From: an uncultured Verrucomicrobiales bacterium
GTDB lineage: Bacteria > Verrucomicrobiota > Verrucomicrobiia > Verrucomicrobiales > Akkermansiaceae
Reading direction: 5' to 3'
Assembly (NCBI GenBank): GCA_938008215.1
Contig: CALLLS010000021.1
Location: 1-64,000 of the forward strand
DNA length: 64,000 bases
The notes under the pieces were generated by a model, which was not told where the DNA came from, did no database searches, and saw nothing but the letters and a program-made list of their open reading frames with translations. The translations under genes were made by a program, and so were the position numbers. This document shows, one piece after another, positions 1-64,000 of the stretch. Position 1 is the first letter of the stretch; every line of letters begins with the position of its first letter.

Positions 1-7
1 CACATTC

Positions 8-118
8 ACGACATACTTTGCAGGATTTTCTTGCAGAAAAACATACTGAGCAACAAAACTGGATAAAAGTTACCATAGAGCAACTTTCGTCGCGATGTGC
101 AAAATATTGCACATTAAA
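8..118 (-). repeat. Copy A of a long imperfect inverted repeat
   Basis: Read on the minus strand, this stretch matches 15958-16066 read on the plus strand, roughly three quarters identical by eye. Shared blocks include a 17-bp identical segment (8-24 here, 16048-16064 there) and a perfect hyphenated palindrome ATGTGCAA-N4-TTGCACAT (95-114 here, 15958-15977 there). It lies upstream of the lipoprotein gene at 199. Function unknown. Confidence 0.75.
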
Positions 119-198
119 GCATTCTTCTATGGCTGGCTTTACTGTGAAGCCTTTTTCATTGCCATAAGGTGGTCTCATTTGTTTGAGTATAAGCACAT

Positions 199-531
199 AT
201 GAAAGTACCCTTATTATTTGCCCTTTCCGCTCTATTTTTCACTTCCTGCGCTCAGGTTACTCAACCACAGCCCGCGCCTCAAAATTGGAAACAGCAAATC
301 ATTAACAGGGGATTCTCTGAGCTAAAAGATCCAGACTCCGCGCAATACCGATGGGCAAGCGATCCTTACTTAAAGGAAAGCGGGCTAGGCATGACTTACC
401 ATGCAGACTACTTTTTGAATGCTAAAAATGCCTTTGGTGGCTATACGGGATATAAAGAGCGCCGCGCAATGTTCGTAAACGGAACTTTAAAATATATCTA
501 CAATAGAGAGGAAAACCCCCTCTTCTTTTAA
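199..531 (+). CDS. Small predicted lipoprotein
   Basis: The 110-residue product begins with a short basic stretch, a hydrophobic helix and a lipobox-like LFFTSC ending near residue 17, so it should be exported and lipidated. The mature part is polar with Tyr- and Gly-rich patches and no domain I recognise. It sits at the left edge of the visible prophage, just after copy A of the long inverted repeat. A superinfection-exclusion or envelope-modifying role is possible but is only a guess. Confidence 0.6.
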   Translation: MKVPLLFALSALFFTSCAQVTQPQPAPQNWKQQIINRGFSELKDPDSAQYRWASDPYLKESGLGMTYHADYFLNAKNAFGGYTGYKERRAMFVNGTLKYIYNREENPLFF

Positions 532-557
532 TCAGAGGAAAACTAGCAAGTAATGCT

Positions 558-869
558 GTGAAAAAGTTACAAGCGAATCAGTATTACTATTTATTTGTGC
601 CTGGTGCTCTTTCTTGGGTTGTATCAATATGCTCCATTTTTAAAGATATTCATATTTCTGGTATAGGGATTTTATTTATAGTTTTTTATTACGCCTTAAC
701 CATACCTAAAGGTATTAAATGTTACGATTATTACAACGCCTATGTTGAGCACACCCATAGTTCTTTTATAGGGAGTAAGAAACCAATAGCTCTGAAAGCT
801 TTAATGATAATATGCAATCTCCCTTTAGTGTTAATGGTTGCGCTACTCATTCCAGTCTTAGGCGCCTAA
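558..869 (+). CDS. Small two- or three-helix membrane protein
   Basis: A 103-residue product with hydrophobic segments around residues 12-26, 32-50 and 82-101, so probably an inner-membrane protein. The start is GTG at 558; the only nearby ATG (553) is followed at once by a stop. It follows the lipoprotein gene by 26 bases on the same strand, so the two may be co-transcribed. No family recognised. Confidence 0.5.
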   Translation: MKKLQANQYYYLFVPGALSWVVSICSIFKDIHISGIGILFIVFYYALTIPKGIKCYDYYNAYVEHTHSSFIGSKKPIALKALMIICNLPLVLMVALLIPVLGA

Positions 870-1023
870 GTTGAGCTTTTAGTCTATAAGGGATTATCTA
901 CTTCAAAACAACGAATAGGCGCTATCAGTATTCTCTTAATGTGACCATATATGAAACCCTTATAATAAAAGGGATAAGAGTGCTAAAAGGACGTTATATT
1001 GCTAAAATGCGGCCTTACCTAAT

Positions 1024-1239
1024 TTAGCGTATTATCACACCTGCTTGCTTGAGCGTTGGCATGGTGATTATATCCTTTTCTCTGTTAGGAGCTTCTAATA
1101 TCGCTAACTCTTGTTCCGCTTCTGCTATTTTATAAACGAGCCAATCTATCATTTGCTCGTGGTGGTATTTCTCCTCCTTAAGTTTAATGATAGTCTCCTT
1201 TTTCTTATGGAGCTTTCGTTTTCTGAGCCAGCTTTTCAT
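1024..1239 (-). CDS. Small charged coiled-coil-like protein
   Basis: A 71-residue product with a very basic N-terminus (alternating Lys/Arg in residues 1-16) followed by a Glu/Lys/Leu-rich helix at about 20-50. No domain recognised. It lies on the same strand as the ribbon-helix-helix gene upstream and may be cotranscribed with it. Low-complexity composition makes the call tentative. Confidence 0.4.
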   Translation of the reverse strand: MKSWLRKRKLHKKKETIIKLKEEKYHHEQMIDWLVYKIAEAEQELAILEAPNREKDIITMPTLKQAGVIIR

Positions 1240-1356
1240 TCAGTGTAGTTAAGATTTCTTAAGTTTAAAAGTTTAGTTTTCCCTTGCCTCTTTAGTGTTC
1301 TATTGAGTATTAATGTTATGCAATGAGATTAACCACCATAATTACTAAAGACTCCC

Positions 1357-1563
1357 CTACTTGGACTGTTTTTTGAGCCAGTCCGACTCTGGGACTACTC
1401 GAAAAGGAATAGTTATAGCCTTTTCCTCGTCCCATGTTTTTTTTAAAGCTTTGATGCATGCTGAGACAATAGAAGACTGAGTTATTCCAGTTTCTTCTGA
1501 TAGTATTCTTAAGTCTTCTAGAACTGATGGCTCCACTCTTTGAGATAGTCTTTCTGTTTTCAT
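1357..1563 (-). CDS. Ribbon-helix-helix DNA-binding regulator
   Basis: A 68-residue protein with the pattern RLSQRVEPSVLEDLRILSEE near the N-terminus, then a helix with QSSIVSACIKALKK. This is the strand-helix-helix arrangement of MetJ/Arc-type regulators. I chose ATG at 1563; a TTG nine bases upstream (1572) would add three residues but lies inside the first repeat. Four copies of CACCCAAAGT follow immediately upstream, the first reaching into the leader, which suggests autorepression and control of the divergent early phage operon. It is the only visible candidate for an early-gene repressor in this part of the prophage. Confidence 0.7.
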   Translation of the reverse strand: MKTERLSQRVEPSVLEDLRILSEETGITQSSIVSACIKALKKTWDEEKAITIPFRVVPESDWLKKQSK

Positions 1564-1679
1564 GTCACCCAAAGTTTACACATAGACACCCAAAGTCAAT
1601 ATTTTTTAAAGAAAGCTATTGACACCCAAAGTTAACCCATTTAGAAGACCAGCAAGTAAGACACCCAAAGTTAACCCAT
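1564..1679. promoter_or_regulatory. Iterated operator between the RHH gene and the early operon
   Basis: CACCCAAAGT occurs four times in the same direction, beginning at 1566, 1587, 1623 and 1662. The last two share the 20-bp unit GACACCCAAAGTTAACCCAT (1621-1640 and 1660-1679). A TTGACA hexamer (1619-1624) overlaps the third copy, and the fourth touches the ATG at 1678. Spacings are 21, 36 and 39 bp. Direct iteration is typical of sites for RHH proteins, so the neighbouring gene product is the obvious ligand (inference). Confidence 0.7.
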
Positions 1680-1839
1680 GAGCATTACAGAAATAGAAAA
1701 AGAAATATCAAAATATTCCGAGATTTCAGGATTAAGTAAAACTGACCTCAAAAAGCTCTGCTTAGAGCGAGGACTAAAAGACTTAAAAGAAAACGGCATC
1801 ACTCTCAACAAACCAACAAGCGAGGAGGAGGCGGCGTGA
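1678..1839 (+). CDS. Small early phage protein, 53 residues
   Basis: ATG at 1678 opens an uninterrupted 53-codon frame ending in TGA at 1837-1839. The product starts MSITEIEKEISKYSEISG and continues into a KTDLKKLCLERGLKDLKENG helix and an acidic EEEAA end, so it looks like a small helical protein. The next gene begins in a GTGA overlap with its stop, and a GGAGGAGG ribosome-binding site lies in its last codons, both arguing that the frame is translated. Function unknown. Confidence 0.55.
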   Translation: MSITEIEKEISKYSEISGLSKTDLKKLCLERGLKDLKENGITLNKPTSEEEAA

Positions 1840-2255
1840 TTATTAAAGCATCAAACCTTAGGAAGGTTAATTTCCTCCTTGGAATAGGGTTCTCTTGGCA
1901 GTCCTTAGAGCATATCGACGGAAGAAAAGAAGGGCGCAGTGACGTAGTCATCCACACCCTTAAGTTCGATAGGGGCTTTTTATTAAGACAGTTTACAAGG
2001 AGAGCTCACGCTCTTTTGTGTAAGCTATTCCGTATCTCGCCATGTCTGATTGCCCTTCTGCTCTTAGTATTATCAAGGACAGCACGTAGCAACCAGGGTT
2101 CGCCTTCTTTATCTGTTGATAGTCTTCACCATCAACCGTCTCAATTTTCAAGATCTCTCGATCATCGGGTATTTTCTCTATGTTCATGTAGAACTAAGTC
2201 CTTACCGCATGAGTGTGCGGTAGGGCAACCATTAACCCAAAACCAATCAGCATAA
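1836..2255 (+). CDS. Early phage ORF, doubtful 3' half
   Basis: A GTG at 1836 overlaps the stop of the preceding gene (GTGA) and has a strong GGAGG-type site 6-12 bases upstream, so initiation here is credible. Residues 1 to about 50 look protein-like; the remainder is Ser/Leu/Arg-rich, lacks character, and is opposed by a better-looking minus-strand frame at 1993-2187. The gene may have lost its original stop, or end as an eroded remnant. Function unknown. Confidence 0.4.
   Translation: MIIKASNLRKVNFLLGIGFSWQSLEHIDGRKEGRSDVVIHTLKFDRGFLLRQFTRRAHALLCKLFRISPCLIALLLLVLSRTARSNQGSPSLSVDSLHHQPSQFSRSLDHRVFSLCSCRTKSLPHECAVGQPLTQNQSA
1993..2187 (-). CDS. Small acidic/basic hypothetical protein
   Basis: A 64-residue product beginning MNIEKIPDDREILKIETVDG, with balanced charge and beta-strand-like VLSLIIL, more protein-like than the opposing plus-strand frame. 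An AAGGA stretch sits about 11 bases upstream of the ATG. It would be antisense to the 3' half of the ORF that starts at 1836, so only one of the two is likely real here. Confidence 0.4.
   Translation of the reverse strand: MNIEKIPDDREILKIETVDGEDYQQIKKANPGCYVLSLIILRAEGQSDMARYGIAYTKERELSL
2203..2222. other. Hairpin in early leader
   Basis: TACCGCA and TGCGGTA form a perfect 7-bp stem around a 6-base loop, 33 bases upstream of the ATG at 2255. There is no U-run, so it is more likely a leader structure than a terminator. Confidence 0.45.
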
Positions 2256-2521
2256 TGCGTAGCCGTCTCCATAACTTTTCTGTGAATCTAGGCTCGTTCG
2301 TCGCCAAGGCGTATAGAGCACCTAAAGACAGCCTGGACTATCAAAAGGGGAGTGGACTGGTGGAGGCGTATGATCTCTTCCACAAATCCTTTCCAGAGTT
2401 AGGAAAGGAAGAATCTACGGAGGTCACAGAGAGTCTTAAGGGAGATCTAAAAGAGCAGGTAAGCGATGCAATCCAGAAATCTAAATCTCGCTCTCAGCGT
2501 GATGAATCGCCTCAGCCATGA
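2255..2521 (+). CDS. Hypothetical early phage protein
   Basis: An 88-residue protein from ATG 2255 (MRSRLHNFSVNLG). An upstream in-frame ATG at 2213 would run through the 2203-2222 hairpin and adds an unconvincing extension. The middle is helical with a KAYRAPKDSLDYQKGSG segment, and the C-terminus is rich in Lys, Ser and Asp. Its last 41 bases overlap a small minus-strand gene. No recognised family. Confidence 0.45.
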   Translation: MRSRLHNFSVNLGSFVAKAYRAPKDSLDYQKGSGLVEAYDLFHKSFPELGKEESTEVTESLKGDLKEQVSDAIQKSKSRSQRDESPQP

Positions 2522-2654
2522 CCTCTTCTATCACGCTAGAATTCCTACCATCTGCAAGAGCCTTGAACCCAAACTTTAACATAACCTTAAGCACGGAGAT
2601 CTCCGCACGCATCATTCGTATCTCCTCACGGAGTTCTTTTAATTCATTTTCCAT
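2481..2654 (-). CDS. Small coiled-coil protein, 57 residues
   Basis: ATG at 2652-2654 opens 57 codons ending in TAG at 2481-2483. The N-terminus (MENELKELREEIRMMRAEIS) gives a heptad-like coiled coil, followed by VLKVMLKFGFKAL and an acidic helical tail, as in many small phage proteins. It overlaps the 3' end of the plus-strand gene at 2255-2521 tail to tail. Its role is unknown; heptads suggest oligomerisation. Confidence 0.5.
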   Translation of the reverse strand: MENELKELREEIRMMRAEISVLKVMLKFGFKALADGRNSSVIEEVMAEAIHHAESEI

Positions 2655-2663
2655 AGCTGGAAC

Positions 2664-2698
2664 GACCCTAAGCCCGACTGGGGGGAAGGGCTAGGGTC
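2664..2698. other. Stem-loop between divergent small genes
   Basis: GACCCTAAGCCC at 2664-2675 pairs with GGGCTAGGGTC at 2688-2698 with one bulged base and a G-rich loop. It lies between the start of the minus-strand gene (2654) and the plus-strand gene (2714). With no U-run on either side, an operator or leader hairpin is more likely than a terminator. Confidence 0.5.
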
Positions 2699-2713
2699 AA
2701 AAATCATAAAACC

Positions 2714-2995
2714 ATGTCACCACTTGCCACCATAATCTCAGTCACTCTTGAAGAGGTATTCACTAAGTCCGCCGTGGACTTGAAGGATGTTCTTAGAGAA
2801 GAGGCGGAGGATCGCCTTTTAACGGCGCGGCAGACGCGGGAAGAGTTCGGGCTCACGGGTTACCAGAGCAGGCAGCTGAAGTTTAAAATTCCTTACGTGC
2901 AGGGCGAGATAGATGCACACCCCCGATTCAGAGTGAAGCATCTTCGCACATTCATAGAATCCATGGAACGCAAACCTCAAAAAAGAACCGACTGA
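2714..2995 (+). CDS. Excisionase/MerR-type small DNA-binding protein
   Basis: A 93-residue protein. Its second half (LLTARQTREEFGLTGYQSRQ then KIPYVQGEID and FRVKHLRTFIES) has the layout of small winged-helix excisionase-like domains: helix, turn with Leu-Thr, recognition helix, wing, and a final helix bearing basic residues. It opens a run of closely spaced early genes. Excisionase or transcription regulator are both possible; no integrase is visible to decide. Confidence 0.5.
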   Translation: MSPLATIISVTLEEVFTKSAVDLKDVLREEAEDRLLTARQTREEFGLTGYQSRQLKFKIPYVQGEIDAHPRFRVKHLRTFIESMERKPQKRTD

Positions 2996-2999
2996 ACCA

Positions 3000-3167
3000 A
3001 TGCCATTATTCGAGATACCAGCAGATTACACGCTCCATGTGATGGATGCCGACGGGTTCACGCATGAGGTCTACATGCCAGAGGCAATGTCCTTTCAGGA
3101 TGCAGAGGCTTACGTGAAGAGCGAACTCTCCTTCATGGGGCGAATCACTACTAACGATAAATACTAA
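3000..3167 (+). CDS. Small phage protein, 55 residues
   Basis: ATG at 3000, four bases after the preceding stop, opens 55 codons to TAA at 3165-3167. The product begins MPLFEIPADYTLHVMDADG and is acidic with Met-Pro-Glu-Ala and a SFQDAEAYVKSEL helix, a pattern common in small phage proteins of unknown role. The ACCA-ATG junction matches the leader style of neighbouring early genes. Confidence 0.55.
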   Translation: MPLFEIPADYTLHVMDADGFTHEVYMPEAMSFQDAEAYVKSELSFMGRITTNDKY

Positions 3168-3179
3168 CCACTAATACCA

Positions 3180-3464
3180 ATGAATAATACACCACTACAA
3201 CAAGCAGTCTTCACGGGAGGACGCATGGACGGACTCTGTATCTTAGTCTCTACAGGAGAAGAAGGATGGAATTCCGATGGATATAATTACCGACGAACAA
3301 GAAAAAAGGACAGCGAAGGGCGCGTTATCTTTGCCTGCATAAACGAGCGAATCGTGAAGGAAAAGCGCACTCTACAGGAGAGGCAAGCTGACTTTAACGA
3401 AGCGCAAAATAGACACCTTACTTTAATTAACAGAGCGATCTTTGGATCATCTACACACCTATAA
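3180..3464 (+). CDS. Hypothetical early phage protein
   Basis: A 94-residue product starting MNNTPLQQAVFTGGRMDGLC, with two predicted strands then a basic helical C-terminal half (KEKRTLQERQADFNEAQNRH). The leader after the previous stop is CCACTAATACCA, with no purine-rich ribosome site. No family recognised. Confidence 0.5.
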   Translation: MNNTPLQQAVFTGGRMDGLCILVSTGEEGWNSDGYNYRRTRKKDSEGRVIFACINERIVKEKRTLQERQADFNEAQNRHLTLINRAIFGSSTHL

Positions 3465-3470
3465 AAAAAG

Positions 3471-3498
3471 AGCCCTCTTCCCACCAAGGAAGAGAGCT
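3471..3498. terminator. Hairpin, terminator-like on the minus strand
   Basis: AGCCCTCTTCC (3471-3481) pairs with GGAAGAGAGCT (3488-3498) with one mismatch and a 6-base loop. Seven A residues precede it on the plus strand, so minus-strand transcription would see a stem followed by a U-run. On the plus strand it lies in the leader of the ERF gene and could act as a structured 5' region instead. Confidence 0.45.
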
Positions 3499-3534
3499 TA
3501 ACCAACGATTACACCACCAAGCATAACCGATATA

Positions 3535-4302
3535 ATGAGCAATACAGAAATAACACAGCCGAGTCAAGCACTCGCTATCGCAGATGAAGGCATGAGGGAT
3601 GAACCTCACTTAAGCCTCATCGCAAAGATGGCTAAAGACCCTGCCGTATCAGCGGATAAGATGAAGGCTCTTATAGATCTTCATAATTCAGAATGCGAGA
3701 GACAGAGAAGAGAGGAGGCGTTTAAAGATCTCGCTTCTCTCAAGTTTGATCTTCCTCAGATAAAGAAGACTAAGTCCGCAGAAGGGAGATACAGCTACTC
3801 TCCTATGCATGATCTAATGCGTCAGATAGGTAGCAATATGAGGGATAATAACATTACTGCCACTTATACGCATGGTGGAGATCGTGCGAGCGGTAATTGG
3901 ACAGAGTGTATCTTACTTCATAGGAATGGGTTTCAATTCTCTCCTGTACGCACTCACGTTGCTCCTCCTCGTGAGAATAAGATGCTAGGTGGATCTCAGG
4001 TGATGGGAGTAATGAATAGTTACGGTGAGCGCTATGCCTTAAAGGCAGCTCTTGGGCTCGTATTCACAGATGAAGACACAGATGGAGTAGAAGCTCCAGA
4101 AGAACCACTTATAAGCATAGACGACCTCATTTCCATGAAGATGCGCAGAGCATCCATCACGGATGAGCAAATCAATGATTTCTTCTTCGAGAAGGGCGTG
4201 GACTATCCAGAAAAGGAGGGATGGAGAGGCGCAGGAGAGAAGTTTAAGCAAGGACTTCACGATAAATTCGAGCAATACTTCACACAGGAGGTGGCGAAGT
4301 GA
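3535..4302 (+). CDS. ERF-family single-strand annealing protein
   Basis: A 255-residue protein whose central region (about residues 65-180) has the ERF pattern: a basic KKTKSAEGRYSYSPMHDLMR segment, a strand pair around TATYTHGGDR, and a Gly/Met-rich stretch ending AALGLVFTDEDTDG. ERF proteins anneal complementary single strands during phage recombination and genome circularisation. The C-terminal tail is acidic and helical. The next two genes overlap in sequence, the second a RecE-like nuclease, giving the annealase-exonuclease pairing typical of phages. A GGAGG site in its 3' end serves the next gene. Confidence 0.8.
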   Translation: MSNTEITQPSQALAIADEGMRDEPHLSLIAKMAKDPAVSADKMKALIDLHNSECERQRREEAFKDLASLKFDLPQIKKTKSAEGRYSYSPMHDLMRQIGSNMRDNNITATYTHGGDRASGNWTECILLHRNGFQFSPVRTHVAPPRENKMLGGSQVMGVMNSYGERYALKAALGLVFTDEDTDGVEAPEEPLISIDDLISMKMRRASITDEQINDFFFEKGVDYPEKEGWRGAGEKFKQGLHDKFEQYFTQEVAK

Positions 4303-4610
4303 GCGCACCAAAACACACGCAAGGGGATTGGGGATGCTGTGATATAGTTAATGGAGAAATCGCCATATATAAAGGGAGTGTATCGATAGCAATCATTACC
4401 AACTACTCATGGGATCGTGATAATCCCCCTTTAGAAAAACGCAAAGCCAACGCCAACCTAATCGCCGCCGCCCCTGAAATGTATGAAGCTTTGAAGTTAT
4501 TCTTCATTAAAGAGGATAGAGACCTATCCCTTACCGAATTAACTAAATTCGTTATGAAAGGGAAAGAAGCCCTCGCCAAAGCAAAAGGAAAGGAGGTGCG
4601 GAGTGAGTGA
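4299..4610 (+). CDS. Conserved phage protein with ANLIAAAPEMYEAL motif
   Basis: A 103-residue product from GTG 4299, overlapping the preceding stop (GTGA) with AGGAGGTG just upstream. The N-terminus HTQGDWGCCDIVNG and the later KANANLIAAAPEMYEALK form a pattern seen in many small phage proteins of unknown function. Its position between an annealase and an exonuclease suggests a recombination or host-takeover accessory role (inference only). Confidence 0.65.
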   Translation: MSAPKHTQGDWGCCDIVNGEIAIYKGSVSIAIITNYSWDRDNPPLEKRKANANLIAAAPEMYEALKLFFIKEDRDLSLTELTKFVMKGKEALAKAKGKEVRSE

Positions 4611-5787
4611 CCCTTTCCAACACATCATTAATCCTGTTAATCCTAGAAATGAGATAGTCACAGGTATGAGTATGCAGGAATACCGTTCTGCCCCTGGGAT
4701 CTCACCAAGCGATCTAAAGTATGGCGTTGATTTCTTAGAGACGTTTGGAAGAACGGCAGGTAGTCCCGCCCGCTTAAAGGCGAAATTACTAGGGATGTTT
4801 CCACAGCGGAAGGAGACCACTAGTTTACGCCTTGGCACCTTCTATCATGATCTAGTCTTAGAGCATGACCGACTGGAGATTCTTACAGAGAAGAGCTTAG
4901 CAGAGCTTACTGCCAGCCGAATGAAAAGGAAGGTGGCGTCTAAGCTGGCATCATACCCACAGAAGTTTCTCTATAATTTCCAAGAGGCTAAGGAATTTAA
5001 AGCTAAGCATGAGAGGGAAGCTACCCCAGAGGAGCAGGAAGCTCTAAAGATGCTAAGAGCGGAGCGTGAGACGGAAGCTTCTGAGCTAACCGATAAGAGC
5101 CCAGAGATGATCGCATACCGACAGAGTAAGAGTGCAGAGGGCACATTCATCTGTAATCCTAATAACCCACTCCATAAACAAGCTTACCGCATGTATCAGT
5201 CTCTTACTCAGGATAGGAGTAATGCTCATGTATGGGAGAGCTTACAGAATGCCAAAGGGAAAGACCGAGTGGAAGTCTCTATCTTTTGCACGAGAGAGAT
5301 AAAGATCGGCGAAGCTAAATTAACGGTTCAACTAAAAGGGCGCCCTGACCTCATTCCCGCTGGAGACACCTTTAAGGACTTTAAGACCTGTGTTTCCGCA
5401 GGTGCAGAGGAATTCTCTAAGGCGAGCGCCCGCATGGGATATTGGCTACAGACCGCGCAATACATGAGTATGCTTAACTTACTAGCAGATCGTGTGAGTG
5501 AGGAGGAGAGAGACTACTATGGCTTAGGAAAGAAAAGTAAGATCTCTTACCTCATTCAGGAGACCACCCCACCGTTTGAAGCGGCGGAAATGTTTGCCAC
5601 TTCTTCACAAATCCAAGCGGGCGAGCACTTCGCTAAGATAGCCTTAAGTAATTTCCTTAGCTGCTACGCCCTCGATGACTGGCGTATGAACCATGACACG
5701 GAAATGAGGGATACGCTCTATCCCGCTGATCTCTGCCATTTTATAGAGAATTACGCCACCATCCAGCACCAAAACGCTAACCAATAA
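4603..5787 (+). CDS. RecE-like PD-(D/E)XK exonuclease
   Basis: A 394-residue protein from GTG 4603, overlapping the previous gene and preceded by GGAGGTG. The N-terminal YRSAPGISPSDLKY and LRLGTFYHDLVLE regions, then LKGRPDLIPAGDTFKDFKT (about residues 245-265) and GYWLQTAQYMSM (about 280-290), match the exonuclease VIII/PDDEXK_12 motif order GRPD...DxK...QxxxY. These 5'-3' exonucleases make the single strands annealed by ERF. The middle 100-180 is helical and charged. The DFKT motif appears intact, so it should be active. Confidence 0.75.
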   Translation: MSDPFQHIINPVNPRNEIVTGMSMQEYRSAPGISPSDLKYGVDFLETFGRTAGSPARLKAKLLGMFPQRKETTSLRLGTFYHDLVLEHDRLEILTEKSLAELTASRMKRKVASKLASYPQKFLYNFQEAKEFKAKHEREATPEEQEALKMLRAERETEASELTDKSPEMIAYRQSKSAEGTFICNPNNPLHKQAYRMYQSLTQDRSNAHVWESLQNAKGKDRVEVSIFCTREIKIGEAKLTVQLKGRPDLIPAGDTFKDFKTCVSAGAEEFSKASARMGYWLQTAQYMSMLNLLADRVSEEERDYYGLGKKSKISYLIQETTPPFEAAEMFATSSQIQAGEHFAKIALSNFLSCYALDDWRMNHDTEMRDTLYPADLCHFIENYATIQHQNANQ

Positions 5788-5802
5788 CCACCGAAACTAA
5801 CA

Positions 5803-6150
5803 ATGAGAAATTACCACATCAAATTACAAATGCCCTCAGCTGGGCTCTCCCCTAATTCTCGGATGCACTGGGCGTCAAAAGCAAGCTTGGTTAAATCTCA
5901 CAGAAAAACGGCAAGCTTCCTGACCCCTAAAGAAGCAGGTGAAAGGAAAATCACAGATTACCAGCTCCATTTCACCTTCCCTGATAACCGCAGACGTGAC
6001 CTCGATAACTTCACAGGGCGATGCAAAGCATACTTAGACGGCATATCAGACGCCACCCAGCAGGACGACAGTGGATGGGGAATGAAAGCCCCCACCCGTG
6101 AAGTGAAGAAGGGAATAAACCAAGTAACCATAACACTTTTTTACGCATGA
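5803..6150 (+). CDS. rusA: RusA-type Holliday junction resolvase
   Basis: 115 residues with the family signature RRRDLDNFTGRCKAYLDG (about residues 62-80) and QQDDSGW further on. These acidic residues bind the metal in RusA. The N-terminal LSPNSRMHWASKAS matches the start of many phage RusA proteins. It follows the nuclease gene after CCACCGAAACTAACA, a leader without ribosome-binding purines. It would resolve four-way junctions produced by the ERF/RecE-like pair. Confidence 0.85.
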   Translation: MRNYHIKLQMPSAGLSPNSRMHWASKASLVKSHRKTASFLTPKEAGERKITDYQLHFTFPDNRRRDLDNFTGRCKAYLDGISDATQQDDSGWGMKAPTREVKKGINQVTITLFYA

Positions 6151-6260
6151 ACTCAGCCACTTTAATCATTATTTCCTTCAATTTCTTAATGACCGTAGGA
6201 ATCGCGCTCACCCTCATTTCAATTGGTCTCGGTAAAGATGATGATGACCTAAACCCATAA
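6147..6260 (+). CDS. Tiny membrane protein, 37 residues
   Basis: ATG at 6147 overlaps the rusA stop (ATGA) and opens 37 codons to TAA 6258-6260. The product is one hydrophobic helix (residues 5-29) followed by GKDDDDLNP. The overlap supports translation. Role unknown; small phage membrane proteins can modify the host envelope. Confidence 0.5.
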   Translation: MNSATLIIISFNFLMTVGIALTLISIGLGKDDDDLNP

Positions 6261-6270
6261 ATTTCACCCT

Positions 6271-6570
6271 ATGAACAGACAAGAATACCTTACCTGTATA
6301 TTTAAAAACATTTCAGAGCTTAGAGCATCCTTACCGATGGCGAGGCTCGCGCTCTTCGCCTCTATTCATGAGAAGGACGGCTTCACCGCAAGCATGTATA
6401 ATCAGCACTTCGATCTCGTCACAGGCTCTATAAACCGAGACCTCACAAAATTCACCTCAAGAGGGTATCTTATCTCAGGTGAAAGAAGCTCAAGTGATAA
6501 GCGGAAAAAAATTTTTAAACTCACCCCAGCAGGAAGAGAATACTGTGCATTCCTCATCAACGTTAAATAA
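6271..6570 (+). CDS. Winged-helix MarR-like phage protein
   Basis: 99 residues with helices at the N-terminus, a recognition-helix-like segment LVTGSINRDLTKFTSRGYL, a wing with basic SSSDKRKKIFKLT, and the closing LTPAGREYCAFL, the order of MarR/PadR-type winged helices. It has no fused effector domain. Sitting immediately before the replication organizer gene, it may regulate early genes or help load the replisome. Confidence 0.6.
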   Translation: MNRQEYLTCIFKNISELRASLPMARLALFASIHEKDGFTASMYNQHFDLVTGSINRDLTKFTSRGYLISGERSSSDKRKKIFKLTPAGREYCAFLINVK

Positions 6571-6572
6571 TT

Positions 6573-7400
6573 ATGATCACTATTACAAACTGGTGGGCAG
6601 AGGGAGAGACCTCTGGATCACGTAAGCTCGCTAATCCTAAGACCTTCGCTAGCCCTTCTGGGAATGACAGCAAGGGATATCGCCAACTTATGAGGAAATC
6701 CGCGGACGGACTCCTCGCATTTGGTGTTTTTCAAGCTCTGTGCCAATGCATGGCAACGCTTGGGATGGAAGCCAGAAGGGGCGGAAACTTCGTGAATGGA
6801 GATGGTAGCCTTATGGAAATAGAAGACCTAGAAGACCTTACACGTATTCCCACTGACATCCTACTTACTGCCATAAATATCCTAGAAGAAATCGGCTGGA
6901 TATCACGCATCTCCCATGAATCTGCCGATGGCATCCCATCGCCTCCCACTGATCTCCCATCACCCCCCCACTCTTTGCCAGTAGGAGAGGAGAGGAGAGG
7001 AGGGGAGAAGGAAGGGATAGGAGAGGGAGGGGATAAGCCCCCACCCAAACCTATTTTTGAACCAAACGAAAACGTCAGGGACGCCAAGGCAATCATCGAC
7101 GGTATCAATCCAGACTGGAGGAAGGCGGGGGGATGGTCGCCAACCGAGGAGCGATCTCTGATGGAATCCATGAACTACGTCCTCACCCTGCCACTCGATA
7201 CCATCGAGGCACTGAAAACCTACCGAGCCACCGCCACGGACACCTTTCACCAGAAATACTTCCTGAATCGAAACCTCTTCATCAGGAAAATGTCAGAACT
7301 CGCCCAAGCCTCCCTCGCCCAGAAACCAAAGCCCAAAAGAAACGGCAGAGGAGGCGGGCCATCAAAAATTGAAGACTTCCTAATCCCTGAAAAAAAGTAA
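6573..7400 (+). CDS. Phage replication organizer-like protein
   Basis: 275 residues in three parts: a winged-helix-like N-terminal region (residues 1-115, with LMRKSADGLLAFGVFQALCQ and DLTRIPTDILLTAINILEEI), a low-complexity Pro/Ser then Glu/Arg/Gly linker (about 116-165), and a helical C-terminal part. This is the plan of phage replisome organizers that bind an origin with the N-domain and recruit the helicase loader; a DnaC-like gene follows two places on. The linker is coded by a skewed pyrimidine/purine tract that may itself be the origin. Confidence 0.6.
   Translation: MITITNWWAEGETSGSRKLANPKTFASPSGNDSKGYRQLMRKSADGLLAFGVFQALCQCMATLGMEARRGGNFVNGDGSLMEIEDLEDLTRIPTDILLTAINILEEIGWISRISHESADGIPSPPTDLPSPPHSLPVGEERRGGEKEGIGEGGDKPPPKPIFEPNENVRDAKAIIDGINPDWRKAGGWSPTEERSLMESMNYVLTLPLDTIEALKTYRATATDTFHQKYFLNRNLFIRKMSELAQASLAQKPKPKRNGRGGGPSKIEDFLIPEKK
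6909..7036. other. Strand-skewed tract, candidate phage replication origin
   Basis: Two copies of ATCTCCCAT (6909-6917 and 6952-6960) and related C-rich words are followed by about 55 bases of almost pure purine with repeated GGAGAGG words (6981-7036). All of it lies inside the linker-coding part of the replication organizer gene, as the lambda origin lies inside gene O. This is inference from layout; low-complexity coding is the alternative. Confidence 0.35.
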
Positions 7401-8426
7401 ATGTGGATACTACCCAAACAATTACACACCTCAGCCTTTGCAGTGGATACGGAGGGATTGGGCTTGGACTTAAGCGAGTTCTCCCATCTCTCAGAGACAT
7501 CGCTCATGTGGAGATCGAAGCCTTCGCGGTCGCAAACTTGGTCGCAAAGATGGAAGCGGGTCAGCTGGATGCGTGCCCTATCTGGACGAACCTTAAGACC
7601 TTCCCATTCGCAGACTTTCACGGAAAGGTGGACATCCTCACTGGAGGCTACCCTTGCCAACCCTTCAGCGTTGCAGGGCAGAGAAAAGGAAAGAACGACC
7701 CCAGACACCTTTTCCCTTATATTGCAAAGGGAATCCGAGCAGCAAGACCTACTCTTTGCTTCTTCGAGAACGTGGAAGGACACCTATCGGAAGGGTTTAG
7801 AGAAGTTCAACAGAGCCTACGCCGCTTGGGTTACAGAGTTGAGGCAGGAATATTCTCAGCGTCAGAAATCGGTGCACCACACCAGCGGAAAAGGCTCTTC
7901 ATTCTCGGCGTGGAGAACTCCGTGTGCCTCAGAGGGCGAGGGTGGGATAGACTACAATTACGACCAAGTGAAATCACCCAAAATCAAACTAAGGGATCAA
8001 GTGGCGAAAAATTGGGGGACTCCCAACACAATGGACTGCCTACCCAGCCGATCTTACGAGGCGATGAAAAACCAAGCAACCAACGGAGGAAGAAAGAATC
8101 GAGAGAGACCCGGGAATCTCAGGGAGCAAGTAGACCCTCTCATGTGCCAAGCATATCAGGAAGCCAAGAAGGAGGCGAACTTCCCCACCCCCACAGCGAG
8201 GGACGGCACAGGAACGAACAGCCCAGCGGACAGAGAGAGGAACAGCCCAGGGCTTCCATCCTTCATACCAGAACTCAATTCCCAGCCAGACCAAACGAAC
8301 CCCAGCACGAGTGGGAAGAACCAAGAACTAAATCCAAAATGGGTAGAGCAGTTAATGGGACTTCCAGTCGAGTGGACGAGCTTCGACTCCTCGGAAATGG
8401 AGTCGTCCCAGACACCGCAGAACTAG
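7401..8426 (+). CDS. Overlapping-frame protein sharing DNA with the methylase
   Basis: A 341-codon frame starting at ATG 7401, two bases before the methylase start and in a different frame, open for over 1 kb inside the methylase gene. Its product contains WVTELRQEYSQRQKSVHHT, WRTPCAS, FPTPTARDGTGTN and NPKWVEQLMGLPVEWTS. From memory the WVT-LR-YS-R-KSAH, WPTP and NPxWVExLMGxPxGWT words recur in phage proteins lying beside or across C5 methylases, which argues that the frame is translated. Function unknown. The replication gene stops one base before, so coupling to it is possible. Confidence 0.6.
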   Translation: MWILPKQLHTSAFAVDTEGLGLDLSEFSHLSETSLMWRSKPSRSQTWSQRWKRVSWMRALSGRTLRPSHSQTFTERWTSSLEATLANPSALQGREKERTTPDTFSLILQRESEQQDLLFASSRTWKDTYRKGLEKFNRAYAAWVTELRQEYSQRQKSVHHTSGKGSSFSAWRTPCASEGEGGIDYNYDQVKSPKIKLRDQVAKNWGTPNTMDCLPSRSYEAMKNQATNGGRKNRERPGNLREQVDPLMCQAYQEAKKEANFPTPTARDGTGTNSPADRERNSPGLPSFIPELNSQPDQTNPSTSGKNQELNPKWVEQLMGLPVEWTSFDSSEMESSQTPQN

Positions 8427-8458
8427 CCTTTAGAACCATAATCCAGAAATTCCAATAA
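7403..8458 (+). CDS. C5-cytosine DNA methyltransferase
   Basis: 351 residues from GTG 7403. Motif I LSLCSGYGGIGLGL (10-23), motif IV GGYPCQPFSVAGQRKG with the catalytic Cys (about 80-95), motif VI FFENVEG, motif VIII APHQRKRLFILG and C-terminal motif X LRLLGNGVVPDTAELA are all present and in order. The protein would methylate cytosine in phage or host DNA and could protect against restriction. Residues 180-320, where target recognition lies, are unusually polar and low in hydrophobics and coincide with the part also coded in the alternate frame. No partner restriction enzyme is visible. Confidence 0.9.
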   Translation: MDTTQTITHLSLCSGYGGIGLGLKRVLPSLRDIAHVEIEAFAVANLVAKMEAGQLDACPIWTNLKTFPFADFHGKVDILTGGYPCQPFSVAGQRKGKNDPRHLFPYIAKGIRAARPTLCFFENVEGHLSEGFREVQQSLRRLGYRVEAGIFSASEIGAPHQRKRLFILGVENSVCLRGRGWDRLQLRPSEITQNQTKGSSGEKLGDSQHNGLPTQPILRGDEKPSNQRRKKESRETRESQGASRPSHVPSISGSQEGGELPHPHSEGRHRNEQPSGQREEQPRASILHTRTQFPARPNEPQHEWEEPRTKSKMGRAVNGTSSRVDELRLLGNGVVPDTAELAFRTIIQKFQ

Positions 8459-8463
8459 CCACC

Positions 8464-9219
8464 ATGAACATTACCACCGAACACCGAACCTGCGCTAAGT
8501 GCTCCAAGCAATACAAGCACACCTTTTTAGATATAAAAGGGCAGCCTGTAAGCATTGAAGGAGAGCAACCGCAAGAGATGGAAATATGCGAGCCCTGCTG
8601 GACTCAATCGTGTGAAGAAGAAGAGGAGAAAGCCCGTATGGAGAAATACAAATCTCGCTGGATAGAGAAGGTTCCTAAGAAATACCGCCAGACCGATATC
8701 AACCATCCAGAATACCCGAAGAAAACCTTCCATAAGCTCGCTATGGATTGGGCGCGCTCTTCTCTAACGCCTAAGTATGACGGAAAGACCTTCTTTGGAT
8801 TACAAGGAGCATCTGCCCTTTGCAAGACTCGCATTCTGTCTCAAATGGCTAAGCTCTTCATCTCCAGGGGCTACACTATCCAGTGGATTAACAGCGTTCA
8901 ATTCGAGTGGTGTTGCGCTCATGAATTCGACGACGAGCACGGATTTGATGCGAAGAACCATCTGCGCCAATGCCTCAGCCGAGACCTTCTCGTCATCGAT
9001 GACATAGGAGCTCTTAAGTTCACCCCCAGCGTAGAGCGTAAGCTATACGGCATCCTAGAAGACCGCTCCGCTAAGGGGAACACCCTCCTATGGAGCAGTA
9101 ATGAAAACTTCGATGAAATGGCAGGACAATCCAAACTCACCGAAAAACAAAAAGAACGCCTCTTCTCTCGCCTAGACGGCTACTCCAACTGGTTCTCCAT
9201 GGACGAAGAGAAAAACTAA
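8464..9219 (+). CDS. DnaC-like helicase-loader ATPase
   Basis: 251 residues. An N-terminal zinc-finger-like part (CAKCSKQY ... CEPCW, residues 10-43) precedes an AAA+ core with Walker B LLVIDDIGAL (about 175-185) and an arginine-bearing KERLFSRLDGYS. The P-loop reads GASALCKTR (about 119-127): the Gly usually before the Lys is Cys. The gene follows the organizer and methylase and should load the host replicative helicase at the phage origin. Whether the altered P-loop binds ATP is unclear. Confidence 0.75.
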   Translation: MNITTEHRTCAKCSKQYKHTFLDIKGQPVSIEGEQPQEMEICEPCWTQSCEEEEEKARMEKYKSRWIEKVPKKYRQTDINHPEYPKKTFHKLAMDWARSSLTPKYDGKTFFGLQGASALCKTRILSQMAKLFISRGYTIQWINSVQFEWCCAHEFDDEHGFDAKNHLRQCLSRDLLVIDDIGALKFTPSVERKLYGILEDRSAKGNTLLWSSNENFDEMAGQSKLTEKQKERLFSRLDGYSNWFSMDEEKN

Positions 9220-9239
9220 CCACCGAAACAACCAATAAT

Positions 9240-9923
9240 ATGAAAACACCGATACCAAACTTAGGCGAATATAAGCCGAAAAAAGGAAAGAAGATGATCT
9301 ACTGCGGAAAAGCAGGAGAATTAGAGTATACACATACCGATATTGAATTTAGGAGGCTCAACCTATCAAAGGATAGAAAGCCCGAAATATGGACTAGAGA
9401 TTCAGAGCTCTTCCTAACCAAGAAGGAATGGAAACGCCTGAACGCAGAGTTCCAAGAAAAGGAAGAAGCTAAGCCAAGAGACCTCTCAGGTGTTCAGTAT
9501 ATCTTAGACCTACTCACTCCAGAAGTGAGAGAAAGGGTTATCGAGTTAGCTAATGACCCTAAAGACTTATACTATAAAAAACATCCTAATCCGTTATTTT
9601 TTATTGATTTATTCACGTGGGCATACACTGATGAAAATCATGCTTTCTGGAAAAATATCAATAATGCTATTAAAGATCCAGACCTGAGAAAAGGACACCC
9701 TGCTTTCAATCAAATCTTCGAGTGGAGGAAAGATGCACCACCCACGATAGAAGACACTGATAGTAAAAATCGGGTATCCGTCTACCAATATGATAAAGGT
9801 AGCAAGGCAGGTTGGGTAAGCATCGATCACTGGATAATGCAATCTGGTATGCCGTGGGCTCCGACTTCTGAAACCGAACAATTCACCGATTCAAACCCAG
9901 CACCCTCACCTTTCGAGCAGTAA
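9240..9923 (+). CDS. Hypothetical phage protein, 227 residues
   Basis: A charged, mostly helical product. The N-terminal part is Lys-rich, the centre has LDLLTPEVRERVIELANDPK and aromatic-rich FFIDLFTWAYTDENHAFWKN, and the end is Ser/Pro-rich and acidic. No domain recognised. It follows the loader gene across the leader CCACCGAAACAACCAATAAT, close to that before rusA. It is among the last genes of the early arm. Confidence 0.55.
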   Translation: MKTPIPNLGEYKPKKGKKMIYCGKAGELEYTHTDIEFRRLNLSKDRKPEIWTRDSELFLTKKEWKRLNAEFQEKEEAKPRDLSGVQYILDLLTPEVRERVIELANDPKDLYYKKHPNPLFFIDLFTWAYTDENHAFWKNINNAIKDPDLRKGHPAFNQIFEWRKDAPPTIEDTDSKNRVSVYQYDKGSKAGWVSIDHWIMQSGMPWAPTSETEQFTDSNPAPSPFEQ

Positions 9924-9927
9924 AATT

Positions 9928-10107
9928 ATGAAAAAACACATTCAAGAAGAGCTTCTAGCAGGCGTTTACTTCATAGGAGCATTCACAGCATATGGCGCTG
10001 GATTAAATAAATGGGTTTTCTGGGGATTCATAGCAAAAGGGGTATGGGACACTTTATGCTGTTACAAAGAGTGCTTTAAAGAAATCTTGGAAGACTCTAA
10101 AACCTAA
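9928..10107 (+). CDS. Small membrane-associated phage protein, 59 residues
   Basis: ATG at 9928 opens 59 codons to TAA 10105-10107. The product is a basic start, then a hydrophobic/aromatic stretch with LLAGVYFIGAFTAYGAG and WVFWGFIAKGVW, then a charged tail containing CCYKECF. It closes the plus-strand early arm and meets the minus-strand late arm tail to tail with a 4-base overlap. Confidence 0.5.
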   Translation: MKKHIQEELLAGVYFIGAFTAYGAGLNKWVFWGFIAKGVWDTLCCYKECFKEILEDSKT

Positions 10108-10427
10108 ACCAGCGGAAAACCCACCGCTAGATTGATCGGCTCTCGCACTGCTTGCAGAGCCGCGTTGATCGCGCGCTCTACTGCTATAAGCCCTAAGCCT
10201 TCCACCGTCAGGAGAGCCGTTTGTGTCGCCAGAATATTCATTTGGAAGTGCTTCTTCGCGCGCTCCTCTGTCCAGTTCTCCACCTCCGTTTGGTATCTAA
10301 TAAACCGTGCATTCTTCGCCAGCTTATCGAACTCATGGTAAACGAACTCCTGAATCTTCTCCTTACTATCTTTTAGGATCGGCAGAGCCGCATCCAACAT
10401 ATCTTCCGCCACTTTATCTGCATTCAT
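10104..10427 (-). CDS. Hypothetical late phage protein after the lysis genes
   Basis: 107 residues, mostly helical and charged (MNADKVAEDMLDAALPILKD), ending in a more hydrophobic stretch ALLTVEGLGLIAVERAI and LAVGFPLV. It overlaps the preceding lipoprotein gene by 4 bases and is the last gene of the late operon. No family recognised; its place in the cassette suggests a lysis or accessory role. Confidence 0.55.
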   Translation of the reverse strand: MNADKVAEDMLDAALPILKDSKEKIQEFVYHEFDKLAKNARFIRYQTEVENWTEERAKKHFQMNILATQTALLTVEGLGLIAVERAINAALQAVREPINLAVGFPLV

Positions 10428-10840
10428 CGTTTCTTTGATATTTCTAGGGTTAAAATTGATTTGAAGATGCTGTTCAGGCTCGTCTCTAAGGCTATTTCAT
10501 CAGCTGCAGATATTCCCATTGAGTGAATCTCTTCCGTCAGCTCTATTGCGCTTGAGAGATTGCCCAGTTGCTCCGTAGTGTGCTCATTCTTAGGGTAGGC
10601 TTGAGACCTCATTTTCAACTGTTGCACATTTTGCAATAATTCATCATAAACCTCAGCGTCATACTCCTCATCTAGATTACCGATGATCTCCCCATGCAAG
10701 GCACTCACGCCATCATCTATCTTCTCATCGTATGGAGCAATGAACGTACAGGAGGAAAGCACCCCGCTTGCTAACACTAAGACAATGGTAAGGAGCATCC
10801 CCATATAGAGACACACTGATTTTTTAAATATTGATTTCAT
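10424..10840 (-). CDS. Phage lipoprotein, spanin-like position
   Basis: 138 residues with a basic start, a hydrophobic helix (residues 10-28) and a lipobox-like GVLSSC ending at about residue 31. The mature part is helical and acidic with a QQLKMRSQAYPK region. Its start overlaps the amidase stop by 4 bases, so it belongs to the lysis cassette. A lipoprotein next to holin and endolysin suggests an outer-membrane spanin component, but no Rz-like partner is clear. Confidence 0.55.
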   Translation of the reverse strand: MKSIFKKSVCLYMGMLLTIVLVLASGVLSSCTFIAPYDEKIDDGVSALHGEIIGNLDEEYDAEVYDELLQNVQQLKMRSQAYPKNEHTTEQLGNLSSAIELTEEIHSMGISAADEIALETSLNSIFKSILTLEISKKR

Positions 10841-11568
10841 TTGTTTAAGATTTCTCTGAGTTTATCCGCTTGCCATCCTAAGCTGTTACAAATAGCTGTC
10901 ACTTCCGCTAGGAGCTCCTCGCAATCATCACGCTCTGTATTCAGAGTGCTTTCCTCCTCATCGATGACAATCTCCACGCCATTCGCCTGCCCCGCGCAAA
11001 TCTGATCCGCTATCACATCAGCAATAAGATTATCCTGAGCAGGGTCATTGATAAAGTTTCTCTCAGGCACATTACTGATAAACCCGATCTCTAGCAGAAT
11101 CGCAGGCATGTCCGTCTTAGAAAGAACCGTAAAGTTCCGCATCTTCACACCAGGGTAAGGAGATCCGCTTTCCTGCCTAAGTGGTCCCAGAATCGAAAAC
11201 CTCTTCACCAGCTCCACCGCTATGTTACGCGCCAGAAGAATGGTCTCCACGCTCGCACTTGAATGAACAAAGTTCTCTAACCCATTCGCAGAGGTCTTAT
11301 CATACTTATTATTATGGAAGCTGATAAAAAGAGGATTTTCTGCCCCTTCTTCTTCCGCAATAGCATTCGCCTTCTGCGCTTTAGCCAGGGGTGACTCATA
11401 AAAATCCCCATCCCTAACTAACCGAACCTTACAGCCCCGAAGTTCCAGAATAAAACGTAAAACCAGCACCCACCGTAGCACGATGCGCTTCTCCATCACC
11501 CCATTAGAAATGGCGCCAGAGTCACTGCCACCGTGCCCCGCATCTAAGATAATAAGATCGTATTGCAT
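10837..11568 (-). CDS. Endolysin, N-acetylmuramoyl-L-alanine amidase (Amidase_3)
   Basis: 243 residues. The zinc site pattern is LDAGHGGSDSGA (about 8-19), Glu in VMEKRI, FISFHNN (about 82-88) and the catalytic Glu in ILLEIGFISN (about 157-166). The fold covers residues 1 to about 190; the last 50 are an acidic, helical tail perhaps used for wall or protein binding. There is no signal peptide, so release depends on a holin; a holin-like gene lies 2 bases upstream. Confidence 0.85.
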   Translation of the reverse strand: MQYDLIILDAGHGGSDSGAISNGVMEKRIVLRWVLVLRFILELRGCKVRLVRDGDFYESPLAKAQKANAIAEEEGAENPLFISFHNNKYDKTSANGLENFVHSSASVETILLARNIAVELVKRFSILGPLRQESGSPYPGVKMRNFTVLSKTDMPAILLEIGFISNVPERNFINDPAQDNLIADVIADQICAGQANGVEIVIDEEESTLNTERDDCEELLAEVTAICNSLGWQADKLREILNK

Positions 11569-11570
11569 CC

Positions 11571-11768
11571 TTACTTAGGGAAGAGCGTCACCTTCTCCTT
11601 AGTGATCGCACGCACGCCCATGTTTACCGCTCCTAATACTAGAAGGATGGTAGACGCATTCTCTGACACGATGGTATTCGCCTCTGGGTAGAAGTGACTC
11701 ACCGCCCCCGCAACCGAGGTAAGAAAGGCGATCAACGCCGTTTTACTTTTGAATATACTTTTTTTCAT
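11571..11768 (-). CDS. Holin-like small membrane protein
   Basis: 65 residues from ATG 11768 (MKKSIFKSKTALIAFLTSVA); a longer frame from 11861 would read through a REP-like hairpin at 11781-11805 and into the fibre gene, so I reject that start. Hydrophobic segments at about 10-24 and 36-52 flank a short polar loop, and the C-terminus is basic. The two-helix profile and the gene's place before the amidase suggest a holin. Confidence 0.6.
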   Translation of the reverse strand: MKKSIFKSKTALIAFLTSVAGAVSHFYPEANTIVSENASTILLVLGAVNMGVRAITKEKVTLFPK

Positions 11769-11780
11769 AGTGTTAAAAAA

Positions 11781-11805
11781 GGGGAGCGTGGGCGTTCCCG
11801 CCCGC
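11781..11805 (+). repeat. REP-like palindrome, GGAG head
   Basis: GGGGAGCGTGGGCGTTCCCG continues into CCCGC: a GGAG-containing head followed by a GC-rich stem (GCGTGGGC/GCCCGC) with a short loop. It lies between the fibre and holin-like genes. Related copies are at 15917-15939, 30821-30845, 30893-30915 and 31687-31710. Confidence 0.65.
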
Positions 11806-11823
11806 ATCCCCCATTGGTTAAAA

Positions 11824-13899
11824 TTAGTCTTCTTTCTTAATATCAGAATCCTTTTCTTCATCCTTCTTTTCTGCTTTGGCTTTAAGCTTAGAAGCCCACT
11901 TCACGCGCTCTTCATTACTCATAGACCAGCTTTCCTCAGTCTCAGGAAAGCCAAGGTTCACAATAGACTTAAAGTTCAATAAATGATCGCTTTTCCCCTT
12001 AAATTCAACACCGTTTATATCTCCATAATATTCACCAGTTACGATGTCGCCTTCTAGGTAGATGCTCTCTCCCTTCTCAACGATGACTTTACGTTCTTCT
12101 GGAAACATAGAGATATTTAGAGAAACATACTCACTTTTACGCTCTTTTGGAATCGCTCCATGCTCTTTAAGTATTTCTACCAGAGAAGCATCATGAGAAG
12201 TAAGCTTTGTAACCACCTGCGCTCCTCCATTAGTCCCGAAGGCTACATATCCACCAGCACCAGTTCCCGTAACAGCTCCAGAAGTAGGAGTCGCGTTAAA
12301 GTTGCCAAATTGTGTTGTGGTATTAGGGTTAGCGTAAGCACCCCAGACCGCATCTATCCCTCCATTACCTGGAGCAGTATTGTTCATTGTCATATGCCCA
12401 CCATGAGTGATATGCCAATTAGGCATACTTGTGCCAGCGTTAGCACCTAAACCTCCAACTTTAAGCCTATGTCCCGGTAAGGATGCGGCTTCTGCTCTAT
12501 CTGCATACCTTCCAGAAATAATGACGTTTCCGTCCCTGTTTTGACCATTCCCCCAAGCATTACGTATAAAAGTAGGACTTGTGTATCTTACTGAGTGAGT
12601 AGTCCCGTTCCAGGTTGTATTATCGTAAACATCAACATGACTTTCAAAGGTCTGGCTCGTATTATCATAAGCAAGGTGAACATAGTCGCCTCCGTTATTT
12701 TCGCCTCGGAAAATCTTATCGGCATTAGTCTTATGGGTAGCCGTTAATACACCGATAGGGATGTTATGATCTAACCTTCCATTCTCAATGAGAACATCGT
12801 CTTTTGATCCTATGCTGTCTCCTACAGAAAGAGAATAACCGTCAGAACTTGCAGCAGCTCTATCCGCCTCTGTCGCATTCACATGCACATCCGCTTGTTG
12901 TGCTATGCTATCCGTAAGTGAGGTGGGTAGATCATTAGACTTCTGCACTCCATCTTGTGACCAAGCTCTATCAATATTCGCCAGCTCCTCAATCGCTGCA
13001 GGTTGATTCGTCGCCGTCAATGCAGACGTGCTAGGGTCAAAAGGATCTAAAGTAACAGTCGTCCCCGTGCCGTCATCATGCACCTGTGGCGTCTGGTTAT
13101 CCGTCCCCGCTGTAATCTCAGATTTAGCAGGAGCAGGAACTAAAAGCCCCCCATCCGTGCCGAACAATAAACCATTCCCTGCATCAGCCGAGATGTTCAC
13201 ATCTAAGTCCAGCGCATCCGCCGTGCCCGCATTCGCAATGCTCCCACCCGTAGAAGCGAAAGAATCCGCTGTAAGATCCGCATCTGCCACCGCATGAGCC
13301 GTATTCAGAGCCACTGCCGCCGCTAAAGCCGTGTCGTCATCCGCTGGAATTGTTAAGTCAGGCGTTCCGTCTCCGTCCGCATCCCAAACATAATCCCCTG
13401 CTGAATTCTGCGTTAAAGTCGCATCAATATCTTCAAAGAAAAAACCACCGTCCGCTCCTAAGACCAGAGAGTTGTTTGCATCCGCTGAAAGTGGAATGTC
13501 AATATCTTGGAAGAAAGGGAGCCCATCGGCACCAACTGACAAGGAATTACCAGCATCCGCTGAAACACCTGTCAAATCAATGTCCTCATAGAAAGGCAAT
13601 CCATCAGCACCTAAGCTCAAAGAGTTATTAGCATCCGCACTTACATTCGTGTTAGTGGTATCAATAAGCGCCTTCGCATTCGCAAGGGTGAGGTTTTGCT
13701 CTTCCTTCCTTGCCACTCCACTAGGATCAGAAGGAGTAACTAAAAAGCGTAAGTCCATTTCTGCAGGATTTGCGTTAGGTGACTTCTGCACGTATCGGTT
13801 AGAAATGCTCTCACCTTCGCCATGGGCGATCATAGAAAGCATGATTGTTAGGATAATCGTGCTAAAATATGCGTGGTAATCTCGTAATGTTTTTTTCAT
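11824..13899 (-). CDS. Phage tail fibre / receptor-binding protein
   Basis: 691 residues with no Cys. A hydrophobic, signal-like N-terminus (residues 11-26) is followed by a linker and imperfect repeats of about 22 residues beginning SADA(N/G)NSL and ending DGLPF(Y/F)xDID at residues 87, 113 and 138, with a degenerate copy at 237. SADAGN-type repeats are common in fibre shafts. DADGDGTPD (173-181) resembles a calcium-binding loop. Later regions are Gly/Thr/Asn-rich, and the end is Lys/Glu-rich. It follows the tail module and precedes lysis. Confidence 0.7.
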   Translation of the reverse strand: MKKTLRDYHAYFSTIILTIMLSMIAHGEGESISNRYVQKSPNANPAEMDLRFLVTPSDPSGVARKEEQNLTLANAKALIDTTNTNVSADANNSLSLGADGLPFYEDIDLTGVSADAGNSLSVGADGLPFFQDIDIPLSADANNSLVLGADGGFFFEDIDATLTQNSAGDYVWDADGDGTPDLTIPADDDTALAAAVALNTAHAVADADLTADSFASTGGSIANAGTADALDLDVNISADAGNGLLFGTDGGLLVPAPAKSEITAGTDNQTPQVHDDGTGTTVTLDPFDPSTSALTATNQPAAIEELANIDRAWSQDGVQKSNDLPTSLTDSIAQQADVHVNATEADRAAASSDGYSLSVGDSIGSKDDVLIENGRLDHNIPIGVLTATHKTNADKIFRGENNGGDYVHLAYDNTSQTFESHVDVYDNTTWNGTTHSVRYTSPTFIRNAWGNGQNRDGNVIISGRYADRAEAASLPGHRLKVGGLGANAGTSMPNWHITHGGHMTMNNTAPGNGGIDAVWGAYANPNTTTQFGNFNATPTSGAVTGTGAGGYVAFGTNGGAQVVTKLTSHDASLVEILKEHGAIPKERKSEYVSLNISMFPEERKVIVEKGESIYLEGDIVTGEYYGDINGVEFKGKSDHLLNFKSIVNLGFPETEESWSMSNEERVKWASKLKAKAEKKDEEKDSDIKKED

Positions 13900-13920
13900 A
13901 ATAATATTAATAGTAATGGG

Positions 13921-14664
13921 TTAGCTTTTCTTAAATTCCTGACAAATCTGATGACTGCCCGCATCTTCTGGCGTTCCTGATAGGTGCTGACGTATCGCAC
14001 CGCCCACGACCTCAAAGTCGGTGGTGTCTAACTCCTGATCTCCAGTAAGACGCTGAATATCAGCCTCGTTACATTTATCCGTCGCAGAGAATCCGCTAGG
14101 AATAGCGATGTCCACGTAGTCCTGTCCCGCTACCACTGTAACGCAGACCTTATCTCTTGCTATTTCTCTTTCCATGTTAGGTATGATACATATGTTTAAA
14201 ACTCCTTGTGCAATGGCGTGGCACTTGCCGTCTGACGTCTCGCCGATTAAGGCGTAACAAATTTGAACCATTGCGGGGCTATTCCCCTTGCAACAGCTAG
14301 ACTTCCTCAGAGCGTCTATGTCTAAAGTGTCCTTTAAGAACTCAAAGCTAAGATGCGCTTCTGCTCCTTCATTAAAGGTATCGGAATCTGTAACCGTTCC
14401 GAAATCTGTTCCCGTTTTAATACAATCCACGAAGCTCCCATCTGGTAGCGTGAATCTAAGATTGATATTAGTGAACTCGCTCGCAGGATCATAGACCGCG
14501 CCACCAGAATCAAAGAATCCGAAGTTTAGAATGGTGTTAGTCAATGCGACAACACTGGGGATCTTTCCGTCTTTATTCTTGAGCTTCTTAGCACAAGGGT
14601 CTCCGCATCCTAATTCTGGTACGGGAACGGGTATCGAAATATGATTTAACAAGCTCGCTGCCAT
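13921..14664 (-). CDS. Hypothetical virion protein, cysteine-rich
   Basis: 247 residues with 11 Cys, including GCGDPC near residue 20 and SSCCKGN near 120. Predicted mostly beta (IPSVVALTNTILNFGFFDSG, NLRFTLPDGSFVDC). It lies where a tape measure would be expected, between the tail chaperones and the fibre, but is far too short for one. A baseplate, tail-tip or fibre-attachment role is plausible. Cys richness matches the other virion proteins. Confidence 0.5.
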   Translation of the reverse strand: MAASLLNHISIPVPVPELGCGDPCAKKLKNKDGKIPSVVALTNTILNFGFFDSGGAVYDPASEFTNINLRFTLPDGSFVDCIKTGTDFGTVTDSDTFNEGAEAHLSFEFLKDTLDIDALRKSSCCKGNSPAMVQICYALIGETSDGKCHAIAQGVLNICIIPNMEREIARDKVCVTVVAGQDYVDIAIPSGFSATDKCNEADIQRLTGDQELDTTDFEVVGGAIRQHLSGTPEDAGSHQICQEFKKS

Positions 14665-14673
14665 AATTAAGAA

Positions 14674-14982
14674 TTAAGGGCTTTCTTCCTTCTCCTCACT
14701 CTCAGCTTTCTTGCTTTCGCTTTTTTCAGACGCTTTCCGCGCTTCTCTCAGTGCTAGTTCTGCCATCTGATCAAGAGCGCCTTCACTGCTCGCCCCTTTC
14801 TTTCCGTAGAAGTCCGATGGCTTAACCGTCTTTTTTCCTCCGTTCGTCGCAATCGCTAAGTTCGTCATCTGAGCAAAGAGCCGAGCCTCAGCTTCAAAGC
14901 GATCATGCCGTTCTTCTTGTATCGCCTCCGCTAACAGAAACGCATCCGATGAAGGTAAAAGACGGAATGCCTCGTAAGACAT
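14674..14982 (-). CDS. Tail chaperone GT, downstream half (made by -1 frameshift)
   Basis: The ATG-to-stop frame gives 102 residues (MSYEAFRLLPSSDAFLLAEA, acidic Ser/Glu tail), but the frame is open upstream into the end of the preceding gene. A -1 slip at the heptamer 15036-15042 would join residue 82 of that gene to 120 residues here, giving a 202-residue protein. The junction runs through LRSLWAKVNLRNG, typical helical chaperone character. GT proteins assist tail-tube assembly onto the tape measure. ATG 14982 may not be used. Confidence 0.7.
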   Translation of the reverse strand: MSYEAFRLLPSSDAFLLAEAIQEERHDRFEAEARLFAQMTNLAIATNGGKKTVKPSDFYGKKGASSEGALDQMAELALREARKASEKSESKKAESEEKEESP

Positions 14983-15017
14983 TCCGTTCCTTAAATTAAC
15001 CTTAGCCCAAAGACTTC

Positions 15018-15281
15018 TTAGGTTGTCTGTTCTTCGTTTCCCTCAAGTCCTCCCATGGATTCCTTAAAGGTAGCAATGATCTCAGGAAGAGTTAGCTTTC
15101 TTAGATCAGTGACACTATAGCCTTTAACACCAGAATCTTTTGCCGATGTTGAAAGAACATCGATTAAAGTCTTAAGGGTAATCTTACCGGAAGAAAATGC
15201 ATCTTCCGAAAGAACGCTCACCCCTACTGCCTCTTCTAAATCGAGTAGCGCTCCTGCTGATATTGTTAATTTCTTTTTCAT
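15018..15281 (-). CDS. Tail assembly chaperone G
   Basis: 87 residues, helical (ISAGALLDLEEAVGVSVLSE, then LRKLTLPEIIATFKE), ending GGLEGNEEQTT. Its size and place directly after the tail-tube gene match phage lambda G and analogues, which yield G and, by -1 frameshift, GT. GGGAAAC lies in the correct register near its end. Confidence 0.7.
   Translation of the reverse strand: MKKKLTISAGALLDLEEAVGVSVLSEDAFSSGKITLKTLIDVLSTSAKDSGVKGYSVTDLRKLTLPEIIATFKESMGGLEGNEEQTT
15036..15042 (-). promoter_or_regulatory. -1 ribosomal frameshift heptamer GGGAAAC
   Basis: Read on the minus strand, codons GAG GGA AAC contain G-GGA-AAC, an exact X-XXY-YYZ slippery site in the zero frame of gene G, five codons before its stop. 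The -1 frame is open from here to the end of the downstream frame at 14674. A weak stem (CCUAAG with UUUGGG) starts about 13 bases downstream. Confidence 0.8.
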
Positions 15282-15305
15282 TGTCTAGATATGTTAGTTT
15301 TTAAA

Positions 15306-15827
15306 TTAGTTCACCCAGTTATTCTGAGGAGCTGTAATACCAATGTCTGGAATCGCTTCTTCTGCTTTCTCAAGTGACTCAAAGCACCCGTAGAAACATC
15401 CTGTCGGCATAAGCGTAAACTCCGCCTCCATGTCTTCTGATGGCTCAATATCTCCGATAGACTCCTCTTTCACGTAGACGTGATACATTCTTACCGCGCC
15501 ATTCGGGAAGCAGATCGCCCAGAAAGTAGCCGTGCAATCATCAAAATCAGAAGAAAAGTAATGATGGTTTTTACAAGTCTCTTCACAAGTAGGATCAAAC
15601 TTCACTGTGACGCTTAATTCTCCTAGTTCTTTTTGCCCTGGGGCATATCGCTTGTAATCTGTAGATTTTAGAGACCCATCCTCACAACAAGGCTCATCAT
15701 CTAAGCACTCATCCTCTTCCACGTCCTCTTTTGATCGAGACGGTGGCGTGATACTCTTAAGATCACAAATCTTTGAAAATTCTGTTCCGCTCCAGCGTTT
15801 TAGGTAAGTTCCTTTTCCTTTAGCCAT
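15306..15827 (-). CDS. Major tail tube protein
   Basis: 173 residues, acidic with alternating strand-like segments (GELSVTVKFDP, ATFWAICFPNGAVRMYHVYV, MEAEFTLMPTG), as in siphophage tail-tube proteins. It contains 10 Cys, including ECLDDEPCC near residue 45. Position before G/GT and after the tail-terminator-like gene fits the standard order. An unusual 335-bp gap precedes it. Family assignment rests on context and fold pattern. Confidence 0.65.
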   Translation of the reverse strand: MAKGKGTYLKRWSGTEFSKICDLKSITPPSRSKEDVEEDECLDDEPCCEDGSLKSTDYKRYAPGQKELGELSVTVKFDPTCEETCKNHHYFSSDFDDCTATFWAICFPNGAVRMYHVYVKEESIGDIEPSEDMEAEFTLMPTGCFYGCFESLEKAEEAIPDIGITAPQNNWVN

Positions 15828-15916
15828 GAACGCATTCTCACGGCTAGAGAATCACTTTTCATCGTCGCAGGAATTGCATTCGCAGTTTTCAGAGAAGCGT
15901 CACTTTCTTATAAAAA

Positions 15917-15939
15917 GGGAGCGTGGGCATCTTGCCCGC
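15917..15939 (+). repeat. REP-like palindrome, GGAG head
   Basis: GGGAGCGTGGGCATCTTGCC followed by CGC: GGAG head, stem GCGTGGGC/GCCCGC, loop ATCTT. Flanking TATAAAA and TTTTATA extend the pairing. Same class as 30821-30845, here inside the prophage. Confidence 0.7.
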
Positions 15940-15957
15940 TTTTATACAAATGCGTAG

Positions 15958-16066
15958 ATGTGCAATTTTTTGCACATTCCACCGAAAGTTTCGTTATAGT
16001 AATTTATTCCGCTTTTTGTTGCTCACTATGTTTTTCCGCACGAAAAGCCTGCAAAGTATGTCGTCA
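15958..16066 (+). repeat. Copy B of the long inverted repeat
   Basis: Partner of 8-118 in opposite orientation. The palindrome ATGTGCAA-N4-TTGCACAT at 15958-15977 is perfect, and CCTGCAAAGTATGTCGT at 16048-16064 is identical to copy A. Between them similarity is patchy (GTTGCTCA, TATGTTTTT, CGAAAGTT). It lies between tail genes and codes for nothing recognisable. Confidence 0.75.
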
Positions 16067-16162
16067 ATAGTGCGCTTTTTCGCAAAATCTTACCAAACAA
16101 ACTTTAGCGTCTTCGCGCCTTTGCTGTAATAAAACGAATATCCGCTCCTCCATGGTTAAAAA

Positions 16163-16657
16163 TCAAGAATCACAAGATTTACACCCGCAATTCTCATCAT
16201 CCCTAATACAGAAGGTTAGCGTAAAGTTACTCTCATAAACACAATCCTCTGTGTCATAATCTGTTCCAGGCTCTGAAAAAACGATGTTGTCTACTAAGTA
16301 ACAATCCTTGAGCTTGAAACATTGCCCATCAAAGAGGCATCTCAGGCATTCTCTTAGGCTAATAATATCCGCCCTACACTTAGAAAAGAGCCGAACCGCA
16401 TAGACATACTCTCCACATCTAGCCGCCCCTTTATCTAAGCATTGCTCAAAGTTTCCGCCGATGTTTTGGTAAATCATCGCTGGAAGCCCAGATTTAGGAG
16501 GTGTCACCTCTGGAAAGATGCGGCATTCATAATGCGACTCACAGCAACACTCAGGCTCTTCTTCTCCAAGCAGTAATTGGCACGCTTCATCCGTGAGTGC
16601 CTTCTCTTTTATAGCGGTAATAATCCACTCTTCTATCGGTGATGGTGATAAACTCAT
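16163..16657 (-). CDS. Tail terminator/neck-like protein, extremely cysteine-rich
   Basis: 164 residues with 17 Cys (about 10 percent), including PECCCESHYEC (about 36-46), LRECLRCLFDGQC (about 100-113) and a C-terminal ENCGCKSCDS. The framework (IEEWIITAIKEKAL at the start, AMIYQNIGG, YVYAVRLFSKCR, VYESNFTLTFCI) resembles HK97-gp11/tail-completion proteins, and it lies after the gp10-like gene with a 4-base overlap. The Cys could bind metal or form cross-links in virions. Confidence 0.6.
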   Translation of the reverse strand: MSLSPSPIEEWIITAIKEKALTDEACQLLLGEEEPECCCESHYECRIFPEVTPPKSGLPAMIYQNIGGNFEQCLDKGAARCGEYVYAVRLFSKCRADIISLRECLRCLFDGQCFKLKDCYLVDNIVFSEPGTDYDTEDCVYESNFTLTFCIRDDENCGCKSCDS

Positions 16658-17151
16658 TTTCCTGTATATCGTTCTAATCCATTCTTGATTGATTTGCTCA
16701 CGTGACGTTGCACGCTTCCTGCACTACTCGCTAGAGACTGAAAGAGAAATGGTCTTGCGGAGACAAAGCGCCCTCCGCCTTTTCCTGATCTTCCTCTAGC
16801 TGTCCAACCTGTTTCTAAGAAGCGGTAAAACCTCACTGCCTCATTAGGAAAATACGTAGAGCCTACACCTCTTCTCCTTGCTGTCCTCTTGTCTCGGAAT
16901 ACGCCACCCCTCACCGTGATCTTCATTCCATAAAGGAATTGCCGAGGCTTGGAGGAGACACGAGCTGTAAGAGCTCTGGCTACTGTCCGTGATGGACTGC
17001 GCCCCTTTGCCGCGCGTAACGTCTCTTTACTAGCTTCACGTGCTGCCGTTTGATAGACCTTATTTTGCAGAGACTTATTAAGCTTGTTAGCCTTCCTTTG
17101 CAGTTTTCGCAAATCCCCTTTCGAGAACTTAAATGTAATCCCTGCAGACAT
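16654..17151 (-). CDS. HK97 gp10-like head-tail connector
   Basis: 165 residues from ATG 17151, whose first base is the last base of the preceding stop (TAATG), a coupling signal; an in-frame ATG at 17175 would add 8 residues. The product is strongly basic, with KFSKGDLRKLQRKANKLNKS at the start and FPNEAVRFYRFLETGWTARG followed by a Gly/Arg loop and ARPFLFQSL, the typical gp10 layout (FLExG, ARPFL). It should join the connector to the tail. Confidence 0.8.
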   Translation of the reverse strand: MSAGITFKFSKGDLRKLQRKANKLNKSLQNKVYQTAAREASKETLRAAKGRSPSRTVARALTARVSSKPRQFLYGMKITVRGGVFRDKRTARRRGVGSTYFPNEAVRFYRFLETGWTARGRSGKGGGRFVSARPFLFQSLASSAGSVQRHVSKSIKNGLERYTGK

Positions 17152-17678
17152 TAAGCAAACATCGTCCCCGGGCAACGGTTCATATCGAGAATAGCCTTAA
17201 CAGAGAGAGGCATCTCTATTGCATTAGCTCCAGAGATGAGAACCGCTGTCCTGTTTTCATAGTAATGATTCACCAGCGCGAGAACCGCTATGCAAATATC
17301 ATCAGGCATGTCTTCCCCAATAGCATAAGAAGCCCTGATCTCGTCAAACCCTCCCACGTTAATAGTTAAGCATCCGTCACGTTGCCACCAGCCTTTCTCG
17401 TCGCTCTCAGTAGTCACGGGGATTAGCTCCCATGTGTCCGTGTCAGCATTATAGCCTTCCACGCTACTCACTCGCGCTGTCCTATCCGCTAAAGGGCAAA
17501 TAATAGGGCATTTTTTGCGCTCCTTAATTGTCTTCTTTAGTGGGCGAAAACAGTGGAATTCTTTTCCTATGTAGCACTGAACGTACGCTAAAGCACCATC
17601 GATAAGCTTCATTATAAGCGCATCTTCCTCAGAGTGACAAACCCTCAGGTAGCCTTTAGCGTCTTCCAGTGTAATCAT
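17151..17678 (-). CDS. Head-tail connector, HK97 gp6-like
   Basis: 175 residues. The N-terminal ITLEDAKGYLRVCHSEEDALIMKLI followed by helices matches the DNA-packaging/connector (gp6, YqbG-like) family, ending with the typical DICIAVLALVNHYYENR helix. It has 8 Cys, including KKCPIICPLA near residue 57, which is unusual. Order capsid, small basic protein, this gene, gp10-like fits head completion. Confidence 0.75.
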   Translation of the reverse strand: MITLEDAKGYLRVCHSEEDALIMKLIDGALAYVQCYIGKEFHCFRPLKKTIKERKKCPIICPLADRTARVSSVEGYNADTDTWELIPVTTESDEKGWWQRDGCLTINVGGFDEIRASYAIGEDMPDDICIAVLALVNHYYENRTAVLISGANAIEMPLSVKAILDMNRCPGTMFA

Positions 17679-17680
17679 CG

Positions 17681-17866
17681 TTATTCAGACTTAATACGAA
17701 CGAGACCAGAAGGACGTAATACCGTTCCTCTTTTCGTTTCTACTTTAGGAAGGTTTGCAAGAGGCTTCTCTGCTTCTGCTGACGCTTCTGGCTTCTCTTG
17801 TTTGACTTGTTCTTTCTTCTCAGCCACTTTCGAGGCTACCTTCTTCGATTGTTTTTTATTCGGCAT
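17681..17866 (-). CDS. Small basic/acidic phage protein
   Basis: 61 residues, almost only Lys, Glu, Ala and Ser in the first two thirds (KKVASKVAEKKEQVKQEK), then VETKRGTVLRPSGLVRIKSE. Two bases separate it from the connector gene. Such short genes after the capsid often encode capsid-associated or unstructured proteins; function unknown. Confidence 0.5.
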   Translation of the reverse strand: MPNKKQSKKVASKVAEKKEQVKQEKPEASAEAEKPLANLPKVETKRGTVLRPSGLVRIKSE

Positions 17867-17947
17867 ATGTTTTTTTAGTTAAAGTTTAAGAAAAAAGCGG
17901 GCGGGAAAATCCCAACCCGCTTCCAACTATTCAATTATGAGAGAATC

Positions 17948-19264
17948 TTAAGCACTTACGAGTTTCACGAAGTGATTCTTAGTGATGATCCCTGACGTCC
18001 AGCGTGTTTTAGCGCGGAGCGTAGTCATGTCATTCAGGAATAAGTAATGTGAGCTAGAATCGATTGTGAGACCTCTACGCATCCAGATGTTATGCTTAGA
18101 CCAGTCACCGAAGTAACCGAGGCATTGACCCGCAGTAATAGTCCCTGAGTAATCTGGAAGATAATCGCTAAATACGACTGGTCTTCCGCAGAATGTGGAA
18201 GGCTTGTCTCCTGACAGGCTAGGAAGCCAGAGAGGGCGTCCCGTATTATCCTTAAGAAGAGCAAGGGTGCACATAGCATCTTTAGGGAAGAGCCAAGTTC
18301 CATTATTCATGGACTGCGTGCAAACCTTACACATCGCCGTGATAATGTCTTCCCATGTTGGCAAGCCAGTTTTTGCAGTTTCGCACGGAATAACATACTC
18401 AGGATCTTCATTGTCGATTCCTTTTGGAACACATCCTGTAAGGTCTACCTTCTTAGGTTGATCATTGATAGTAATGTAATCTACCTTTCCTTTAGCCCCT
18501 TTGAATCCATACTCTTCAATAGTTGCAGTCATCTTTTGTGACCACCAGTATGATAGGAAGTTATCTAATCCTAAGTTATCATCAATAAGCTCATTACAGA
18601 TAGGGAGAGCACACGCATATTTATTAATGCTAAAGTTTTTCTGATTAAACCCTGGCTCACACTTACATATTTCTGCGCAGTTCTTAGTCGGCGCCATGGG
18701 GCCATAATCATCTACTGCAATTACAAAGTCTCTAGCCGCCCAAGACGTGCTAATGACATTAGAAAGACTGAATAATGCACTCGCCTTTTCGCACTCCGTA
18801 ATGATTCTTTCCTCTGTGCAAGTAGGTACTAGAAGCTCTGAAGTATCTGCATCTCCCAGATTGCGGTATTCCTTGTGTAAGTCTAGAATGCGCTCAGCTG
18901 ATTCCTTATTGCCTTTACCCATCTTAAGGAAGTCTTCACGGTATTGATCAGTATTGGTGAACTTCTTAAGCTCTTTCCCATTACTATCAACGATGATGTT
19001 TCCTTGAGCATTGGTAACAGGTCTTTCCGCATTCTCTCTAATAGACTCAATAGAGTTGATTTGAGAATTTGCAGAATTGATTAAGCCTTCTTGTATAGAT
19101 ATCTGATTGGTCAGCTCTATACGCTTAGTCTCGTTCTCCGCTGTTAAATTATAGTTTCCGTCATCGCCTTTTTTTCCGATGACATTGATGTATTCCGCAC
19201 GCAGATTCCCAATTTGGTCTGATGCTTCTTTCCGTTCACGTTTAAGGTCGATAATATCCGCCAT
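17948..19264 (-). CDS. Major capsid protein, HK97 fold
   Basis: 438 residues. Residues 1 to about 125 are helical and charged (RKEASDQIGNLRAEYINV...), matching the scaffolding delta domain removed by the prohead protease. The rest has HK97-type landmarks: SELLVPTC, a long region with SWAARDFVIAVDDYGPMAP, GTWLFPKDAMCTLALLKD, WLPSLSG and PVVFSDYLPDYS, ending with TTLRAKTRWTSGIITKNHFV. It contains 14 Cys, many in pairs (CAEICKC, MCKVC). Confidence 0.85.
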   Translation of the reverse strand: MADIIDLKRERKEASDQIGNLRAEYINVIGKKGDDGNYNLTAENETKRIELTNQISIQEGLINSANSQINSIESIRENAERPVTNAQGNIIVDSNGKELKKFTNTDQYREDFLKMGKGNKESAERILDLHKEYRNLGDADTSELLVPTCTEERIITECEKASALFSLSNVISTSWAARDFVIAVDDYGPMAPTKNCAEICKCEPGFNQKNFSINKYACALPICNELIDDNLGLDNFLSYWWSQKMTATIEEYGFKGAKGKVDYITINDQPKKVDLTGCVPKGIDNEDPEYVIPCETAKTGLPTWEDIITAMCKVCTQSMNNGTWLFPKDAMCTLALLKDNTGRPLWLPSLSGDKPSTFCGRPVVFSDYLPDYSGTITAGQCLGYFGDWSKHNIWMRRGLTIDSSSHYLFLNDMTTLRAKTRWTSGIITKNHFVKLVSA

Positions 19265-19331
19265 GACCTATTTATGCGTCTTCACTAAGGCTAAATCATG
19301 CCTCGCGCCCTCGCATTCACAGTTTTCAAGC

Positions 19332-19673
19332 CTATGAATCAATCTTAGCCAGAAGCTCTAAATACCCTCTCTCACAAGGTTGCCAGCTTTCTAGCTTATA
19401 AGTCAGGTCGCAATAACAATCCTTATCTAAGATCTTAAGACCTCGGCAAAGGCATTTGCAAAGCTCAGGTGTAGCCCTAATCTTAAAGATAACGTCTGAG
19501 CTATTACTCTCTCCCCCTGATGACTGAGAGCTATTAGGATTACCTATGCATCGACGAGACGCCCAAATACAGCCATATATTGCCACCTCTTCACATTTGG
19601 GGCTTCCGTCTGCGTTCTGCTCTCTCACCGTCTTATAAATGGTGAGCTTATGTCTCATGATGCCGGGGTTCAT
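19332..19673 (-). CDS. Head closure-like protein, cysteine-rich
   Basis: 113 residues starting MNPGIMRHKLTIYKTVREQN, the typical start of SPP1 gp16/HK97 head-tail joining (head closure) proteins with the MRHxLTIxK pattern. Nine Cys, mostly in CKCLCRGLKILDKDCYC. It lies between protease and capsid rather than after the connector, which is less common. After its stop a shifted frame reads on through LENCECEG to 19268. Confidence 0.65.
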   Translation of the reverse strand: MNPGIMRHKLTIYKTVREQNADGSPKCEEVAIYGCIWASRRCIGNPNSSQSSGGESNSSDVIFKIRATPELCKCLCRGLKILDKDCYCDLTYKLESWQPCERGYLELLAKIDS

Positions 19674-19876
19674 AAAGTGTCCGATGCCTCTATGATATTC
19701 GCCACCTCTTTTTCTTTAATGTCCAGTTGGCGATTGAATTCTAGTTCACGATCTTTGCTTTTTAGTAGCTCATCTTCTACGCGCCCGATGATCTCCATCG
19801 TTCGTTGTGTCCACATCACGCAAAGCGATATAGCCAAAGCCAATACCAAGTAACCGATGATAATGAATAAAGTCAT
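19670..19876 (-). CDS. Small membrane-anchored coiled coil
   Basis: 68 residues: a hydrophobic helix (residues 2-22), then a charged coiled coil (VEDELLKSKDRELEFNRQLD). It overlaps both neighbours by 4 bases, so it is translated with the protease and head-closure genes. Function unknown. Confidence 0.55.
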   Translation of the reverse strand: MTLFIIIGYLVLALAISLCVMWTQRTMEIIGRVEDELLKSKDRELEFNRQLDIKEKEVANIIEASDTL

Positions 19877-20619
19877 ACCAAGTCTGCTGTTCTAGAAAGA
19901 AGCGCGTCCACTTCTGATGCGTCCACCTCTAGCTGTTCCTCTTCTGGCTCAGGCTCTTTAAGCATCTCAAAGGCATTCTTAGGCGCATCTCGGAAAGGAA
20001 GATCTGTAAACTTAGCCGCGATCTTCATTTCTTCCCCTTGCTTAGTTGCAAACCCGATTTCCATTGCTTCTTCTGCATTCAGCCATGTTCCTGAATTGGT
20101 TGTTCCTACACTCATGAGAGCCAGAGCTTCTTCCTGTGAAAGCTTAGTTCGTTCTTCATAAGTCTTAAGAATCGTTTTCTCAACCTTCTCCAGTAGTTCA
20201 ACGTCTTCCATGATCTCATCTACTGTTCCAAAGGTCATGCTCATTGCACGATGAATCATCACTAGGGCATTGCTCGCGACTTCTATCTCATCCGCGGCTA
20301 ATAAGATGACAGAGGCGATACTCGCCGCCATACCGTCTACTTTAACTTTAATATTAGCAGGGTGATCTTTCAGGACATTGTAGATCGCCAACCCTTCAAA
20401 GACGCTTCCTCCTGGACTGTTAATCCTAACAAGAATATTGCTTGCTGTGATCCCTTCCAGCTCTTGGATGACTTCACTAGCATAAGTGCCCCATCCGCCT
20501 ATCTCATCGTAGAGATAGATCGTTGCCGTGTCTGCGTTATTCTCTATTTCAAAGCCTTTCTTAAAGTCGGCTTTAACTTCTCTATTACTGATAAATGGAA
20601 TTATTTTGCTATTCTTCAT
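19873..20619 (-). CDS. ClpP-like prohead protease (S14 type)
   Basis: 248 residues. The ClpP fold landmarks are NSPGGSVFEGLAIYN (about 67-81), the nucleophile Ser in DGMAASIASVILL (about 94-106), and the His in NALVMIHRAMSM (about 117-128). The catalytic Asp would lie further on. The tail from about 200 is acidic. AAAGGAG lies ahead of the ATG inside the portal gene's end, giving an 11-base overlap. It would cut the capsid delta domain. Confidence 0.85.
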   Translation of the reverse strand: MKNSKIIPFISNREVKADFKKGFEIENNADTATIYLYDEIGGWGTYASEVIQELEGITASNILVRINSPGGSVFEGLAIYNVLKDHPANIKVKVDGMAASIASVILLAADEIEVASNALVMIHRAMSMTFGTVDEIMEDVELLEKVEKTILKTYEERTKLSQEEALALMSVGTTNSGTWLNAEEAMEIGFATKQGEEMKIAAKFTDLPFRDAPKNAFEMLKEPEPEEEQLEVDASEVDALLSRTADLV

Positions 20620-21859
20620 TTGCTTTTTCTCCTTTGGGTAAATGGTTCATTGGAATGAGAGGCGTGTCGCAGCCATCTATGCTCGGCAGGTCTTCCTTGG
20701 CTCGCATCTCGTTAATCGTCATCACGTGGATTCCTTTCTGGTAGCTCTCCATGCGGTCGTTCATGCTAGCTCTCAGCAGAGATGAGACATTATGCTTAAA
20801 GTGGTAGCCCTCGTCTCTTTCTCGCTCAGTCAGCAGGGTTTGATTATAAACCTCCTCAAAGCTCGTAATCCATGGAAGCAGAGTGGATTTATAGAACTCC
20901 GTATTCATGACTTCGATGTTGTTATTCGTCGCTCGGTCTAGGTCTTGGATCTTGTGGAGGGGCACGTTGAATATTCTCGCTATATCCGCCAGACTCATAC
21001 GCTTCTGCTCAATGAACTGCGCGTCTTGCATGCTCATTGTGATAGGTGTGAACTTCGTGTCTCCTGAAAGAATAGCAAACCCGTCACCACTTCTCGCTTT
21101 GTTGATAGAGTCGCCCCATGTCTTGCGGATCTCGTCTCGATGCTCTTTCTTTATTCCTGCGGGTAAGTTGATAATCCCTCTAAGCCCGTTTCCTGTCTCA
21201 GAATTTTCACGCCCTAAGTCACAGAGTGCCTTATGATTAGCAAAGTCTTTTCGGCAATGCTCCAGAACGGAGACCCCTTTAAGACCATCGCAGGAAAGCC
21301 CTTTGAAGTGCGCCACCTCAGAACGATCATAGAGCCTATCTCCTGTGTTCAGATCATCATAGTCACTCTCCATCACCTTGTAACGAATGAGCCTCTTTCT
21401 TGTCATCTCAACCGATACCGTTTGTGGATCTAGTGGGAAAAGCTCTTTGGGATAAAAATTCTCATCTCTGAATACTTTCACATAGGAATTTCCTGTAAGG
21501 ATCACTTGATAACCAATTGCCGTCCTAAGTTGCGTCCATGTCATCGCATCCGTTGGTCGGTGGCGTAGCAATCTCGCTAGTGGATGATCTTTCTGCTTTA
21601 AGCTCCCTTGCTTGCCTCGCTCTTTTCGATAAAGACCCAGAGGAAACTTAGCTATCGGCGTGGCTATCCTGTCAACACACGCGAAAACCGCGCTTAGCTT
21701 CTTCGCGCTTTCCTCTGAGCATGAATCACCAAAGCACCTGGAGAGAAATTCACACCAATCCTTAGAATTATGTGGCACTCCTTGATCGGGTCCACACGCT
21801 AGCTCTTCTTCACGAGCAACGTTGACGACATCTTTCTTGAGCTTGAACGGACTTAACAC
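20609..21859 (-). CDS. Portal protein, HK97 family
   Basis: 416 residues from GTG 21859 (no ATG in frame nearby; AGGTGA is upstream). Landmarks are AVFACVDRIATPIAKFPLGL, the TWTQLRTAIGYQVILTGNSY helix, LRGIINLPAG, and the MSLADIARIFNVPLHKIQDL element followed by a NNIEVMNTEFYKSTLLPW helix, all HK97-portal features. It forms the ring through which DNA is packaged. Cys cluster near the start (DWCEFLSRCFGDSC). Confidence 0.85.
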   Translation of the reverse strand: MLSPFKLKKDVVNVAREEELACGPDQGVPHNSKDWCEFLSRCFGDSCSEESAKKLSAVFACVDRIATPIAKFPLGLYRKERGKQGSLKQKDHPLARLLRHRPTDAMTWTQLRTAIGYQVILTGNSYVKVFRDENFYPKELFPLDPQTVSVEMTRKRLIRYKVMESDYDDLNTGDRLYDRSEVAHFKGLSCDGLKGVSVLEHCRKDFANHKALCDLGRENSETGNGLRGIINLPAGIKKEHRDEIRKTWGDSINKARSGDGFAILSGDTKFTPITMSMQDAQFIEQKRMSLADIARIFNVPLHKIQDLDRATNNNIEVMNTEFYKSTLLPWITSFEEVYNQTLLTERERDEGYHFKHNVSSLLRASMNDRMESYQKGIHVMTINEMRAKEDLPSIDGCDTPLIPMNHLPKGEKANEE

Positions 21860-21926
21860 CCAATCATTTCACCTTTTGCGCCTAAAAATAGAAAACTTGC
21901 CATCCAAGCATTCAATTTTTTCAAGA

Positions 21927-23606
21927 TTACATTATGAACGCGCTGTAGTCATCATCCTCGCTGTTCTCTGCCTCTATCGAAAAGGCTAGAGCCATGATGA
22001 AAGCCACAATACCATCAATCTTTTCTTCACTCTTTTGCTTATCAGGGCGGATGTTTCCATTCGCATCGCTGTAAATAATGGTATTCCCTGCATTCCAAGT
22101 AAGAATGGGATGATTAAAGTGATTGAGTTCACCTGATATGACTAACCTCTCCAACTCTTGACTAGGAAGGGAGAAGTGCGTGATCGTCTGCGCAAAGCTA
22201 TACATCGGCAGCCCTTCATCATCGTGAAGTCTTCTAACAACGTGTTCTGAATAATTCCGATCATAGTTAATCGCCTGCACATCGTAGAGCTGACAAATGT
22301 CGACAATATCCGCCGCGATCTTATCATGATCGGTCGTGTTTCCACTCGTTACAATAATATGCCCTTTGTCTGCCCAGCTTTGATACGGAACTTTATCTTT
22401 TCTTGATCTCGTCTCAATGTCTTCTTCACAACACCAGAAGAAGGAAAGCACGCAGGACTTTTCTAATCCGTCTTGCTCAGGGAAATAGAGGACAAAAGCC
22501 GATAGATCATTCACAATCGCTAAATCAATCCCCCCGTAACACCTCAGACCTTTAAGCCCTTCTTTATCAATCTCCTCATCATAGCACGCTTCCCAGCTTG
22601 AGGAATCTAACCAAAGTGATTTCTGGTTCATCCAGATATTCAAATGCTTCACCTTAAACTCTCGCATGATGGAAGGGTCAGCCTTCGCTAACTCTAACTG
22701 CTCACGCATGAACCGAGGGCGTACGCTCACTCCATAATTAGGATTTGCCTTTTTCCAAGATTCCTCACTCTCTATGTCATCGCCCTCATCTATGCTGTAG
22801 ATAATCCCGAAGTAGTTATCATTCTGCTGTTCTTCGTGATTCTCTAAAACCGATTTGACGATGTTGTTATGCTTTCGCCCAATCGACGTGAGAGAGTGAC
22901 CTGCGGTGGTGATGCCAAACATCATCGGCTGGACTCGCGCCCCAAGTGCTGAAATGAGAACATTGTAATAACCTTCGTCAACCCAAGCGTGAAGCTCATC
23001 CAGAAGAATGAAATGAGGATTCAGTCCATCCGTAGATTTCCCTCCCGCATCCTTAGAAAGTGGCTTCATGAAGGACTTAGCCCTAGCGTATTCTATTCTG
23101 GCAGGATTAAGCGTGATCTTAAACCCATCTTTGAACGCTTCACTCTTCTGCTCCTCAATAAACGTCCGCGCTCCCCTGAAAGCGGCCATAGCCTGATCCT
23201 TCTTTGTCGCTGTGCAATACACCTGCGCTCCCCCTTCACTGTCAGCACATAAAGCATAAGATGCTGCCCCCGCTCCAACGAGCGTTTTTCCATTCTTCCT
23301 TGGAACTTCTATGTATACATGAACAAAGCGCCTTGTTCCAGTATCTTTCCACTTCCAGCCGTAAATCTGAGCAAAAATGAACACTTGCCACGGCTCAAGA
23401 CGAATGTATTGCCCCGCTAGTTCCCCCTCAAAGTGGCTCAAAGACTCTAAGAAGCCTATGAATCTCGAAGCGCTCTTCTTACAGAAATAAATATCATCAC
23501 GAGTCAGATCAAAGAGATACCTCTTAACCGCCAGCTTGACCCATTTATTAGTAATGATGTCTCCAGATTCTACCCCTTTAACATAACTGTTCAGCCTGCT
23601 AATCAT
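21927..23606 (-). CDS. Terminase large subunit
   Basis: 559 residues. ATPase: P-loop-like EVPRKNGKTLV (about 100-110) and Walker B HFILLDELHAWVD (about 205-217), with a coupling TTAGHS. Nuclease: the first Asp in YGGIDLAIVNDLSAF (about 358-372), a second in INYDRNYSEH, and a late NIRPDKQKSEEKIDGIVA (about 520-537). This is the terminase_1/HK97 gp2 type. Start overlaps the small-subunit stop by 4 bases. It packages DNA into the prohead. Confidence 0.9.
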   Translation of the reverse strand: MISRLNSYVKGVESGDIITNKWVKLAVKRYLFDLTRDDIYFCKKSASRFIGFLESLSHFEGELAGQYIRLEPWQVFIFAQIYGWKWKDTGTRRFVHVYIEVPRKNGKTLVGAGAASYALCADSEGGAQVYCTATKKDQAMAAFRGARTFIEEQKSEAFKDGFKITLNPARIEYARAKSFMKPLSKDAGGKSTDGLNPHFILLDELHAWVDEGYYNVLISALGARVQPMMFGITTAGHSLTSIGRKHNNIVKSVLENHEEQQNDNYFGIIYSIDEGDDIESEESWKKANPNYGVSVRPRFMREQLELAKADPSIMREFKVKHLNIWMNQKSLWLDSSSWEACYDEEIDKEGLKGLRCYGGIDLAIVNDLSAFVLYFPEQDGLEKSCVLSFFWCCEEDIETRSRKDKVPYQSWADKGHIIVTSGNTTDHDKIAADIVDICQLYDVQAINYDRNYSEHVVRRLHDDEGLPMYSFAQTITHFSLPSQELERLVISGELNHFNHPILTWNAGNTIIYSDANGNIRPDKQKSEEKIDGIVAFIMALAFSIEAENSEDDDYSAFIM

Positions 23607-24016
23607 CCAGTCATGTAATTAGCCGCATCTTTCTCATCCTTCTTATCAATCTTCGGCTTCATTGGGGCTAAAATAGAAAGTTGCTTCACTGTGATTCCTA
23701 AATTCTCGCACTCTCTCTGAATATCCTTCGCCCTCGTAATCTGAGAAATTCTAGCAGGGTTCATATACTTAGTGCCCTTCTCTGGATTTTCTAAAACCTC
23801 CCCGTCTTCCAAGATTTGCTCCTCAAGCTTTCGGTGATGACTCCAAGCCTCGGAAAGCAATCCTAAATTAAACTGCTGGAACGCCTTCGCGCTACCTATC
23901 TCATTCAACGCCTCCGCAATCGCAGTGTAAAAATCAACTGCCAATACATCCTTACTCATCCAGCTCGGCGGCTCTAGTGGTATGCCTTCTTCCATACCTA
24001 AATAGTCCTCTATCAA
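23603..24016 (-). CDS. Terminase small subunit, P27-like
   Basis: 137 residues, helical and acidic, with ALNEIGSAKAFQQFNLGLLSE in the middle and NPARISQITRAKDIQRECEN then LGITVKQLSI near the end, resembling P27-type small terminases that recognise packaging sites. It is first in the late operon on this strand; the gap to the divergent HNH gene should hold the late promoter. Confidence 0.7.
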   Translation of the reverse strand: MIEDYLGMEEGIPLEPPSWMSKDVLAVDFYTAIAEALNEIGSAKAFQQFNLGLLSEAWSHHRKLEEQILEDGEVLENPEKGTKYMNPARISQITRAKDIQRECENLGITVKQLSILAPMKPKIDKKDEKDAANYMTG

Positions 24017-24055
24017 GGCGAAAATACAGAATCTGCATATAGCACTTTCGCCATT

Positions 24056-24469
24056 TTGACCCCACCCCTATCAGAATTATCAGAGAAAAATGAGAAGGTT
24101 GGATGTGCTCATACGGAAAACAGCTCTCAAGGAATTACACCCCCTATGCCCCAAAAGACTCCATCATTCAACACAAAGCCTCCTAAAGTTAAAACGTTCA
24201 AGCAAGCGCAGGACGCGTCACGCTATGGTCATCAATGGAAGAAGCTTAGAGACTCATTCATCAAGCATCATCCTATATGTGATTGCTCAAGAGTTAAAGT
24301 GTATCATCAGCAAAGGATTAAGACTATCTCTGTTGCTCAAGACAAAAGGCAAGCTGTATTGGTTGACCACATCCAACCTATAAGTAGAGGAGGTGCTAAC
24401 TATGATGTAGAGAACTTACAGTCTCTCTGTTATCGTTGCCACTCTGTTAAGACTAAGAAGTGGGATTGA
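24056..24469 (+). CDS. HNH endonuclease
   Basis: Up to 137 residues from TTG 24056; an ATG at 24146 (AAGGA about 15 bases upstream) would give 107 residues and may be the true start. The HNH core reads RYGHQWKKLRDSFIKHHPIC, then LVDHIQPISRGGANYDVENL and CYRCHSVKTKKW, with Cys pairs for zinc. HNH proteins beside terminases help cut DNA during packaging. It is divergent from the terminase genes. Confidence 0.8.
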   Translation: MTPPLSELSEKNEKVGCAHTENSSQGITPPMPQKTPSFNTKPPKVKTFKQAQDASRYGHQWKKLRDSFIKHHPICDCSRVKVYHQQRIKTISVAQDKRQAVLVDHIQPISRGGANYDVENLQSLCYRCHSVKTKKWD

Positions 24470-24485
24470 TCTCTCTGTATATAAA

Positions 24486-24512
24486 GAAGCCTCACTTGTT
24501 AGGTGAGGCTTG
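24486..24512. terminator. Bidirectional terminator-like hairpin
   Basis: AAGCCTCAC and GTGAGGCTT form a perfect 9-bp stem with a 7-base loop between the HNH gene and the convergent small gene ending at 24518. On the minus strand it is followed by CTTTATAT, a modest U-rich stretch. Confidence 0.55.
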
Positions 24513-24517
24513 AAGGG

Positions 24518-24658
24518 CTAATGGTTATGCTTGTTAGGCTTCACTTTTATAGGTTGCTTCTCTGGTGATAGAGTAAAGCATATTGCACCTGCTATGATAG
24601 AAGCGATTAGAGCCTGTAGTATCTGCACCGCTACCTTTCTCTTACTTGGGAGAGTCAT
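24518..24658 (-). CDS. Small membrane protein, 46 residues
   Basis: ATG at 24656-24658 with AAAGGAAA just upstream opens 46 codons to TAG 24518-24520. The product has a basic start (MTLPSKRKVAVQ), one hydrophobic helix (about 12-30) and a basic tail KVKPNKHNH. The ribosome site and following hairpin support it. It is the last gene before the attachment site. Function unknown. Confidence 0.5.
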   Translation of the reverse strand: MTLPSKRKVAVQILQALIASIIAGAICFTLSPEKQPIKVKPNKHNH

Positions 24659-24790
24659 GCTTTCCTTTTAGTTGAGATTGTAAAGGTTGTGCCGTATTCC
24701 CCACTCATAATCTTATGTATGACTAACTGTTAATTTACTGTTAATAACGAGAGAGTCGAATTTGAAACCTTTGTAAAGCAAGGGATTTAA

Positions 24791-24829
24791 GCATGAAAGC
24801 CACTGGTTCAAATCCAGTATCGTGCACCA
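24791..24829 (+). other. 3' tRNA fragment, putative right attachment site (attR)
   Basis: ACTGG-TTCAAAT-CCAGT (24802-24818) is a perfect T-arm, followed by a 7-base acceptor strand ATCGTGC, A and encoded CCA ending at 24829. The matching 5' acceptor GCACGAT is not found in the preceding 100 bases, so this is only the tRNA 3' part, as left by integration into a tRNA gene. The intact tRNA should lie left of the window. Confidence 0.7.
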
Positions 24830-24836
24830 TTTTTAT

Positions 24837-24861
24837 GGTAGGGGCGATTCTATGAATCGCC
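24837..24861 (+). repeat. REP-like palindrome, GTAG head
   Basis: GGTAGGG followed by GCGATTC-TAT-GAATCGC, giving a perfect 7-bp stem (8 bp with the flanking G and C) and 3-base loop. Same head as 26600-26626 and 26653-26678 but with a different, fully paired stem. Confidence 0.7.
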
Positions 24862-24870
24862 TTTAAATCG

Positions 24871-24907
24871 GGTCTACACCAAAGTTTGGGGTCTACACCA
24901 AAGTTTG
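24871..24907. repeat. Tandem 19-bp repeat at the IS border
   Basis: GGTCTACACCAAAGTTTG occurs at 24871-24888 and again at 24890-24907, the second running into the left inverted repeat of the ISL3-type element. It may be an IS-end sequence or a target feature; no copy is seen at the right end. Confidence 0.6.
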
Positions 24908-26219
24908 TGGAAAGGTGTTCAGTTAGTTATTAATTATCCGCATTGAGCGATGACACGTAGACGGTAGTTTTGGAAGTTTTTAAATCCGTAAGCCCGACGT
25001 TGAATGAGTTTCATTTTTCGATGGAATCCTTCAGTGATTCCATTGTTTTTAGAGAAGCGCCACATTGCGACGATGGGTTCGATCCATTGATTAAGAGTTT
25101 TAGCGAGTGTTATCATAGGTTTAAGCTTGGAGTGTTTAAGTTCGTTAATGAGGTATAGGAGTTTTTCAGATAAGGGTTTGAAGGCTTTAGCGTTGAGGGT
25201 TTTATGAGAGAGGAGTTGGTGAGTATCTTGCAGTTGATCGTAGATTACTTTAAGGGCTGGATGCTTTTCAAAGAGAGACTCTAAGAGTGCTTTACGCTTA
25301 TCAGATAGGTTCTCAGGCTTTGTTCTGAGAGCCGCTAGGTATCCTCTATGGCTTTTAATTTCAGGAGCTAAGGACTTAAAGAGTTCCATGAAGTGGTGTT
25401 GCATGACTCGTATGACGTGGAAGCGGTCAGCTACGATTTTAGCGTTCGGGAAGAACTCTTTAATGAGGGAGCGGTAAGAAGAACTCAGGTCTATACAGAC
25501 GACTTTAACGAGGTGTCTGCCCTGAATTTTGGAAAAATAACCTCTAAGTTCACGAGGTATTCGACCTTCTACAATGTCGAATACCTTATGGTTCTTTAAG
25601 TCACAAAGGGTGGTGGCAAAGTATGTTCCCCGTTTATTCTTTTGCTTACAATGGATGGAGTGCTCATCGATTCCAAGAACTTGAGGACAGGTATTGCTAA
25701 GACGTTTTTTAGCCTTTAAGAGGGTGTGGTCTTGATAGATGCGCTCGACAGTCGCAGATCCGATGCGATGGTTCTGAGCGACGTCTTTACCCGTGATCCC
25801 CGCGTGGTGTTGTTTATAGATATGAGTTCTAAAGGGTTCAGAGCTTTGACGATATGGTCTGACACCAGGAATTTCAGGGATAAAGGTTCCCTTGCATTTA
25901 CAGCACTGAAACCGAGTGGTGAAGATGTGTAGTCTGCTTGGTTTACCGCAGACTTCTAAGTGATCAACTTTACGGGTGTAAGGTCCCTTGCTGTAAATCT
26001 TGGAAGGCACGGTTCCGCTACGCTCCACCGCACCTTCCTGCACTTTACAGCAATGAGGACAGCGGAGGTTATCACGTTCAAAGAGAGCCTTAACGTTGAA
26101 AATAATTACTTCTCTAGATTGGTCTATAGAGAGAATTTCTAAGAAAGGTAAGCCTAAGTAGTTAAGAGTAGGAGATGGTTGCATTCAGATGAATATAGTC
26201 ATTTGAACGCCTTTCCACA
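24906..26219. mobile_element. ISL3-family insertion sequence
   Basis: TGTGGAAAGGTGTTCA (24906-24921) and, inverted, TGTGGAAAGGCGTTCA (26219-26204) are 16-bp terminal repeats with one mismatch, enclosing a single transposase gene. An obvious 8-bp target duplication is not seen next to these ends. It sits between the prophage attachment site and a truncated restriction gene, so it probably caused the truncation. Confidence 0.85.
24934..26184 (-). CDS. ISL3-type transposase
   Basis: 416 residues. N-terminal zinc-finger motifs CPHCCKVQ and CCKCKGTF (about 43-120), an HTH region (ITGKDVAQNHRIGSATVERI), then the DDE domain: Asp in VLGIDEHSIHC (about 168-178), Asp in VVCIDLSSSYRSLI (about 228-241) and Glu in NNGITEGFHRKMKLIQRRAYG (late; about 382-400). 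Length and order fit ISL3 transposases; no frameshift seen, so it may be active. Confidence 0.9.
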   Translation of the reverse strand: MQPSPTLNYLGLPFLEILSIDQSREVIIFNVKALFERDNLRCPHCCKVQEGAVERSGTVPSKIYSKGPYTRKVDHLEVCGKPSRLHIFTTRFQCCKCKGTFIPEIPGVRPYRQSSEPFRTHIYKQHHAGITGKDVAQNHRIGSATVERIYQDHTLLKAKKRLSNTCPQVLGIDEHSIHCKQKNKRGTYFATTLCDLKNHKVFDIVEGRIPRELRGYFSKIQGRHLVKVVCIDLSSSYRSLIKEFFPNAKIVADRFHVIRVMQHHFMELFKSLAPEIKSHRGYLAALRTKPENLSDKRKALLESLFEKHPALKVIYDQLQDTHQLLSHKTLNAKAFKPLSEKLLYLINELKHSKLKPMITLAKTLNQWIEPIVAMWRFSKNNGITEGFHRKMKLIQRRAYGFKNFQNYRLRVIAQCG

Positions 26220-26222
26220 TAA

Positions 26223-26525
26223 CTTGATGGAGAGCTGAAAGGGAAAATAAAGTATTGGGTCAGAAATCTGGAGAGTAAAAGACCAGGTGCTTTCTTTCTC
26301 CAAATGGCTCAAAGCAGGTTTTGCCTTGACTTCATTCTAGTAAAAATTGACGGCTCGATACTCATCGTAGAATACAAAGGGGCGCATCTATGGGAAGAAT
26401 CTGCACCAAAATGAAAAATAGGAAATCTATGGGCTGAAATGAGTGGTGGGACATGCCAGTTCGTGATGATCAAGGATCAGAACTGGGCGGGGGTGGATGA
26501 GGTGGTAAAGGTCTCTATTGTGTGA
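26223..26525 (+). pseudogene. 3' fragment of a type III restriction (Res-like) helicase-nuclease
   Basis: Translation in one frame gives GKIKYWVRNLESKRPGAFFL, SRFCLDFILVKIDGSILIVE, YKGAHLWEE, then an in-frame TGA (26412-26414), then IGNLWAEMSGGTCQFVMIKD and a stop at 26523-26525. The DF...DGxxxxVEYKG order is the C-terminal PD-(D/E)XK nuclease of type III Res subunits and related DEAD/DEAH enzymes. Everything upstream was lost where the IS ends, so it is a dead remnant of a defence gene. Confidence 0.65.
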
Positions 26526-26599
26526 TGAGCGATACGACTTATATTATTCCAGATCACACTACACGACAAAAAACGTACTAGGGTAAAGCTTTTAGAAAC

Positions 26600-26626
26600 G
26601 GCGGTTTTATCAAAACCGCCCTACCC
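26600..26626 (-). repeat. REP-like palindrome, GTAG head
   Basis: On the minus strand GGGTAGGGCGG leads a stem GGCGGTTTT/AAAACCGCC with loop GAT. Inverted relative to the copy at 26653-26678, giving a BIME-like pair. Confidence 0.7.
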
Positions 26627-26652
26627 AGTTTGCTTGTATTATATGGCGGAGC

Positions 26653-26678
26653 GGTAGGGAGGATTCGATGAATCCTCC
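26653..26678 (+). repeat. REP-like palindrome, GTAG head
   Basis: GGTAGGG overlaps a stem GGAGGATTC/GAATCCTCC with loop GAT. Head and loop match the inverted partner at 26600-26626 while the stem sequence differs and remains fully paired. Confidence 0.7.
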
Positions 26679-26799
26679 GCTTATAAAAAATGTCGTGTTA
26701 TGTGAGTAATCTTAAAGATACGTTCTCCCGCCTCAAAAATATCATGCTCTTGTCCTCCTCAGGGGTGGCAATATCCCCTGGACGTTGGCCAGTATAACT

Positions 26800-27510
26800 C
26801 TAAGAGTATTGAGGAAGATTTTTACGATGAAGCATCCAAAGGAACATGGCGGCGGAGAGGCTGGCAGAACTCATAATCATAGCCATCACCATGATTTGGT
26901 ATCGCACTGCAATGAGTGGGCTAATCCCTGAGAGGATTTGTCCCGTCATCATGCCCGGTAACGAGACTAGTCCAACTGCAAAGAAGGAGTTGATTTGGGG
27001 AATCAGAGTTGCTCTATAGGCTTGTGCGCGCGCTTCTTCGCGGTTTTTCCCATTCTCTAGATCGGTTAAATACCTTTCTCCCGCTATGCTTATTGTATTC
27101 ATGGCGTTTGAGTAAATCATGCCCGCGATAGGAATGACGATGCGGGGTTGGTAGACCGTCTTTAACTGTAAGACACCGAAGATAACGATTCCGAGAATAA
27201 GGGTGCTCGAGAGAGAGATTGATAGGATTGCGGGAATAAAAACCTCTTTCCCATGTTCTCGGAATGGTCTGATGGCGATGACACTGGACATCAATATCAT
27301 GACGATTAAGACGCCTAAACCGATCCAATTATTATCATTTTGGAAGAGAAAAACGAGGGCGTATCCAATCAGGATGAGCTGCGCCACCATTCTAAGGGTC
27401 GCATAACCCAGTTCCCATTTACGTCCGCTCCATTTAAAATAAATCCAGCCAGAGACGATCAGAGGTAGGAGCAGATACAGCAGATTATAGAGTGGAATAA
27501 CCTCTGACAT
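26800..27510 (-). CDS. fetB: FetB/UPF0014-family membrane permease
   Basis: 236 residues from ATG 27510 (a GTG one codon upstream is also possible). About seven hydrophobic segments. UPF0014 landmarks are IPIAGMIYSNAMNTISIAGE (about 125-145) and AVGLVSLPGMMTGQILSG (about 178-195). FetAB is an ABC exporter linked to iron homeostasis; the ATPase FetA is not next to this gene, so the partner is missing or elsewhere. It begins 3 bases after the vapC stop, so is probably read from the vapBC promoter. Confidence 0.8.
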   Translation of the reverse strand: MSEVIPLYNLLYLLLPLIVSGWIYFKWSGRKWELGYATLRMVAQLILIGYALVFLFQNDNNWIGLGVLIVMILMSSVIAIRPFREHGKEVFIPAILSISLSSTLILGIVIFGVLQLKTVYQPRIVIPIAGMIYSNAMNTISIAGERYLTDLENGKNREEARAQAYRATLIPQINSFFAVGLVSLPGMMTGQILSGISPLIAVRYQIMVMAMIMSSASLSAAMFLWMLHRKNLPQYS

Positions 27511-27513
27511 CAC

Positions 27514-27885
27514 TTATATCGCATTATAGGCTACGCCAAGGTTCTCCGCAATCTCACGTAGCCTTCTGTCCCTCGTCCATAATACAGTATCGCCTGTAAT
27601 TACCACTGAGGCAAGTATAACAGCATCATTCCATTGAATACCTTTGCTGTAGAGCACCCTCTCACTGATAAAGTGGAGCGTCTCTTCAAAGGTGACTTCG
27701 TAAGTCATTGGCATAACCTTTAAATCATCTAGGAGCGGTTTCCTAAAAGGATAGTCTGCCACCGCCAGCTCCCCAATCACCAAAGGATGCATAACCATAA
27801 AATTATACTCTAGGATTTCACAGAGAAGGTGATTCTTTTCTATCAGGTGCTTCACCCAAATATTAGTGTCAGGTAAAACTCTCAT
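27514..27885 (-). CDS. vapC: VapC-type PIN-domain toxin
   Basis: 123 residues. PIN acidic residues: Asp in LPDTNIWVKHL (6), Glu in LVIGELAVAD (about 40), Asp in QWNDAVILASVV (about 88), and Asp in LWTRDRRLREIA. PIN toxins cleave RNA. Start and antitoxin stop share a base (TAATG), as in standard vapBC operons. All four acidic positions are present, so likely functional. Confidence 0.85.
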   Translation of the reverse strand: MRVLPDTNIWVKHLIEKNHLLCEILEYNFMVMHPLVIGELAVADYPFRKPLLDDLKVMPMTYEVTFEETLHFISERVLYSKGIQWNDAVILASVVITGDTVLWTRDRRLREIAENLGVAYNAI

Positions 27886-28145
27886 TAAGCATTATACTCA
27901 GAGGAATCTTCAGACGCCTTCAGATAAGAGACCTCATCCAAATCTGGTGAGTTAGGTGAGTATCTATTATTATTTGGGAAGGATAAATGAGGCGCACTTC
28001 CACCGAGCGCGATAAGGCGTTTAGCTGCTGCTCTTCTCACATAGTCGGTGAGAGCTGCTGTCACCACAGTAGAAATATTTTTGTCACCACAGACTTTAGC
28101 GGCGTCGTTGAACAAATTATCGTCGATTGTAATTGTGGATCTCAT
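27885..28145 (-). CDS. vapB: VapB-type antitoxin
   Basis: 86 residues. The N-terminus MRSTITIDDNLFNDAAKVCG and the AALTDYVRRAAAKRLIALGG segment match ribbon-helix-helix VapB antitoxins. The C-terminal 35 residues, rich in Ser, Asn and Asp, would wrap the PIN toxin. An 8-bp inverted repeat overlaps its leader and should be the operator. Confidence 0.8.
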   Translation of the reverse strand: MRSTITIDDNLFNDAAKVCGDKNISTVVTAALTDYVRRAAAKRLIALGGSAPHLSFPNNNRYSPNSPDLDEVSYLKASEDSSEYNA

Positions 28146-28146
28146 A

Positions 28147-28175
28147 ACGCATCATTTATCGTATTTTTGATGCGT
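28147..28175. promoter_or_regulatory. Candidate VapBC operator
   Basis: ACGCATCA (28147-28154) and TGATGCGT (28168-28175) are perfect inverted repeats separated by 13 bases, two bases upstream of the vapB start codon. This position fits autoregulation by the VapBC complex. Confidence 0.6.
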
Positions 28176-28224
28176 CACGTAAAGTGTTTTCTTGCAGTAA
28201 ATTTAAGATCGTCAGCCATGAACC

Positions 28225-29511
28225 TCACCCTAATCGAATGGAGACGGATTTTCCATGCGCATCTAATCCTTCGATTCGGGAGAACTCTTCTACCGTTTTC
28301 AGTGAATTCCTAATTGCGTTCTGATCCATTCGCACGATTGATTGACGGCGTTGGAATTGGTCTGCTCTTAAGCCTGAAAAGGATTTTCCCGCTCCGCCAG
28401 TGGGTAACGTATGGGAAGGACCAGCGAGGAAGTCTCCCACTGCGACTGCAGAGTAATTTCCTACGTAGATAGCACCTGCGTTCCGTATTTTTGGGAGGAT
28501 CTCCTCTTCATTATCGACCACTAGCGTTAAGTGCTCTGGTGCGTAGTCATTACAAATTGCGATGGCTTCTTCTAAGTCATTGACCAGAAGGGCAAAGCAT
28601 TTGTTATCGAGCACTTCTTGTAAATACTCTCCACGTGAAAGTCCTGATACTTGCGCTTGAATTTCTGCCTGTACGTTTTCTAAAAGAGCGGGGGAGGTGG
28701 TGATGAATCCTATCTCACTATCGGGACCATGTTCCGCTTGCCCGAGCAAGTCAGCGGCTAAAAACTTAGCGTTTCCTGTTTCATCCGCAACAACCAGAAT
28801 TTCACTTGGACCAGGGAGGAGATCAATCGATATGGCTCCTATTAATTGACGCTTCGCTTCTACGACAAAGGCGTTTCCAGGACCAAAGACTTTCTCGACA
28901 GGCGAAAGTGTTTCTGTCCCTAATGCGAGCGCCGCGATGCCTTGCGCCCCACCTACCTTGAGGATTTCCGTAGCTCCTATCTGGATGAGAGCATAGAGTA
29001 ATTCTGGGTTCACCTTTCCGTCCGCACCACAGGGCGTAGCGGCCACGATTTCAGGACAGCCGATCGCCTGCGCAAACGCTCCTGTCATCAGCGCGGTGGA
29101 GACGAGAGGGGCTTTCCCGCCCGGTACATAGATGCCCACTCGGTCAAACGGGGTGAAGCGTTCACCAACTTCCGCGCCTTCTTTGTTCGTGTAGCTCCAA
29201 TCTTGGCGTTTACTTTTTTCCGTGAAGTGGTGAATATTTTGCCTGCTAGACTCGATGGCATCTTTTGTGGCTTGAGACACTTGAGTGGTTGCCTCAGCGA
29301 TCTCTTCTGAGGAGACTAGTAAGCTATCAGGTGTGAGGGTTGCCTTATCAAACTTAGCAGTGAGATCGATAAGCGCCTGATTCCCTCTTTCCTTTACGTC
29401 AGAGATGATCCCGGATACGATGTCTGAAACGGAGGTGTCTGGAATGGCACGACGATTTAGAGTTTTCCGAAATGCTGAATATTCAGGGTCTGATTGCTTA
29501 AGGACTTTCAT
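28225..29511 (-). CDS. hisD: Histidinol dehydrogenase
   Basis: 428 residues, the family's normal length. Recognisable segments are GERFTPFDRVGIYVPGGKAP, VGGAQGIAALALGTE, VFGPGNAFVVEAKRQL, IDLLPGPSEILVVADE, AEHGPDSEIGF and NYSAVAVGDFLAGPSHTLPT with GGAGKSFSGL. It oxidises L-histidinol to histidine in two NAD-dependent steps and needs zinc. Its neighbours are cytochrome-oxidase genes; hisI lies 7 kb away on the other strand, so his genes are dispersed. Confidence 0.95.
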   Translation of the reverse strand: MKVLKQSDPEYSAFRKTLNRRAIPDTSVSDIVSGIISDVKERGNQALIDLTAKFDKATLTPDSLLVSSEEIAEATTQVSQATKDAIESSRQNIHHFTEKSKRQDWSYTNKEGAEVGERFTPFDRVGIYVPGGKAPLVSTALMTGAFAQAIGCPEIVAATPCGADGKVNPELLYALIQIGATEILKVGGAQGIAALALGTETLSPVEKVFGPGNAFVVEAKRQLIGAISIDLLPGPSEILVVADETGNAKFLAADLLGQAEHGPDSEIGFITTSPALLENVQAEIQAQVSGLSRGEYLQEVLDNKCFALLVNDLEEAIAICNDYAPEHLTLVVDNEEEILPKIRNAGAIYVGNYSAVAVGDFLAGPSHTLPTGGAGKSFSGLRADQFQRRQSIVRMDQNAIRNSLKTVEEFSRIEGLDAHGKSVSIRLG

Positions 29512-29532
29512 AACTTACTAAACTTGGCGGCT

Positions 29533-30111
29533 TTATGGATAATAAGGCTGAATTACGAGGTAAACGATAGGTCCCGTCAGGGCGACGTAAAGCCACATCG
29601 GATAGGCGAATTTTACAAGCTTTCTGTGGAGAGAAAATTGCTTGTGAATAGCAGCAATAATAGAGAATAAAATGAGAGGGAAGCTGAGTGCGGCGAGTGC
29701 AATGTGCGTGAGGAGTAAAATCAGGTAACGAGGCTTAGTGGAGAAGACCGCAGTTTCCTCTAGGTCGCTCAGAATGCCGTCATGATTGCTATCTCCAAAA
29801 AGGGTGTGCCCACTGGTGAAGTGATAGGTAACGTAACAGAGAAGGAATAGTGCCGATACTATAAAGGCGCTCATCATCATCGTTCGGTGTGCGCCTTTAT
29901 TGCCGAGCTTAATAAAAATTCCGCCCAAAATGATGAATACGGCGGCAAGGCTATTAAGAACGGCGTGGGTCAATGGAAGGAAGGAGACATCCCACCAATT
30001 TGGAGTGGGTAACTCCACGCGCATCATCAAACCTACAAGGAGGAGCACAACTACGGTGGCAGCGCTAGCAGCTATATACCAAGGCTTGGCGGAATTTGCG
30101 TTCTTAGTCAT
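29533..30111 (-). CDS. DUF420 membrane protein with EF-hand-like loop
   Basis: 192 residues with about five membrane helices. FLPLTHAVLNSLAAVFIILG, AHRTMMMSAFIVSALFLLCY and LHRKLVKFAYPMWLYVALTG match DUF420, which clusters with cytochrome-oxidase assembly genes. The loop after helix 3 contains GDSNHDGILSDLEE, a 12-residue EF-hand pattern (D-x-N-x-D-G-x5-E). It overlaps the SCO gene by 8 bases, so the two are coupled. Confidence 0.8.
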   Translation of the reverse strand: MTKNANSAKPWYIAASAATVVVLLLVGLMMRVELPTPNWWDVSFLPLTHAVLNSLAAVFIILGGIFIKLGNKGAHRTMMMSAFIVSALFLLCYVTYHFTSGHTLFGDSNHDGILSDLEETAVFSTKPRYLILLLTHIALAALSFPLILFSIIAAIHKQFSLHRKLVKFAYPMWLYVALTGPIVYLVIQPYYP

Positions 30112-30808
30112 TATTGTTTAAACAGTTTTCAATGGTGTTATGAAGCTCGCTTTCAAAGGTCTTGGTTAAGTCCTCATTTTGTGAACGTGCAAAGGATAAA
30201 TCCCGCTTTAAACGCATTGTTAATCCCTTATCAAATACTGCTAATCCTAGATCATGGGCATATTTACCTTTCGCCGCTATTTCTTGAGGGTCTGTTCTTT
30301 CCCTAATATCCATGAATTTCATTTCATCTGCCATAAAGGAATGAAGTTTTTCTTTATCTCCAGTTAAGAATACCCAATTTTTACTGTCAGCATTTACGAT
30401 GTCAGCATACTCCTTAAGCCGCTCTACGTCATCCGTTTCTGGATCTACGGTCATACAAACGATCATAAATCGTGGGTCATCTTTATACTTTTTATAGAGG
30501 TTTGAGAGATCAGTGTAGTTTCTCTCCGCACACATTGGGCACTTTGCGAAGAATTGGGCAAACACCCAGACCTTATCTTCCAAATCTGTGATTGAGAACG
30601 CTTCTCCGTCTTGGTTCGTGAGCGTAATGCTTTTAGAGAGCTTTAGGTATTCAGTCTCCGTATCTTTGCCGATGTCCACAGCTACTGGTTTTTCAGCTTC
30701 CGCTTTTATGTCATAGAGTTTCCCAAGTGTAGTGAAGCCGAAGATAGATAAGCCACAGATAAGAGCTACGGCTACATAGATAAGAGTGATCTTTTTTTTG
30801 TCTGTCAT
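30104..30808 (-). CDS. SCO1/SenC copper chaperone
   Basis: 234 residues: an N-terminal membrane anchor (about 8-28) then a thioredoxin-fold domain. The copper ligands are the two Cys in FFAKCPMCAERNY (about 89-101) and the His in KGKYAHDLGLAVFD (about 183-196). SCO proteins deliver copper to the CuA/CuB sites of heme-copper oxidase. It stands between a degenerate SCO paralogue and DUF420 in an oxidase-assembly cluster. Confidence 0.85.
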   Translation of the reverse strand: MTDKKKITLIYVAVALICGLSIFGFTTLGKLYDIKAEAEKPVAVDIGKDTETEYLKLSKSITLTNQDGEAFSITDLEDKVWVFAQFFAKCPMCAERNYTDLSNLYKKYKDDPRFMIVCMTVDPETDDVERLKEYADIVNADSKNWVFLTGDKEKLHSFMADEMKFMDIRERTDPQEIAAKGKYAHDLGLAVFDKGLTMRLKRDLSFARSQNEDLTKTFESELHNTIENCLNNND

Positions 30809-30820
30809 AGATTTGATTTA

Positions 30821-30915
30821 GGGGGAGCGCGGGCATCTTGCCCGCTATTAGAGTATTTGTTTGATTCAGTTACTTGTGGAAGAGATGCTATTGCGGGCAG
30901 GACGCCCACGTTCCC
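30821..30915. repeat. Inverted pair of REP-like palindromes
   Basis: GGGAGCGCGGGCATCTTGCC plus CGC (30823-30845) faces GCGGGCAGGACGCCCACGTT plus CCC (30893-30915) in opposite orientation across a 47-base spacer: a BIME-like pair filling the gap between the two SCO genes. Confidence 0.7.
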
Positions 30916-31653
30916 TTACTTACCACCCTTCAAGGCAGGGTCTTCTTCGTTAGGGTTATCTAAGAGGTAGGAGACGGAGTCATGAAGTAGCTGATCTAGA
31001 CGCTCTTCATAGATCATAGGCTCTTCACTTTTCTTTAATTGAAGGTCTAGGGACTGTGCTTTAGTAAAGTTGAAATGTCCCCGCATGTGGCACAGTGCCG
31101 CTTGCGGGAGAGTGCTCGTTCCTTCAGAGATTTGATCTAGAAGGATGAGGTCATGGTCATAGGTCCACTTTCCATCCTTTTCATAGGGCAGGAGTGAGAA
31201 GCGGAATTCATTCTTAATGTATTTCTGCACCACTTTAATGTTAGCAGCTACGATGTAATCGCTATCAGTTAAGAAAGCAGAATGTGTTTTACGGTAGTTG
31301 ATTAATTTCTGTTTCTCTTTTTCCGTGGCATCCACGATGAAGATACAGGCTTTTATTTCTGTATCAGGGAATTGCTTACGGAGGTTAGTTACCTTCTCGT
31401 GATTGAGTTTGTTTACCTCTTGGGTGGAGGAGCAATAGGCTAACCAGATGTTACCATGAAACACAGAAAGGGAGATGACATTTCTTTTGTCATCAAGGAG
31501 CTGGATGTTCTTTGTTAGGGCCTTCTCAAATGGGGGGCGAAACTCACGACTGTTTAGATACCGCACGTATGCAGGAGGAATGAGAGCGCCGCTCGCGATA
31601 ATTATAGCGGCGAGAATAAGAACGGTTTTGGTAGTGTCTGCAAGAGGTTTCAA
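30916..31653 (-). CDS. SCO-like protein lacking the second cysteine ligand
   Basis: 245 residues: an N-terminal anchor (about 9-28) and a thioredoxin-like domain aligned with the neighbouring SCO protein (IWLAYCSSTQEVNKL, FIVDATEKEKQK, FLTDSDYIVA, WTYDHDLILLDQ). The CxxxC site has become C-SST-Q, while the His of YDHD is kept, so copper binding by the usual three ligands is unlikely. Probably an accessory or redox-altered paralogue in the same cluster. The C-terminal region is longer and charged. Confidence 0.65.
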   Translation of the reverse strand: MKPLADTTKTVLILAAIIIASGALIPPAYVRYLNSREFRPPFEKALTKNIQLLDDKRNVISLSVFHGNIWLAYCSSTQEVNKLNHEKVTNLRKQFPDTEIKACIFIVDATEKEKQKLINYRKTHSAFLTDSDYIVAANIKVVQKYIKNEFRFSLLPYEKDGKWTYDHDLILLDQISEGTSTLPQAALCHMRGHFNFTKAQSLDLQLKKSEEPMIYEERLDQLLHDSVSYLLDNPNEEDPALKGGK

Positions 31654-31686
31654 AAGTCTTTAGGTAATCCAGTTAGTTTTCTTAAA

Positions 31687-31733
31687 GGGGAGCGCACCCA
31701 TCTTGGGTGCTAACATCGGCATCCTGCCGTATG
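31687..31733 (+). repeat. REP-like palindrome with compensatory stem change
   Basis: GGGGAGCGCACCCATCTTGG continues GTGC: the GGAG head and ATCTT loop match the copy at 30823, but the stem is GCACCC/GGGTGC instead of GCGGGC/GCCCGC. A second small hairpin, CGGCATCCTGCCG (31717-31729), follows. Confidence 0.7.
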
Positions 31734-31801
31734 TTCTTAATCTGCCAAAGGCACAAATGCTTCTTATTTTCATGCGGATTTTTCATTGCTCTAAAGTTAA
31801 C

Positions 31802-32704
31802 TCATTTCCAGTCAAATGCAAGCACGGTGAGGGCTAGAGGAAGGTAAAGAAGGGTGGCAAAAAAGGCTTTTCTCATATCTACTCGTTCACGAGATTTAAG
31901 AAATTTTATGGCACTGAGGATTAAAAATATCGCTAAGAGGCATCCTACAATGGGGAATACCCAGCCTGTTAAACCTAGAGCGGGGCAGAGTAGGGGAAGT
32001 AGCACCATAAAAAGGGAAAAGAAAATATAGAGCTTGGCGCTCTTTTCTCCTGAGACGTCCCCATTACTCCACATTTCATATTTAGCTTCTTCATACTCTT
32101 CTCGGCAGAGCCAGTTAATCGCTACAAAGTGTGGGAGCTGCCATAAGAAGAGGAGGGCGAATAAGAACCAAGGTGCAGCCTCTAAAAGTCCATGTCCGGC
32201 ACCGACCCATCCCATCATGGGCGGAATGGCTCCGGGGATCGCTCCGATCAGAGTATTAACGGATGATACTCGTTTCATAGGTGTGTAAATAAAAACATAG
32301 GTGCCGATGGTGAGAGCGGCGAGAAAGGCGGCTTCAAAAGAGATCATCGCGCCAAGGTGGATGATGCCAGCGGCGCAGAGAAACCAGCCAAGAGCAAAGG
32401 CGTATGGAGGGAGAATCCGACGTGAAGGTAAAGGGCGGTTTGCAGTTCTCGCCATTTTCGCATCGGACTCTACTTCCATGACTTGATTAAAGACCGCAGA
32501 ACCAAAGGCAGAGAGCGCGGTGCCGAGGATAGTATGAAAGAGTGCCCAAGCGGCTTCTCCTGAGAAGACTCCACCTGATGTTTTCCAGCCAAGGAGATAG
32601 CCAAAAAAGGTAGTGATCAGCACGAATATATTCAGACGCAGCTTCACAAGTGTTGAGAGATCTTGCTTGAGTGTCGGGATTTGAACTGTGGTTTCGTCGC
32701 TCAT
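31802..32704 (-). CDS. ctaB: Protoheme IX farnesyltransferase
   Basis: 300 residues, eight to nine membrane helices. The first Asp-rich motif is NQVMEVESDAKMARTANRPL (about 67-87), the family hallmark, and IPGAIPPMMGWVGAG plus FLWQLPHFVAINWLCREEYE are the later conserved regions. It makes heme O from heme B for heme-copper oxidase. First gene of the oxidase-assembly run on this strand; divergent from the ABC ATPase gene. Confidence 0.93.
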   Translation of the reverse strand: MSDETTVQIPTLKQDLSTLVKLRLNIFVLITTFFGYLLGWKTSGGVFSGEAAWALFHTILGTALSAFGSAVFNQVMEVESDAKMARTANRPLPSRRILPPYAFALGWFLCAAGIIHLGAMISFEAAFLAALTIGTYVFIYTPMKRVSSVNTLIGAIPGAIPPMMGWVGAGHGLLEAAPWFLFALLFLWQLPHFVAINWLCREEYEEAKYEMWSNGDVSGEKSAKLYIFFSLFMVLLPLLCPALGLTGWVFPIVGCLLAIFLILSAIKFLKSRERVDMRKAFFATLLYLPLALTVLAFDWK

Positions 32705-32808
32705 TGAGTAGTCGCCTCCTCACATATGCCTCAGCTGTTCTACTTGGCAAGGGGGAATCTCTGATTTCCATGCTTGCACAGTGCCTCTCACAAATGTCTA
32801 TTCAATTT

Positions 32809-33783
32809 ATGTCAGTATTAGAGGTTAAAAATCTTACTACGAGATTCCATACGAGAGGAGGCGTGGTGAAAGCGGTAGAGGATGTCTCTTTTTCTCTAGA
32901 GAAGGGAGAAACGCTTGGAATAGTAGGAGAGTCTGGCTCAGGAAAGTCTGTGACCTGTTATTCACTGTTAGGGCTCATCCCTCAGCCTCCAGGAAGAATC
33001 CATGCGGGCACTGCGATGTTTGATAAGATGGATCTGCTTCAACTTTCAGAGTTTGAACTTAGGCACATACGAGGAAAACGTATTTCTATGATCTTTCAAG
33101 ATCCAATGACTTCTCTTAATCCTTACATGACTGTGGGTGCTCAACTTATGGAGCCTTTAGAAATTCACGAAAGAATAAAGGGGCTTGAAGCGCATCAAAG
33201 AGCGGTGGAAGCAATGGGAGAAGTGGGTATCCCTGAGCCTGAATCACGCATGGGTGCTTATCCCTTCGAGTTTTCTGGTGGAATGCGCCAGCGTATTATG
33301 ATCGCGATGGCACTGATTACGCGCCCCGAGCTATTAATTGCAGATGAGCCGACCACCGCGCTAGATGTTACTGTTCAGAAACAGGTGCTAGACCTCATAA
33401 AAGCTAGACAAGAAAAGCTTGGGACAGCTGTAGTTCTCATTACGCATGATCTAGGTGTGGTGGCGCAGGTCTGCGATAAGGTAAATGTCATGTATGCAGG
33501 GCGAACCGTAGAGAGTGCCCGAGTAGAGAGCTTATTCCGTGATCCTCGCCATGCCTACACGCGCGCTTTATTGAAGAGTATCCCTGCAAACCACGAGAAG
33601 GGAGAAGAGCTTTATACTATTCCTGGGTTGCCTCCCATATTAAGCAAGCTCGATAACGGCTGTTCGTTTAGATTTAGAAATACACTGGGAGATGCGGAGA
33701 AGTGCCTTACTGCTCAAGCGCCGCAGTTAGATGAGGTGAAGTCTGAGCACTACGTTCAGAACTGCCCAGGGTGCTTGGCTTAA
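32809..33783 (+). CDS. Oligopeptide ABC transporter ATPase (OppD/DppD type)
   Basis: 324 residues from ATG 32809 ([20 protein letters not shown]); an ATG at 32794 is possible, and longer starts overlap the divergent ctaB gene. Walker [10 protein letters not shown] (about 39-47), Q-loop [15 protein letters not shown], signature [15 protein letters not shown], Walker [13 protein letters not shown], His-loop ITHDLGVV. The C-terminal domain with PGLPP, Cys-bearing ends and NCPGC is the oligopeptide-type extension. No permease or binding-protein gene is adjacent, so it is an orphan here. Confidence 0.88.
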
Positions 33784-33808
33784 AGGCTTCTACAAGAAAA
33801 GAGAAGCC
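33783..33808 (+). terminator. Weak hairpin after the ABC ATPase gene
   Basis: AAGGCTTCT and AGAAGCC pair across a short A-rich loop just after the stop and ahead of the convergent fabG end. There is no U-run, so termination is uncertain. Confidence 0.3.
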
Positions 33809-33835
33809 TATTGAGTTGAAAGGTAGTGTAGCTTC

Positions 33836-34585
33836 TTACTGCATGGTCATCCCGCCGTCTACAGCAAGGACTTGACCTGTGATGTAACGTGCTTCTTTAG
33901 AGGCAAGAAAGGTGACAAGCGAGGTGACATCTTCTACTTTCCCGAACTCTTTTAATGGGATCTTCGCAAGAATGTCAGACACCACTTGCTCAGGGAGAGC
34001 ATCTGTCATATCGGTTTGAATAAATCCTGGGGCGATGGCATTTGCGGTCACAGCACGACCGGAAAGCTCACGCGCAATAGACTTAGTAAAACCAATTAAG
34101 CCTGCTTTAGAGGCCGCGTAGTTAGATTGTCCCGCGTTTCCAATAAGCCCAATGACAGAAGCGATATTGATGATTCGAGCATCTTCCGCTTTCATAAGAG
34201 ATTTTTGGAAAGCTTTTACAGTATGAAATGCCCCTTTTAGGTTGGTATTTAGTACATCATCCCAGTCCTCGGTTTTCATTCGTAACATAAGTCCATCACG
34301 TGTCACCCCTGCGTTATTCACTAAGATACTTGGAGCACCAAAGTCCGCCGTAACTTGCTTGGCGAGATCTGCAACGGCATCCCAGTCTGAGACATCTACT
34401 GCATATGCTTTAGAGGCTTCTGGGTATGCTTCATTGATAGATTTAGCGGCATTTCCACAGCTTCCTGTGCTACGGCTAACAACAGCGACCTTTGCTCCTT
34501 CTGACGCAAATGCACGTGCAATTTCTAATCCTATTCCACGACCTGCACCGGTCACGACTGCTACTTTTCCTTCAAATCGGGACAT
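33836..34585 (-). CDS. fabG: 3-oxoacyl-ACP reductase
   Basis: 249 residues from ATG 34585 (MSRFEGKVAVVTGAGRGIG); an in-frame ATG at 34621 would add 12 unneeded residues. NADPH motif TGAGRGIG, NNAGVTRDGLMLRMK, catalytic Ser in IINIASVIGLIGNAGQSN and YAASKAGLIGFTKS with the Tyr/Lys pair; the end GQVLAVDGGMTMQ is typical of FabG. It reduces 3-oxoacyl-ACP in fatty acid elongation. Located 90 bases after holB on the same strand. Confidence 0.92.
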   Translation of the reverse strand: MSRFEGKVAVVTGAGRGIGLEIARAFASEGAKVAVVSRSTGSCGNAAKSINEAYPEASKAYAVDVSDWDAVADLAKQVTADFGAPSILVNNAGVTRDGLMLRMKTEDWDDVLNTNLKGAFHTVKAFQKSLMKAEDARIINIASVIGLIGNAGQSNYAASKAGLIGFTKSIARELSGRAVTANAIAPGFIQTDMTDALPEQVVSDILAKIPLKEFGKVEDVTSLVTFLASKEARYITGQVLAVDGGMTMQ

Positions 34586-34675
34586 AATATTATCTGTGAA
34601 TGGTCTCGTTATAGACTGCAATCTTTTTTTACATGGTGAGCTGCTCTTGTAGAGTTTAGATGCCAGTAACCACTC

Positions 34676-35716
34676 TTACCCAAAGGCATTCATAAAGCTT
34701 GTTTCTAGAGCCAGGGCTTCACTCACGTTCGTTTCTGTGAGGAGATAACGGAGCTCCTCTAAGGCTTCCATTCTGAGAAGGAGGCTGTCGATTGAGAGGT
34801 CAGCGGCAAAGTCTGAAAAAAGTTCTACAGACTCTGAGAAGCGACTTGGTGTATGTCCGACCTTCCAGCGAATGACATCACCAAACCAAGAAATAAGCGT
34901 GTTAATGCTATCTGTTCTTAATGCAAGGTAATCGGAAGCTTCGGCCGCCTTTGCCTGATCTTCCTTACTTTTTAGGAAGTCCTTATCTACCACTTGCTTG
35001 AGTTGATCTGTCTCTTCTTTGAGTGCTGCTTTATGCTTTTGTACAATTGTATCTTTTTCTGCTTTAAGATAAAAATCGAAGCTAGCTTTTAGTGAGAGCG
35101 CACTCGCTATTCCTCTGCTCTGCCCTTTGAGAGCCTTTGAAATAATCTCGTTTATACCGTTCTGTAGGTCACTCAGCCCTGCGAAATCAGGATTGTAGAG
35201 GGGAATATTTACACAACGGGAAAGAATGGTAGTGAGGAGTCTATCTGGAGCAGTAGTTAGGAGCAGGAGGAGACAATTATTAGGAGGTTCTTCTAAAGTC
35301 TTAAGAAAGGCATTAGCGGCAGACTCGTTCATGCGGTCTGCATCTATAATAACTCCTATTTTCCACTGCCCATCTGGAGCTGACATGTAAAAAGAGTCCT
35401 CCAATTCTCTCATTTCTTCCACCCTTATGAGGCGGGACTTAGAGCGTGGACGAACTACCCTTACAAACTCACTTTGGCTGTCTTCTAATGGTATATTAGC
35501 TGAGTCGTCTGCCGAAGGCGCGATTTGGACAGGATCGCCGAACATATCAACCTCTGCTACCTCCTCTTTAGGGGCATTGAGCATACTGATAATCTTCGTC
35601 GCGAGAGCCCTTTTTCCGACCCCATTTTCGCCTGTAATAAGAAAAGCATGACCTAAGCGCCCGCGTTCTCTTGCTGAATTAAGTAATTCGTATGCTTGAT
35701 CATTCGTTAAGGGCAT
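34676..35716 (-). CDS. holB: DNA polymerase III delta'-like clamp-loader subunit
   Basis: 346 residues. The start HAFLITGENGVGKRALATKI has a P-loop-like motif, and DADRMNESAANAFLKTLEEPPNNCLLLLLT is the delta'/gamma core. The sensor region LLTTILSRC is present. Zinc-finger Cys typical of gamma/tau are absent, and the C-terminal third is a charged helical collar-like region. It loads the sliding clamp with the gamma/tau and delta subunits. Confidence 0.85.
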   Translation of the reverse strand: MPLTNDQAYELLNSARERGRLGHAFLITGENGVGKRALATKIISMLNAPKEEVAEVDMFGDPVQIAPSADDSANIPLEDSQSEFVRVVRPRSKSRLIRVEEMRELEDSFYMSAPDGQWKIGVIIDADRMNESAANAFLKTLEEPPNNCLLLLLTTAPDRLLTTILSRCVNIPLYNPDFAGLSDLQNGINEIISKALKGQSRGIASALSLKASFDFYLKAEKDTIVQKHKAALKEETDQLKQVVDKDFLKSKEDQAKAAEASDYLALRTDSINTLISWFGDVIRWKVGHTPSRFSESVELFSDFAADLSIDSLLLRMEALEELRYLLTETNVSEALALETSFMNAFG

Positions 35717-35813
35717 CTTTTCTTATTCGGTTTATGTTAGCTCATAACTGAGGTAAAAAGGATTATCGAGAAACAATTCTCGACTTCTCGTATTTTTTTT
35801 AGAGGCTCGTCTT

Positions 35814-36269
35814 ATGTGTGATTCTTTAAAATTCACTGACCGAAGCGAAGCAGGAAAAATAGAAGATACAACGCTCTTTGCGCCGAAGTATGATGCCAAT
35901 GGGTTGATCGTGGCGGTAGCTATCGACTACAAAACAAAAGAACCTCTCATGCTTGCTTATATGAATGAGGAGTCTCTTAAGATGACTTTAGAGAAGAAGG
36001 AAGCGGTTTATTACTCTCGAAGTAGGCAGGAGCTGTGGCATAAGGGAGCCACCTCTGGTCATGTGCAAAAGATAAAAGAAATCCGTACTGATTGTGACCA
36101 AGACGCTCTGATCCTAAGTGTGGAACAGCTTGGTGCCGGGGCTTGTCACACAGGGCGAGAATCTTGCTTTTACCGTTCTGTAGAAGTGGAAGACGGAAAA
36201 GCGGTAACTAAGCTTGCTGGTGACGTCGCTCAGACCTTTGATCCTGAAGCGGTTTATGGGATGAAGTGA
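35814..36269 (+). CDS. hisI: Phosphoribosyl-AMP cyclohydrolase
   Basis: 151 residues. The family block is AYMNEESLKMTLEKKEAVYY, SRSRQELWHKGATSGHVQ, TDCDQDALILSVEQLGAGAC and HTGRESCFYRSVE, including the Asp/Cys zinc and magnesium ligands. There is no fused HisE domain. It opens the purine ring of PR-AMP in step three of histidine synthesis. A single gene with a short N-terminal extension. Confidence 0.93.
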   Translation: MCDSLKFTDRSEAGKIEDTTLFAPKYDANGLIVAVAIDYKTKEPLMLAYMNEESLKMTLEKKEAVYYSRSRQELWHKGATSGHVQKIKEIRTDCDQDALILSVEQLGAGACHTGRESCFYRSVEVEDGKAVTKLAGDVAQTFDPEAVYGMK

Positions 36270-36492
36270 ACACTTTAAAGTTGAGGCTAAATGAGCTCAG
36301 CGATAATGGTCGCATATTAGAATGATAAAACGTATCAACGGGAAAGTAGTAAAAGTATATACATAACAAGCCTTTATCTAATTATCTCCCTACTAATATA
36401 GCAAAAAACTTGCGACATTTTATACAATTTCATATTAATGGGAAGTGAGGGCTAGCTCTTTCCCTTAAATAAGATTTTCACTTAATTATTCT

Positions 36493-37566
36493 ATGAGCCT
36501 ACATACGAAATTAACTCCAGAAGCGCAAGAAGCCCTTCGTAAACAAAAGGTCGCAGCAACTGTGACAAGTATAGTCATCGCCTTCCTTAGTATAGCACTT
36601 ATTGGAGTGCTATTGATGCTTCTCCTCATCGCGATACCTCATAAAGAGATAGAGACTATCATTACATACCAAGCTCCGCAGAGTGAAGATTCAGAAGAGA
36701 CTGATCAGCCTAAGGTGCAAACAAATCAGCGACAAACTCCTAAACCTCCTGCGTCCTCCGCATCTGTGGCAAATATCATCACGAGTGCATCTGTAAGTGC
36801 AGTTTCTGTGCCTGATGCACAAACAATGACATCTGTTGAGTCTCTAGATTTTGGTGAAGTGAGTGACTTCGGCTTAGATGCAGGATTTGAGGATTCCTTT
36901 AGCTCTGAAACGAGCTTTTTCGGTTCTAAAGTGCAAGGTAATCGTATTTGCTACGTGATCGACTATTCAGCATCAATGAAAGGGGAGAGGGATAAATTGA
37001 TGAGGGCGGAACTTACAAAGTCTGTAAATAAGCTAAGAGGTGGTGCAGACTTTAACCTCATTTTTTTCTCGGGGATAGCATGGCAATCTGGTGATAAAGT
37101 AAAGATTAATAGGGGAGCTAAAACAGGCGTTGTTACTGACTACGAAGGGAAAACTTATCAATGGAAGGCGGGCGTGCCTGAGGGAACGAAACAAGTTATG
37201 GAATGGAGAGACCCTACCTCTCAGAATATTGAAGAAGCGGTAAAGCAAATTATAAATACTCCTTTGTATTTCGGCACTAGATGGGACTATCCACTTGAAT
37301 ACGCCATGAGTATGGACCCTAAGCCAGATATCATCATCTTTATGACAGACGGAACGAGCGGGAAAGATTCCGCAGAAATGGCTTCTGAAATTGCTAAAAA
37401 AGCACAACGGAGAAAAATAGTTATCAACACAATTGCTCTTATGGAACCAAAAGCGGCTAAGGGGATGAAAATACTAGCTGAAGAAACAGGGGGAACTGCT
37501 ATCATGGTTAAGAGTGAAAATGAAGTCATAGACCTGATGACTAATAAGCTCTTGATGACAGAGTGA
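36493..37566 (+). CDS. Membrane-anchored von Willebrand A-domain protein
   Basis: 357 residues: cytoplasmic start, one membrane helix (about 22-48), a Ser/Pro/Glu-rich linker, then a VWA domain with MIDAS residues in YVIDYSASMKG (DxSxS, about 155-165), a Thr in the middle and FMTDGTSGKD (Asp/Gly, about 285-295). The linker also holds an acidic Phe/Gly stretch. Such proteins occur in Verrucomicrobiota and Planctomycetota near MotA/ExbB-type or Bat-like genes. Its neighbours are exported-protein genes of unknown role. Confidence 0.7.
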   Translation: MSLHTKLTPEAQEALRKQKVAATVTSIVIAFLSIALIGVLLMLLLIAIPHKEIETIITYQAPQSEDSEETDQPKVQTNQRQTPKPPASSASVANIITSASVSAVSVPDAQTMTSVESLDFGEVSDFGLDAGFEDSFSSETSFFGSKVQGNRICYVIDYSASMKGERDKLMRAELTKSVNKLRGGADFNLIFFSGIAWQSGDKVKINRGAKTGVVTDYEGKTYQWKAGVPEGTKQVMEWRDPTSQNIEEAVKQIINTPLYFGTRWDYPLEYAMSMDPKPDIIIFMTDGTSGKDSAEMASEIAKKAQRRKIVINTIALMEPKAAKGMKILAEETGGTAIMVKSENEVIDLMTNKLLMTE

Positions 37567-37797
37567 TTTACATTTACTAATCTTTTTAGTATAACGAAAT
37601 ACTAACTTACTATAGTGGGATTTTCCCAACAGTCTACACCTGTGTCGACTGGAGAGGATAAAACGGCATGGTCAGCTTTATTCATCTCGCAGACTCAGTT
37701 TCGTATAGAAACGCATGCCGAACAAGAAATAGATCAGGCGCATCACGTAAAATCAGTTTCAAATAAAAATAGGCAATTTACCAAACTCTACTTATTC

Positions 37798-38397
37798 TTA
37801 GTTCTTATTGTAATCGTCAACGAGCTCTTGAAATTCAGCTGGTAGAAGCTGTCCCGCTGTGGGCGCAGCACTAGGAACACTTCTAGTAGAACCAATGGGT
37901 AAAGTCGATGAAGCTGTAGAGGATGCCTCATTCCCTGAGTTTGCCTCGCCCTCTTGACCTTTCCCTCCCGCTTTTCCCGAGCTACTCCCTTTACTTTTAG
38001 ATGGTTGGGCTTCCTCTTCTTTGCCTAACATTTTCCTAAGCATTTCCATCAATGCTTTATCTGTGCCAGACTTTGAGTTTTTAGAGTCTTGTTTTGCCTT
38101 AGCGGCCTCGTAAGCCTTTTCTATAATCTCTGTCTGAATAGCGATTGTTTCTCCGCTTGTATCTCCATCTATAAGGTTGAGCGTGGCCTCCACCATATTG
38201 GTTTCTACTTCTTCTAGTTTTTGGATAACCTTTTCTTGGGTTTGTAACTCCACCAATTCTTGCACATCTCCCGATAAGTAATCCTGTTTTTCAGAGAGCT
38301 CTTCTGTAAGAATAGTTTTCAAGTCATCTTCACAGAAGCAAAGGGTTAAGCCCGATAGAAGAAATGAGAAAACAAAATGTATAGTTCTACTTACCAT
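37798..38397 (-). CDS. Exported Ser/Gly-rich protein after the DUF4175-like gene
   Basis: 199 residues. A signal peptide (residues 1-21, ending near LCFCE) is followed by an acidic coiled coil (DDLKTILTEELSEKQDYLSG ... VIQKLEEVETNM), a Lys/Ser/Gly-rich linker and a C-terminal AEFQELVDDYNKN. The start overlaps the end of the large membrane gene by 11 bases, so the two are coupled. The C-terminal FQ-LVDDYYK-like motif recurs from memory in exported proteins of this cluster type. Confidence 0.6.
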   Translation of the reverse strand: MVSRTIHFVFSFLLSGLTLCFCEDDLKTILTEELSEKQDYLSGDVQELVELQTQEKVIQKLEEVETNMVEATLNLIDGDTSGETIAIQTEIIEKAYEAAKAKQDSKNSKSGTDKALMEMLRKMLGKEEEAQPSKSKGSSSGKAGGKGQEGEANSGNEASSTASSTLPIGSTRSVPSAAPTAGQLLPAEFQELVDDYNKN

Positions 38398-40933
38398 CTA
38401 GATTTTTCATTTGTTGAATAGCTCTTGTTCTTCCCCTGAGATCTTGTTGTTTGCGGATTATTTCCATCATACGGAGCATGAATTCTGTATCTTGCTCTCC
38501 TTCACTTGAGCCACCACCACCGCCACCTGATTGAGAAGCGCTTGAGCTATTAGTATTAAGTTCAGTTCCCCAGCTATTTAGCTCCTGCGCACATTGGCTC
38601 GCGTATGTCGTAGCCACGTAGCGATGATTTAGATCTAGGTAATCTACAGTAGAAAGCATCTTATCGTAAATTCCTGAAGCTGAGATATTATCTGCAAATT
38701 CTATGAAGCTCTCTTGTTGGGCTCTCTGGGCAAAATGTCGTAGGTCATCTTCTATCCAGCGGAGCTCTTGACCCAGTGCTGTCTGAATATTCTTAAAGTT
38801 TTCATTTTCTCCGATGAGTGCTGGATCTAAGTCTTTAACTGGCTCACCTAGAACATTCGGGAAAGTCTTCCATAATGATTGAGAAAAGACGTCTTGTTTC
38901 CGTGCCAATTCTTGGAGGCGCTGCACAAAGGTAGAAGACTCAAATTGGCGATCTGCTTGGCGAGCACTTTCGATGATTTCTTGGAGTTTATTGAGCGCTT
39001 CTTTTTGCAGGCTGACCGCATGGGAAAGTTGATTTTTAGAATGCTCGTTGGAAAATTTTGGGTCTGAAGCAGATTGTAAGGCGTCACGAATTTCAGGGAG
39101 GTTATTCTGAGCGATAGATTTAAGCTGTTCAGAGAGGCTTGCGATGGATCTTTTAGTAGAGTGTAAAAGCTGATCGTTCCTAAATGTATCTTGCAAAAGT
39201 TGTAATGCATCTTCGTGGTGCTTTGATACTCTTTTGATTTGAGCCTTTTCCCCGCTTAAAGAGTTTTCCAGTCTGCTATTTGATTGTGTTTTAAGTTCAG
39301 CCTCCTGCAGTGTATTCTCTATTCTTTGATTTTCATAATAGAGGGCGAGTTCTTTTTGGTAGGTTTCATCCAGGGAGTCTAAGAGTTTGCTTAGTTCGCC
39401 TCGTAAATATTCCGCGTGTGCCTCTAGGCTGAGTATGTGCACAGTGATAGGCATAGAGAGTGATTCCTTCCGCTCTGTGAGGAAGTCTTTCGAAGCGGTG
39501 TATACAGCGTAACTATTCGGAGTGATTTGTAATAGTTCAGGATTAAATGCATATTGTGTTTCTATGTGGGGTGCATTTGGTGCCCCTTTTAAAGCAGAGG
39601 TGTATCGTCTATCTTGTTCATTATCTAGCGGATGCCAACATAAACCCATTTCTTGAACTCCAAAGTCATCTTGTGAGGATAGATAAAGCTCGATTGTTTC
39701 ATGTGGAAGCATGATTAACTCTCGCTCCGTTGCATTGAGAGAAGCTTTAGGTGCCTGATCTTTCCGTGGTTTTAAAAGGAACTTTGTAGAATGAGAAGAT
39801 GTTATGCCATTGCTGCCAGTAAGTGAAAGAGCTAGCTCTGTAGGTTCTAAAATAATCTGTGAATCACTTTTTGCTCTATAACCAATTATGGTAAAAGGCA
39901 TCTTGGAGGAGGTGGTAATTGTATTTAACTCGCTACTAGACTTAATATCTAATTGCACTTGGGCGCCTTCTAATACGGAAATGGTCTGAGACTCGACTTG
40001 CGTAGTGTGCTCTGGAAGTTGGAGATAAGATGGGTAAACGGTATTAACGGAGACGGTTTCTATCCGAGGTCGGGGAGTGGGATAAAGCTGTATTTTATCA
40101 TAGGCATCCCCAGCTTTTAGATAAAGGGTATGCTTTTTCTTTAACGGAGGAATAGTGAAATGATACCCAGAATTATATTCGCTAGACTCTATCGGGTGTC
40201 CGCTCACTTTCAGACTAGCTTGAGGAATAAATTGGAGCTCTTCTTTATTTTTTAAATATGCAGTAAAGGGGTGGGACTCTTCCTTTGGAATATATAGCTT
40301 TTTAGGGACGTTTTGGAATTTGGTAATCGTGTATCGTGGAATATCTGCAAAAGGGAATAAGTATCGAGCAGTAGCACTTGAGGTCTGCTTGGGCTGAAGA
40401 ACAGCTAGCCCTATAAGAACTAGAATAAGAGGGAGAAGAAAAATGCCGAGCGCTTTCCTGTAGTCTTTTGGAAGCGCTTGCTTAAAGTCGATTCTCTCAG
40501 ATTCTTGTCCAATTTGTTCCAGCGCGGCTTGGGAGAGCTCAGGTGAAAAGTGTCTTTCGGAGGAATCTTGTTTCCTGAGCTCTAGAACTCCCTGAAGGCG
40601 ATCTCCAAATCGTGGCATTTGCCTCTTAATGAGATGAGAAAGGGATGCATTAGATTTGTTCTTCCAAACCCTGTGGTAGTAGTGGAGTGGGCCGAGCAGA
40701 ATAATTCCTGATAGACCAAGTAAAAAAGTGATGGCTCTACCATTGGTGCTCACAGGTATGATGCGATCCCACAGAATGAAAGTTAGCAGGAATAAGGTAA
40801 GGCAGACACTAGCTAGAAGGAGCCATTCAGTAATAGTATTACTTCTTAAAGCGCTTTTGAGGCGACTAAACTTTTGCTCTAGCTGATGAGGAAGAGCTGG
40901 GAAGTCTTTGGGGCTTGGAGATGAATGAGGCAA
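38387..40933 (-). CDS. Large DUF4175-like membrane protein
   Basis: 848 residues. Two N-terminal membrane helices (about 38-57 and 66-86), a third at 165-185, then a long extracytoplasmic part: beta-rich (RYTITKFQNVPKKLYIPK ... VNTVYPSYLQLPEHT) followed by a long coiled coil (about 500-700) and Gly/Ser-rich stretch before a QQDLRGRTRAIQQMKN end. This matches DUF4175-type proteins found upstream of Bat/MoxR-type or vWA genes; a vWA gene lies nearby. Function unknown. Confidence 0.65.
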   Translation of the reverse strand: MPHSSPSPKDFPALPHQLEQKFSRLKSALRSNTITEWLLLASVCLTLFLLTFILWDRIIPVSTNGRAITFLLGLSGIILLGPLHYYHRVWKNKSNASLSHLIKRQMPRFGDRLQGVLELRKQDSSERHFSPELSQAALEQIGQESERIDFKQALPKDYRKALGIFLLPLILVLIGLAVLQPKQTSSATARYLFPFADIPRYTITKFQNVPKKLYIPKEESHPFTAYLKNKEELQFIPQASLKVSGHPIESSEYNSGYHFTIPPLKKKHTLYLKAGDAYDKIQLYPTPRPRIETVSVNTVYPSYLQLPEHTTQVESQTISVLEGAQVQLDIKSSSELNTITTSSKMPFTIIGYRAKSDSQIILEPTELALSLTGSNGITSSHSTKFLLKPRKDQAPKASLNATERELIMLPHETIELYLSSQDDFGVQEMGLCWHPLDNEQDRRYTSALKGAPNAPHIETQYAFNPELLQITPNSYAVYTASKDFLTERKESLSMPITVHILSLEAHAEYLRGELSKLLDSLDETYQKELALYYENQRIENTLQEAELKTQSNSRLENSLSGEKAQIKRVSKHHEDALQLLQDTFRNDQLLHSTKRSIASLSEQLKSIAQNNLPEIRDALQSASDPKFSNEHSKNQLSHAVSLQKEALNKLQEIIESARQADRQFESSTFVQRLQELARKQDVFSQSLWKTFPNVLGEPVKDLDPALIGENENFKNIQTALGQELRWIEDDLRHFAQRAQQESFIEFADNISASGIYDKMLSTVDYLDLNHRYVATTYASQCAQELNSWGTELNTNSSSASQSGGGGGGSSEGEQDTEFMLRMMEIIRKQQDLRGRTRAIQQMKNLDGK

Positions 40934-41124
40934 CCTGAGTGTGTTTCCACTAGCGAATACTATCCACTAATGTATTAAGTCTTTGAGAACCATGCCTCTA
41001 TTCTCTCATTTATTCAATCATTATTAGTCTTAGTTATAAGAGGCTAAAGGCTTCTAGTTATGTGGACTAAGAGGACATTAAAAAAGGTACGCTCGGTATT
41101 GACAGGACGTCATGCATAAATAAG

Positions 41125-41133
41125 TTATCCACA
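41125..41133 (+). promoter_or_regulatory. DnaA box in the htpG leader
   Basis: TTATCCACA is an exact match to the strong DnaA box, 16 bases before the htpG start. A TTGACA (41099-41104) lies upstream with a poor -10 overlapping the box, so DnaA binding could affect transcription. A single box may be chance. Confidence 0.35.
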
Positions 41134-41148
41134 CAAATTGTAATCAAA

Positions 41149-42984
41149 ATGAGTACAGAAACACATACCTTCCAAGCTGAAGTAAAACAGGTCTTGGACA
41201 TCGTTATTCACTCCCTTTATACAGAGCGCGATATCTTCCTTCGTGAACTTATTTCTAATGCCAGTGATGCCTTAGAGAAAGTGAATCTGAAACAAGCGAC
41301 AGAGAAGAACATCTTCCAAGGAGAGAAAGACCTCCAGATAGACATTTCCTTTGATGAAGAAAAGAAAACAGTCACCATTAAGGACTACGGGATAGGAATG
41401 AACCGTGAAGAACTTAAGACGAACCTCGGAACCATCGCTCACTCGGGTACGAAAGCCCTTCTTCAAGCTCTTAAAGAAAAAGGAGAAAGCGCGGGCGATA
41501 TGATCGGACAGTTTGGAGTAGGATTCTACTCCGCCTTTATGGTCTCGGACAAAGTAGAACTTTTCACCCGCAGCTGGGATCCTACCGCAGAAAACCTTAA
41601 GTGGGAATCAGACGGAGCAGGTGCCTACACCATCACAGAAGAAGAAAGTGAGCTAGACCGCGGAACCACCATCATTCTTCACCTTAAGGAAGAATATGAG
41701 GAGTATGCCAGCGAGCAAAAAATTAAGTCTGTCATTGAGCGCTACTCAAACTACGTCGGGCACCCCATCATGATCGGGGAAGAGCGCGTCAACACCGTTG
41801 AAGCGATCTGGCTCAAGAATAAGAATGATGTCACAGAGGAAGAATACGAGAAGTTCTACCAATTTACCTCTAAAGCGTTCGATAAGCCACGCTACACCAT
41901 GCACTTCCAAGCGGATGCACCCATGGCGCTAAACTGCCTCCTTTTCACTCCCCAAGAAAACCCGGAAAAAATGGGCTTCGGGCAAGTTGATCCAGCCGTC
42001 GCTCTCCACTGTAGAAAAGTCCTCATTGACTCCAAACCGGAAGGACTACTCCCAGAATGGCTCCGTTTCCTAAAGGGCGTTATCGACTGTGCAGATCTCC
42101 CATTGAACATCTCGCGTGAGTCTCTCCAGGATTCCTCTGTTGTCACAAAGCTGGGCAGAGTCGTTACCAAGCGTTTCGTTAAGTTTCTCGCTAAACAAGC
42201 CAAGGATGATGAGGAACAATACCTCCAGTTTTACCAAACCTTTCAACGTTTCCTTAAGGAAGGATCTTGCCATGACTTTGAGAATAAAGAAGCACTCACA
42301 GACCTTCTTCGCTTCCAATCTACAATGACGGAAGAAGGAAAATTCACCACGCTTCAAGACTACCTAGACCGCGCTAAAGAGGAGCAAAAAGAAATCTACT
42401 ACCTCATCTCTACCTCTGTAGAAGCAGCCAAAAGCAGCCTCTACTTAGAGCCGTTCAAAGCACGCGGACTAGAAGTCCTCCTCATGACAGACCCTGTGGA
42501 CGAGTATGTCATGGGCACGCTTCCTGAGTATAAAGAGAAGAAATTCGTTTCTATAGATAAGGCAGACATCGAGCTAGATGACCACGCTCTAGACGGAACC
42601 CCACTTCCTGAAGAAGAGCTGAAATCTCTCTTAGACTGGATTAATGTCTCTCACTCAGAGCAGGTAAAAGAAGTCGTCTCAGGCACCCGCCTCGTAGACA
42701 GCCCTATTATCGCTCTCGCCCCTGATGACCAAATGGGCTTCCAAGCTCGCGCCATGATGGAAGCAATGGGACAACCTGTTGAAGAGCCAAAAGCGGTGAT
42801 CGAGATTAACCCTCGTCACGACCTCATCAAGGCACTCGCGGAGTGTCAAAAAACTGACGATGAGAAAGCACGCCGCATCTTTAACCAACTCACCCAAAAC
42901 GCCCTTTTAGCTGCTGGATTAGTGAAGAACCCTGCGGATGTGGCGAATGGAATGAATGATCTCGTTGCTGAGTTTCTGAAGTAA
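41149..42984 (+). CDS. htpG: Chaperone HtpG (Hsp90)
   Basis: 611 residues. GHKL ATPase motifs: RELISNASDALEKV (about 28-41), IKDYGIGMNREEL (about 82-94), GTIAHSGTKALLQ, IGQFGVGFYSAFM and RGTTIILHLK. The middle domain has the catalytic-type NISRESLQDSSVV segment. The C-terminal dimerisation domain is complete. Codon use is richer in C-ending codons than in neighbouring genes, as for highly expressed genes. Followed by a clear terminator. Confidence 0.95.
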   Translation: MSTETHTFQAEVKQVLDIVIHSLYTERDIFLRELISNASDALEKVNLKQATEKNIFQGEKDLQIDISFDEEKKTVTIKDYGIGMNREELKTNLGTIAHSGTKALLQALKEKGESAGDMIGQFGVGFYSAFMVSDKVELFTRSWDPTAENLKWESDGAGAYTITEEESELDRGTTIILHLKEEYEEYASEQKIKSVIERYSNYVGHPIMIGEERVNTVEAIWLKNKNDVTEEEYEKFYQFTSKAFDKPRYTMHFQADAPMALNCLLFTPQENPEKMGFGQVDPAVALHCRKVLIDSKPEGLLPEWLRFLKGVIDCADLPLNISRESLQDSSVVTKLGRVVTKRFVKFLAKQAKDDEEQYLQFYQTFQRFLKEGSCHDFENKEALTDLLRFQSTMTEEGKFTTLQDYLDRAKEEQKEIYYLISTSVEAAKSSLYLEPFKARGLEVLLMTDPVDEYVMGTLPEYKEKKFVSIDKADIELDDHALDGTPLPEEELKSLLDWINVSHSEQVKEVVSGTRLVDSPIIALAPDDQMGFQARAMMEAMGQPVEEPKAVIEINPRHDLIKALAECQKTDDEKARRIFNQLTQNALLAAGLVKNPADVANGMNDLVAEFLK

Positions 42985-43019
42985 CTTCTAAAGCACAGAG
43001 AACATTCTAATTTAATTTT

Positions 43020-43047
43020 AAGCGAGTCCTTAGTGGCTCGCTTTTTT
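43020..43047 (+). terminator. Rho-independent terminator of htpG
   Basis: AAGCGAG (43020-43026) pairs with CTCGCTT across a 10-base loop, followed by six T. It ends between convergent htpG and miaB. Confidence 0.8.
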
Positions 43048-43093
43048 AGTTTAAAAGGTGAGCAATTTTAATTCTCCTCTATACCAACTATGA

Positions 43094-44476
43094 TTAGAGA
43101 GAAATAAGAGGGGTGCCGTAAAGTGTGTACCCTGTAGAGTCCTCTATTTTCACATTGATGAGTTCACCGGTGAGGCGGTTTGCGTTCCCGTCTATAATGA
43201 CAATCTTATTTTGGCTTGTTCTGCCAGAGAGCTTATTTTTATTCGTCTTAGAGGGACCTTCGATAAGAACTTCCTGTGTAGTGCCAATGAGTGCAGCATT
43301 CTTACGAATGGTGATTTCATCCTGAATTCGTAGAAGGCGCTGATTGCGATCTTCTTTATCGCTCTCACTGAGCTGCTCTTCCATTTCTGCGGCGGGCGTG
43401 TCCTTACGCTTAGAGTAACGGAAGATGAAGGAGTTATCAAACTCTAGATGCTTAACACATGCGACGGATTCCTGAAAGTCTTCTTCGGTTTCTCCTGGAA
43501 AGCCTACGATGATATCAGTGGTGATAGCAATGTCTGGGCGTGCGGCCTTCATCTTCTCACAAATGGTGATGAACTTCTCATTTTTATAGGGACGGCGCAT
43601 TTTCTTAAGAATGGCGTCGCTCCCACTTTGCATAGGGAAGTGAATGTGAGAGCAAAGTTTAGGTAGATACGTGAAGGCAGTTACGAGATCATCTCGGTAT
43701 CCAATCGGGTGAGGGGAAGTGAAGCGAATACGCTTGAGGTCCTCTATTTCATGCACGGCTTCTAAGAGTTGAACGAATGGGCTTTTACCGTCCACCTTTT
43801 CAAATTCAGTGCGTCCATAAAGGTTAACGATTTGACCTAGTAAGGTGACTTCTTTCACGCCTTGGTCAACGAGCCCTTTGACCTCATCAACGATTTCTTG
43901 GATGGGGCGTCCGCGCTCTTTACCGCGCGTATCTGGGACGATGCAAAACGAGCAACGCATATTACACCCCTGCATGATGGAGACGAAGGCGGTGGCGCGC
44001 TTCGTTTCTCTCGGGAGGTGATCTTTAATGGTGTTTTGCGAGTCGGCTTCTTCTGCGACATCGCAAACATTAACGCCAGTGAGCGCTAGCCCTGGATTAT
44101 CCATACGCCTCTCGATGCGCTTAGAGAGAATATCATCTACGTAGGAAAAGACCTTATGATACTTCTGTGTCCCCACCACGACATCTAAGTGAGGAATACG
44201 GTCAAAGAGCTCATTCCCGCGCGACTGAGCCATACATCCCATGAAGCCATAAACGATGTTTGGGTTATTTTGACGGTATTTCCCCATGATGCCCATTTTA
44301 CCGAGCGCTTTTTGCTCCGCTTGATCACGCACAGAACAGGTATTAACAAGAATGACATCAGCTTCCTTTTCCCTGCCTGTTACGGTGTAGCCGCCCTCTT
44401 GGAACATGTTAGCAACTTGTTCTGAGTCGCGCTCATTCATCTGGCATCCGTAGGTTTTTATAAAGACGTTTGGCAT
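43094..44476 (-). CDS. miaB: tRNA-2-methylthio-N6-dimethylallyladenosine synthase
   Basis: 460 residues from ATG 44476 (MPNVFIKTYGCQMNERDSEQ); longer starts add nothing typical. N-terminal cluster Cys in TYGCQMN, NTCSVRDQAE and YGFMGCMAQ; radical-SAM CNMRCSFCIVPDTRG (about 165-180); C-terminal TRAM domain with VLIEGPSKTNKNKLSGRTSQ. It adds the methylthio group to i6A37 of tRNAs. Confidence 0.94.
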   Translation of the reverse strand: MPNVFIKTYGCQMNERDSEQVANMFQEGGYTVTGREKEADVILVNTCSVRDQAEQKALGKMGIMGKYRQNNPNIVYGFMGCMAQSRGNELFDRIPHLDVVVGTQKYHKVFSYVDDILSKRIERRMDNPGLALTGVNVCDVAEEADSQNTIKDHLPRETKRATAFVSIMQGCNMRCSFCIVPDTRGKERGRPIQEIVDEVKGLVDQGVKEVTLLGQIVNLYGRTEFEKVDGKSPFVQLLEAVHEIEDLKRIRFTSPHPIGYRDDLVTAFTYLPKLCSHIHFPMQSGSDAILKKMRRPYKNEKFITICEKMKAARPDIAITTDIIVGFPGETEEDFQESVACVKHLEFDNSFIFRYSKRKDTPAAEMEEQLSESDKEDRNQRLLRIQDEITIRKNAALIGTTQEVLIEGPSKTNKNKLSGRTSQNKIVIIDGNANRLTGELINVKIEDSTGYTLYGTPLISL

Positions 44477-44575
44477 GAGTAGAAAAGGGGATATGTCATA
44501 TGTCATTAACTATGGCGAGTATCATTTTTAGCCCTTTTTCTTTGTTTATAGTAGATGATCTATTATAGCTCAGTT

Positions 44576-45097
44576 ATGTCATTTTTAAATGAAGACAAAG
44601 GAGTGGAACAAGTTAGCGTAACTGGTTCTAAGAATGGAAAAAAGAAGGCAGAGAAAAAAGGGAATAGCGCCTTTTCCTTGGTTCTTTTAGTTCTGATCCT
44701 CGTAGCGCTTTACTATGGAAAAGATTATTTAACGGGTGAAAAAGAGATCCCAGTGCTCTCAGATGCCCTGTCACAGACTAAACCAGAATCTAATTTAGAA
44801 CCAAAAGGAAGATTAATTGTTCCAAAGGAAAATGACCGGTCATTAAAGGCATTACTCACAGAGTTTAAGAAGGAATATGAGCAAATGTATGACCCTGAAA
44901 AGATGAAGGAAACTAAGCCAGAGGTGAAAATGATTCAGTTTTCAGAAGATGAGCAGAGTTTACTTATTGAGCTAGAATCATCACTCCCGGTTAGTGGGGC
45001 ACAGCAATCGGAAGACATCATTTACAATATGGATGAGTTTGGGAGATTAGTGACTAAGGGGACTTTTTCTTTCATTAAGCTACACCCTAAGAACTAA
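44576..45097 (+). CDS. Single-pass membrane protein of unknown function
   Basis: 173 residues from ATG 44576 (MSFLNEDKGVEQVSVTG); an ATG at 44555 is in frame but less likely. Lys-rich segment (about 20-33), membrane helix (about 36-53), then an acidic extracytoplasmic domain with LKALLTEFKKEYEQMYDPEK. No recognised domain. It is divergent from miaB and ends before a strong terminator. Confidence 0.6.
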   Translation: MSFLNEDKGVEQVSVTGSKNGKKKAEKKGNSAFSLVLLVLILVALYYGKDYLTGEKEIPVLSDALSQTKPESNLEPKGRLIVPKENDRSLKALLTEFKKEYEQMYDPEKMKETKPEVKMIQFSEDEQSLLIELESSLPVSGAQQSEDIIYNMDEFGRLVTKGTFSFIKLHPKN

Positions 45098-45137
45098 AGA
45101 AAAGGTTTTAGGGCGACTTTAATTATCTTAATTTACG

Positions 45138-45171
45138 CAAAAAACCACCATCGTTAAGGATGGTGGTTTTA
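45138..45171. terminator. Bidirectional terminator
   Basis: AAAACCACCATC (45141-45152) pairs with GATGGTGGTTTT (45159-45170) in a perfect long stem, with A and T runs on the flanks, between two convergent genes. Confidence 0.85.
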
Positions 45172-45195
45172 AAGCTTAAAACAGAGTCTGGAAAA

Positions 45196-45840
45196 TTAGT
45201 ATTTCACACCGCAGCCATAAGCCGCTGTTTCTGTGGTCTTGATTTCTTCTCCAGCAATAAGAGCGTCTAAAGCTGCTGCAACATAGTTTTCAGAGTCTGC
45301 GATGTCTGCACTCTCTGTCGAGTTATTATCATCGATCGCTCCGGCATATGAAAGGACTCCTTCTTTATTGATGACATACATGTGAGGAGTGGTTTTAGCC
45401 TCATATATTTTACCCACTGCGCCGTCAATATCTACAAGGGTTTTTGTTGCGTTTGCGTTGTGCTCAGTCGCGGCTGCGGTAAGAGCTTTTGCGTCTTTGA
45501 ATGTAGGGTGCTCTGCATTTGCGGATGAGATAATGAGCCATGCAGCACCTTTATCAGTATATTCTTTCTGGAGTGCTTGCATGTGTCCCTCATTATAATG
45601 CTTTTTCACGAACGGGCAGTCAAAGTTTACCCATTCTAGAACTACTTCTTTTCCTTTATAATCAGAAAGCTTAACGTCTGATCCATCAGCCGATTTTAGG
45701 GTGAAGTCAGGTGCTGCTTCGCCTACTTTAGCGTGAGTGTGTGTAGAGCTTTCCTTATCAGCGTCACAGCTTCCACAGTCAGCGAATAGTAGCGAGGCAC
45801 ATGAGGCGAGTGATAAAATAGAGGTTAGGATGGTTTTCAT
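45196..45840 (-). CDS. Exported AhpC/TSA-type redoxin
   Basis: 214 residues: signal peptide (1 to about 20), a Cys-rich start (DCGSCDADKESS), then a thioredoxin-like domain with VGEAAPDFTLKSADGSDVKL and the single-Cys motif VNFDCPFVKKHYNE (about 72-86), then TTPHMYVINKEGVLSYAGAI. The peroxidatic-type Cys has no CxxC partner; a distal AAYGCGV Cys could resolve it. Substrate unknown. Confidence 0.75.
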   Translation of the reverse strand: MKTILTSILSLASCASLLFADCGSCDADKESSTHTHAKVGEAAPDFTLKSADGSDVKLSDYKGKEVVLEWVNFDCPFVKKHYNEGHMQALQKEYTDKGAAWLIISSANAEHPTFKDAKALTAAATEHNANATKTLVDIDGAVGKIYEAKTTPHMYVINKEGVLSYAGAIDDNNSTESADIADSENYVAAALDALIAGEEIKTTETAAYGCGVKY

Positions 45841-45904
45841 GATTTTATTTATAATTTATGACAATTGTCGTTACTTAGATACATCAGTAGAGAAATTATT
45901 CAGC

Positions 45905-47062
45905 CTATTTGTTCTTTAATATGTCAGACACTAATTCCGTAAAAAACTTCACGCCAGCTTCATAATCGTCGACGGTTATATACTCATCTTCAGTATGCGC
46001 TTGGTCAATTACTCCTGGGCCAAGACAAATAGACGGGATCCCTCCCGCATTGAGATGGGCAGCATCAGAAAACCATGGAGCGCCCACACATTGAGCGGTT
46101 GGTTGAGCTTTTTGAATCGCTTTAATCCACTTGTTTTCTGGGGCGACTTCCATTGGTGGGTTTTCTTCATGACATAGAAAGGTAACATCTAGGTCTTTAG
46201 TAAGTCTATTGACCAGCTCCTCACCACCTCCTTGCTCCCATAATGCAGGTATGGTACGAATATCTAAGGTGAGGCTGGCCTCATCTGCGACGATGTTTGG
46301 ACTCGTGCCGCCATTGAAGAGTCCTAGATTCCATGTCGTTCTCCCTAGGACGGGATGAGAAAGTTTAGAAAATTGCACATCAAGAGCGTTTGTTAAGGCT
46401 GAAAATGAATGAAAGAGCTTGAGAATGGCATTCTCACCTAAATGCGGCTTGGAGGCGTGAACGGCCTTACCCTTCGTGGAGAGCGTCGCCCAGAGACAGC
46501 CCTTTGTGCAATTAACGATTTGAAGCGAGGTAGGCTCACCCGCAATTCCAAACTCGTATTCGTCTGCGTGATGTTTAGCAAAGTGCTTAGAGCCTAGCTG
46601 TTGGGTTTCTTCACCCATGAAGGCAACGAAGTCTATTGCGACTGGAGCATCAGCTAAAAGATCGGCATTTGTGGTGAGAGCCCACAACATCGCTGCCATT
46701 GATCCCTTGGTATCGGTAGAGCCACGTCCCCAGATTTTACCGTCTTTTAGTTCTCCAGAAAAGGGAGGGATGACCATTGTTTTTACGCTTACCGTGTCTA
46801 GATGAGGACCGAAGAAGATGCGAGGTCGATCAGAAGAGCCAGGTGCTCGCGCAATTAAATTTGGGCGGCCTGACTCTACTTCTTCTAAGGTGACTGCGAA
46901 ACCTGCGTTCTCAAGAAAGGGGGCAAGGGCTTCAGCAATGCGTTGTTCTCCAAAGTGACCAGAATCGAGATCTACTTTACTAACGCCTTCTGGATTTACT
47001 GAAGGGATAGAGATGAGGGCTTGGAGAAGCTCAATGGGGGATGGGGGGGGCGTTATAATCAT
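45905..47062 (-). CDS. M20-family metallopeptidase (ArgE/DapE-like)
   Basis: 385 residues. Zinc ligands: IFFGPHLDTVSV (His/Asp), GRGSTDTKGSMAA, the EE of VAFMGEETQQLGSKHF, and a final His in LGPGVIDQAHTEDEYI. The lid region KPHLGENAILKL is present. Could be acetylornithine deacetylase or succinyl-diaminopimelate desuccinylase; substrate cannot be told from sequence alone. The start overlaps the YkuD-like gene by 4 bases. Confidence 0.85.
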   Translation of the reverse strand: MIITPPPSPIELLQALISIPSVNPEGVSKVDLDSGHFGEQRIAEALAPFLENAGFAVTLEEVESGRPNLIARAPGSSDRPRIFFGPHLDTVSVKTMVIPPFSGELKDGKIWGRGSTDTKGSMAAMLWALTTNADLLADAPVAIDFVAFMGEETQQLGSKHFAKHHADEYEFGIAGEPTSLQIVNCTKGCLWATLSTKGKAVHASKPHLGENAILKLFHSFSALTNALDVQFSKLSHPVLGRTTWNLGLFNGGTSPNIVADEASLTLDIRTIPALWEQGGGEELVNRLTKDLDVTFLCHEENPPMEVAPENKWIKAIQKAQPTAQCVGAPWFSDAAHLNAGGIPSICLGPGVIDQAHTEDEYITVDDYEAGVKFFTELVSDILKNK

Positions 47063-47841
47063 GGTAGTTGCCAGATGCCTTTAAGACGATTGTATTCGGT
47101 TCGAGGTAAGATGACGTAGGTTGGGTTTTTTGTAGGGTCTACGTTGGAAATGAGAGAGCGCAGCTTTTCTTCTTTCATGGTGGTGCATCCAGCAGTGGCT
47201 TTACTTCCGCCACCGCGCCATATATGGAAGAAAATCGCAGAGCCTTTTCCTGAAATAGCCTTGGGTGGTGCATTATGCGCGATGAAGAGCTTTAAGCTAT
47301 GTGCATAATCCCCTTGGCGCATCTGGGCGTCTTTTTCCCACTGTGAAGATGGGTCGCGGTTGAGAATGATATGTTGGTTATATTTTGAAGAAGCTCGGTC
47401 TTCCACCCAAAGATCTCGCGAAGTAATTTGACGGTAAGGTGTATTCGGGTGTTTTTGACACTTAGGCGCATATCCCCAGACTCCACCTATTGAAAATACA
47501 CCAGCAGGAGTTCTACCATCACCTTCTACTTTTTGTTTTCCAGGCTGTGATGGATGGAGCCCTATACCCCAACTGGAGCCATTTCTTCCAAGGCGCCCTT
47601 TCCATACTTCCGAAGTAGGCACCCATTGGTTATCATTTCTCTCAAAGCTTTGGAGGGAGACATAAGAGTTATTCCAGCCTTCGGTGATTCCCAAAAGAAC
47701 CTGGCTAGAAACACGAGGGAGAGAAAAGCCTTCCGTGGAGGGCTTTGGTTGAGTCGTGGCGTTAGGGTCTCCAGTAGCACATCCCATCAGGAGAAGCGCA
47801 AAGGTAAGGAGTGAGGCGAAAGCGGATTTGGTGGAGGACAT
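47059..47841 (-). CDS. L,D-transpeptidase (YkuD-like) lipoprotein
   Basis: 260 residues: a signal peptide with lipobox-like LLLMGCA (about 16-22), then a YkuD-type domain with KVEGDGRTPAGVFSIGGVWG (about 104-123) and the catalytic IFFHIWRGGG ... ATAGCTTM (His about 205, Cys about 219). These enzymes cross-link or attach peptidoglycan. It shares an operon with the methyltransferase upstream and the M20 peptidase downstream. Confidence 0.82.
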   Translation of the reverse strand: MSSTKSAFASLLTFALLLMGCATGDPNATTQPKPSTEGFSLPRVSSQVLLGITEGWNNSYVSLQSFERNDNQWVPTSEVWKGRLGRNGSSWGIGLHPSQPGKQKVEGDGRTPAGVFSIGGVWGYAPKCQKHPNTPYRQITSRDLWVEDRASSKYNQHIILNRDPSSQWEKDAQMRQGDYAHSLKLFIAHNAPPKAISGKGSAIFFHIWRGGGSKATAGCTTMKEEKLRSLISNVDPTKNPTYVILPRTEYNRLKGIWQLP

Positions 47842-47844
47842 ATA

Positions 47845-48798
47845 TTAATGATGTTTTTTTCTTTGTAGTAGAACTTTAAAGGCACTTCCAGCACCGAATT
47901 GGTCTACTAAGCGTGAGGACACATCTACGTTCTCTAGGAATTCAGACTGCGTCCTAATAAACGCTGTTTCCAGTCCAAATGTTTTACCCCAGTTCATTAA
48001 ATCTGAGAAATTCACATCGGCAGTGAGATCTTGCCTCCCCATGTTTTGGTAGATTTGGGCGTCTTCATATCGCTCTTGTATAAAGTAGGATCGGATAGAG
48101 CCTCGCTTTTTCCGTTCATAAAGATCAGCAGCTAGATCGCCATAATCTATGGTAAGAAGGCTTCCCTTTTTTAACGAAGGTATAGCTTTTTCTAAGTAGT
48201 TATGATACGAAGCATGAACCTCCACGCGTTGCCCCTCCTCCCAATCTTGCGTGAATATAGAGCTGAAAGGTAATGAGGTAGCCTCTTCCCAAGTCTCGTG
48301 CGTTTCACCATCCTGAATAATGAGAAATAGCTCTAGCCAGCCGCCGCCTTCTTTTTTAAAGATACGCACTGGAAAAGCGTCTACAAATTCATTCGAGTAA
48401 ATGAGGGCGTGCCCGCCGAGATCGCTAATTGCTTCTTGTGCAGAAGGAAACCATTGCACCTTCTTCCCTAACAATTGCTCTTGCTGTGCTCTTAAGTTTG
48501 TAGAGACTTCTACGATGGCTTGAGTGAGACCAATTTTATGTTTCCAGCTTAATGACTCCCTTACTTGCTTAGTCAGGACTCCAGACCCTGCCCCTAACTC
48601 TATTACAGGGAGCTTTTCCCCATGGTGACGCCACTCTTCTTGAATCCAGCCTGCTATCGCATGACCAAGTGAATTAATGAGCTCTGGGGTGGTGGTGAAA
48701 TCTCCTCCTTTTCCCACCGTCTTCACATTTCTACTATAATATCCTCTCTTAGGATCATATAAACAGCGGTTCATCCAGTCATCAAATCTCAGTTTCAC
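47845..48798 (-). CDS. MidA/NDUFAF7-family methyltransferase
   Basis: 317 residues. The family start MNRCLYDPKRGYYSR ... GKGGDFTTTPELINSLGHAI is followed by the SAM motif VIELGAGSGVLTKQV and the conserved YSNEFVDAFPVRIFKK and LTIDYGDLA. NDUFAF7 relatives are arginine methyltransferases linked to complex I assembly; the bacterial substrate is uncertain. First gene of the three-gene run on this strand. Confidence 0.85.
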   Translation of the reverse strand: MKLRFDDWMNRCLYDPKRGYYSRNVKTVGKGGDFTTTPELINSLGHAIAGWIQEEWRHHGEKLPVIELGAGSGVLTKQVRESLSWKHKIGLTQAIVEVSTNLRAQQEQLLGKKVQWFPSAQEAISDLGGHALIYSNEFVDAFPVRIFKKEGGGWLELFLIIQDGETHETWEEATSLPFSSIFTQDWEEGQRVEVHASYHNYLEKAIPSLKKGSLLTIDYGDLAADLYERKKRGSIRSYFIQERYEDAQIYQNMGRQDLTADVNFSDLMNWGKTFGLETAFIRTQSEFLENVDVSSRLVDQFGAGSAFKVLLQRKKHH

Positions 48799-48859
48799 AC
48801 ACTTTTATCTCGCACAATGTATCAAAGATACAAAGTATATTTAGAAGGAACCAAGATTC

Positions 48860-49441
48860 GTGGATAAAAGAAAAAAAAAAGGATTTAGAGAAGGGCGAGA
48901 AAATAAGCATACTCAAGCAACAGGTGGCACACGCAAGAGGCTTGATGAGGCAGACTTAGAAGCAATGGTCAAAGCAAAACCGCAGGGGCTATATCTCATT
49001 TTAGATTGTTTACAGGATCCTCATAATTTGGGAGCTATCTTACGCACCGCAGATGGTGCGGGTGTAGATGCCGTCATCGCACCCCGAGATAAAGCTGTAG
49101 GAATAACTGATACGGTGAGACGAATTTCTGTAGGGGCTGCAGACCATGTTCCATATATATCAGTGACGAATCTTGCACGGGTCATGGAGATGTTAAAAGA
49201 GCATGGGGTTTGGATCGTAGGGACTTCCGATAGAGCCTCAAAGGATTTGTATGAGCTTGATCTCAAAGGCGGTCTTGCTCTCGTCACAGGTTCAGAAGAG
49301 AAGGGGATGAGACGCCTCACGGAAGAAGCATGTGATCATCTAGTAACTCTTCCGATGAATGGTCATGTGGAATGTCTTAATGCTTCCGTAGCGACGGCGG
49401 TCTGCCTCTATGAAGCGGTAAGGCAGAGGAAAAAAGCTTAG
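48860..49441 (+). CDS. SpoU-family rRNA methyltransferase, RlmB-like
   Basis: 193 residues from GTG 48860. SPOUT motifs: [20 protein letters not shown] (motif 1), [20 protein letters not shown] (motif 2) and [20 protein letters not shown] (motif 3). The usual N-terminal L30-like substrate-binding domain of RlmB/TrmH is missing; only a short basic segment precedes the catalytic domain. Likely a 2'-O-methylase for 23S rRNA or tRNA, with uncertain target. Confidence 0.78.
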
Positions 49442-49539
49442 CTTGTAGTGAGAGCAGATATTACTCTTCGTTATTTAAGATGTATTAAATATTGAATAAA
49501 AACATGCGCTATGCATCCTATAAAAGACATTAATAATTT

Positions 49540-50214
49540 ATGAAATACTCTCTTTCTTTACTCGCCGTAGGCTCTTTAATACTTAGTAATTGTACGACTA
49601 TAAACCCTTACACAGGGGAGTCTCAAACTTCAAACGCTGCCATTGGAACAGGAATTGGTGCTGCTGGTGGTGCGATCCTTGGTGCTGTTATCGGTAATAA
49701 TACCGGAGATGGTAATGCGCGCCGTGGGGCTCTTATCGGTGCGGGTGCAGGTGGTGTTACAGGCGGAGGTATCGGGTATTACATGGATCAGCAGGAAGCT
49801 AAGATCCGTCAGCAACTCCAAAACTCTGGGGTAAGCGTTACGCGCTCAGGAAATGACATTATTCTCAATATGCCAAACGACATCACTTTCGATGTTGGTT
49901 CATCTCAGCTTAAATCTCAGTCACTCTCTACCCTCGATTCAGTGGCCCTTGTCTTGAAAGAGTATAATAAGACGACGATTGGGATCAGTGGCCATACTGA
50001 CTCAGACGGAAGTTATAGTTATAACCAAGGACTCTCTGAAAATCGTGCCTCATCCGTAGCAAATTATTTAAATTCTAAAGGAGTCCCAGGAAATCGCTTA
50101 GCACCACGAGGTTATGGTGAAAGCTCTCCGATAGCTTCTAATTCTAATACCTCAGGAAAAGCGCAAAACCGCCGAGTAGAACTACAGATCGAACCGATCG
50201 AAAGTCAATTCTAA
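49540..50214 (+). CDS. OmpA-family lipoprotein with glycine zipper
   Basis: 224 residues: lipobox-like LILSNCT (about 13-19), a Gly/Ala-rich glycine zipper (AAIGTGIGAAGGAILGAVIG and the following GGVTGGGIGYYMDQQE), then an OmpA C-terminal domain with GISGHTDSDGSYSYNQGLSE and NRASSVANYLNSKGVPGNRL. OmpA domains bind peptidoglycan, so it links the outer membrane to the wall. Similar to YiaD. Confidence 0.88.
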   Translation: MKYSLSLLAVGSLILSNCTTINPYTGESQTSNAAIGTGIGAAGGAILGAVIGNNTGDGNARRGALIGAGAGGVTGGGIGYYMDQQEAKIRQQLQNSGVSVTRSGNDIILNMPNDITFDVGSSQLKSQSLSTLDSVALVLKEYNKTTIGISGHTDSDGSYSYNQGLSENRASSVANYLNSKGVPGNRLAPRGYGESSPIASNSNTSGKAQNRRVELQIEPIESQF

Positions 50215-50243
50215 GAAAAACCTTACTCCCCAAATTATTGAAT

Positions 50244-50272
50244 CGTGCCCCATGTTATTTACTTGGGGCACG
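50244..50272. terminator. Hairpin between convergent genes
   Basis: CGTGCCCCA (50244-50252) and TGGGGCACG (50264-50272) make a perfect 9-bp stem with an 11-base loop, between the ends of the OmpA-like and KamA genes. No U-run directly follows. Confidence 0.55.
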
Positions 50273-50300
50273 TTATGTATAGAGCTTCTATTTTAGATGA

Positions 50301-51452
50301 TTACTTACTGTTAATGGTAAGTTCCTTTCTGGGTTCAGGATAGGCATACTGTTTCCCCTCATAGTTTCTAAGGATGACTTTTTCATCATCTGCTGAAACG
50401 ATATATTCTGGGTTTATAGGGATTTTTCCACCGCCTCCAGGTGCATCTATCACATATTGCGGAATTGCATAACCAGATGTATGCCCACGCAAGCCTTCCA
50501 TGATCTTAATTCCCTCCTTTATGCTCGTTCTAAGATGCTCCGATCCTTTTATGAGATCGCATTGATAGAGATAATATGGCTTTACGCGACACATAAGGAG
50601 TTTTTGACATAGCTCTTTTTGAATCTCTACATTGTCATTTATGCCCCTGAGAAGGACGGACTGGTTGCCGATTGGGATTCCAGAATCGGAGAGGCGCCCT
50701 AGAGCCTCTTTAACTTCCTGAGTGAGTTCTTTTGGATGATTTGTATGAATGGAGATAAAAAGAGGATGGTGCTTCCTGAGCATTGCGCATAGTTCTGGTG
50801 TGATGCGCTGAGGTAAGAAGACTGGGATTCTACTGCCGATTCGGACAAATTCGATATGTGGAATTTTTCTGAGCCTCGTGAGAAGCTTGTCTAAAATCTT
50901 ATCTGAGAGTAGAAGGGGGTCCCCTCCTGAGAGTAATACGTCACGCACTTGAGGTGTGTTTTCTAAATATTCAAAGGCGGCTTCCCATTGGAGTTCTAGC
51001 TTTTGCTCACCCACACCAGAGACCACTCTAGACCTAGTGCAATATCGACAATACGAGGCGCAACGGTCTGTCACGAGGAATAGAACCCTATCTGGATATC
51101 TGTGAACGAGTCCAGGAACAGGCATGTGCTCGTCTTCTCCACAAGGGTCTGCCATTTCCATAGGTGACTCTAAGGATTCTTCGATCCTTGGAATCACTTG
51201 CTTTCTTATCGGACAGTTCTCATCTTCAGGGTCAATGAGAGTGAAGTAATGAGGGGTGACCGCGGTGGCGAGCTTTGTCCCAGTCAGTAATAAACCCTCT
51301 TTTTCTTCGGTAGAGAGATTTAATAGACCCTTTAGTTGCGAAAGGTTGGAGACTCTATGTCTGAGTTGCCACTTGTAATCTTGCCATTGTTCTGCAGTAG
51401 CAGAGAAAAGCTCGAGATTTTTTGGGCTGGAAGTTGTGAGAAAGGTTTTCAA
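50301..51452 (-). CDS. Lysine 2,3-aminomutase family radical-SAM protein
   Basis: 383 residues. The radical-SAM cluster motif is CASYCRYCTRSRVVSGVG (about 130-147), with SGGDPLLLSD and the PLP-lysine region YVIDAPGGGGKIPINPEYI. KamA makes beta-lysine; the shorter relative EpmB modifies elongation factor P. The length, between the two, and absence of EpmA/Efp genes nearby leave the substrate open. Convergent with the OmpA-like gene. Confidence 0.8.
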   Translation of the reverse strand: MKTFLTTSSPKNLELFSATAEQWQDYKWQLRHRVSNLSQLKGLLNLSTEEKEGLLLTGTKLATAVTPHYFTLIDPEDENCPIRKQVIPRIEESLESPMEMADPCGEDEHMPVPGLVHRYPDRVLFLVTDRCASYCRYCTRSRVVSGVGEQKLELQWEAAFEYLENTPQVRDVLLSGGDPLLLSDKILDKLLTRLRKIPHIEFVRIGSRIPVFLPQRITPELCAMLRKHHPLFISIHTNHPKELTQEVKEALGRLSDSGIPIGNQSVLLRGINDNVEIQKELCQKLLMCRVKPYYLYQCDLIKGSEHLRTSIKEGIKIMEGLRGHTSGYAIPQYVIDAPGGGGKIPINPEYIVSADDEKVILRNYEGKQYAYPEPRKELTINSK

Positions 51453-51555
51453 AGTATTGAAGGGAAAGTGATTTTTTAATTCGTTAAATGGAATAATCCA
51501 ATTGACTTAATACGACGCAGAAGTAAATTTTCGATAACAACAACACAACAATATT

Positions 51556-52218
51556 ATGTTTAAAGATATATTCAAGGAGATGTTCCATCCTAGTAAGACA
51601 GCTATTATATCATCATTAAAGCGTTCGGATGGTCTGCCTGTTTCTGAAGTGGCCAAAGAAGTAGAGATGAGTTATATGGGTGTAAAGCAGCATTGTATAA
51701 ATCTTGAAAAATTAGGTTTTTTAGAAAGCTGGAGAGTTCCTCGCAAAGAAGTAGGGCGTCCAGAAAAACTTTATCGCCTCACTGAGAAGAGTAATGAGTT
51801 ATTTCCTGTTGCAGGTGTAGATATGACATTATCACTTCTTGAAGGGGTAAAATCTCTGTTCGGAGAAAGTGCACCAGAAAAATTACTTATCAACTACTTT
51901 AACGATTTGAAAATCGAGTGGGGAAATATGCTGGGTAGCAAAAAAAGTGTTATTGAGAAAGCTCAGAAGCTCTCTGAACTGAGAGAAGAGCACGGCTACT
52001 TTAACGTATGTGAATTCAATAAAGAGGAAGGTTTATTTATCAAAGAATATCATAACCCATTAGATCCTATTTTCGAGGTTTACCCAAATGTGAAACGTTT
52101 TGAGCTGGAGATGATGGAAGAGCTTTTGGGAACGTCTGTCACGAGAGAAGCTGTAGAAGGACCGCATGGTCAGTCTCAGACGTCATTTGAAATTAAGTCA
52201 CTGGGCAAGGCGGCATAA
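51556..52218 (+). CDS. SufR-like winged-helix regulator without Fe-S cysteines
   Basis: 220 residues: an N-terminal HTH (LKRSDGLPVSEVAKEVEMSY ... VKQHCINLEKLGFLES) with wing VPRKEVGRPEKLYRLTEKS, then a helical effector domain. Layout and spacing follow the DeoR/SufR type. In the C-terminal part where SufR has four Cys, only one remains (YFNVCEFNKEEG), so iron-sulfur sensing is doubtful. A TTGACT/TAAATT pair upstream (51502-51529) may be its promoter. Confidence 0.65.
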   Translation: MFKDIFKEMFHPSKTAIISSLKRSDGLPVSEVAKEVEMSYMGVKQHCINLEKLGFLESWRVPRKEVGRPEKLYRLTEKSNELFPVAGVDMTLSLLEGVKSLFGESAPEKLLINYFNDLKIEWGNMLGSKKSVIEKAQKLSELREEHGYFNVCEFNKEEGLFIKEYHNPLDPIFEVYPNVKRFELEMMEELLGTSVTREAVEGPHGQSQTSFEIKSLGKAA

Positions 52219-52241
52219 CTCACACTTAAGCTGAAAATTGT

Positions 52242-52272
52242 AAGGTTAGATCTGAGGATCTAACCTTTGTTT
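52242..52272. terminator. Bidirectional terminator
   Basis: AAGGTTAGATC (52242-52252) pairs perfectly with GATCTAACCTT (52257-52267), with a 4-base loop and TGTTTTT after it. It covers the last codons of the convergent methyltransferase gene. Confidence 0.8.
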
Positions 52273-53171
52273 TTATTAGGTCTTATAAAGTAGATTTTAA
52301 GATACTTCTCTCCTGTATATTCGGCAGGCATGTCATATGAAATGAATGTGGCATCCATACCTTTTTGAATTTGTTCCTCAAACTGCCAGTGAGGCATTTT
52401 TCGGCAGTTGGAGCAGGCTAATATCCACCCCTCATCTTCAAGAACGCTAGAAGCTAATTTAATGAGGCGGTGGTAGTCCTTCTCTACACGAAAGACCTTT
52501 CCCTTAGTATCACGAGAAAAGGTCGGTGGGTCTAGGATGATACCATGGAATTTCTTTCCTGATTTGGCAAAACGTGCTAACCAATGAAAGGTGTCACCTT
52601 TACAAAAAAACTGGGTGTTTTCATCTATCGCATTTAGTGACATGTTCCGCTTTGTCCAGTCCAGATAAGGTTGTGACAGATCAAGCGTAGTAGTAATCCC
52701 TCCTGCAGAAGCTGCCACAACTGAGAACGCGCCAGTATAGGCAAAAGTGTTTAGAATACGTTGCTCTGGCTGAACAAGTTCTTGAATGCGAGCGCGGTTC
52801 TCACGTTGGTCAAGAAAGAGTCCCTGAGAGTATCCAGAGGAAAATGAAAGCTCATATTCCAATCCGTTTTCTAAACCTATGAATGGCTCATGAACGGGGG
52901 CACCGCAGAGCAGAGTAGGGGACTCTTTTTCATACTGGTCTAGCTTTTTCCAATAGACAGTTTTGCCGAATGATCCGACTGCCTCTTTGAGTTCTTCAGG
53001 TATGATGCCTTCTGTAGTAGAAAGAAGCCAGTTGTCCCCCAGCTGGTCTATGTAAATATCTGAGATGCCATCACCCTCCCCGTCAAAAAGCCTAAACGAA
53101 TTCGTTTTCTGATCTTCTGTAAGAAAGGCTCTTTGATTCAGCGCTTTTTGAATGAGGTTTATCACGTGCAT
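52260..53171 (-). CDS. RlmI-like class I rRNA methyltransferase
   Basis: 303 residues. Segments RLFDGEGDGISDIYIDQLGD (RNA-binding part), SQGLFLDQRENRARI, the SAM motif ILNTFAYTGAFSVVAA and the catalytic IILDPPTFSRDTKGKVFRVE with the late CSNC region. RlmI/RlmKL-type m5C or m7G methylase; target position in 23S rRNA not decidable here. The N-terminal PUA part is short. Confidence 0.82.
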   Translation of the reverse strand: MHVINLIQKALNQRAFLTEDQKTNSFRLFDGEGDGISDIYIDQLGDNWLLSTTEGIIPEELKEAVGSFGKTVYWKKLDQYEKESPTLLCGAPVHEPFIGLENGLEYELSFSSGYSQGLFLDQRENRARIQELVQPEQRILNTFAYTGAFSVVAASAGGITTTLDLSQPYLDWTKRNMSLNAIDENTQFFCKGDTFHWLARFAKSGKKFHGIILDPPTFSRDTKGKVFRVEKDYHRLIKLASSVLEDEGWILACSNCRKMPHWQFEEQIQKGMDATFISYDMPAEYTGEKYLKIYFIRPNKNKG

Positions 53172-53206
53172 ATTACACGCGTAAAGGTGAGGCGATGCAA
53201 TATCTA

Positions 53207-53854
53207 TTAGAAATAGAAGCGCGCTCCAACATCCACGAATGAGTCTTCAATGGCTGTGAAATCCTCGTTATCGAAATCTTCTCCGCTGAGATAGTTATAT
53301 TCAACATAAATAGCCAATTGTTCGACAGGTTTAAATTCTACGCCTGCTGTAGCTTGATAAATAAAGAGACTTTCTTCGAAGTATGCGCTACCCAAGGAGC
53401 TATCAAAGTAATCAAATTCATTTCTTAAGCTGCCAATTCCGCCGCCAATGTAGGCTGAGAAATATTGTGAAAAATCATAACCAAATTTAATATTCGCTAA
53501 GAAGCCAACGTTTTGACTTTCGTAGGATACATTATCGCCGAATGAATCAATTCCGCTGTCAGAGCCTTCTCCAAAGATCAACTCTGCAGAGTAAGAAACA
53601 GTAAGAGCATTAAATGACTGTTTATATCCGAACTCAATAGAAATTAAGTCGTCAACATTAATTGCATCTATCGAGGTATCATTTGCTGACGCTGCTCCGT
53701 CTGAAGCAAAACCATAGCCGGCACCGATAAAGAATCTTCCAGTTCTAGCACCTGATTGCCATGGCTCTTGTGTGTTATCTAAATTTTCGTAAGCATCCTG
53801 AGCCATGCCAAGTGAAGAAAGCGCGAGAGTTGTTAATAGAATCGTTTTTTTCAT
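53207..53854 (-). CDS. Small outer-membrane beta-barrel protein
   Basis: 215 residues from ATG 53854 (MKKTILLTTLALSSLGMAQD); the longer frame to 53908 adds a basic tail. A signal peptide (1-19) precedes alternating strands such as GRFFIGAGYGFASDG, YDFSQYFSAYIGGGIGSLRN and ATAGVEFKPVEQLAIYVEYN, closing with DVGARFYF ending in an aromatic residue, as for OmpA-like 8-stranded barrels. Highly acidic loops. Confidence 0.75.
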   Translation of the reverse strand: MKKTILLTTLALSSLGMAQDAYENLDNTQEPWQSGARTGRFFIGAGYGFASDGAASANDTSIDAINVDDLISIEFGYKQSFNALTVSYSAELIFGEGSDSGIDSFGDNVSYESQNVGFLANIKFGYDFSQYFSAYIGGGIGSLRNEFDYFDSSLGSAYFEESLFIYQATAGVEFKPVEQLAIYVEYNYLSGEDFDNEDFTAIEDSFVDVGARFYF

Positions 53855-53918
53855 GAGTTTTAAATTAAAACGCGTTTTTTTAGTTTGGCAAGTTTTTCTG
53901 AAGTTCAAGAGATAGAGA

Positions 53919-56291
53919 TTACTTCTCCTTCATCTGCACAGGTGAAGCTTTAAGTCCATCTAAGACAGGATCACCATCTTTTCCGATACGCCCAAACTGG
54001 AGGACGCCAGTAGGGCACTGCTGCACACAGGCGGAACATCGCACACATTCGGGGTCTTCCATTGGAATGCCTTTATTGGCGAAGTTCATTATATCGATTC
54101 CCTGATGACACACACTTGTACAGACATTGCAGGAAATACACTTTTTCTTCTCTGAGAAGATGCGGAATTTCCCAAAGCGGGAGTAAATGTGCATGAGGGC
54201 AGCGAGCGGACAGGCGAAGCGGCACCAAACTCGGCCAGAGAGGTGGAAGTAAAAGGCAACTCCGATGATTCCTGCGAAGAGGAGGTCCACGAACCACACA
54301 TAGCTCCATGCTTGTGCGATACCACCATTAGGTAATCCATAGAGCAGAGTTTTATACATTTCCTTAAACATGGGGACATGCGCCCATGCCAAAAGGCGGG
54401 TAATAAGGATGAACACGGCTGCCCAAAGAAAGACTTGTCCGATCATATTCAGTTTATTCCAGAATGGACCATGCGGCATCTTATGACGGTGAGCATCTCC
54501 GAGAGTCTCCGCAAGTGCGCCGCAGGAGCAGATCCATCCGCAATAGGCACCTTTCCCCCAACGCATAACGATGAAAGGAATAATGACGAAGGTTTGAAGG
54601 AAGCTCACAATAAGCCATCCCCACATGGGTTGATCGGTGAACACGTTCCAGAAGAAGAGTGGCCACGCCAGAACTACTCCAAAGGCACGCCAGTATTCCC
54701 GTCCGCTTCCATACGAGACCGCAGGGAAGAATTCGTCTGCGATCCATTTCCCGACTCCAGAATCAAAGGCTCCATTAAAGCCCATCCAAGGAAGAATAAG
54801 GTAGGGGAGGAGAAAGAGGGGAATGACTTGTATGAGTGCAAGTGTGGTAGTTTGGCGTTTAACGTATGGAGTTTTACGACGTTGCACTCGTCGAATTCCA
54901 AAGACGACAATTATGACACAGTAAGCCAGAGAATACCAGAATCCGGGGTCTCCAATCACGTATTGCAGGGTGCCTAAAGGAGTTTTAGGGTTAGAGAAAA
55001 ACTCTCCAAGACTTGTCCACCACTCTGGGACATTATGGGGAAAGAGCTTATGTTTACTCCACCACTCACTTAGAGGTAGCCATGTGCCACTTTTCTTCCA
55101 GTGGTAAATAAAGGACATAATTAGAAAGCCTAAGGTCGCAGTAACCCACCACTTAGTATTTCTCTCTCCTGAAATATTCACCCCAGAGCGGCGGAAAAAG
55201 TCCAGCGGAGCCTCCCGCCCGATCATGGCGAAAACGGCGTCGTTCTCTATCTCTTTTTGCTCACCGTCTTTTCCTTCTTTAAAGGTAAATGTGGAGTCAG
55301 TCACTTCTACGGGGTTTGTCCCCAAGGCGAGGACAAGCGAGCCTGCAGGCTTATCACCACGCATCTCAGAGTTGGCGGCAGTGGTGACTCGCTCAGAAGA
55401 AGGACTATCTACGCCCATTGGTGTTTCTGGGTTTTCTGCGAGCTTGAAAAGTTTATCGACGTTTTCTGGCTTAGGTCTGGTGAGTTCATCTCCCCGGTAG
55501 CTGAGAGTGACATGCGCGCCACAAACGGCGAGAGCGATTGCAGCTTCTGCCGCGGAGTCTCCACCACCGACTATGGCGACTTGTTTCTCACAATAATCTT
55601 TCGGGTCATGAAGACGGTTCATGACTTTATCTAACCCTTCTCCAGGGATCTTCATCTTTCGGTAGTTTCCACTGCGTCCAATAGCAATGATACAGCGGAG
55701 AGCCTTAGTGACCTTAGGTGTTTCTCCTTTCTTAGCGCCGTGTAGAACATGGACTTGAGAGCCTTTCTTTTCTACGTGTGTGATCTGAGCAGAGGTGACT
55801 TCTATATTCGCCTCTTCCATCTGCTTTTTCATATCCTTCAGCAGGGATTCTCGTTTATCTGAGTTCTCACCGTATTGGATTCCGCCCGCTGGGGTCATAT
55901 CCGTAGGGTAGGTGAAAATAAACTTCCCTTTGGGGAAGTTTTCTACGGTATTAAAGACTTGGCTGGTCTCAAAGAGCACATATTTCAGTCCCGCCTTTTC
56001 TGCTTCCATAGCGGCGGAAATTCCAGAGACACCAGCACCAATGATGGCGACGTCATAGTCTTCTGCTCCTCTTTCTTGTTTTTCTTTTGAGAAAGTTCCT
56101 TCTTCTAAGATCCCTCTGATCGCTTGCACGCCTGTTTCAGAGGAAAACTTTAAGAGCGGAACTCCGCTTAAGTCTCCAACAATACGAACCCCGTCCACAT
56201 TCGTGACGCCTTGTTCTCCTACTACCGGAAGCTTTTCTACTGTGCCAGCAGGCCATTTCCCGTGAAGCCAGTTATAATATTTAGCGATCAT
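53919..56291 (-). CDS. FAD/NAD(P) reductase fused to NapH-type membrane ferredoxin
   Basis: 790 residues. Residues 75-380 form a pyridine-nucleotide oxidoreductase with two dinucleotide motifs, YDVAIIGAGVSGISAAMEAE (about 80-100) and QVAIVGGGDSAAEAAIALAV (about 240-259). About six membrane helices follow (388 onward) with CGWICSCGALAE (about 590-601) and CRFACPLAALMH, then two [4Fe-4S] motifs CISCNVCTSVCHQG and CVRCSACVQQCPTG (about 718-775). NapH/CcoG-like ferredoxins move electrons across the membrane; the fusion should link them to NAD(P)H. No TrxB-like CxxC seen in the flavin domain. Confidence 0.8.
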   Translation of the reverse strand: MIAKYYNWLHGKWPAGTVEKLPVVGEQGVTNVDGVRIVGDLSGVPLLKFSSETGVQAIRGILEEGTFSKEKQERGAEDYDVAIIGAGVSGISAAMEAEKAGLKYVLFETSQVFNTVENFPKGKFIFTYPTDMTPAGGIQYGENSDKRESLLKDMKKQMEEANIEVTSAQITHVEKKGSQVHVLHGAKKGETPKVTKALRCIIAIGRSGNYRKMKIPGEGLDKVMNRLHDPKDYCEKQVAIVGGGDSAAEAAIALAVCGAHVTLSYRGDELTRPKPENVDKLFKLAENPETPMGVDSPSSERVTTAANSEMRGDKPAGSLVLALGTNPVEVTDSTFTFKEGKDGEQKEIENDAVFAMIGREAPLDFFRRSGVNISGERNTKWWVTATLGFLIMSFIYHWKKSGTWLPLSEWWSKHKLFPHNVPEWWTSLGEFFSNPKTPLGTLQYVIGDPGFWYSLAYCVIIVVFGIRRVQRRKTPYVKRQTTTLALIQVIPLFLLPYLILPWMGFNGAFDSGVGKWIADEFFPAVSYGSGREYWRAFGVVLAWPLFFWNVFTDQPMWGWLIVSFLQTFVIIPFIVMRWGKGAYCGWICSCGALAETLGDAHRHKMPHGPFWNKLNMIGQVFLWAAVFILITRLLAWAHVPMFKEMYKTLLYGLPNGGIAQAWSYVWFVDLLFAGIIGVAFYFHLSGRVWCRFACPLAALMHIYSRFGKFRIFSEKKKCISCNVCTSVCHQGIDIMNFANKGIPMEDPECVRCSACVQQCPTGVLQFGRIGKDGDPVLDGLKASPVQMKEK

Positions 56292-56347
56292 TGTGAGAGG
56301 GGTATTATGTAATTTTTGAGGTGCGAGCCGTATATAATACTTCCTTT

Positions 56348-57772
56348 TTAGGACTTGATAACGAGGTTTCTGATCTCAGTCATGTCTTCCATGGCAAACT
56401 GGACGCCTTCTCTACCCAGTCCGCTCTCTTTCACTCCTCCATAGGGCATATTGTCGACTCGCCAAGAGGGCACATCTCCGATGATAACTCCTCCTACTTC
56501 TAGGTGGTCCCAAGCATACATGATCTTATCAATATCCTTTGTGAAAATGCCGGCGTGAATGCCAAAGTCACTCTCATTAATGTCTTTCATAGCGTCATGG
56601 AAATCAGAAAACCGATTCAGAATGGCGACTGTTCCGAATGCTTCTTCTCGGTTCAGAGGATGGTCTGCGGGTACATTTTCTAGCAGGGTAGCGGTAAGCA
56701 TTGCTCCTTCTCGTTTGCCACCACACAGCAGGGTTGCGCCTGCTTTTACTGCACTCTCAATCCATTCTTCTAGTCTAACCGCTTCACTCTCTGAGATGAG
56801 AGGACCGACAAATGTGTCTTCATCTTTAGGGTTACCTGCCTTTAGTTTTAGAGTTTCTGAAACGAGACGGTTCTTAGTTTCATCATACATGGAGTCATGG
56901 ATGCTGATACGCTGAACGCCGACGCAGCTTTGTCCACTTTGGTAAAACGCCCCGAAGAGGAGGCGAGGAATAGCGACGTCTAAATCCGTGCCTTCATCTA
57001 TGACGCAGGTGGCATTTCCACCGAGCTCTAGCACGACTTTCTTCTTCCCACAGTTTTTCTTTAATTCCCAACCTACTTGCGGAGATCCAGTGAAGCTCAG
57101 AAGCTTTAAACGATCATCAACGGTAAATAAATCAGCGCCGTCACGGCTACATGGAAGAATAGAAAAGGCGCCTTCAGGTAAATCTGTTTCAGCTAACACT
57201 TCTCCTATGATAAGTGCTCCGATGGGAGTGCGACTGGCAGGCTTGAGAATGAAAGGGCATCCTACAGCCAGAGCAGGTGCTACCTTATGCGCAGTGAGAT
57301 TAAGTGGAAAATTAAAAGGAGAGATGAAGGAGCATGGTCCAATGGGGACGCGTTTATACATTCCGCGATATCCTTCAGCACGTGAGGAGATTTCAAGGTT
57401 TTGCACCACGCCTGTCATGCGCACGGATTCCTCAGCGGCGACGCGGAAGGTGTCAATCAGGCGTAAGACCTCTCCCCGGCTGTCTTTAATCGGCTTGCCC
57501 GCCTCCACACAGAGAATGTCTGCGAGCTCGTCTTGCCGCTCGGTGAAGCGTTCTACGCAATGGTATAGGATCTCTTGACGCTCATAGGGCTTCATGGCAG
57601 CCATGGCAGGAGCGGCATTTACTGTGCCTTCAATCCCTTTTTCTATGATATCTGGACTGGCGAGAGCAACTTTGTAGGCGACTTCTCCTGTATATTTATC
57701 AGTGACAGATAGGTCTGTGTTAGGCGACTGCGGAGAATTATTAAGGTAGTAGGGAAATGTTTGAATACTCAT
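56348..57772 (-). CDS. Aldehyde dehydrogenase
   Basis: 474 residues. Catalytic Cys in FYQSGQSCVGVQRI (about 280-290) and Glu in LELGGNATCVID; NAD-site FTGSPQVGWEL; FGTVAILNRF later on. Most like phosphonoacetaldehyde/lactaldehyde or succinate-semialdehyde-type family members; exact substrate unknown. It lies downstream of a small Cys-rich membrane gene and the ThDP enzyme on the same strand, suggesting a shared alpha-ketoacid/aldehyde pathway. Confidence 0.85.
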   Translation of the reverse strand: MSIQTFPYYLNNSPQSPNTDLSVTDKYTGEVAYKVALASPDIIEKGIEGTVNAAPAMAAMKPYERQEILYHCVERFTERQDELADILCVEAGKPIKDSRGEVLRLIDTFRVAAEESVRMTGVVQNLEISSRAEGYRGMYKRVPIGPCSFISPFNFPLNLTAHKVAPALAVGCPFILKPASRTPIGALIIGEVLAETDLPEGAFSILPCSRDGADLFTVDDRLKLLSFTGSPQVGWELKKNCGKKKVVLELGGNATCVIDEGTDLDVAIPRLLFGAFYQSGQSCVGVQRISIHDSMYDETKNRLVSETLKLKAGNPKDEDTFVGPLISESEAVRLEEWIESAVKAGATLLCGGKREGAMLTATLLENVPADHPLNREEAFGTVAILNRFSDFHDAMKDINESDFGIHAGIFTKDIDKIMYAWDHLEVGGVIIGDVPSWRVDNMPYGGVKESGLGREGVQFAMEDMTEIRNLVIKS

Positions 57773-57796
57773 GAGTAGAAAATATATGAAGTGCTT

Positions 57797-58036
57797 TTAA
57801 GATGACTTTTCAGGAAACCAGCGCCCACCAGATGGGTAGAACCCAAGGATAAGTAACAGCGCGATGACTACCGTTACTGGTAATTGAAGCTTAGGTATAG
57901 AAGTGAGATGAGAAACGAGAGAGCTTGTAAGGAATGCAATTATGAGGGCGATTCCAGGACACATTCCTTTAGAACTTCCACATCCACCGATAGGACAGTT
58001 TTTTTTCTCACAAGAGTCTTCTGTTTCGGTATTCAT
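57797..58036 (-). CDS. Small Cys-rich membrane protein
   Basis: 79 residues: a soluble start with CEKKNCPIGGCGSSKGMCPG (about 9-28), then two membrane helices (27-45, 50-68). The Cys spacing could hold a metal or Fe-S site. It is set between the ThDP enzyme gene (3-base gap) and the aldehyde dehydrogenase gene. No known family. Confidence 0.55.
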   Translation of the reverse strand: MNTETEDSCEKKNCPIGGCGSSKGMCPGIALIIAFLTSSLVSHLTSIPKLQLPVTVVIALLLILGFYPSGGRWFPEKSS

Positions 58037-58039
58037 TAT

Positions 58040-59680
58040 TTAAATTTCAGCACTGAGTTTAGGTAGGTCTTCATTTAAGATTTGATCATTTTCCGAGTAA
58101 TCTACAGGGACATCAATAACGTGTACCCCACCTTGTTTTTGACAACTCTCTAGGAGCGGTATGAGAGCATCTGTTTCCGTGAGACGGTGTCCCGTTGCTC
58201 CGTAACTATTCGCGTATTGCACGAAGTCTGGATTACCAAAATCAAGCCCATAATTATCAAAGCTCATGTGCGACTGCTTCCATTTAATCATCCCATATGC
58301 GTTATCATTTATGATGATAACGGTAAGGTCTATGCCAAGCCTTACAGCGGTCTCCAACTCTTGTGAATTCATCATGAACCCTCCGTCTCCACAAATTGAG
58401 ATTACTGGACGGTTTGGGTGGACAATCTTGGCAGCAATACCAGAAGGAAGTCCGGCACCCATTGTGGCTAGAGCATTATCAAGAAGAACGGTGTTAGGAC
58501 GGTGAGCACGGTAATTCCGTGCAAACCAAATCTTATAAACCCCATTATCAAGGGCGATAATTCCTTCATCAGGCAGAAAAGCGCGAACATCAGCGACGAG
58601 ACGTTGTGGGTAAACTGGAAAGCGTGGGTCATCTGCACCTTCACTTAAATGGGCATCCATAGCAGCTTTCACTTCCATAAAGCGAGAAAAGTCCCATTGA
58701 GCAGAGGGAGACAGTTCTTCATTCATTTGCCAGATACTATTTGCAATATCACCAACCATTTCTACATGTGGGAAATAAACGGGGTCAACTTGAGCTGAGG
58801 AAAAGTTAACATGAATGACCTTCCTTTTTCCTTTTTCCATGAAGAAAGGAGGCTTCTCTATGACATCATGTCCAATGTTCAAAATAAGGTCGGCATGTTC
58901 TACAGCACGGTGGAGGAAATCTCCTGATGAAAGAGCCGCATTTCCGATGAAAAGAGGGTGGCGTTCATCGACGACTCCTTTACCCATTTGAGTGGTAATG
59001 AAGGGAATACCTTGTTTTTCAATAAACGAGCTGAGCTGCTTAGCTGTCAGCTTCCTATTTGAGCCTGCGCCAATTACCAGTAGAGGACGCTTTGCTTTCT
59101 TAAGGAGGTCAATAGCGGCGTTCAACGCTTTATAATCTACTAACGGGCGACGCACGAAGCTTGGCTGAATAGGCACCTCTTCTGTTTCTTCAGCGGCAAT
59201 GTCCTCTGGTAGTTCTAGATGGACTGCTCCTGGTTTTTCTTCTACTGCCAGACGGAAGGCTTCTCTTACTTTACTAGGCACACGATCACCAGAAACGATC
59301 TCTGCGGTGAACTTAGTAAGCGGTCCCATCATGTCTACAATGTCCAGAATCTGAAAGCGTCCTTGCTTACTCTTCTTAATGGGCTTCTGCCCTGTAATCA
59401 TCAGCATTGGCATTCCACCGAGTTGTGCATACGCGGCAGGTGTGACAAGATTTGTTGCACCTGGTCCTAGTGTAGAAAGGCACACTCCAACTTCTCCAGT
59501 GAGCCTGCCTAAAGTGGCTGCCATAAAGCCCGCCCCTTGTTCGTGGCGTGTTAATATGAGCTTGATGGAAGAACGAGACAGTGAGTCGAGAAAATCGAGG
59601 TTCTCTTCTCCTGGAATTCCAAAGATGTATTTCACACCTTCTTCTTCTAGGGCTTTAATAAACAGGTCAGATGTTTTCAT
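58040..59680 (-). CDS. Acetolactate synthase-like ThDP enzyme
   Basis: 546 residues. ThDP catalytic Glu in LILTRHEQGAGFMAATLGRL (about 38-57), central domain VIGAGSNRK, and C-terminal ThDP/metal motif GDGGFMMNSQELETAVRLGI then NDNAYGMIKWKQSHM. The end GATGHRLTETDALIPLLESC and VDVPVDYSEND-like text is close to catabolic AlsS. No small regulatory subunit follows, fitting AlsS rather than IlvB. First gene of an operon with the ALDH. Confidence 0.82.
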   Translation of the reverse strand: MKTSDLFIKALEEEGVKYIFGIPGEENLDFLDSLSRSSIKLILTRHEQGAGFMAATLGRLTGEVGVCLSTLGPGATNLVTPAAYAQLGGMPMLMITGQKPIKKSKQGRFQILDIVDMMGPLTKFTAEIVSGDRVPSKVREAFRLAVEEKPGAVHLELPEDIAAEETEEVPIQPSFVRRPLVDYKALNAAIDLLKKAKRPLLVIGAGSNRKLTAKQLSSFIEKQGIPFITTQMGKGVVDERHPLFIGNAALSSGDFLHRAVEHADLILNIGHDVIEKPPFFMEKGKRKVIHVNFSSAQVDPVYFPHVEMVGDIANSIWQMNEELSPSAQWDFSRFMEVKAAMDAHLSEGADDPRFPVYPQRLVADVRAFLPDEGIIALDNGVYKIWFARNYRAHRPNTVLLDNALATMGAGLPSGIAAKIVHPNRPVISICGDGGFMMNSQELETAVRLGIDLTVIIINDNAYGMIKWKQSHMSFDNYGLDFGNPDFVQYANSYGATGHRLTETDALIPLLESCQKQGGVHVIDVPVDYSENDQILNEDLPKLSAEI

Positions 59681-59887
59681 TGAATAATAATTGTGAGAAT
59701 TTGGATAGGTGTTTATTCATTCCAATTTGAGAATGAAAGTTTAAAAAGATTGGGTTAGAACTATTCAGGGGTGTTTTTTGCGTTCTGCAATCTGGATGAT
59801 TTATGAAGCTCAACCTCCCTTTAATCAGCTAGAAATCGTAATTCATTACAAAAATTACGACGTTGCCCGAAGACTGATAGGTGAGCA

Positions 59888-60307
59888 CTAATTTTTACCC
59901 GCAGCCTCTAACGCATGCTTTTTCATCTCAGCCGCCATGAGGGTGAGGGCGTTTGCACGGGTGGGGGCTAAATGTTCTTTAAGTCCTGTCTTTTCGATGA
60001 AGGACATATCAGCTGTTAAGATATCTTCTGGTGCTTCACCATCAAGAATTTGCACGAAAAGCGCGATCATCCCTTTTGTGATAAGCGAGTCAGAATCCGC
60101 AGTGTAAGACATCTTGTTGTCGCAATGTTGAGACTCAAGCCATACCTGAGATTGGCATCCTTTGATCGTTCTGGCAGGAGTCTTGAGAGCATCATCCATA
60201 GGAGAAAGCTTTTTCCCCATGGAGATTACGTATTCATATCGTTCCTGCCAATCTTGAAAAAAGGAAAGTTCTTCGAGGAGGGTTTGGGTTTTACTAGCGA
60301 TAGACAT
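59888..60307 (-). CDS. sufE: Fe-S cluster assembly protein SufE
   Basis: 139 residues. The active Cys lies in TIKGCQSQVWLESQH (about 48-62); the start LLEELSFFQDWQERYEYVIS (about 9-28) and the end HLAPTRANALTLMAAEMKKH are family-typical. SufE takes sulfur from SufS. No other suf gene is nearby. Confidence 0.9.
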   Translation of the reverse strand: MSIASKTQTLLEELSFFQDWQERYEYVISMGKKLSPMDDALKTPARTIKGCQSQVWLESQHCDNKMSYTADSDSLITKGMIALFVQILDGEAPEDILTADMSFIEKTGLKEHLAPTRANALTLMAAEMKKHALEAAGKN

Positions 60308-60374
60308 TTACAAATCGTTAGTAGCTAATACATTAATCGTCCATCGAAAAAAAGAAACTTCATTAGATAAGGGC

Positions 60375-60402
60375 TTGACACCTGTAGTCTGACATCTATA
60401 AC
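60375..60402 (+). promoter_or_regulatory. Sigma-70-like promoter of rpsT
   Basis: TTGACA (60375-60380) and TATAAC (60397-60402) with a 16-bp spacer, 22 bases before the rpsT start. Confidence 0.6.
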
Positions 60403-60424
60403 TCACCTCCCAAAAAGTATATTT

Positions 60425-60685
60425 ATGGCAAACATTCAATCAGCAGCTAAGCGTAACCGTCAGTGCGAAAAAAGAACGGCTCTTAATCGTGTATTATCCA
60501 CACGTATTAAGACTCTCCGTAAAGAAGTGCTTGAAGCTGGTAGTGGAGATGAAGCTGCATTTAAGAAAACATTTTCTCAGTTTGCTTCTGCAGTAGATAA
60601 AGCAGCTAAGAAAAATTACATACACAAGAATAAGGCAACTAACCTTAAGACGAAGACTTATAAGGCTGCTAAAGCATCTGCTTAA
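60425..60685 (+). CDS. rpsT: 30S ribosomal protein S20
   Basis: 86 residues, strongly basic: MANIQSAAKRNRQCEKRTAL, TRIKTLRKEVLEAG, then KAAKKNYIHKNKATNLKTKT. Normal S20 length and composition. A single-gene unit with its own promoter and terminator. It carries a perfect DnaA-box-like TTATCCACA within its coding sequence, probably by chance. Confidence 0.95.
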   Translation: MANIQSAAKRNRQCEKRTALNRVLSTRIKTLRKEVLEAGSGDEAAFKKTFSQFASAVDKAAKKNYIHKNKATNLKTKTYKAAKASA

Positions 60686-60718
60686 GTTTTATTGCTTCAC
60701 GATAACTTTTAAAAAATG

Positions 60719-60745
60719 AGGAGGCTGTTGAGCCTCCTTTTTTTA
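60719..60745 (+). terminator. Rho-independent terminator of rpsT
   Basis: GGAGGCT and AGCCTCC with a GTTG loop, followed by seven T. Clear intrinsic terminator. Confidence 0.9.
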
Positions 60746-60787
60746 TTGAGAAGAAAAAGCGTAGCGGACTTCGATTAATTCCTATAT

Positions 60788-61153
60788 CTAAAACTCCCCT
60801 TTAAAAGAGCACCTTGCAGTAGGGGTCTCATAAATTACGATCTCACACAAGCCGGGTAAGTCGGCTTCGATTTTTTTCCAAAACCACGCTGCCATGATTT
60901 CTATCGTAGGGCTTTCTAACCCTTTAATATCGTTGAGATAGGAATGATCTAGCTGATCAAGCAAAGGGTTCATCGACTCTGAGATTTTCTTATGGTCATA
61001 GACCCATCCTATTTTAGGATTCACCTCACCCTCAATGTGTATTTCTATTTTGAAGGAGTGCCCGTGCATTTGTTGGCACTTATGTCCTTCCGGCAAGCTG
61101 GGGAGGGTATGAGCTGCTTCAAAGCGGAAGTCTTTAATCAGGCGTGCGCGCAT
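60788..61153 (-). CDS. queD: 6-carboxytetrahydropterin synthase
   Basis: 121 residues. Zinc/catalytic pattern: FEAAHTLP (His), GHKCQQMHGHSFKIEIHIEG (Cys and HxH), DHKKISESMNPLLDQLDHSY and the late PTIEIMAAWFWKKI, then IYETPTARC. QueD makes carboxytetrahydropterin for queuosine. Other que genes are absent nearby. Seven bases after the DUF2141-like gene. Confidence 0.9.
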   Translation of the reverse strand: MRARLIKDFRFEAAHTLPSLPEGHKCQQMHGHSFKIEIHIEGEVNPKIGWVYDHKKISESMNPLLDQLDHSYLNDIKGLESPTIEIMAAWFWKKIEADLPGLCEIVIYETPTARCSFKGEF

Positions 61154-61160
61154 TATGGTA

Positions 61161-61517
61161 TTAGAAATATTTCAATGTAGCCTGCATCTCAGGTTCGACT
61201 TTTACAAGACTAGAAGCGTAATTCGGGCGCCCTTTTCCGTTCCAGTTTGAGGCTCCAACGCCACTTTTAGGAATTCCAAGGAAGTTCTTGGCTATTTTCC
61301 CAATTTCCTTTTCATCGTGAAAGAATGAGAAGGCCGCTTTTGAAGCTGTAAGGTTCTTAAAGACTAATTTGACTGTCCCTCGCTCTGCAGAAATTTCTGC
61401 TTGTCCGATTGCCTTATCGGTTGCCTCCGGAAACCCACCATCATTTTTAGCAAAGACTAGTCCCCTAACCATTCCCTTATTATTCCTTACGCCTGAGATC
61501 TCAAATGTTACTGTCAT
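61161..61517 (-). CDS. DUF2141-like small protein
   Basis: 118 residues with the DUF2141 pattern: VTFEISGVRNNKGMVRGLVF at the start, AAFSFFHDEKEIGKI and LGIPKSGVGASNWN then GRPNYASSL. Members are usually exported, but no signal peptide is present in this start, and no better start was seen. Function unknown. Confidence 0.75.
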   Translation of the reverse strand: MTVTFEISGVRNNKGMVRGLVFAKNDGGFPEATDKAIGQAEISAERGTVKLVFKNLTASKAAFSFFHDEKEIGKIAKNFLGIPKSGVGASNWNGKGRPNYASSLVKVEPEMQATLKYF

Positions 61518-61543
61518 AATAATTATAGTTTATCACAAAAACG

Positions 61544-62230
61544 CTATTGTTGCAGATATCTTCTTATGCGGTTCTTGAAGGCTTCCCATTTAGGTCCAGG
61601 TTTTCCGCCGTCCATTAGAAAATGAGGGCAGTTCTTATGTCCTAAGTCTCTACCATCTGAGTAGCGGATTCTTCTCCAGTGCTGGTGTGGTACAATGTTA
61701 TCTAGAGGAATGCGGTGTAAGCGCATGAGGTATGCCGCTAAACGAGCAGTGTGATCTAAAGTGGCTTCTCTACTGTTCCCTGCGTTTTCGCACATCTCTA
61801 TCCCGAGCGATGATTTATTCCCTGCTCCGTCATAATCTGCATGCTGACCTTCTTCATTATCAGGTAGGTGCTGGTAAACATTATTTGCATCTACGGTGTA
61901 ATGCCAAGAGAGGTAACCTAGTGAGTTATTCTTAGACTTTAAGCGTCCATTTATAAGCGCAATGGCATGCATGCGTGCACCAGCAGAGGAATGAGGATTT
62001 TGGGTAGAGTGGATAGTCAGAAATTTAGGGGTGATTTTTTTCCCCTGATGGCGCGCATATTGCCCTTGAGGGATCATGAGGCTTTGATTGAGAGTCAGAT
62101 TATAGGCTTGTGGGCTAACAGCGTTTTTCTTGGGTGGTACAGCGTCAGGGTTTTGCGCAGAAGGAGAACCGCCACAGCCGCTAAGGAGTATTGTAATGAC
62201 ACTAAGTAAAATAATAAAATAAGGTCTCAT
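61544..62230 (-). CDS. Amidase_2-type N-acetylmuramoyl-L-alanine amidase, lipoprotein
   Basis: 228 residues from ATG 62230 (MRPYFIILLSVITILLSGCG), giving a lipobox-like LLSGC at about residue 19; the frame from 62272 adds a tail without sense. Zinc ligands: His in FLTIHSTQNPHSSAG, His in VPHQHWRRIRYSDGRDLGHK and Cys/His in KNCPHF; SSLGIEMCENAG is the PGRP core. Trims peptidoglycan from the envelope. The other two genes on this strand follow closely. Confidence 0.82.
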   Translation of the reverse strand: MRPYFIILLSVITILLSGCGGSPSAQNPDAVPPKKNAVSPQAYNLTLNQSLMIPQGQYARHQGKKITPKFLTIHSTQNPHSSAGARMHAIALINGRLKSKNNSLGYLSWHYTVDANNVYQHLPDNEEGQHADYDGAGNKSSLGIEMCENAGNSREATLDHTARLAAYLMRLHRIPLDNIVPHQHWRRIRYSDGRDLGHKNCPHFLMDGGKPGPKWEAFKNRIRRYLQQ

Positions 62231-62304
62231 AAAGTTAGTGAGGTTAATACAGAAGGAGCTGCTTCTATCCAAGGTTTATCTTGCCGTTAGAGGATAATCT
62301 TTTT

Positions 62305-63546
62305 ATGCCACACACAAAAGCCATGATTCCAGAAGTAGACTTTCTCAATAAAGCGTTTCGAGCGAACCCGCATGAGAAATTTGCCGAGTTACGCGAGCTC
62401 TCAACTCTTGCTAAAGTGAAAGGGGCGAATGCCTACTTAGTAACACGGCATAAGGAATGTGAAGCGCTCCTTAAGGATGAAAGGGTATCGCTAGATGTGA
62501 TGAAGGGAGTGGAGTTCCCTGTAAATCATCCCATGCAAGGCTACTTTAAGATGCGAGAGGGTCTCATGCTTTTTACAAACCCCCCTTTACATGGAGACTT
62601 GAGATCTCCCGTCTCTGACGCAATGAGCGCGAAATCCGTTAAGCGTTATGAGCCAATCATCCGCGAGTTAGCGGGTGATGCGGTTAAGCATTTGAAGTCT
62701 CTCCTTTCTCGGCAAAGTGAAATAGATTTCGTGAAAGACATTTCCCTCCCTTTTGTCTCAAAGGTGATCTGTAGAGTAGTGGGTATGCCTGAGCAGGATC
62801 ACGCCATTCTATCGAGTATGACACAACGCATTGCGGATGGTTTGGATCCCTTTGGTGCAAGACATAGTTTAGAAGATGCAGGGAAAGCTTATTCTGAGTT
62901 TCAGAGCTACATGACGGAAGAGCTCTCTAGGGGGCGCTGGAAGAAAGATGCGGAGCAGTTCTCAGAGACGTTTTTAGGAGAAATTGCACAGTGTCCACAC
63001 ATGCTTGGAGGCTTTAAGAATACTGACAATCTCATTTCCACTACTGTTATGCTACTTTCTGCAGGGCATCTCACGACGAACCATAGCCTCAGCCTAAGTA
63101 TAGAAAGTTTCTTATCTGATGAGGAAATTCGCCCAGTTCTTACCGAGGCGAGCGAGCCAATTTCACCGCTTATGTTGGAGGAGCTTTTTCGCTTTCACTG
63201 CCCTGCGCAAATCACGCGAAGAAAAATTAATGCCGAACTGAACATAGGTGAGAAAACTTGGCACCCTGGGCAAGCGATATGGCTCGCACTTGTCTCCGCA
63301 AACCGTGATGAAAGGATCTTTAAGAAAGGGCAAGAGCTTGATTTAAAGAGGAGACCTAACCCGCACCTTTCTTTCGGTTCAGGCATTCACTTTTGCTTAG
63401 GAGCACATCTCGCGCGACTACAATTGCGTGTCTTTTTAGAAACGATTCAAGGGGAGTTTCCAAATCTCTCCATCGTTAAAGAGGGAGTCGTAAGAGACAA
63501 TAATCTTGTCTTTAGAGGGCTGAAAACTCTACCGTTACAAGTTTAA
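62305..63546 (+). CDS. Cytochrome P450
   Basis: 413 residues from ATG 62305; a TTG at 62281 is less likely. I-helix LLSAGHLTTNHSLSL (A-G-x-x-T-T, about 254-268), ExxR in LEELFRFHCPAQITRR (about 291-306) and heme Cys in LSFGSGIHFCLGAHLARLQ (about 353-371). Likely a class I soluble P450. No ferredoxin or reductase lies beside it. It ends overlapping the convergent rlmN gene by 12 bases. Confidence 0.88.
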   Translation: MPHTKAMIPEVDFLNKAFRANPHEKFAELRELSTLAKVKGANAYLVTRHKECEALLKDERVSLDVMKGVEFPVNHPMQGYFKMREGLMLFTNPPLHGDLRSPVSDAMSAKSVKRYEPIIRELAGDAVKHLKSLLSRQSEIDFVKDISLPFVSKVICRVVGMPEQDHAILSSMTQRIADGLDPFGARHSLEDAGKAYSEFQSYMTEELSRGRWKKDAEQFSETFLGEIAQCPHMLGGFKNTDNLISTTVMLLSAGHLTTNHSLSLSIESFLSDEEIRPVLTEASEPISPLMLEELFRFHCPAQITRRKINAELNIGEKTWHPGQAIWLALVSANRDERIFKKGQELDLKRRPNPHLSFGSGIHFCLGAHLARLQLRVFLETIQGEFPNLSIVKEGVVRDNNLVFRGLKTLPLQV

Positions 63547-64000
63547 CTCGATTCCTTCCTCCTTCTCTTTGATTAGCCTCAGCTGACCACAAGCGGCATC
63601 TATATCATGCCCTTTTTCTATTCTGAGGGTGGCGGTGACACCTGCAGAAACTAAGGTGTTTTTAAAGCGTCTGCATTTCTCATCTGAAGGGCGGGCCCAT
63701 TCTAATCCTTCCACGGTATTATAAGGAATCAGATTTACCTTCGCCTGAATACGCTTTGCCTTTTGCGCAAGGATGCGCGCATCACTCTCCGTATCATTCA
63801 CACCCTCGATAAGGATGTATTCTAGGGTAAGACGTTGCTTCTTTTTAGAGTTCCAGTATTCGAGCGCATTAAAGAGCTCATCTACGCCCCATTTATTATT
63901 CACGGGCATAATCTTACTGCGCACCTCATCCGTGGCTCCATGGAGTGAAATAGCGAGACGAATTTGCTGAGGGTGGTCTGCCAGCGTTTTGATTTGAGGT
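63535..64000 (-). CDS. rlmN: RlmN dual-specificity rRNA/tRNA methylase, 5' part outside window
   Basis: The C-terminal part only. The frame runs in from the window edge and reads RLAISLHGATDEVRSKIMPV, then LEYILIEGVNDTESDARILA, NLIPYNTVEGLEWARPS and a terminal KGHDIDAACGQLR with the resolving Cys, as in RlmN (m2A of 23S rRNA and tRNA). The apparent start at 63924 is not real; the radical-SAM part lies beyond 64000. Confidence 0.9.
   Translation of the reverse strand, partial: PQIKTLADHPQQIRLAISLHGATDEVRSKIMPVNNKWGVDELFNALEYWNSKKKQRLTLEYILIEGVNDTESDARILAQKAKRIQAKVNLIPYNTVEGLEWARPSDEKCRRFKNTLVSAGVTATLRIEKGHDIDAACGQLRLIKEKEEGIELNL

Follow-up and report, generated by a model that had tools for sequence, protein, structure and literature searches.

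A probable dual-coded, two-subunit C5-cytosine DNA methyltransferase with nearly co-extensive reading frames in a phage-like locus

Two-subunit C5-cytosine DNA methyltransferases whose beta subunit is split from, or overlaps, the alpha subunit are already known. The beta gene of M.EcoHK31I is the shorter of the two and is nested within alpha, where it starts and is read in a different frame. For M.EcoHK31I (YGGCCR), PMC3404938, citing Lee et al. 1995, gives the large subunit motifs I–VIII and X, the small one motif IX alone, and assigns the predicted TRD to the large subunit. M.AquI (CYCGRG) is a C5 methylase split into alpha and beta (PMC3404938).

Positions 7401–8458 of the window, a 64,000-nucleotide stretch of DNA from an uncultured Verrucomicrobiales bacterium, very probably encode an orphan C5-cytosine methyltransferase of the type known from M.EcoHK31I and M.AquI, belonging to a phage or prophage and dual-coded as an alpha and a beta subunit. 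Two frames are nearly co-extensive here: the methylase frame runs from a GTG at 7403 to 8458 (351 aa), and the alternate (+1) frame from an ATG at 7401 to 8426 (341 aa). The twin starts share the letters ATGTG, with the GTG 2 nt after the ATG. A sequence-only reading had described this overlap, with both frames open for more than 1 kb, and its coordinates were exact. The neighbourhood is phage-like: the pair is flanked by exonuclease VIII, RusA and DnaC-like genes, an endolysin-like gene lies nearby on the opposite strand, and the neighbouring ORFs that were examined included no recognisable restriction gene. The same genome holds two more, weaker C5-methylase matches (G000:C27:952-1446 and G000:C53:3299-3784). 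The features of the locus are as follows.

7398..7400, + strand: TAA of a 275-aa upstream ORF, directly adjoining the twin start
7401..7405, + strand: twin starts ATGTG (alternate/beta ATG at 7401, methylase/alpha GTG at 7403)
7401..8426, + strand: beta (alternate-frame) ORF, 341 aa, with N-terminal extension, TRD-like modules and motif IX
7403..8458, + strand: alpha ORF, 351 aa, predicted C5 cytosine methylase catalytic subunit with motifs I–VIII and X
7430..7468, + strand: alpha motif I (LSLCSGYGGIGLG), from the sequence
7646..7666, + strand: alpha motif IV, catalytic GYPCQPF; G82, P84, C85, Q86 and P87 invariant in 55 homologues
7766..7774, + strand: alpha motif VI (ENV); E122-N123-V124 invariant
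7911..8012, + strand: beta TRD-like module 1 (WRTP...), aa 171–204; W171 and P172-equivalent columns nearly invariant
8013..8180, + strand: beta TRD-like module 2 (WGTPNTMDCLPSRSYEAM...), aa 205–260, from homologue comparison and the copy in related locus L100
8181..8327, + strand: beta TRD-like module 3 (FPTPTARDGTG...), aa 261–309
8331..8375, + strand: candidate beta motif IX word NPKWVEQLMGLPVEW, missing from the alpha frame
8381..8431, + strand: alpha motif X (LRLLGNGVVPDTAELAF), with its counterpart in the beta frame in L100

The methylase frame carries the catalytic complement of a C5 methylase, with motifs I–VIII (PCQ, ENV, RxR) and motif X, and matches PF00145 (6.2e-35), phrog_363 (1.8e-53) and TIGR00675 (8e-30). 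R162 and R164 are also invariant in the homologue alignment. The catalytic domain was predicted with confidence by AlphaFold, and the model fold-matches HhaI/HaeIII over about 180 columns; residues 190–330 fall mostly below pLDDT 50 and form no folded TRD. This chain does not hold motif IX and a TRD together with its catalytic core. The sequence-only reading had credited the methylase with all key motifs, which is right for I–VIII and X but not for motif IX or a foldable TRD. It had also described the target-recognition part of the methylase as constrained where the alternate frame is most protein-like. That segment of the methylase frame looks like overprinted, disordered sequence.

The alternate-frame protein appears to supply what alpha lacks. 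It matches phrog_1008, 'DNA methyltransferase', over aa 69–331 (3e-21), the only library name it received, as Pfam and NCBIfam profile searches returned none; a TniQ match in a search of solved structures was at chance level (E 0.64) and was rejected. Modelled alone, beta was poorly predicted by AlphaFold (mean pLDDT 56), and we call its modules TRD-like. Beta proteins mostly contain one to five such 'W-x-TP' modules, with a median length of 38 aa. After these modules comes NPKWVEQLMGLPVEW, the kind of word that stands before GNGVVP in single-chain methylases, such as gp75 of Mycobacterium phage Estave1 (EWMMGWPAGW ... GNGVVP). We assign it as motif IX by this placement and by its resemblance to the word in single-chain phage methylases; the alignment of Estave1 gp75 with HhaI spans motifs I–VIII alone, and motif IX falls outside it.

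Across homologues, the placement of the motif IX word is complementary. A strict pattern, applied to 91 non-redundant methylases, detected it in the frame that overlaps the methylase in 62 cases, in the methylase frame itself in 11 and in a downstream ORF in seven, and never found it twice. Of the 11 that the strict pattern misses, six carry a variant in the frame that overlaps the methylase (L030, L088, L116, L133, L139 and L144) and two (L147 and L159) carry one in the methylase frame; the other three are L146, the truncated L149 and L182, which comes from a Klebsiella phage.

Stop codon counts and substitution patterns together show that 7401–8458 holds two true genes that overlap on the same strand (+1), each of them constrained, as the sequence-only reading had suggested. 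A search of viral contigs ranked by the methylase protein alone gave 80 loci, all 80 of which have a homologue of the alternate protein in an open +1 frame (E about 1e-24 to 1e-53), overlapping the C5 methylase; the +2 frame of these loci is riddled with stops. For a null expectation, we fixed one protein and shuffled its synonymous codons in 55 non-redundant homologous pairs. With the methylase protein fixed, the alternate frame had 0 stops against 321.8 (sd 12.5) expected, and with the alternate protein fixed, the methylase frame had one against 638. The unused +2 frame, our control, matched the null (873 observed, 882 expected). The depletion extends along the whole alternate frame, with 0 stops in each segment against 92, 79, 62 and 91 expected, the first of these being the first 60 codons, and the frame is open through the motif I–VIII region in 55 of 55 pairs. 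For the pair of the window alone, synonymous shuffles averaged 6.2 alternate-frame stops where none was observed, and none of 20,000 shuffles was free of stops. In two relatives (L007 and L106), a frame break interrupts one of the two frames, through either decay or sequencing error.

Substitution patterns also indicate selection in both frames, rather than in the methylase alone, with a strength that varies along the gene. Codon-position diversity shows a methylase signature in the 5' half and an alternate-frame signature at the motif IX end, where alternate third positions vary most. We computed dNN/dNS and dSN/dSS from custom-written, OLGenie-style counts; since control genes without an overlap also give dNN/dNS below 1, raw ratios were read only beside controls. 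Over methylase codons 1–172, alternate-frame dNN/dNS was 0.23, and the two controls, single-chain methylases and neighbouring genes, gave 0.36 and 0.67; dSN/dSS in the 5' half was 0.63, compared with 1.26 and 1.65, respectively. Alternate-frame dNN/dNS fell to 0.15 in the TRD segment and 0.03 in the motif IX segment, and the signal was weakest near alternate residues 116–155 (0.71). The 5' signal of selection on the alternate frame is real but modest. The cleanest single piece of evidence is the comparison of module 2 with its copy in L100, which sits past the alpha stop, outside the alpha ORF, and is thus not overlapped. Over 56 aa, the two share 84% identity in the alternate frame and 25% in the methylase frame, and their 53 differences fall 11, 3 and 39 times at alternate codon positions 1, 2 and 3. 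Purifying selection in both frames is accompanied by conserved starts, as in an overlapping gene pair: an ATG precedes the methylase start by 2, 5, 8 or 11 nt in 77 of the 80 methylase-ranked viral loci and in 53 of the 55 non-redundant ones (ATGTGGATACTACC, ATGACATGGATAC and similar).

Among related loci there are single-chain, tandem-split, nested and co-extensive arrangements, and the pair of the window is co-extensive. In actinophages such as Baby16 and Euratis, a short alpha with motifs I–VIII precedes a separately encoded beta that has LPTP modules, the motif IX word and motif X. Locus L100 (2957-4863) has an alpha that ends after motifs I–VIII and a 630-aa beta-frame ORF in which eight module-like segments occur together with motifs IX and X, in the order TRD-IX-X. 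Mycobacterium phage Hades (L121:1492-2205) has an alpha of just 237 aa, which is not long enough to include a usual TRD, and an unannotated 205-aa +1 ORF with PTP and motif IX. The tandem beta Baby16_78 (6e-80), the nested Bloom_57 (6e-72) and the alternate protein of the window (3e-21) all match phrog_1008, which marks the beta subunits of tandem-split methylases as homologues of the alternate family. The single-chain methylases L155–L158 and L160–L166 have +1 ORFs no longer than the null. In a further set of single-chain, Estave1-type loci (L113 and L150–L154), a +1 ORF of 177–192 aa matches the alternate profile at about 77–201; it may be what is left of an earlier beta, or it may echo the conservation of the methylase. 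At L092:6045-6228, some 2 kb downstream of the complete gene, there is a second copy of the methylase motif X end.

These relatives and the counts above bear on three other explanations of the locus. If the methylase frame were the sole gene, chance or codon bias would have to account for the open alternate frame, and the similarity of that frame among phages would echo methylase conservation. Some echo is plausible in the 5' half, where even the unused +2 frame reaches identities of 0.46–0.53 against a null of 0.30, so that part of the alternate similarity there may derive from alpha. An echo does not account for 322 expected stops being absent from every segment with the methylase protein held fixed, for a conserved alternate ATG, or for the third-position excess in module 2, and the +1 ORFs of single-chain methylases do not exceed null length. 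The stop counts and the L100 comparison refute this explanation, and we give it almost no credence.

A programmed frameshift could instead fuse motifs I–VIII, read in the methylase frame, with the TRD-IX part of the alternate frame into one chain, and the order of single-chain phage methylases such as Estave1 (I–VIII, PTP modules, IX, X) fits such a product. The alternate frame, however, has its own conserved ATG and stays open through motifs I–VIII, neither of which frameshifting needs; motif X, being in the methylase frame, would require a second shift; and in the tandem-split phages alpha and beta each have an ORF of their own. We regard a fused chain as very unlikely. It is likewise very unlikely that the alternate protein is real but no subunit, for example a regulator, an inhibitor or an anti-restriction protein overprinted on a complete methylase. 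This would suit the N-terminal 120 aa, which have no assigned function, and the single library name behind the annotation. Against it, motif IX occurs in alpha or in beta but never in both, the alternate protein is homologous to tandem-split betas, and L100 unites it with motif X.

A two-subunit enzyme encoded by both frames is thus the explanation that we prefer. Alpha, from GTG 7403, would provide the SAM-binding and catalytic core (I–VIII) plus motif X, and beta, from ATG 7401 in the +1 frame, a chain of TRD-like 'W-x-TP' modules and the motif IX that alpha lacks. Ribosomes that reach the upstream stop, or re-initiate after it, would choose between starts 2 nt apart, so that a single message would yield both subunits, which would assemble into the active enzyme. 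An upstream ORF of at least 70 codons ends within -11 to +4 nt of the alternate ATG in 38 of the 55 non-redundant homologues. A twin start that often abuts an upstream stop suggests that the start is chosen after termination or at one landing site, and in the window, where the TAA abuts the twin start, termination-reinitiation coupling is possible. Heterodimer formation, a role of beta in target recognition and translation from both starts are inferred through homology with split, single-chain and fused methylases. The enzyme would likely be used to protect phage DNA against host restriction.

The modules of beta may also be the units by which specificity changes. Module clusters reappear at differing positions in otherwise diverged beta proteins, and module 2 of the window is 51–89% identical across backbones that are just 21–48% identical, which suggests module exchange among beta proteins. 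Such exchange is known for the TRDs of multispecific phage methylases, and the beta modules may recognise the target. We lean slightly towards a broader picture in which modules are swapped between phages while alpha remains open through them as a disordered linker, specificity evolves by exchange under the constraint of two frames, start choice sets the subunit ratio, and such pairs are widespread and often half-annotated.

Annotation of these pairs, which occur in phages of many different environments, is uneven. In two records of a matching Synechococcus phage locus, L002 (PP438429.1) and L003 (OM868082.1), one annotates the alternate frame ('hypothetical protein') and the other the methylase frame. 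The sequence-only reading had expected databases to treat the frames as two unrelated entries; annotators do so or pick one, but the alternate protein is evidently related to the methylase through its putative motif IX and TRD-like modules. Both frames are annotated as DNA methyltransferase in the nested pairs of Paenibacillus larvae phages. Elsewhere, the 'cytosine-specific methyltransferase' gp46 of an Acidovorax phage (L115, OP131590.1, 1484-2617) and a 'hypothetical protein' of a Sphingomonas plasmid (L123, 1402-2493) are beta-frame products, and the catalytic frame alongside each is open yet unannotated. Phage methylase annotation may thus give one frame only, and predictions of methylation activity or specificity that consider just the methylase frame would overlook the part that likely recognises the target. 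The pair is of wider interest as a widespread, nearly fully co-extensive overlap of two proteins that both have recognisable relatives and probably form one enzyme, and the occurrence of single-chain, tandem-split, nested and co-extensive forms among those relatives makes it a test case for the origin of overlapping genes. A literature search that took in few subscription journals found no report of a phage dual-coding C5 methylase, and no description of near-complete co-extension with twin starts, of such breadth in viral contigs or of TRD-like modules in an overprinting frame.

Compared by description with M.EcoHK31I, the pair of the window shows the same partition, with motifs I–VIII and X in alpha and motif IX in beta, and its beta ORF likewise overlaps alpha in another frame. 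It differs in that its ORFs are nearly co-extensive with twin starts, whereas the beta of M.EcoHK31I is short and internal; in that its modules lie in beta, whereas PMC3404938 puts the predicted TRD in the large subunit; and in being an orphan phage-type gene, apparently outside any restriction system. With M.AquI and the tandem-split phages (Baby16 78/79, Euratis 33/34), it shares a catalytic alpha with I–VIII and a beta that combines the recognition region with motif IX. An AquI-type beta also carries motif X, however, as L100 does, whereas motif X of the window is in the alpha frame, and the phage tandem pairs overlap by just about 25–100 nt, compared with about 1 kb here. Single-chain phage C5 methylases such as Estave1 gp75 keep this order of motifs, again with LPTP modules and with motif IX ahead of GNGVVP, but hold everything in one frame. 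The Paenibacillus larvae phages (Tadhana gp54/gp55, Bloom_56/57) resemble the window in having a beta with PTP modules and motif IX within the methylase gene in the +1 frame; their nested beta is about 234 aa long and starts about 200 nt inside alpha, whereas the window has the twin start from which two nearly co-extensive frames run.
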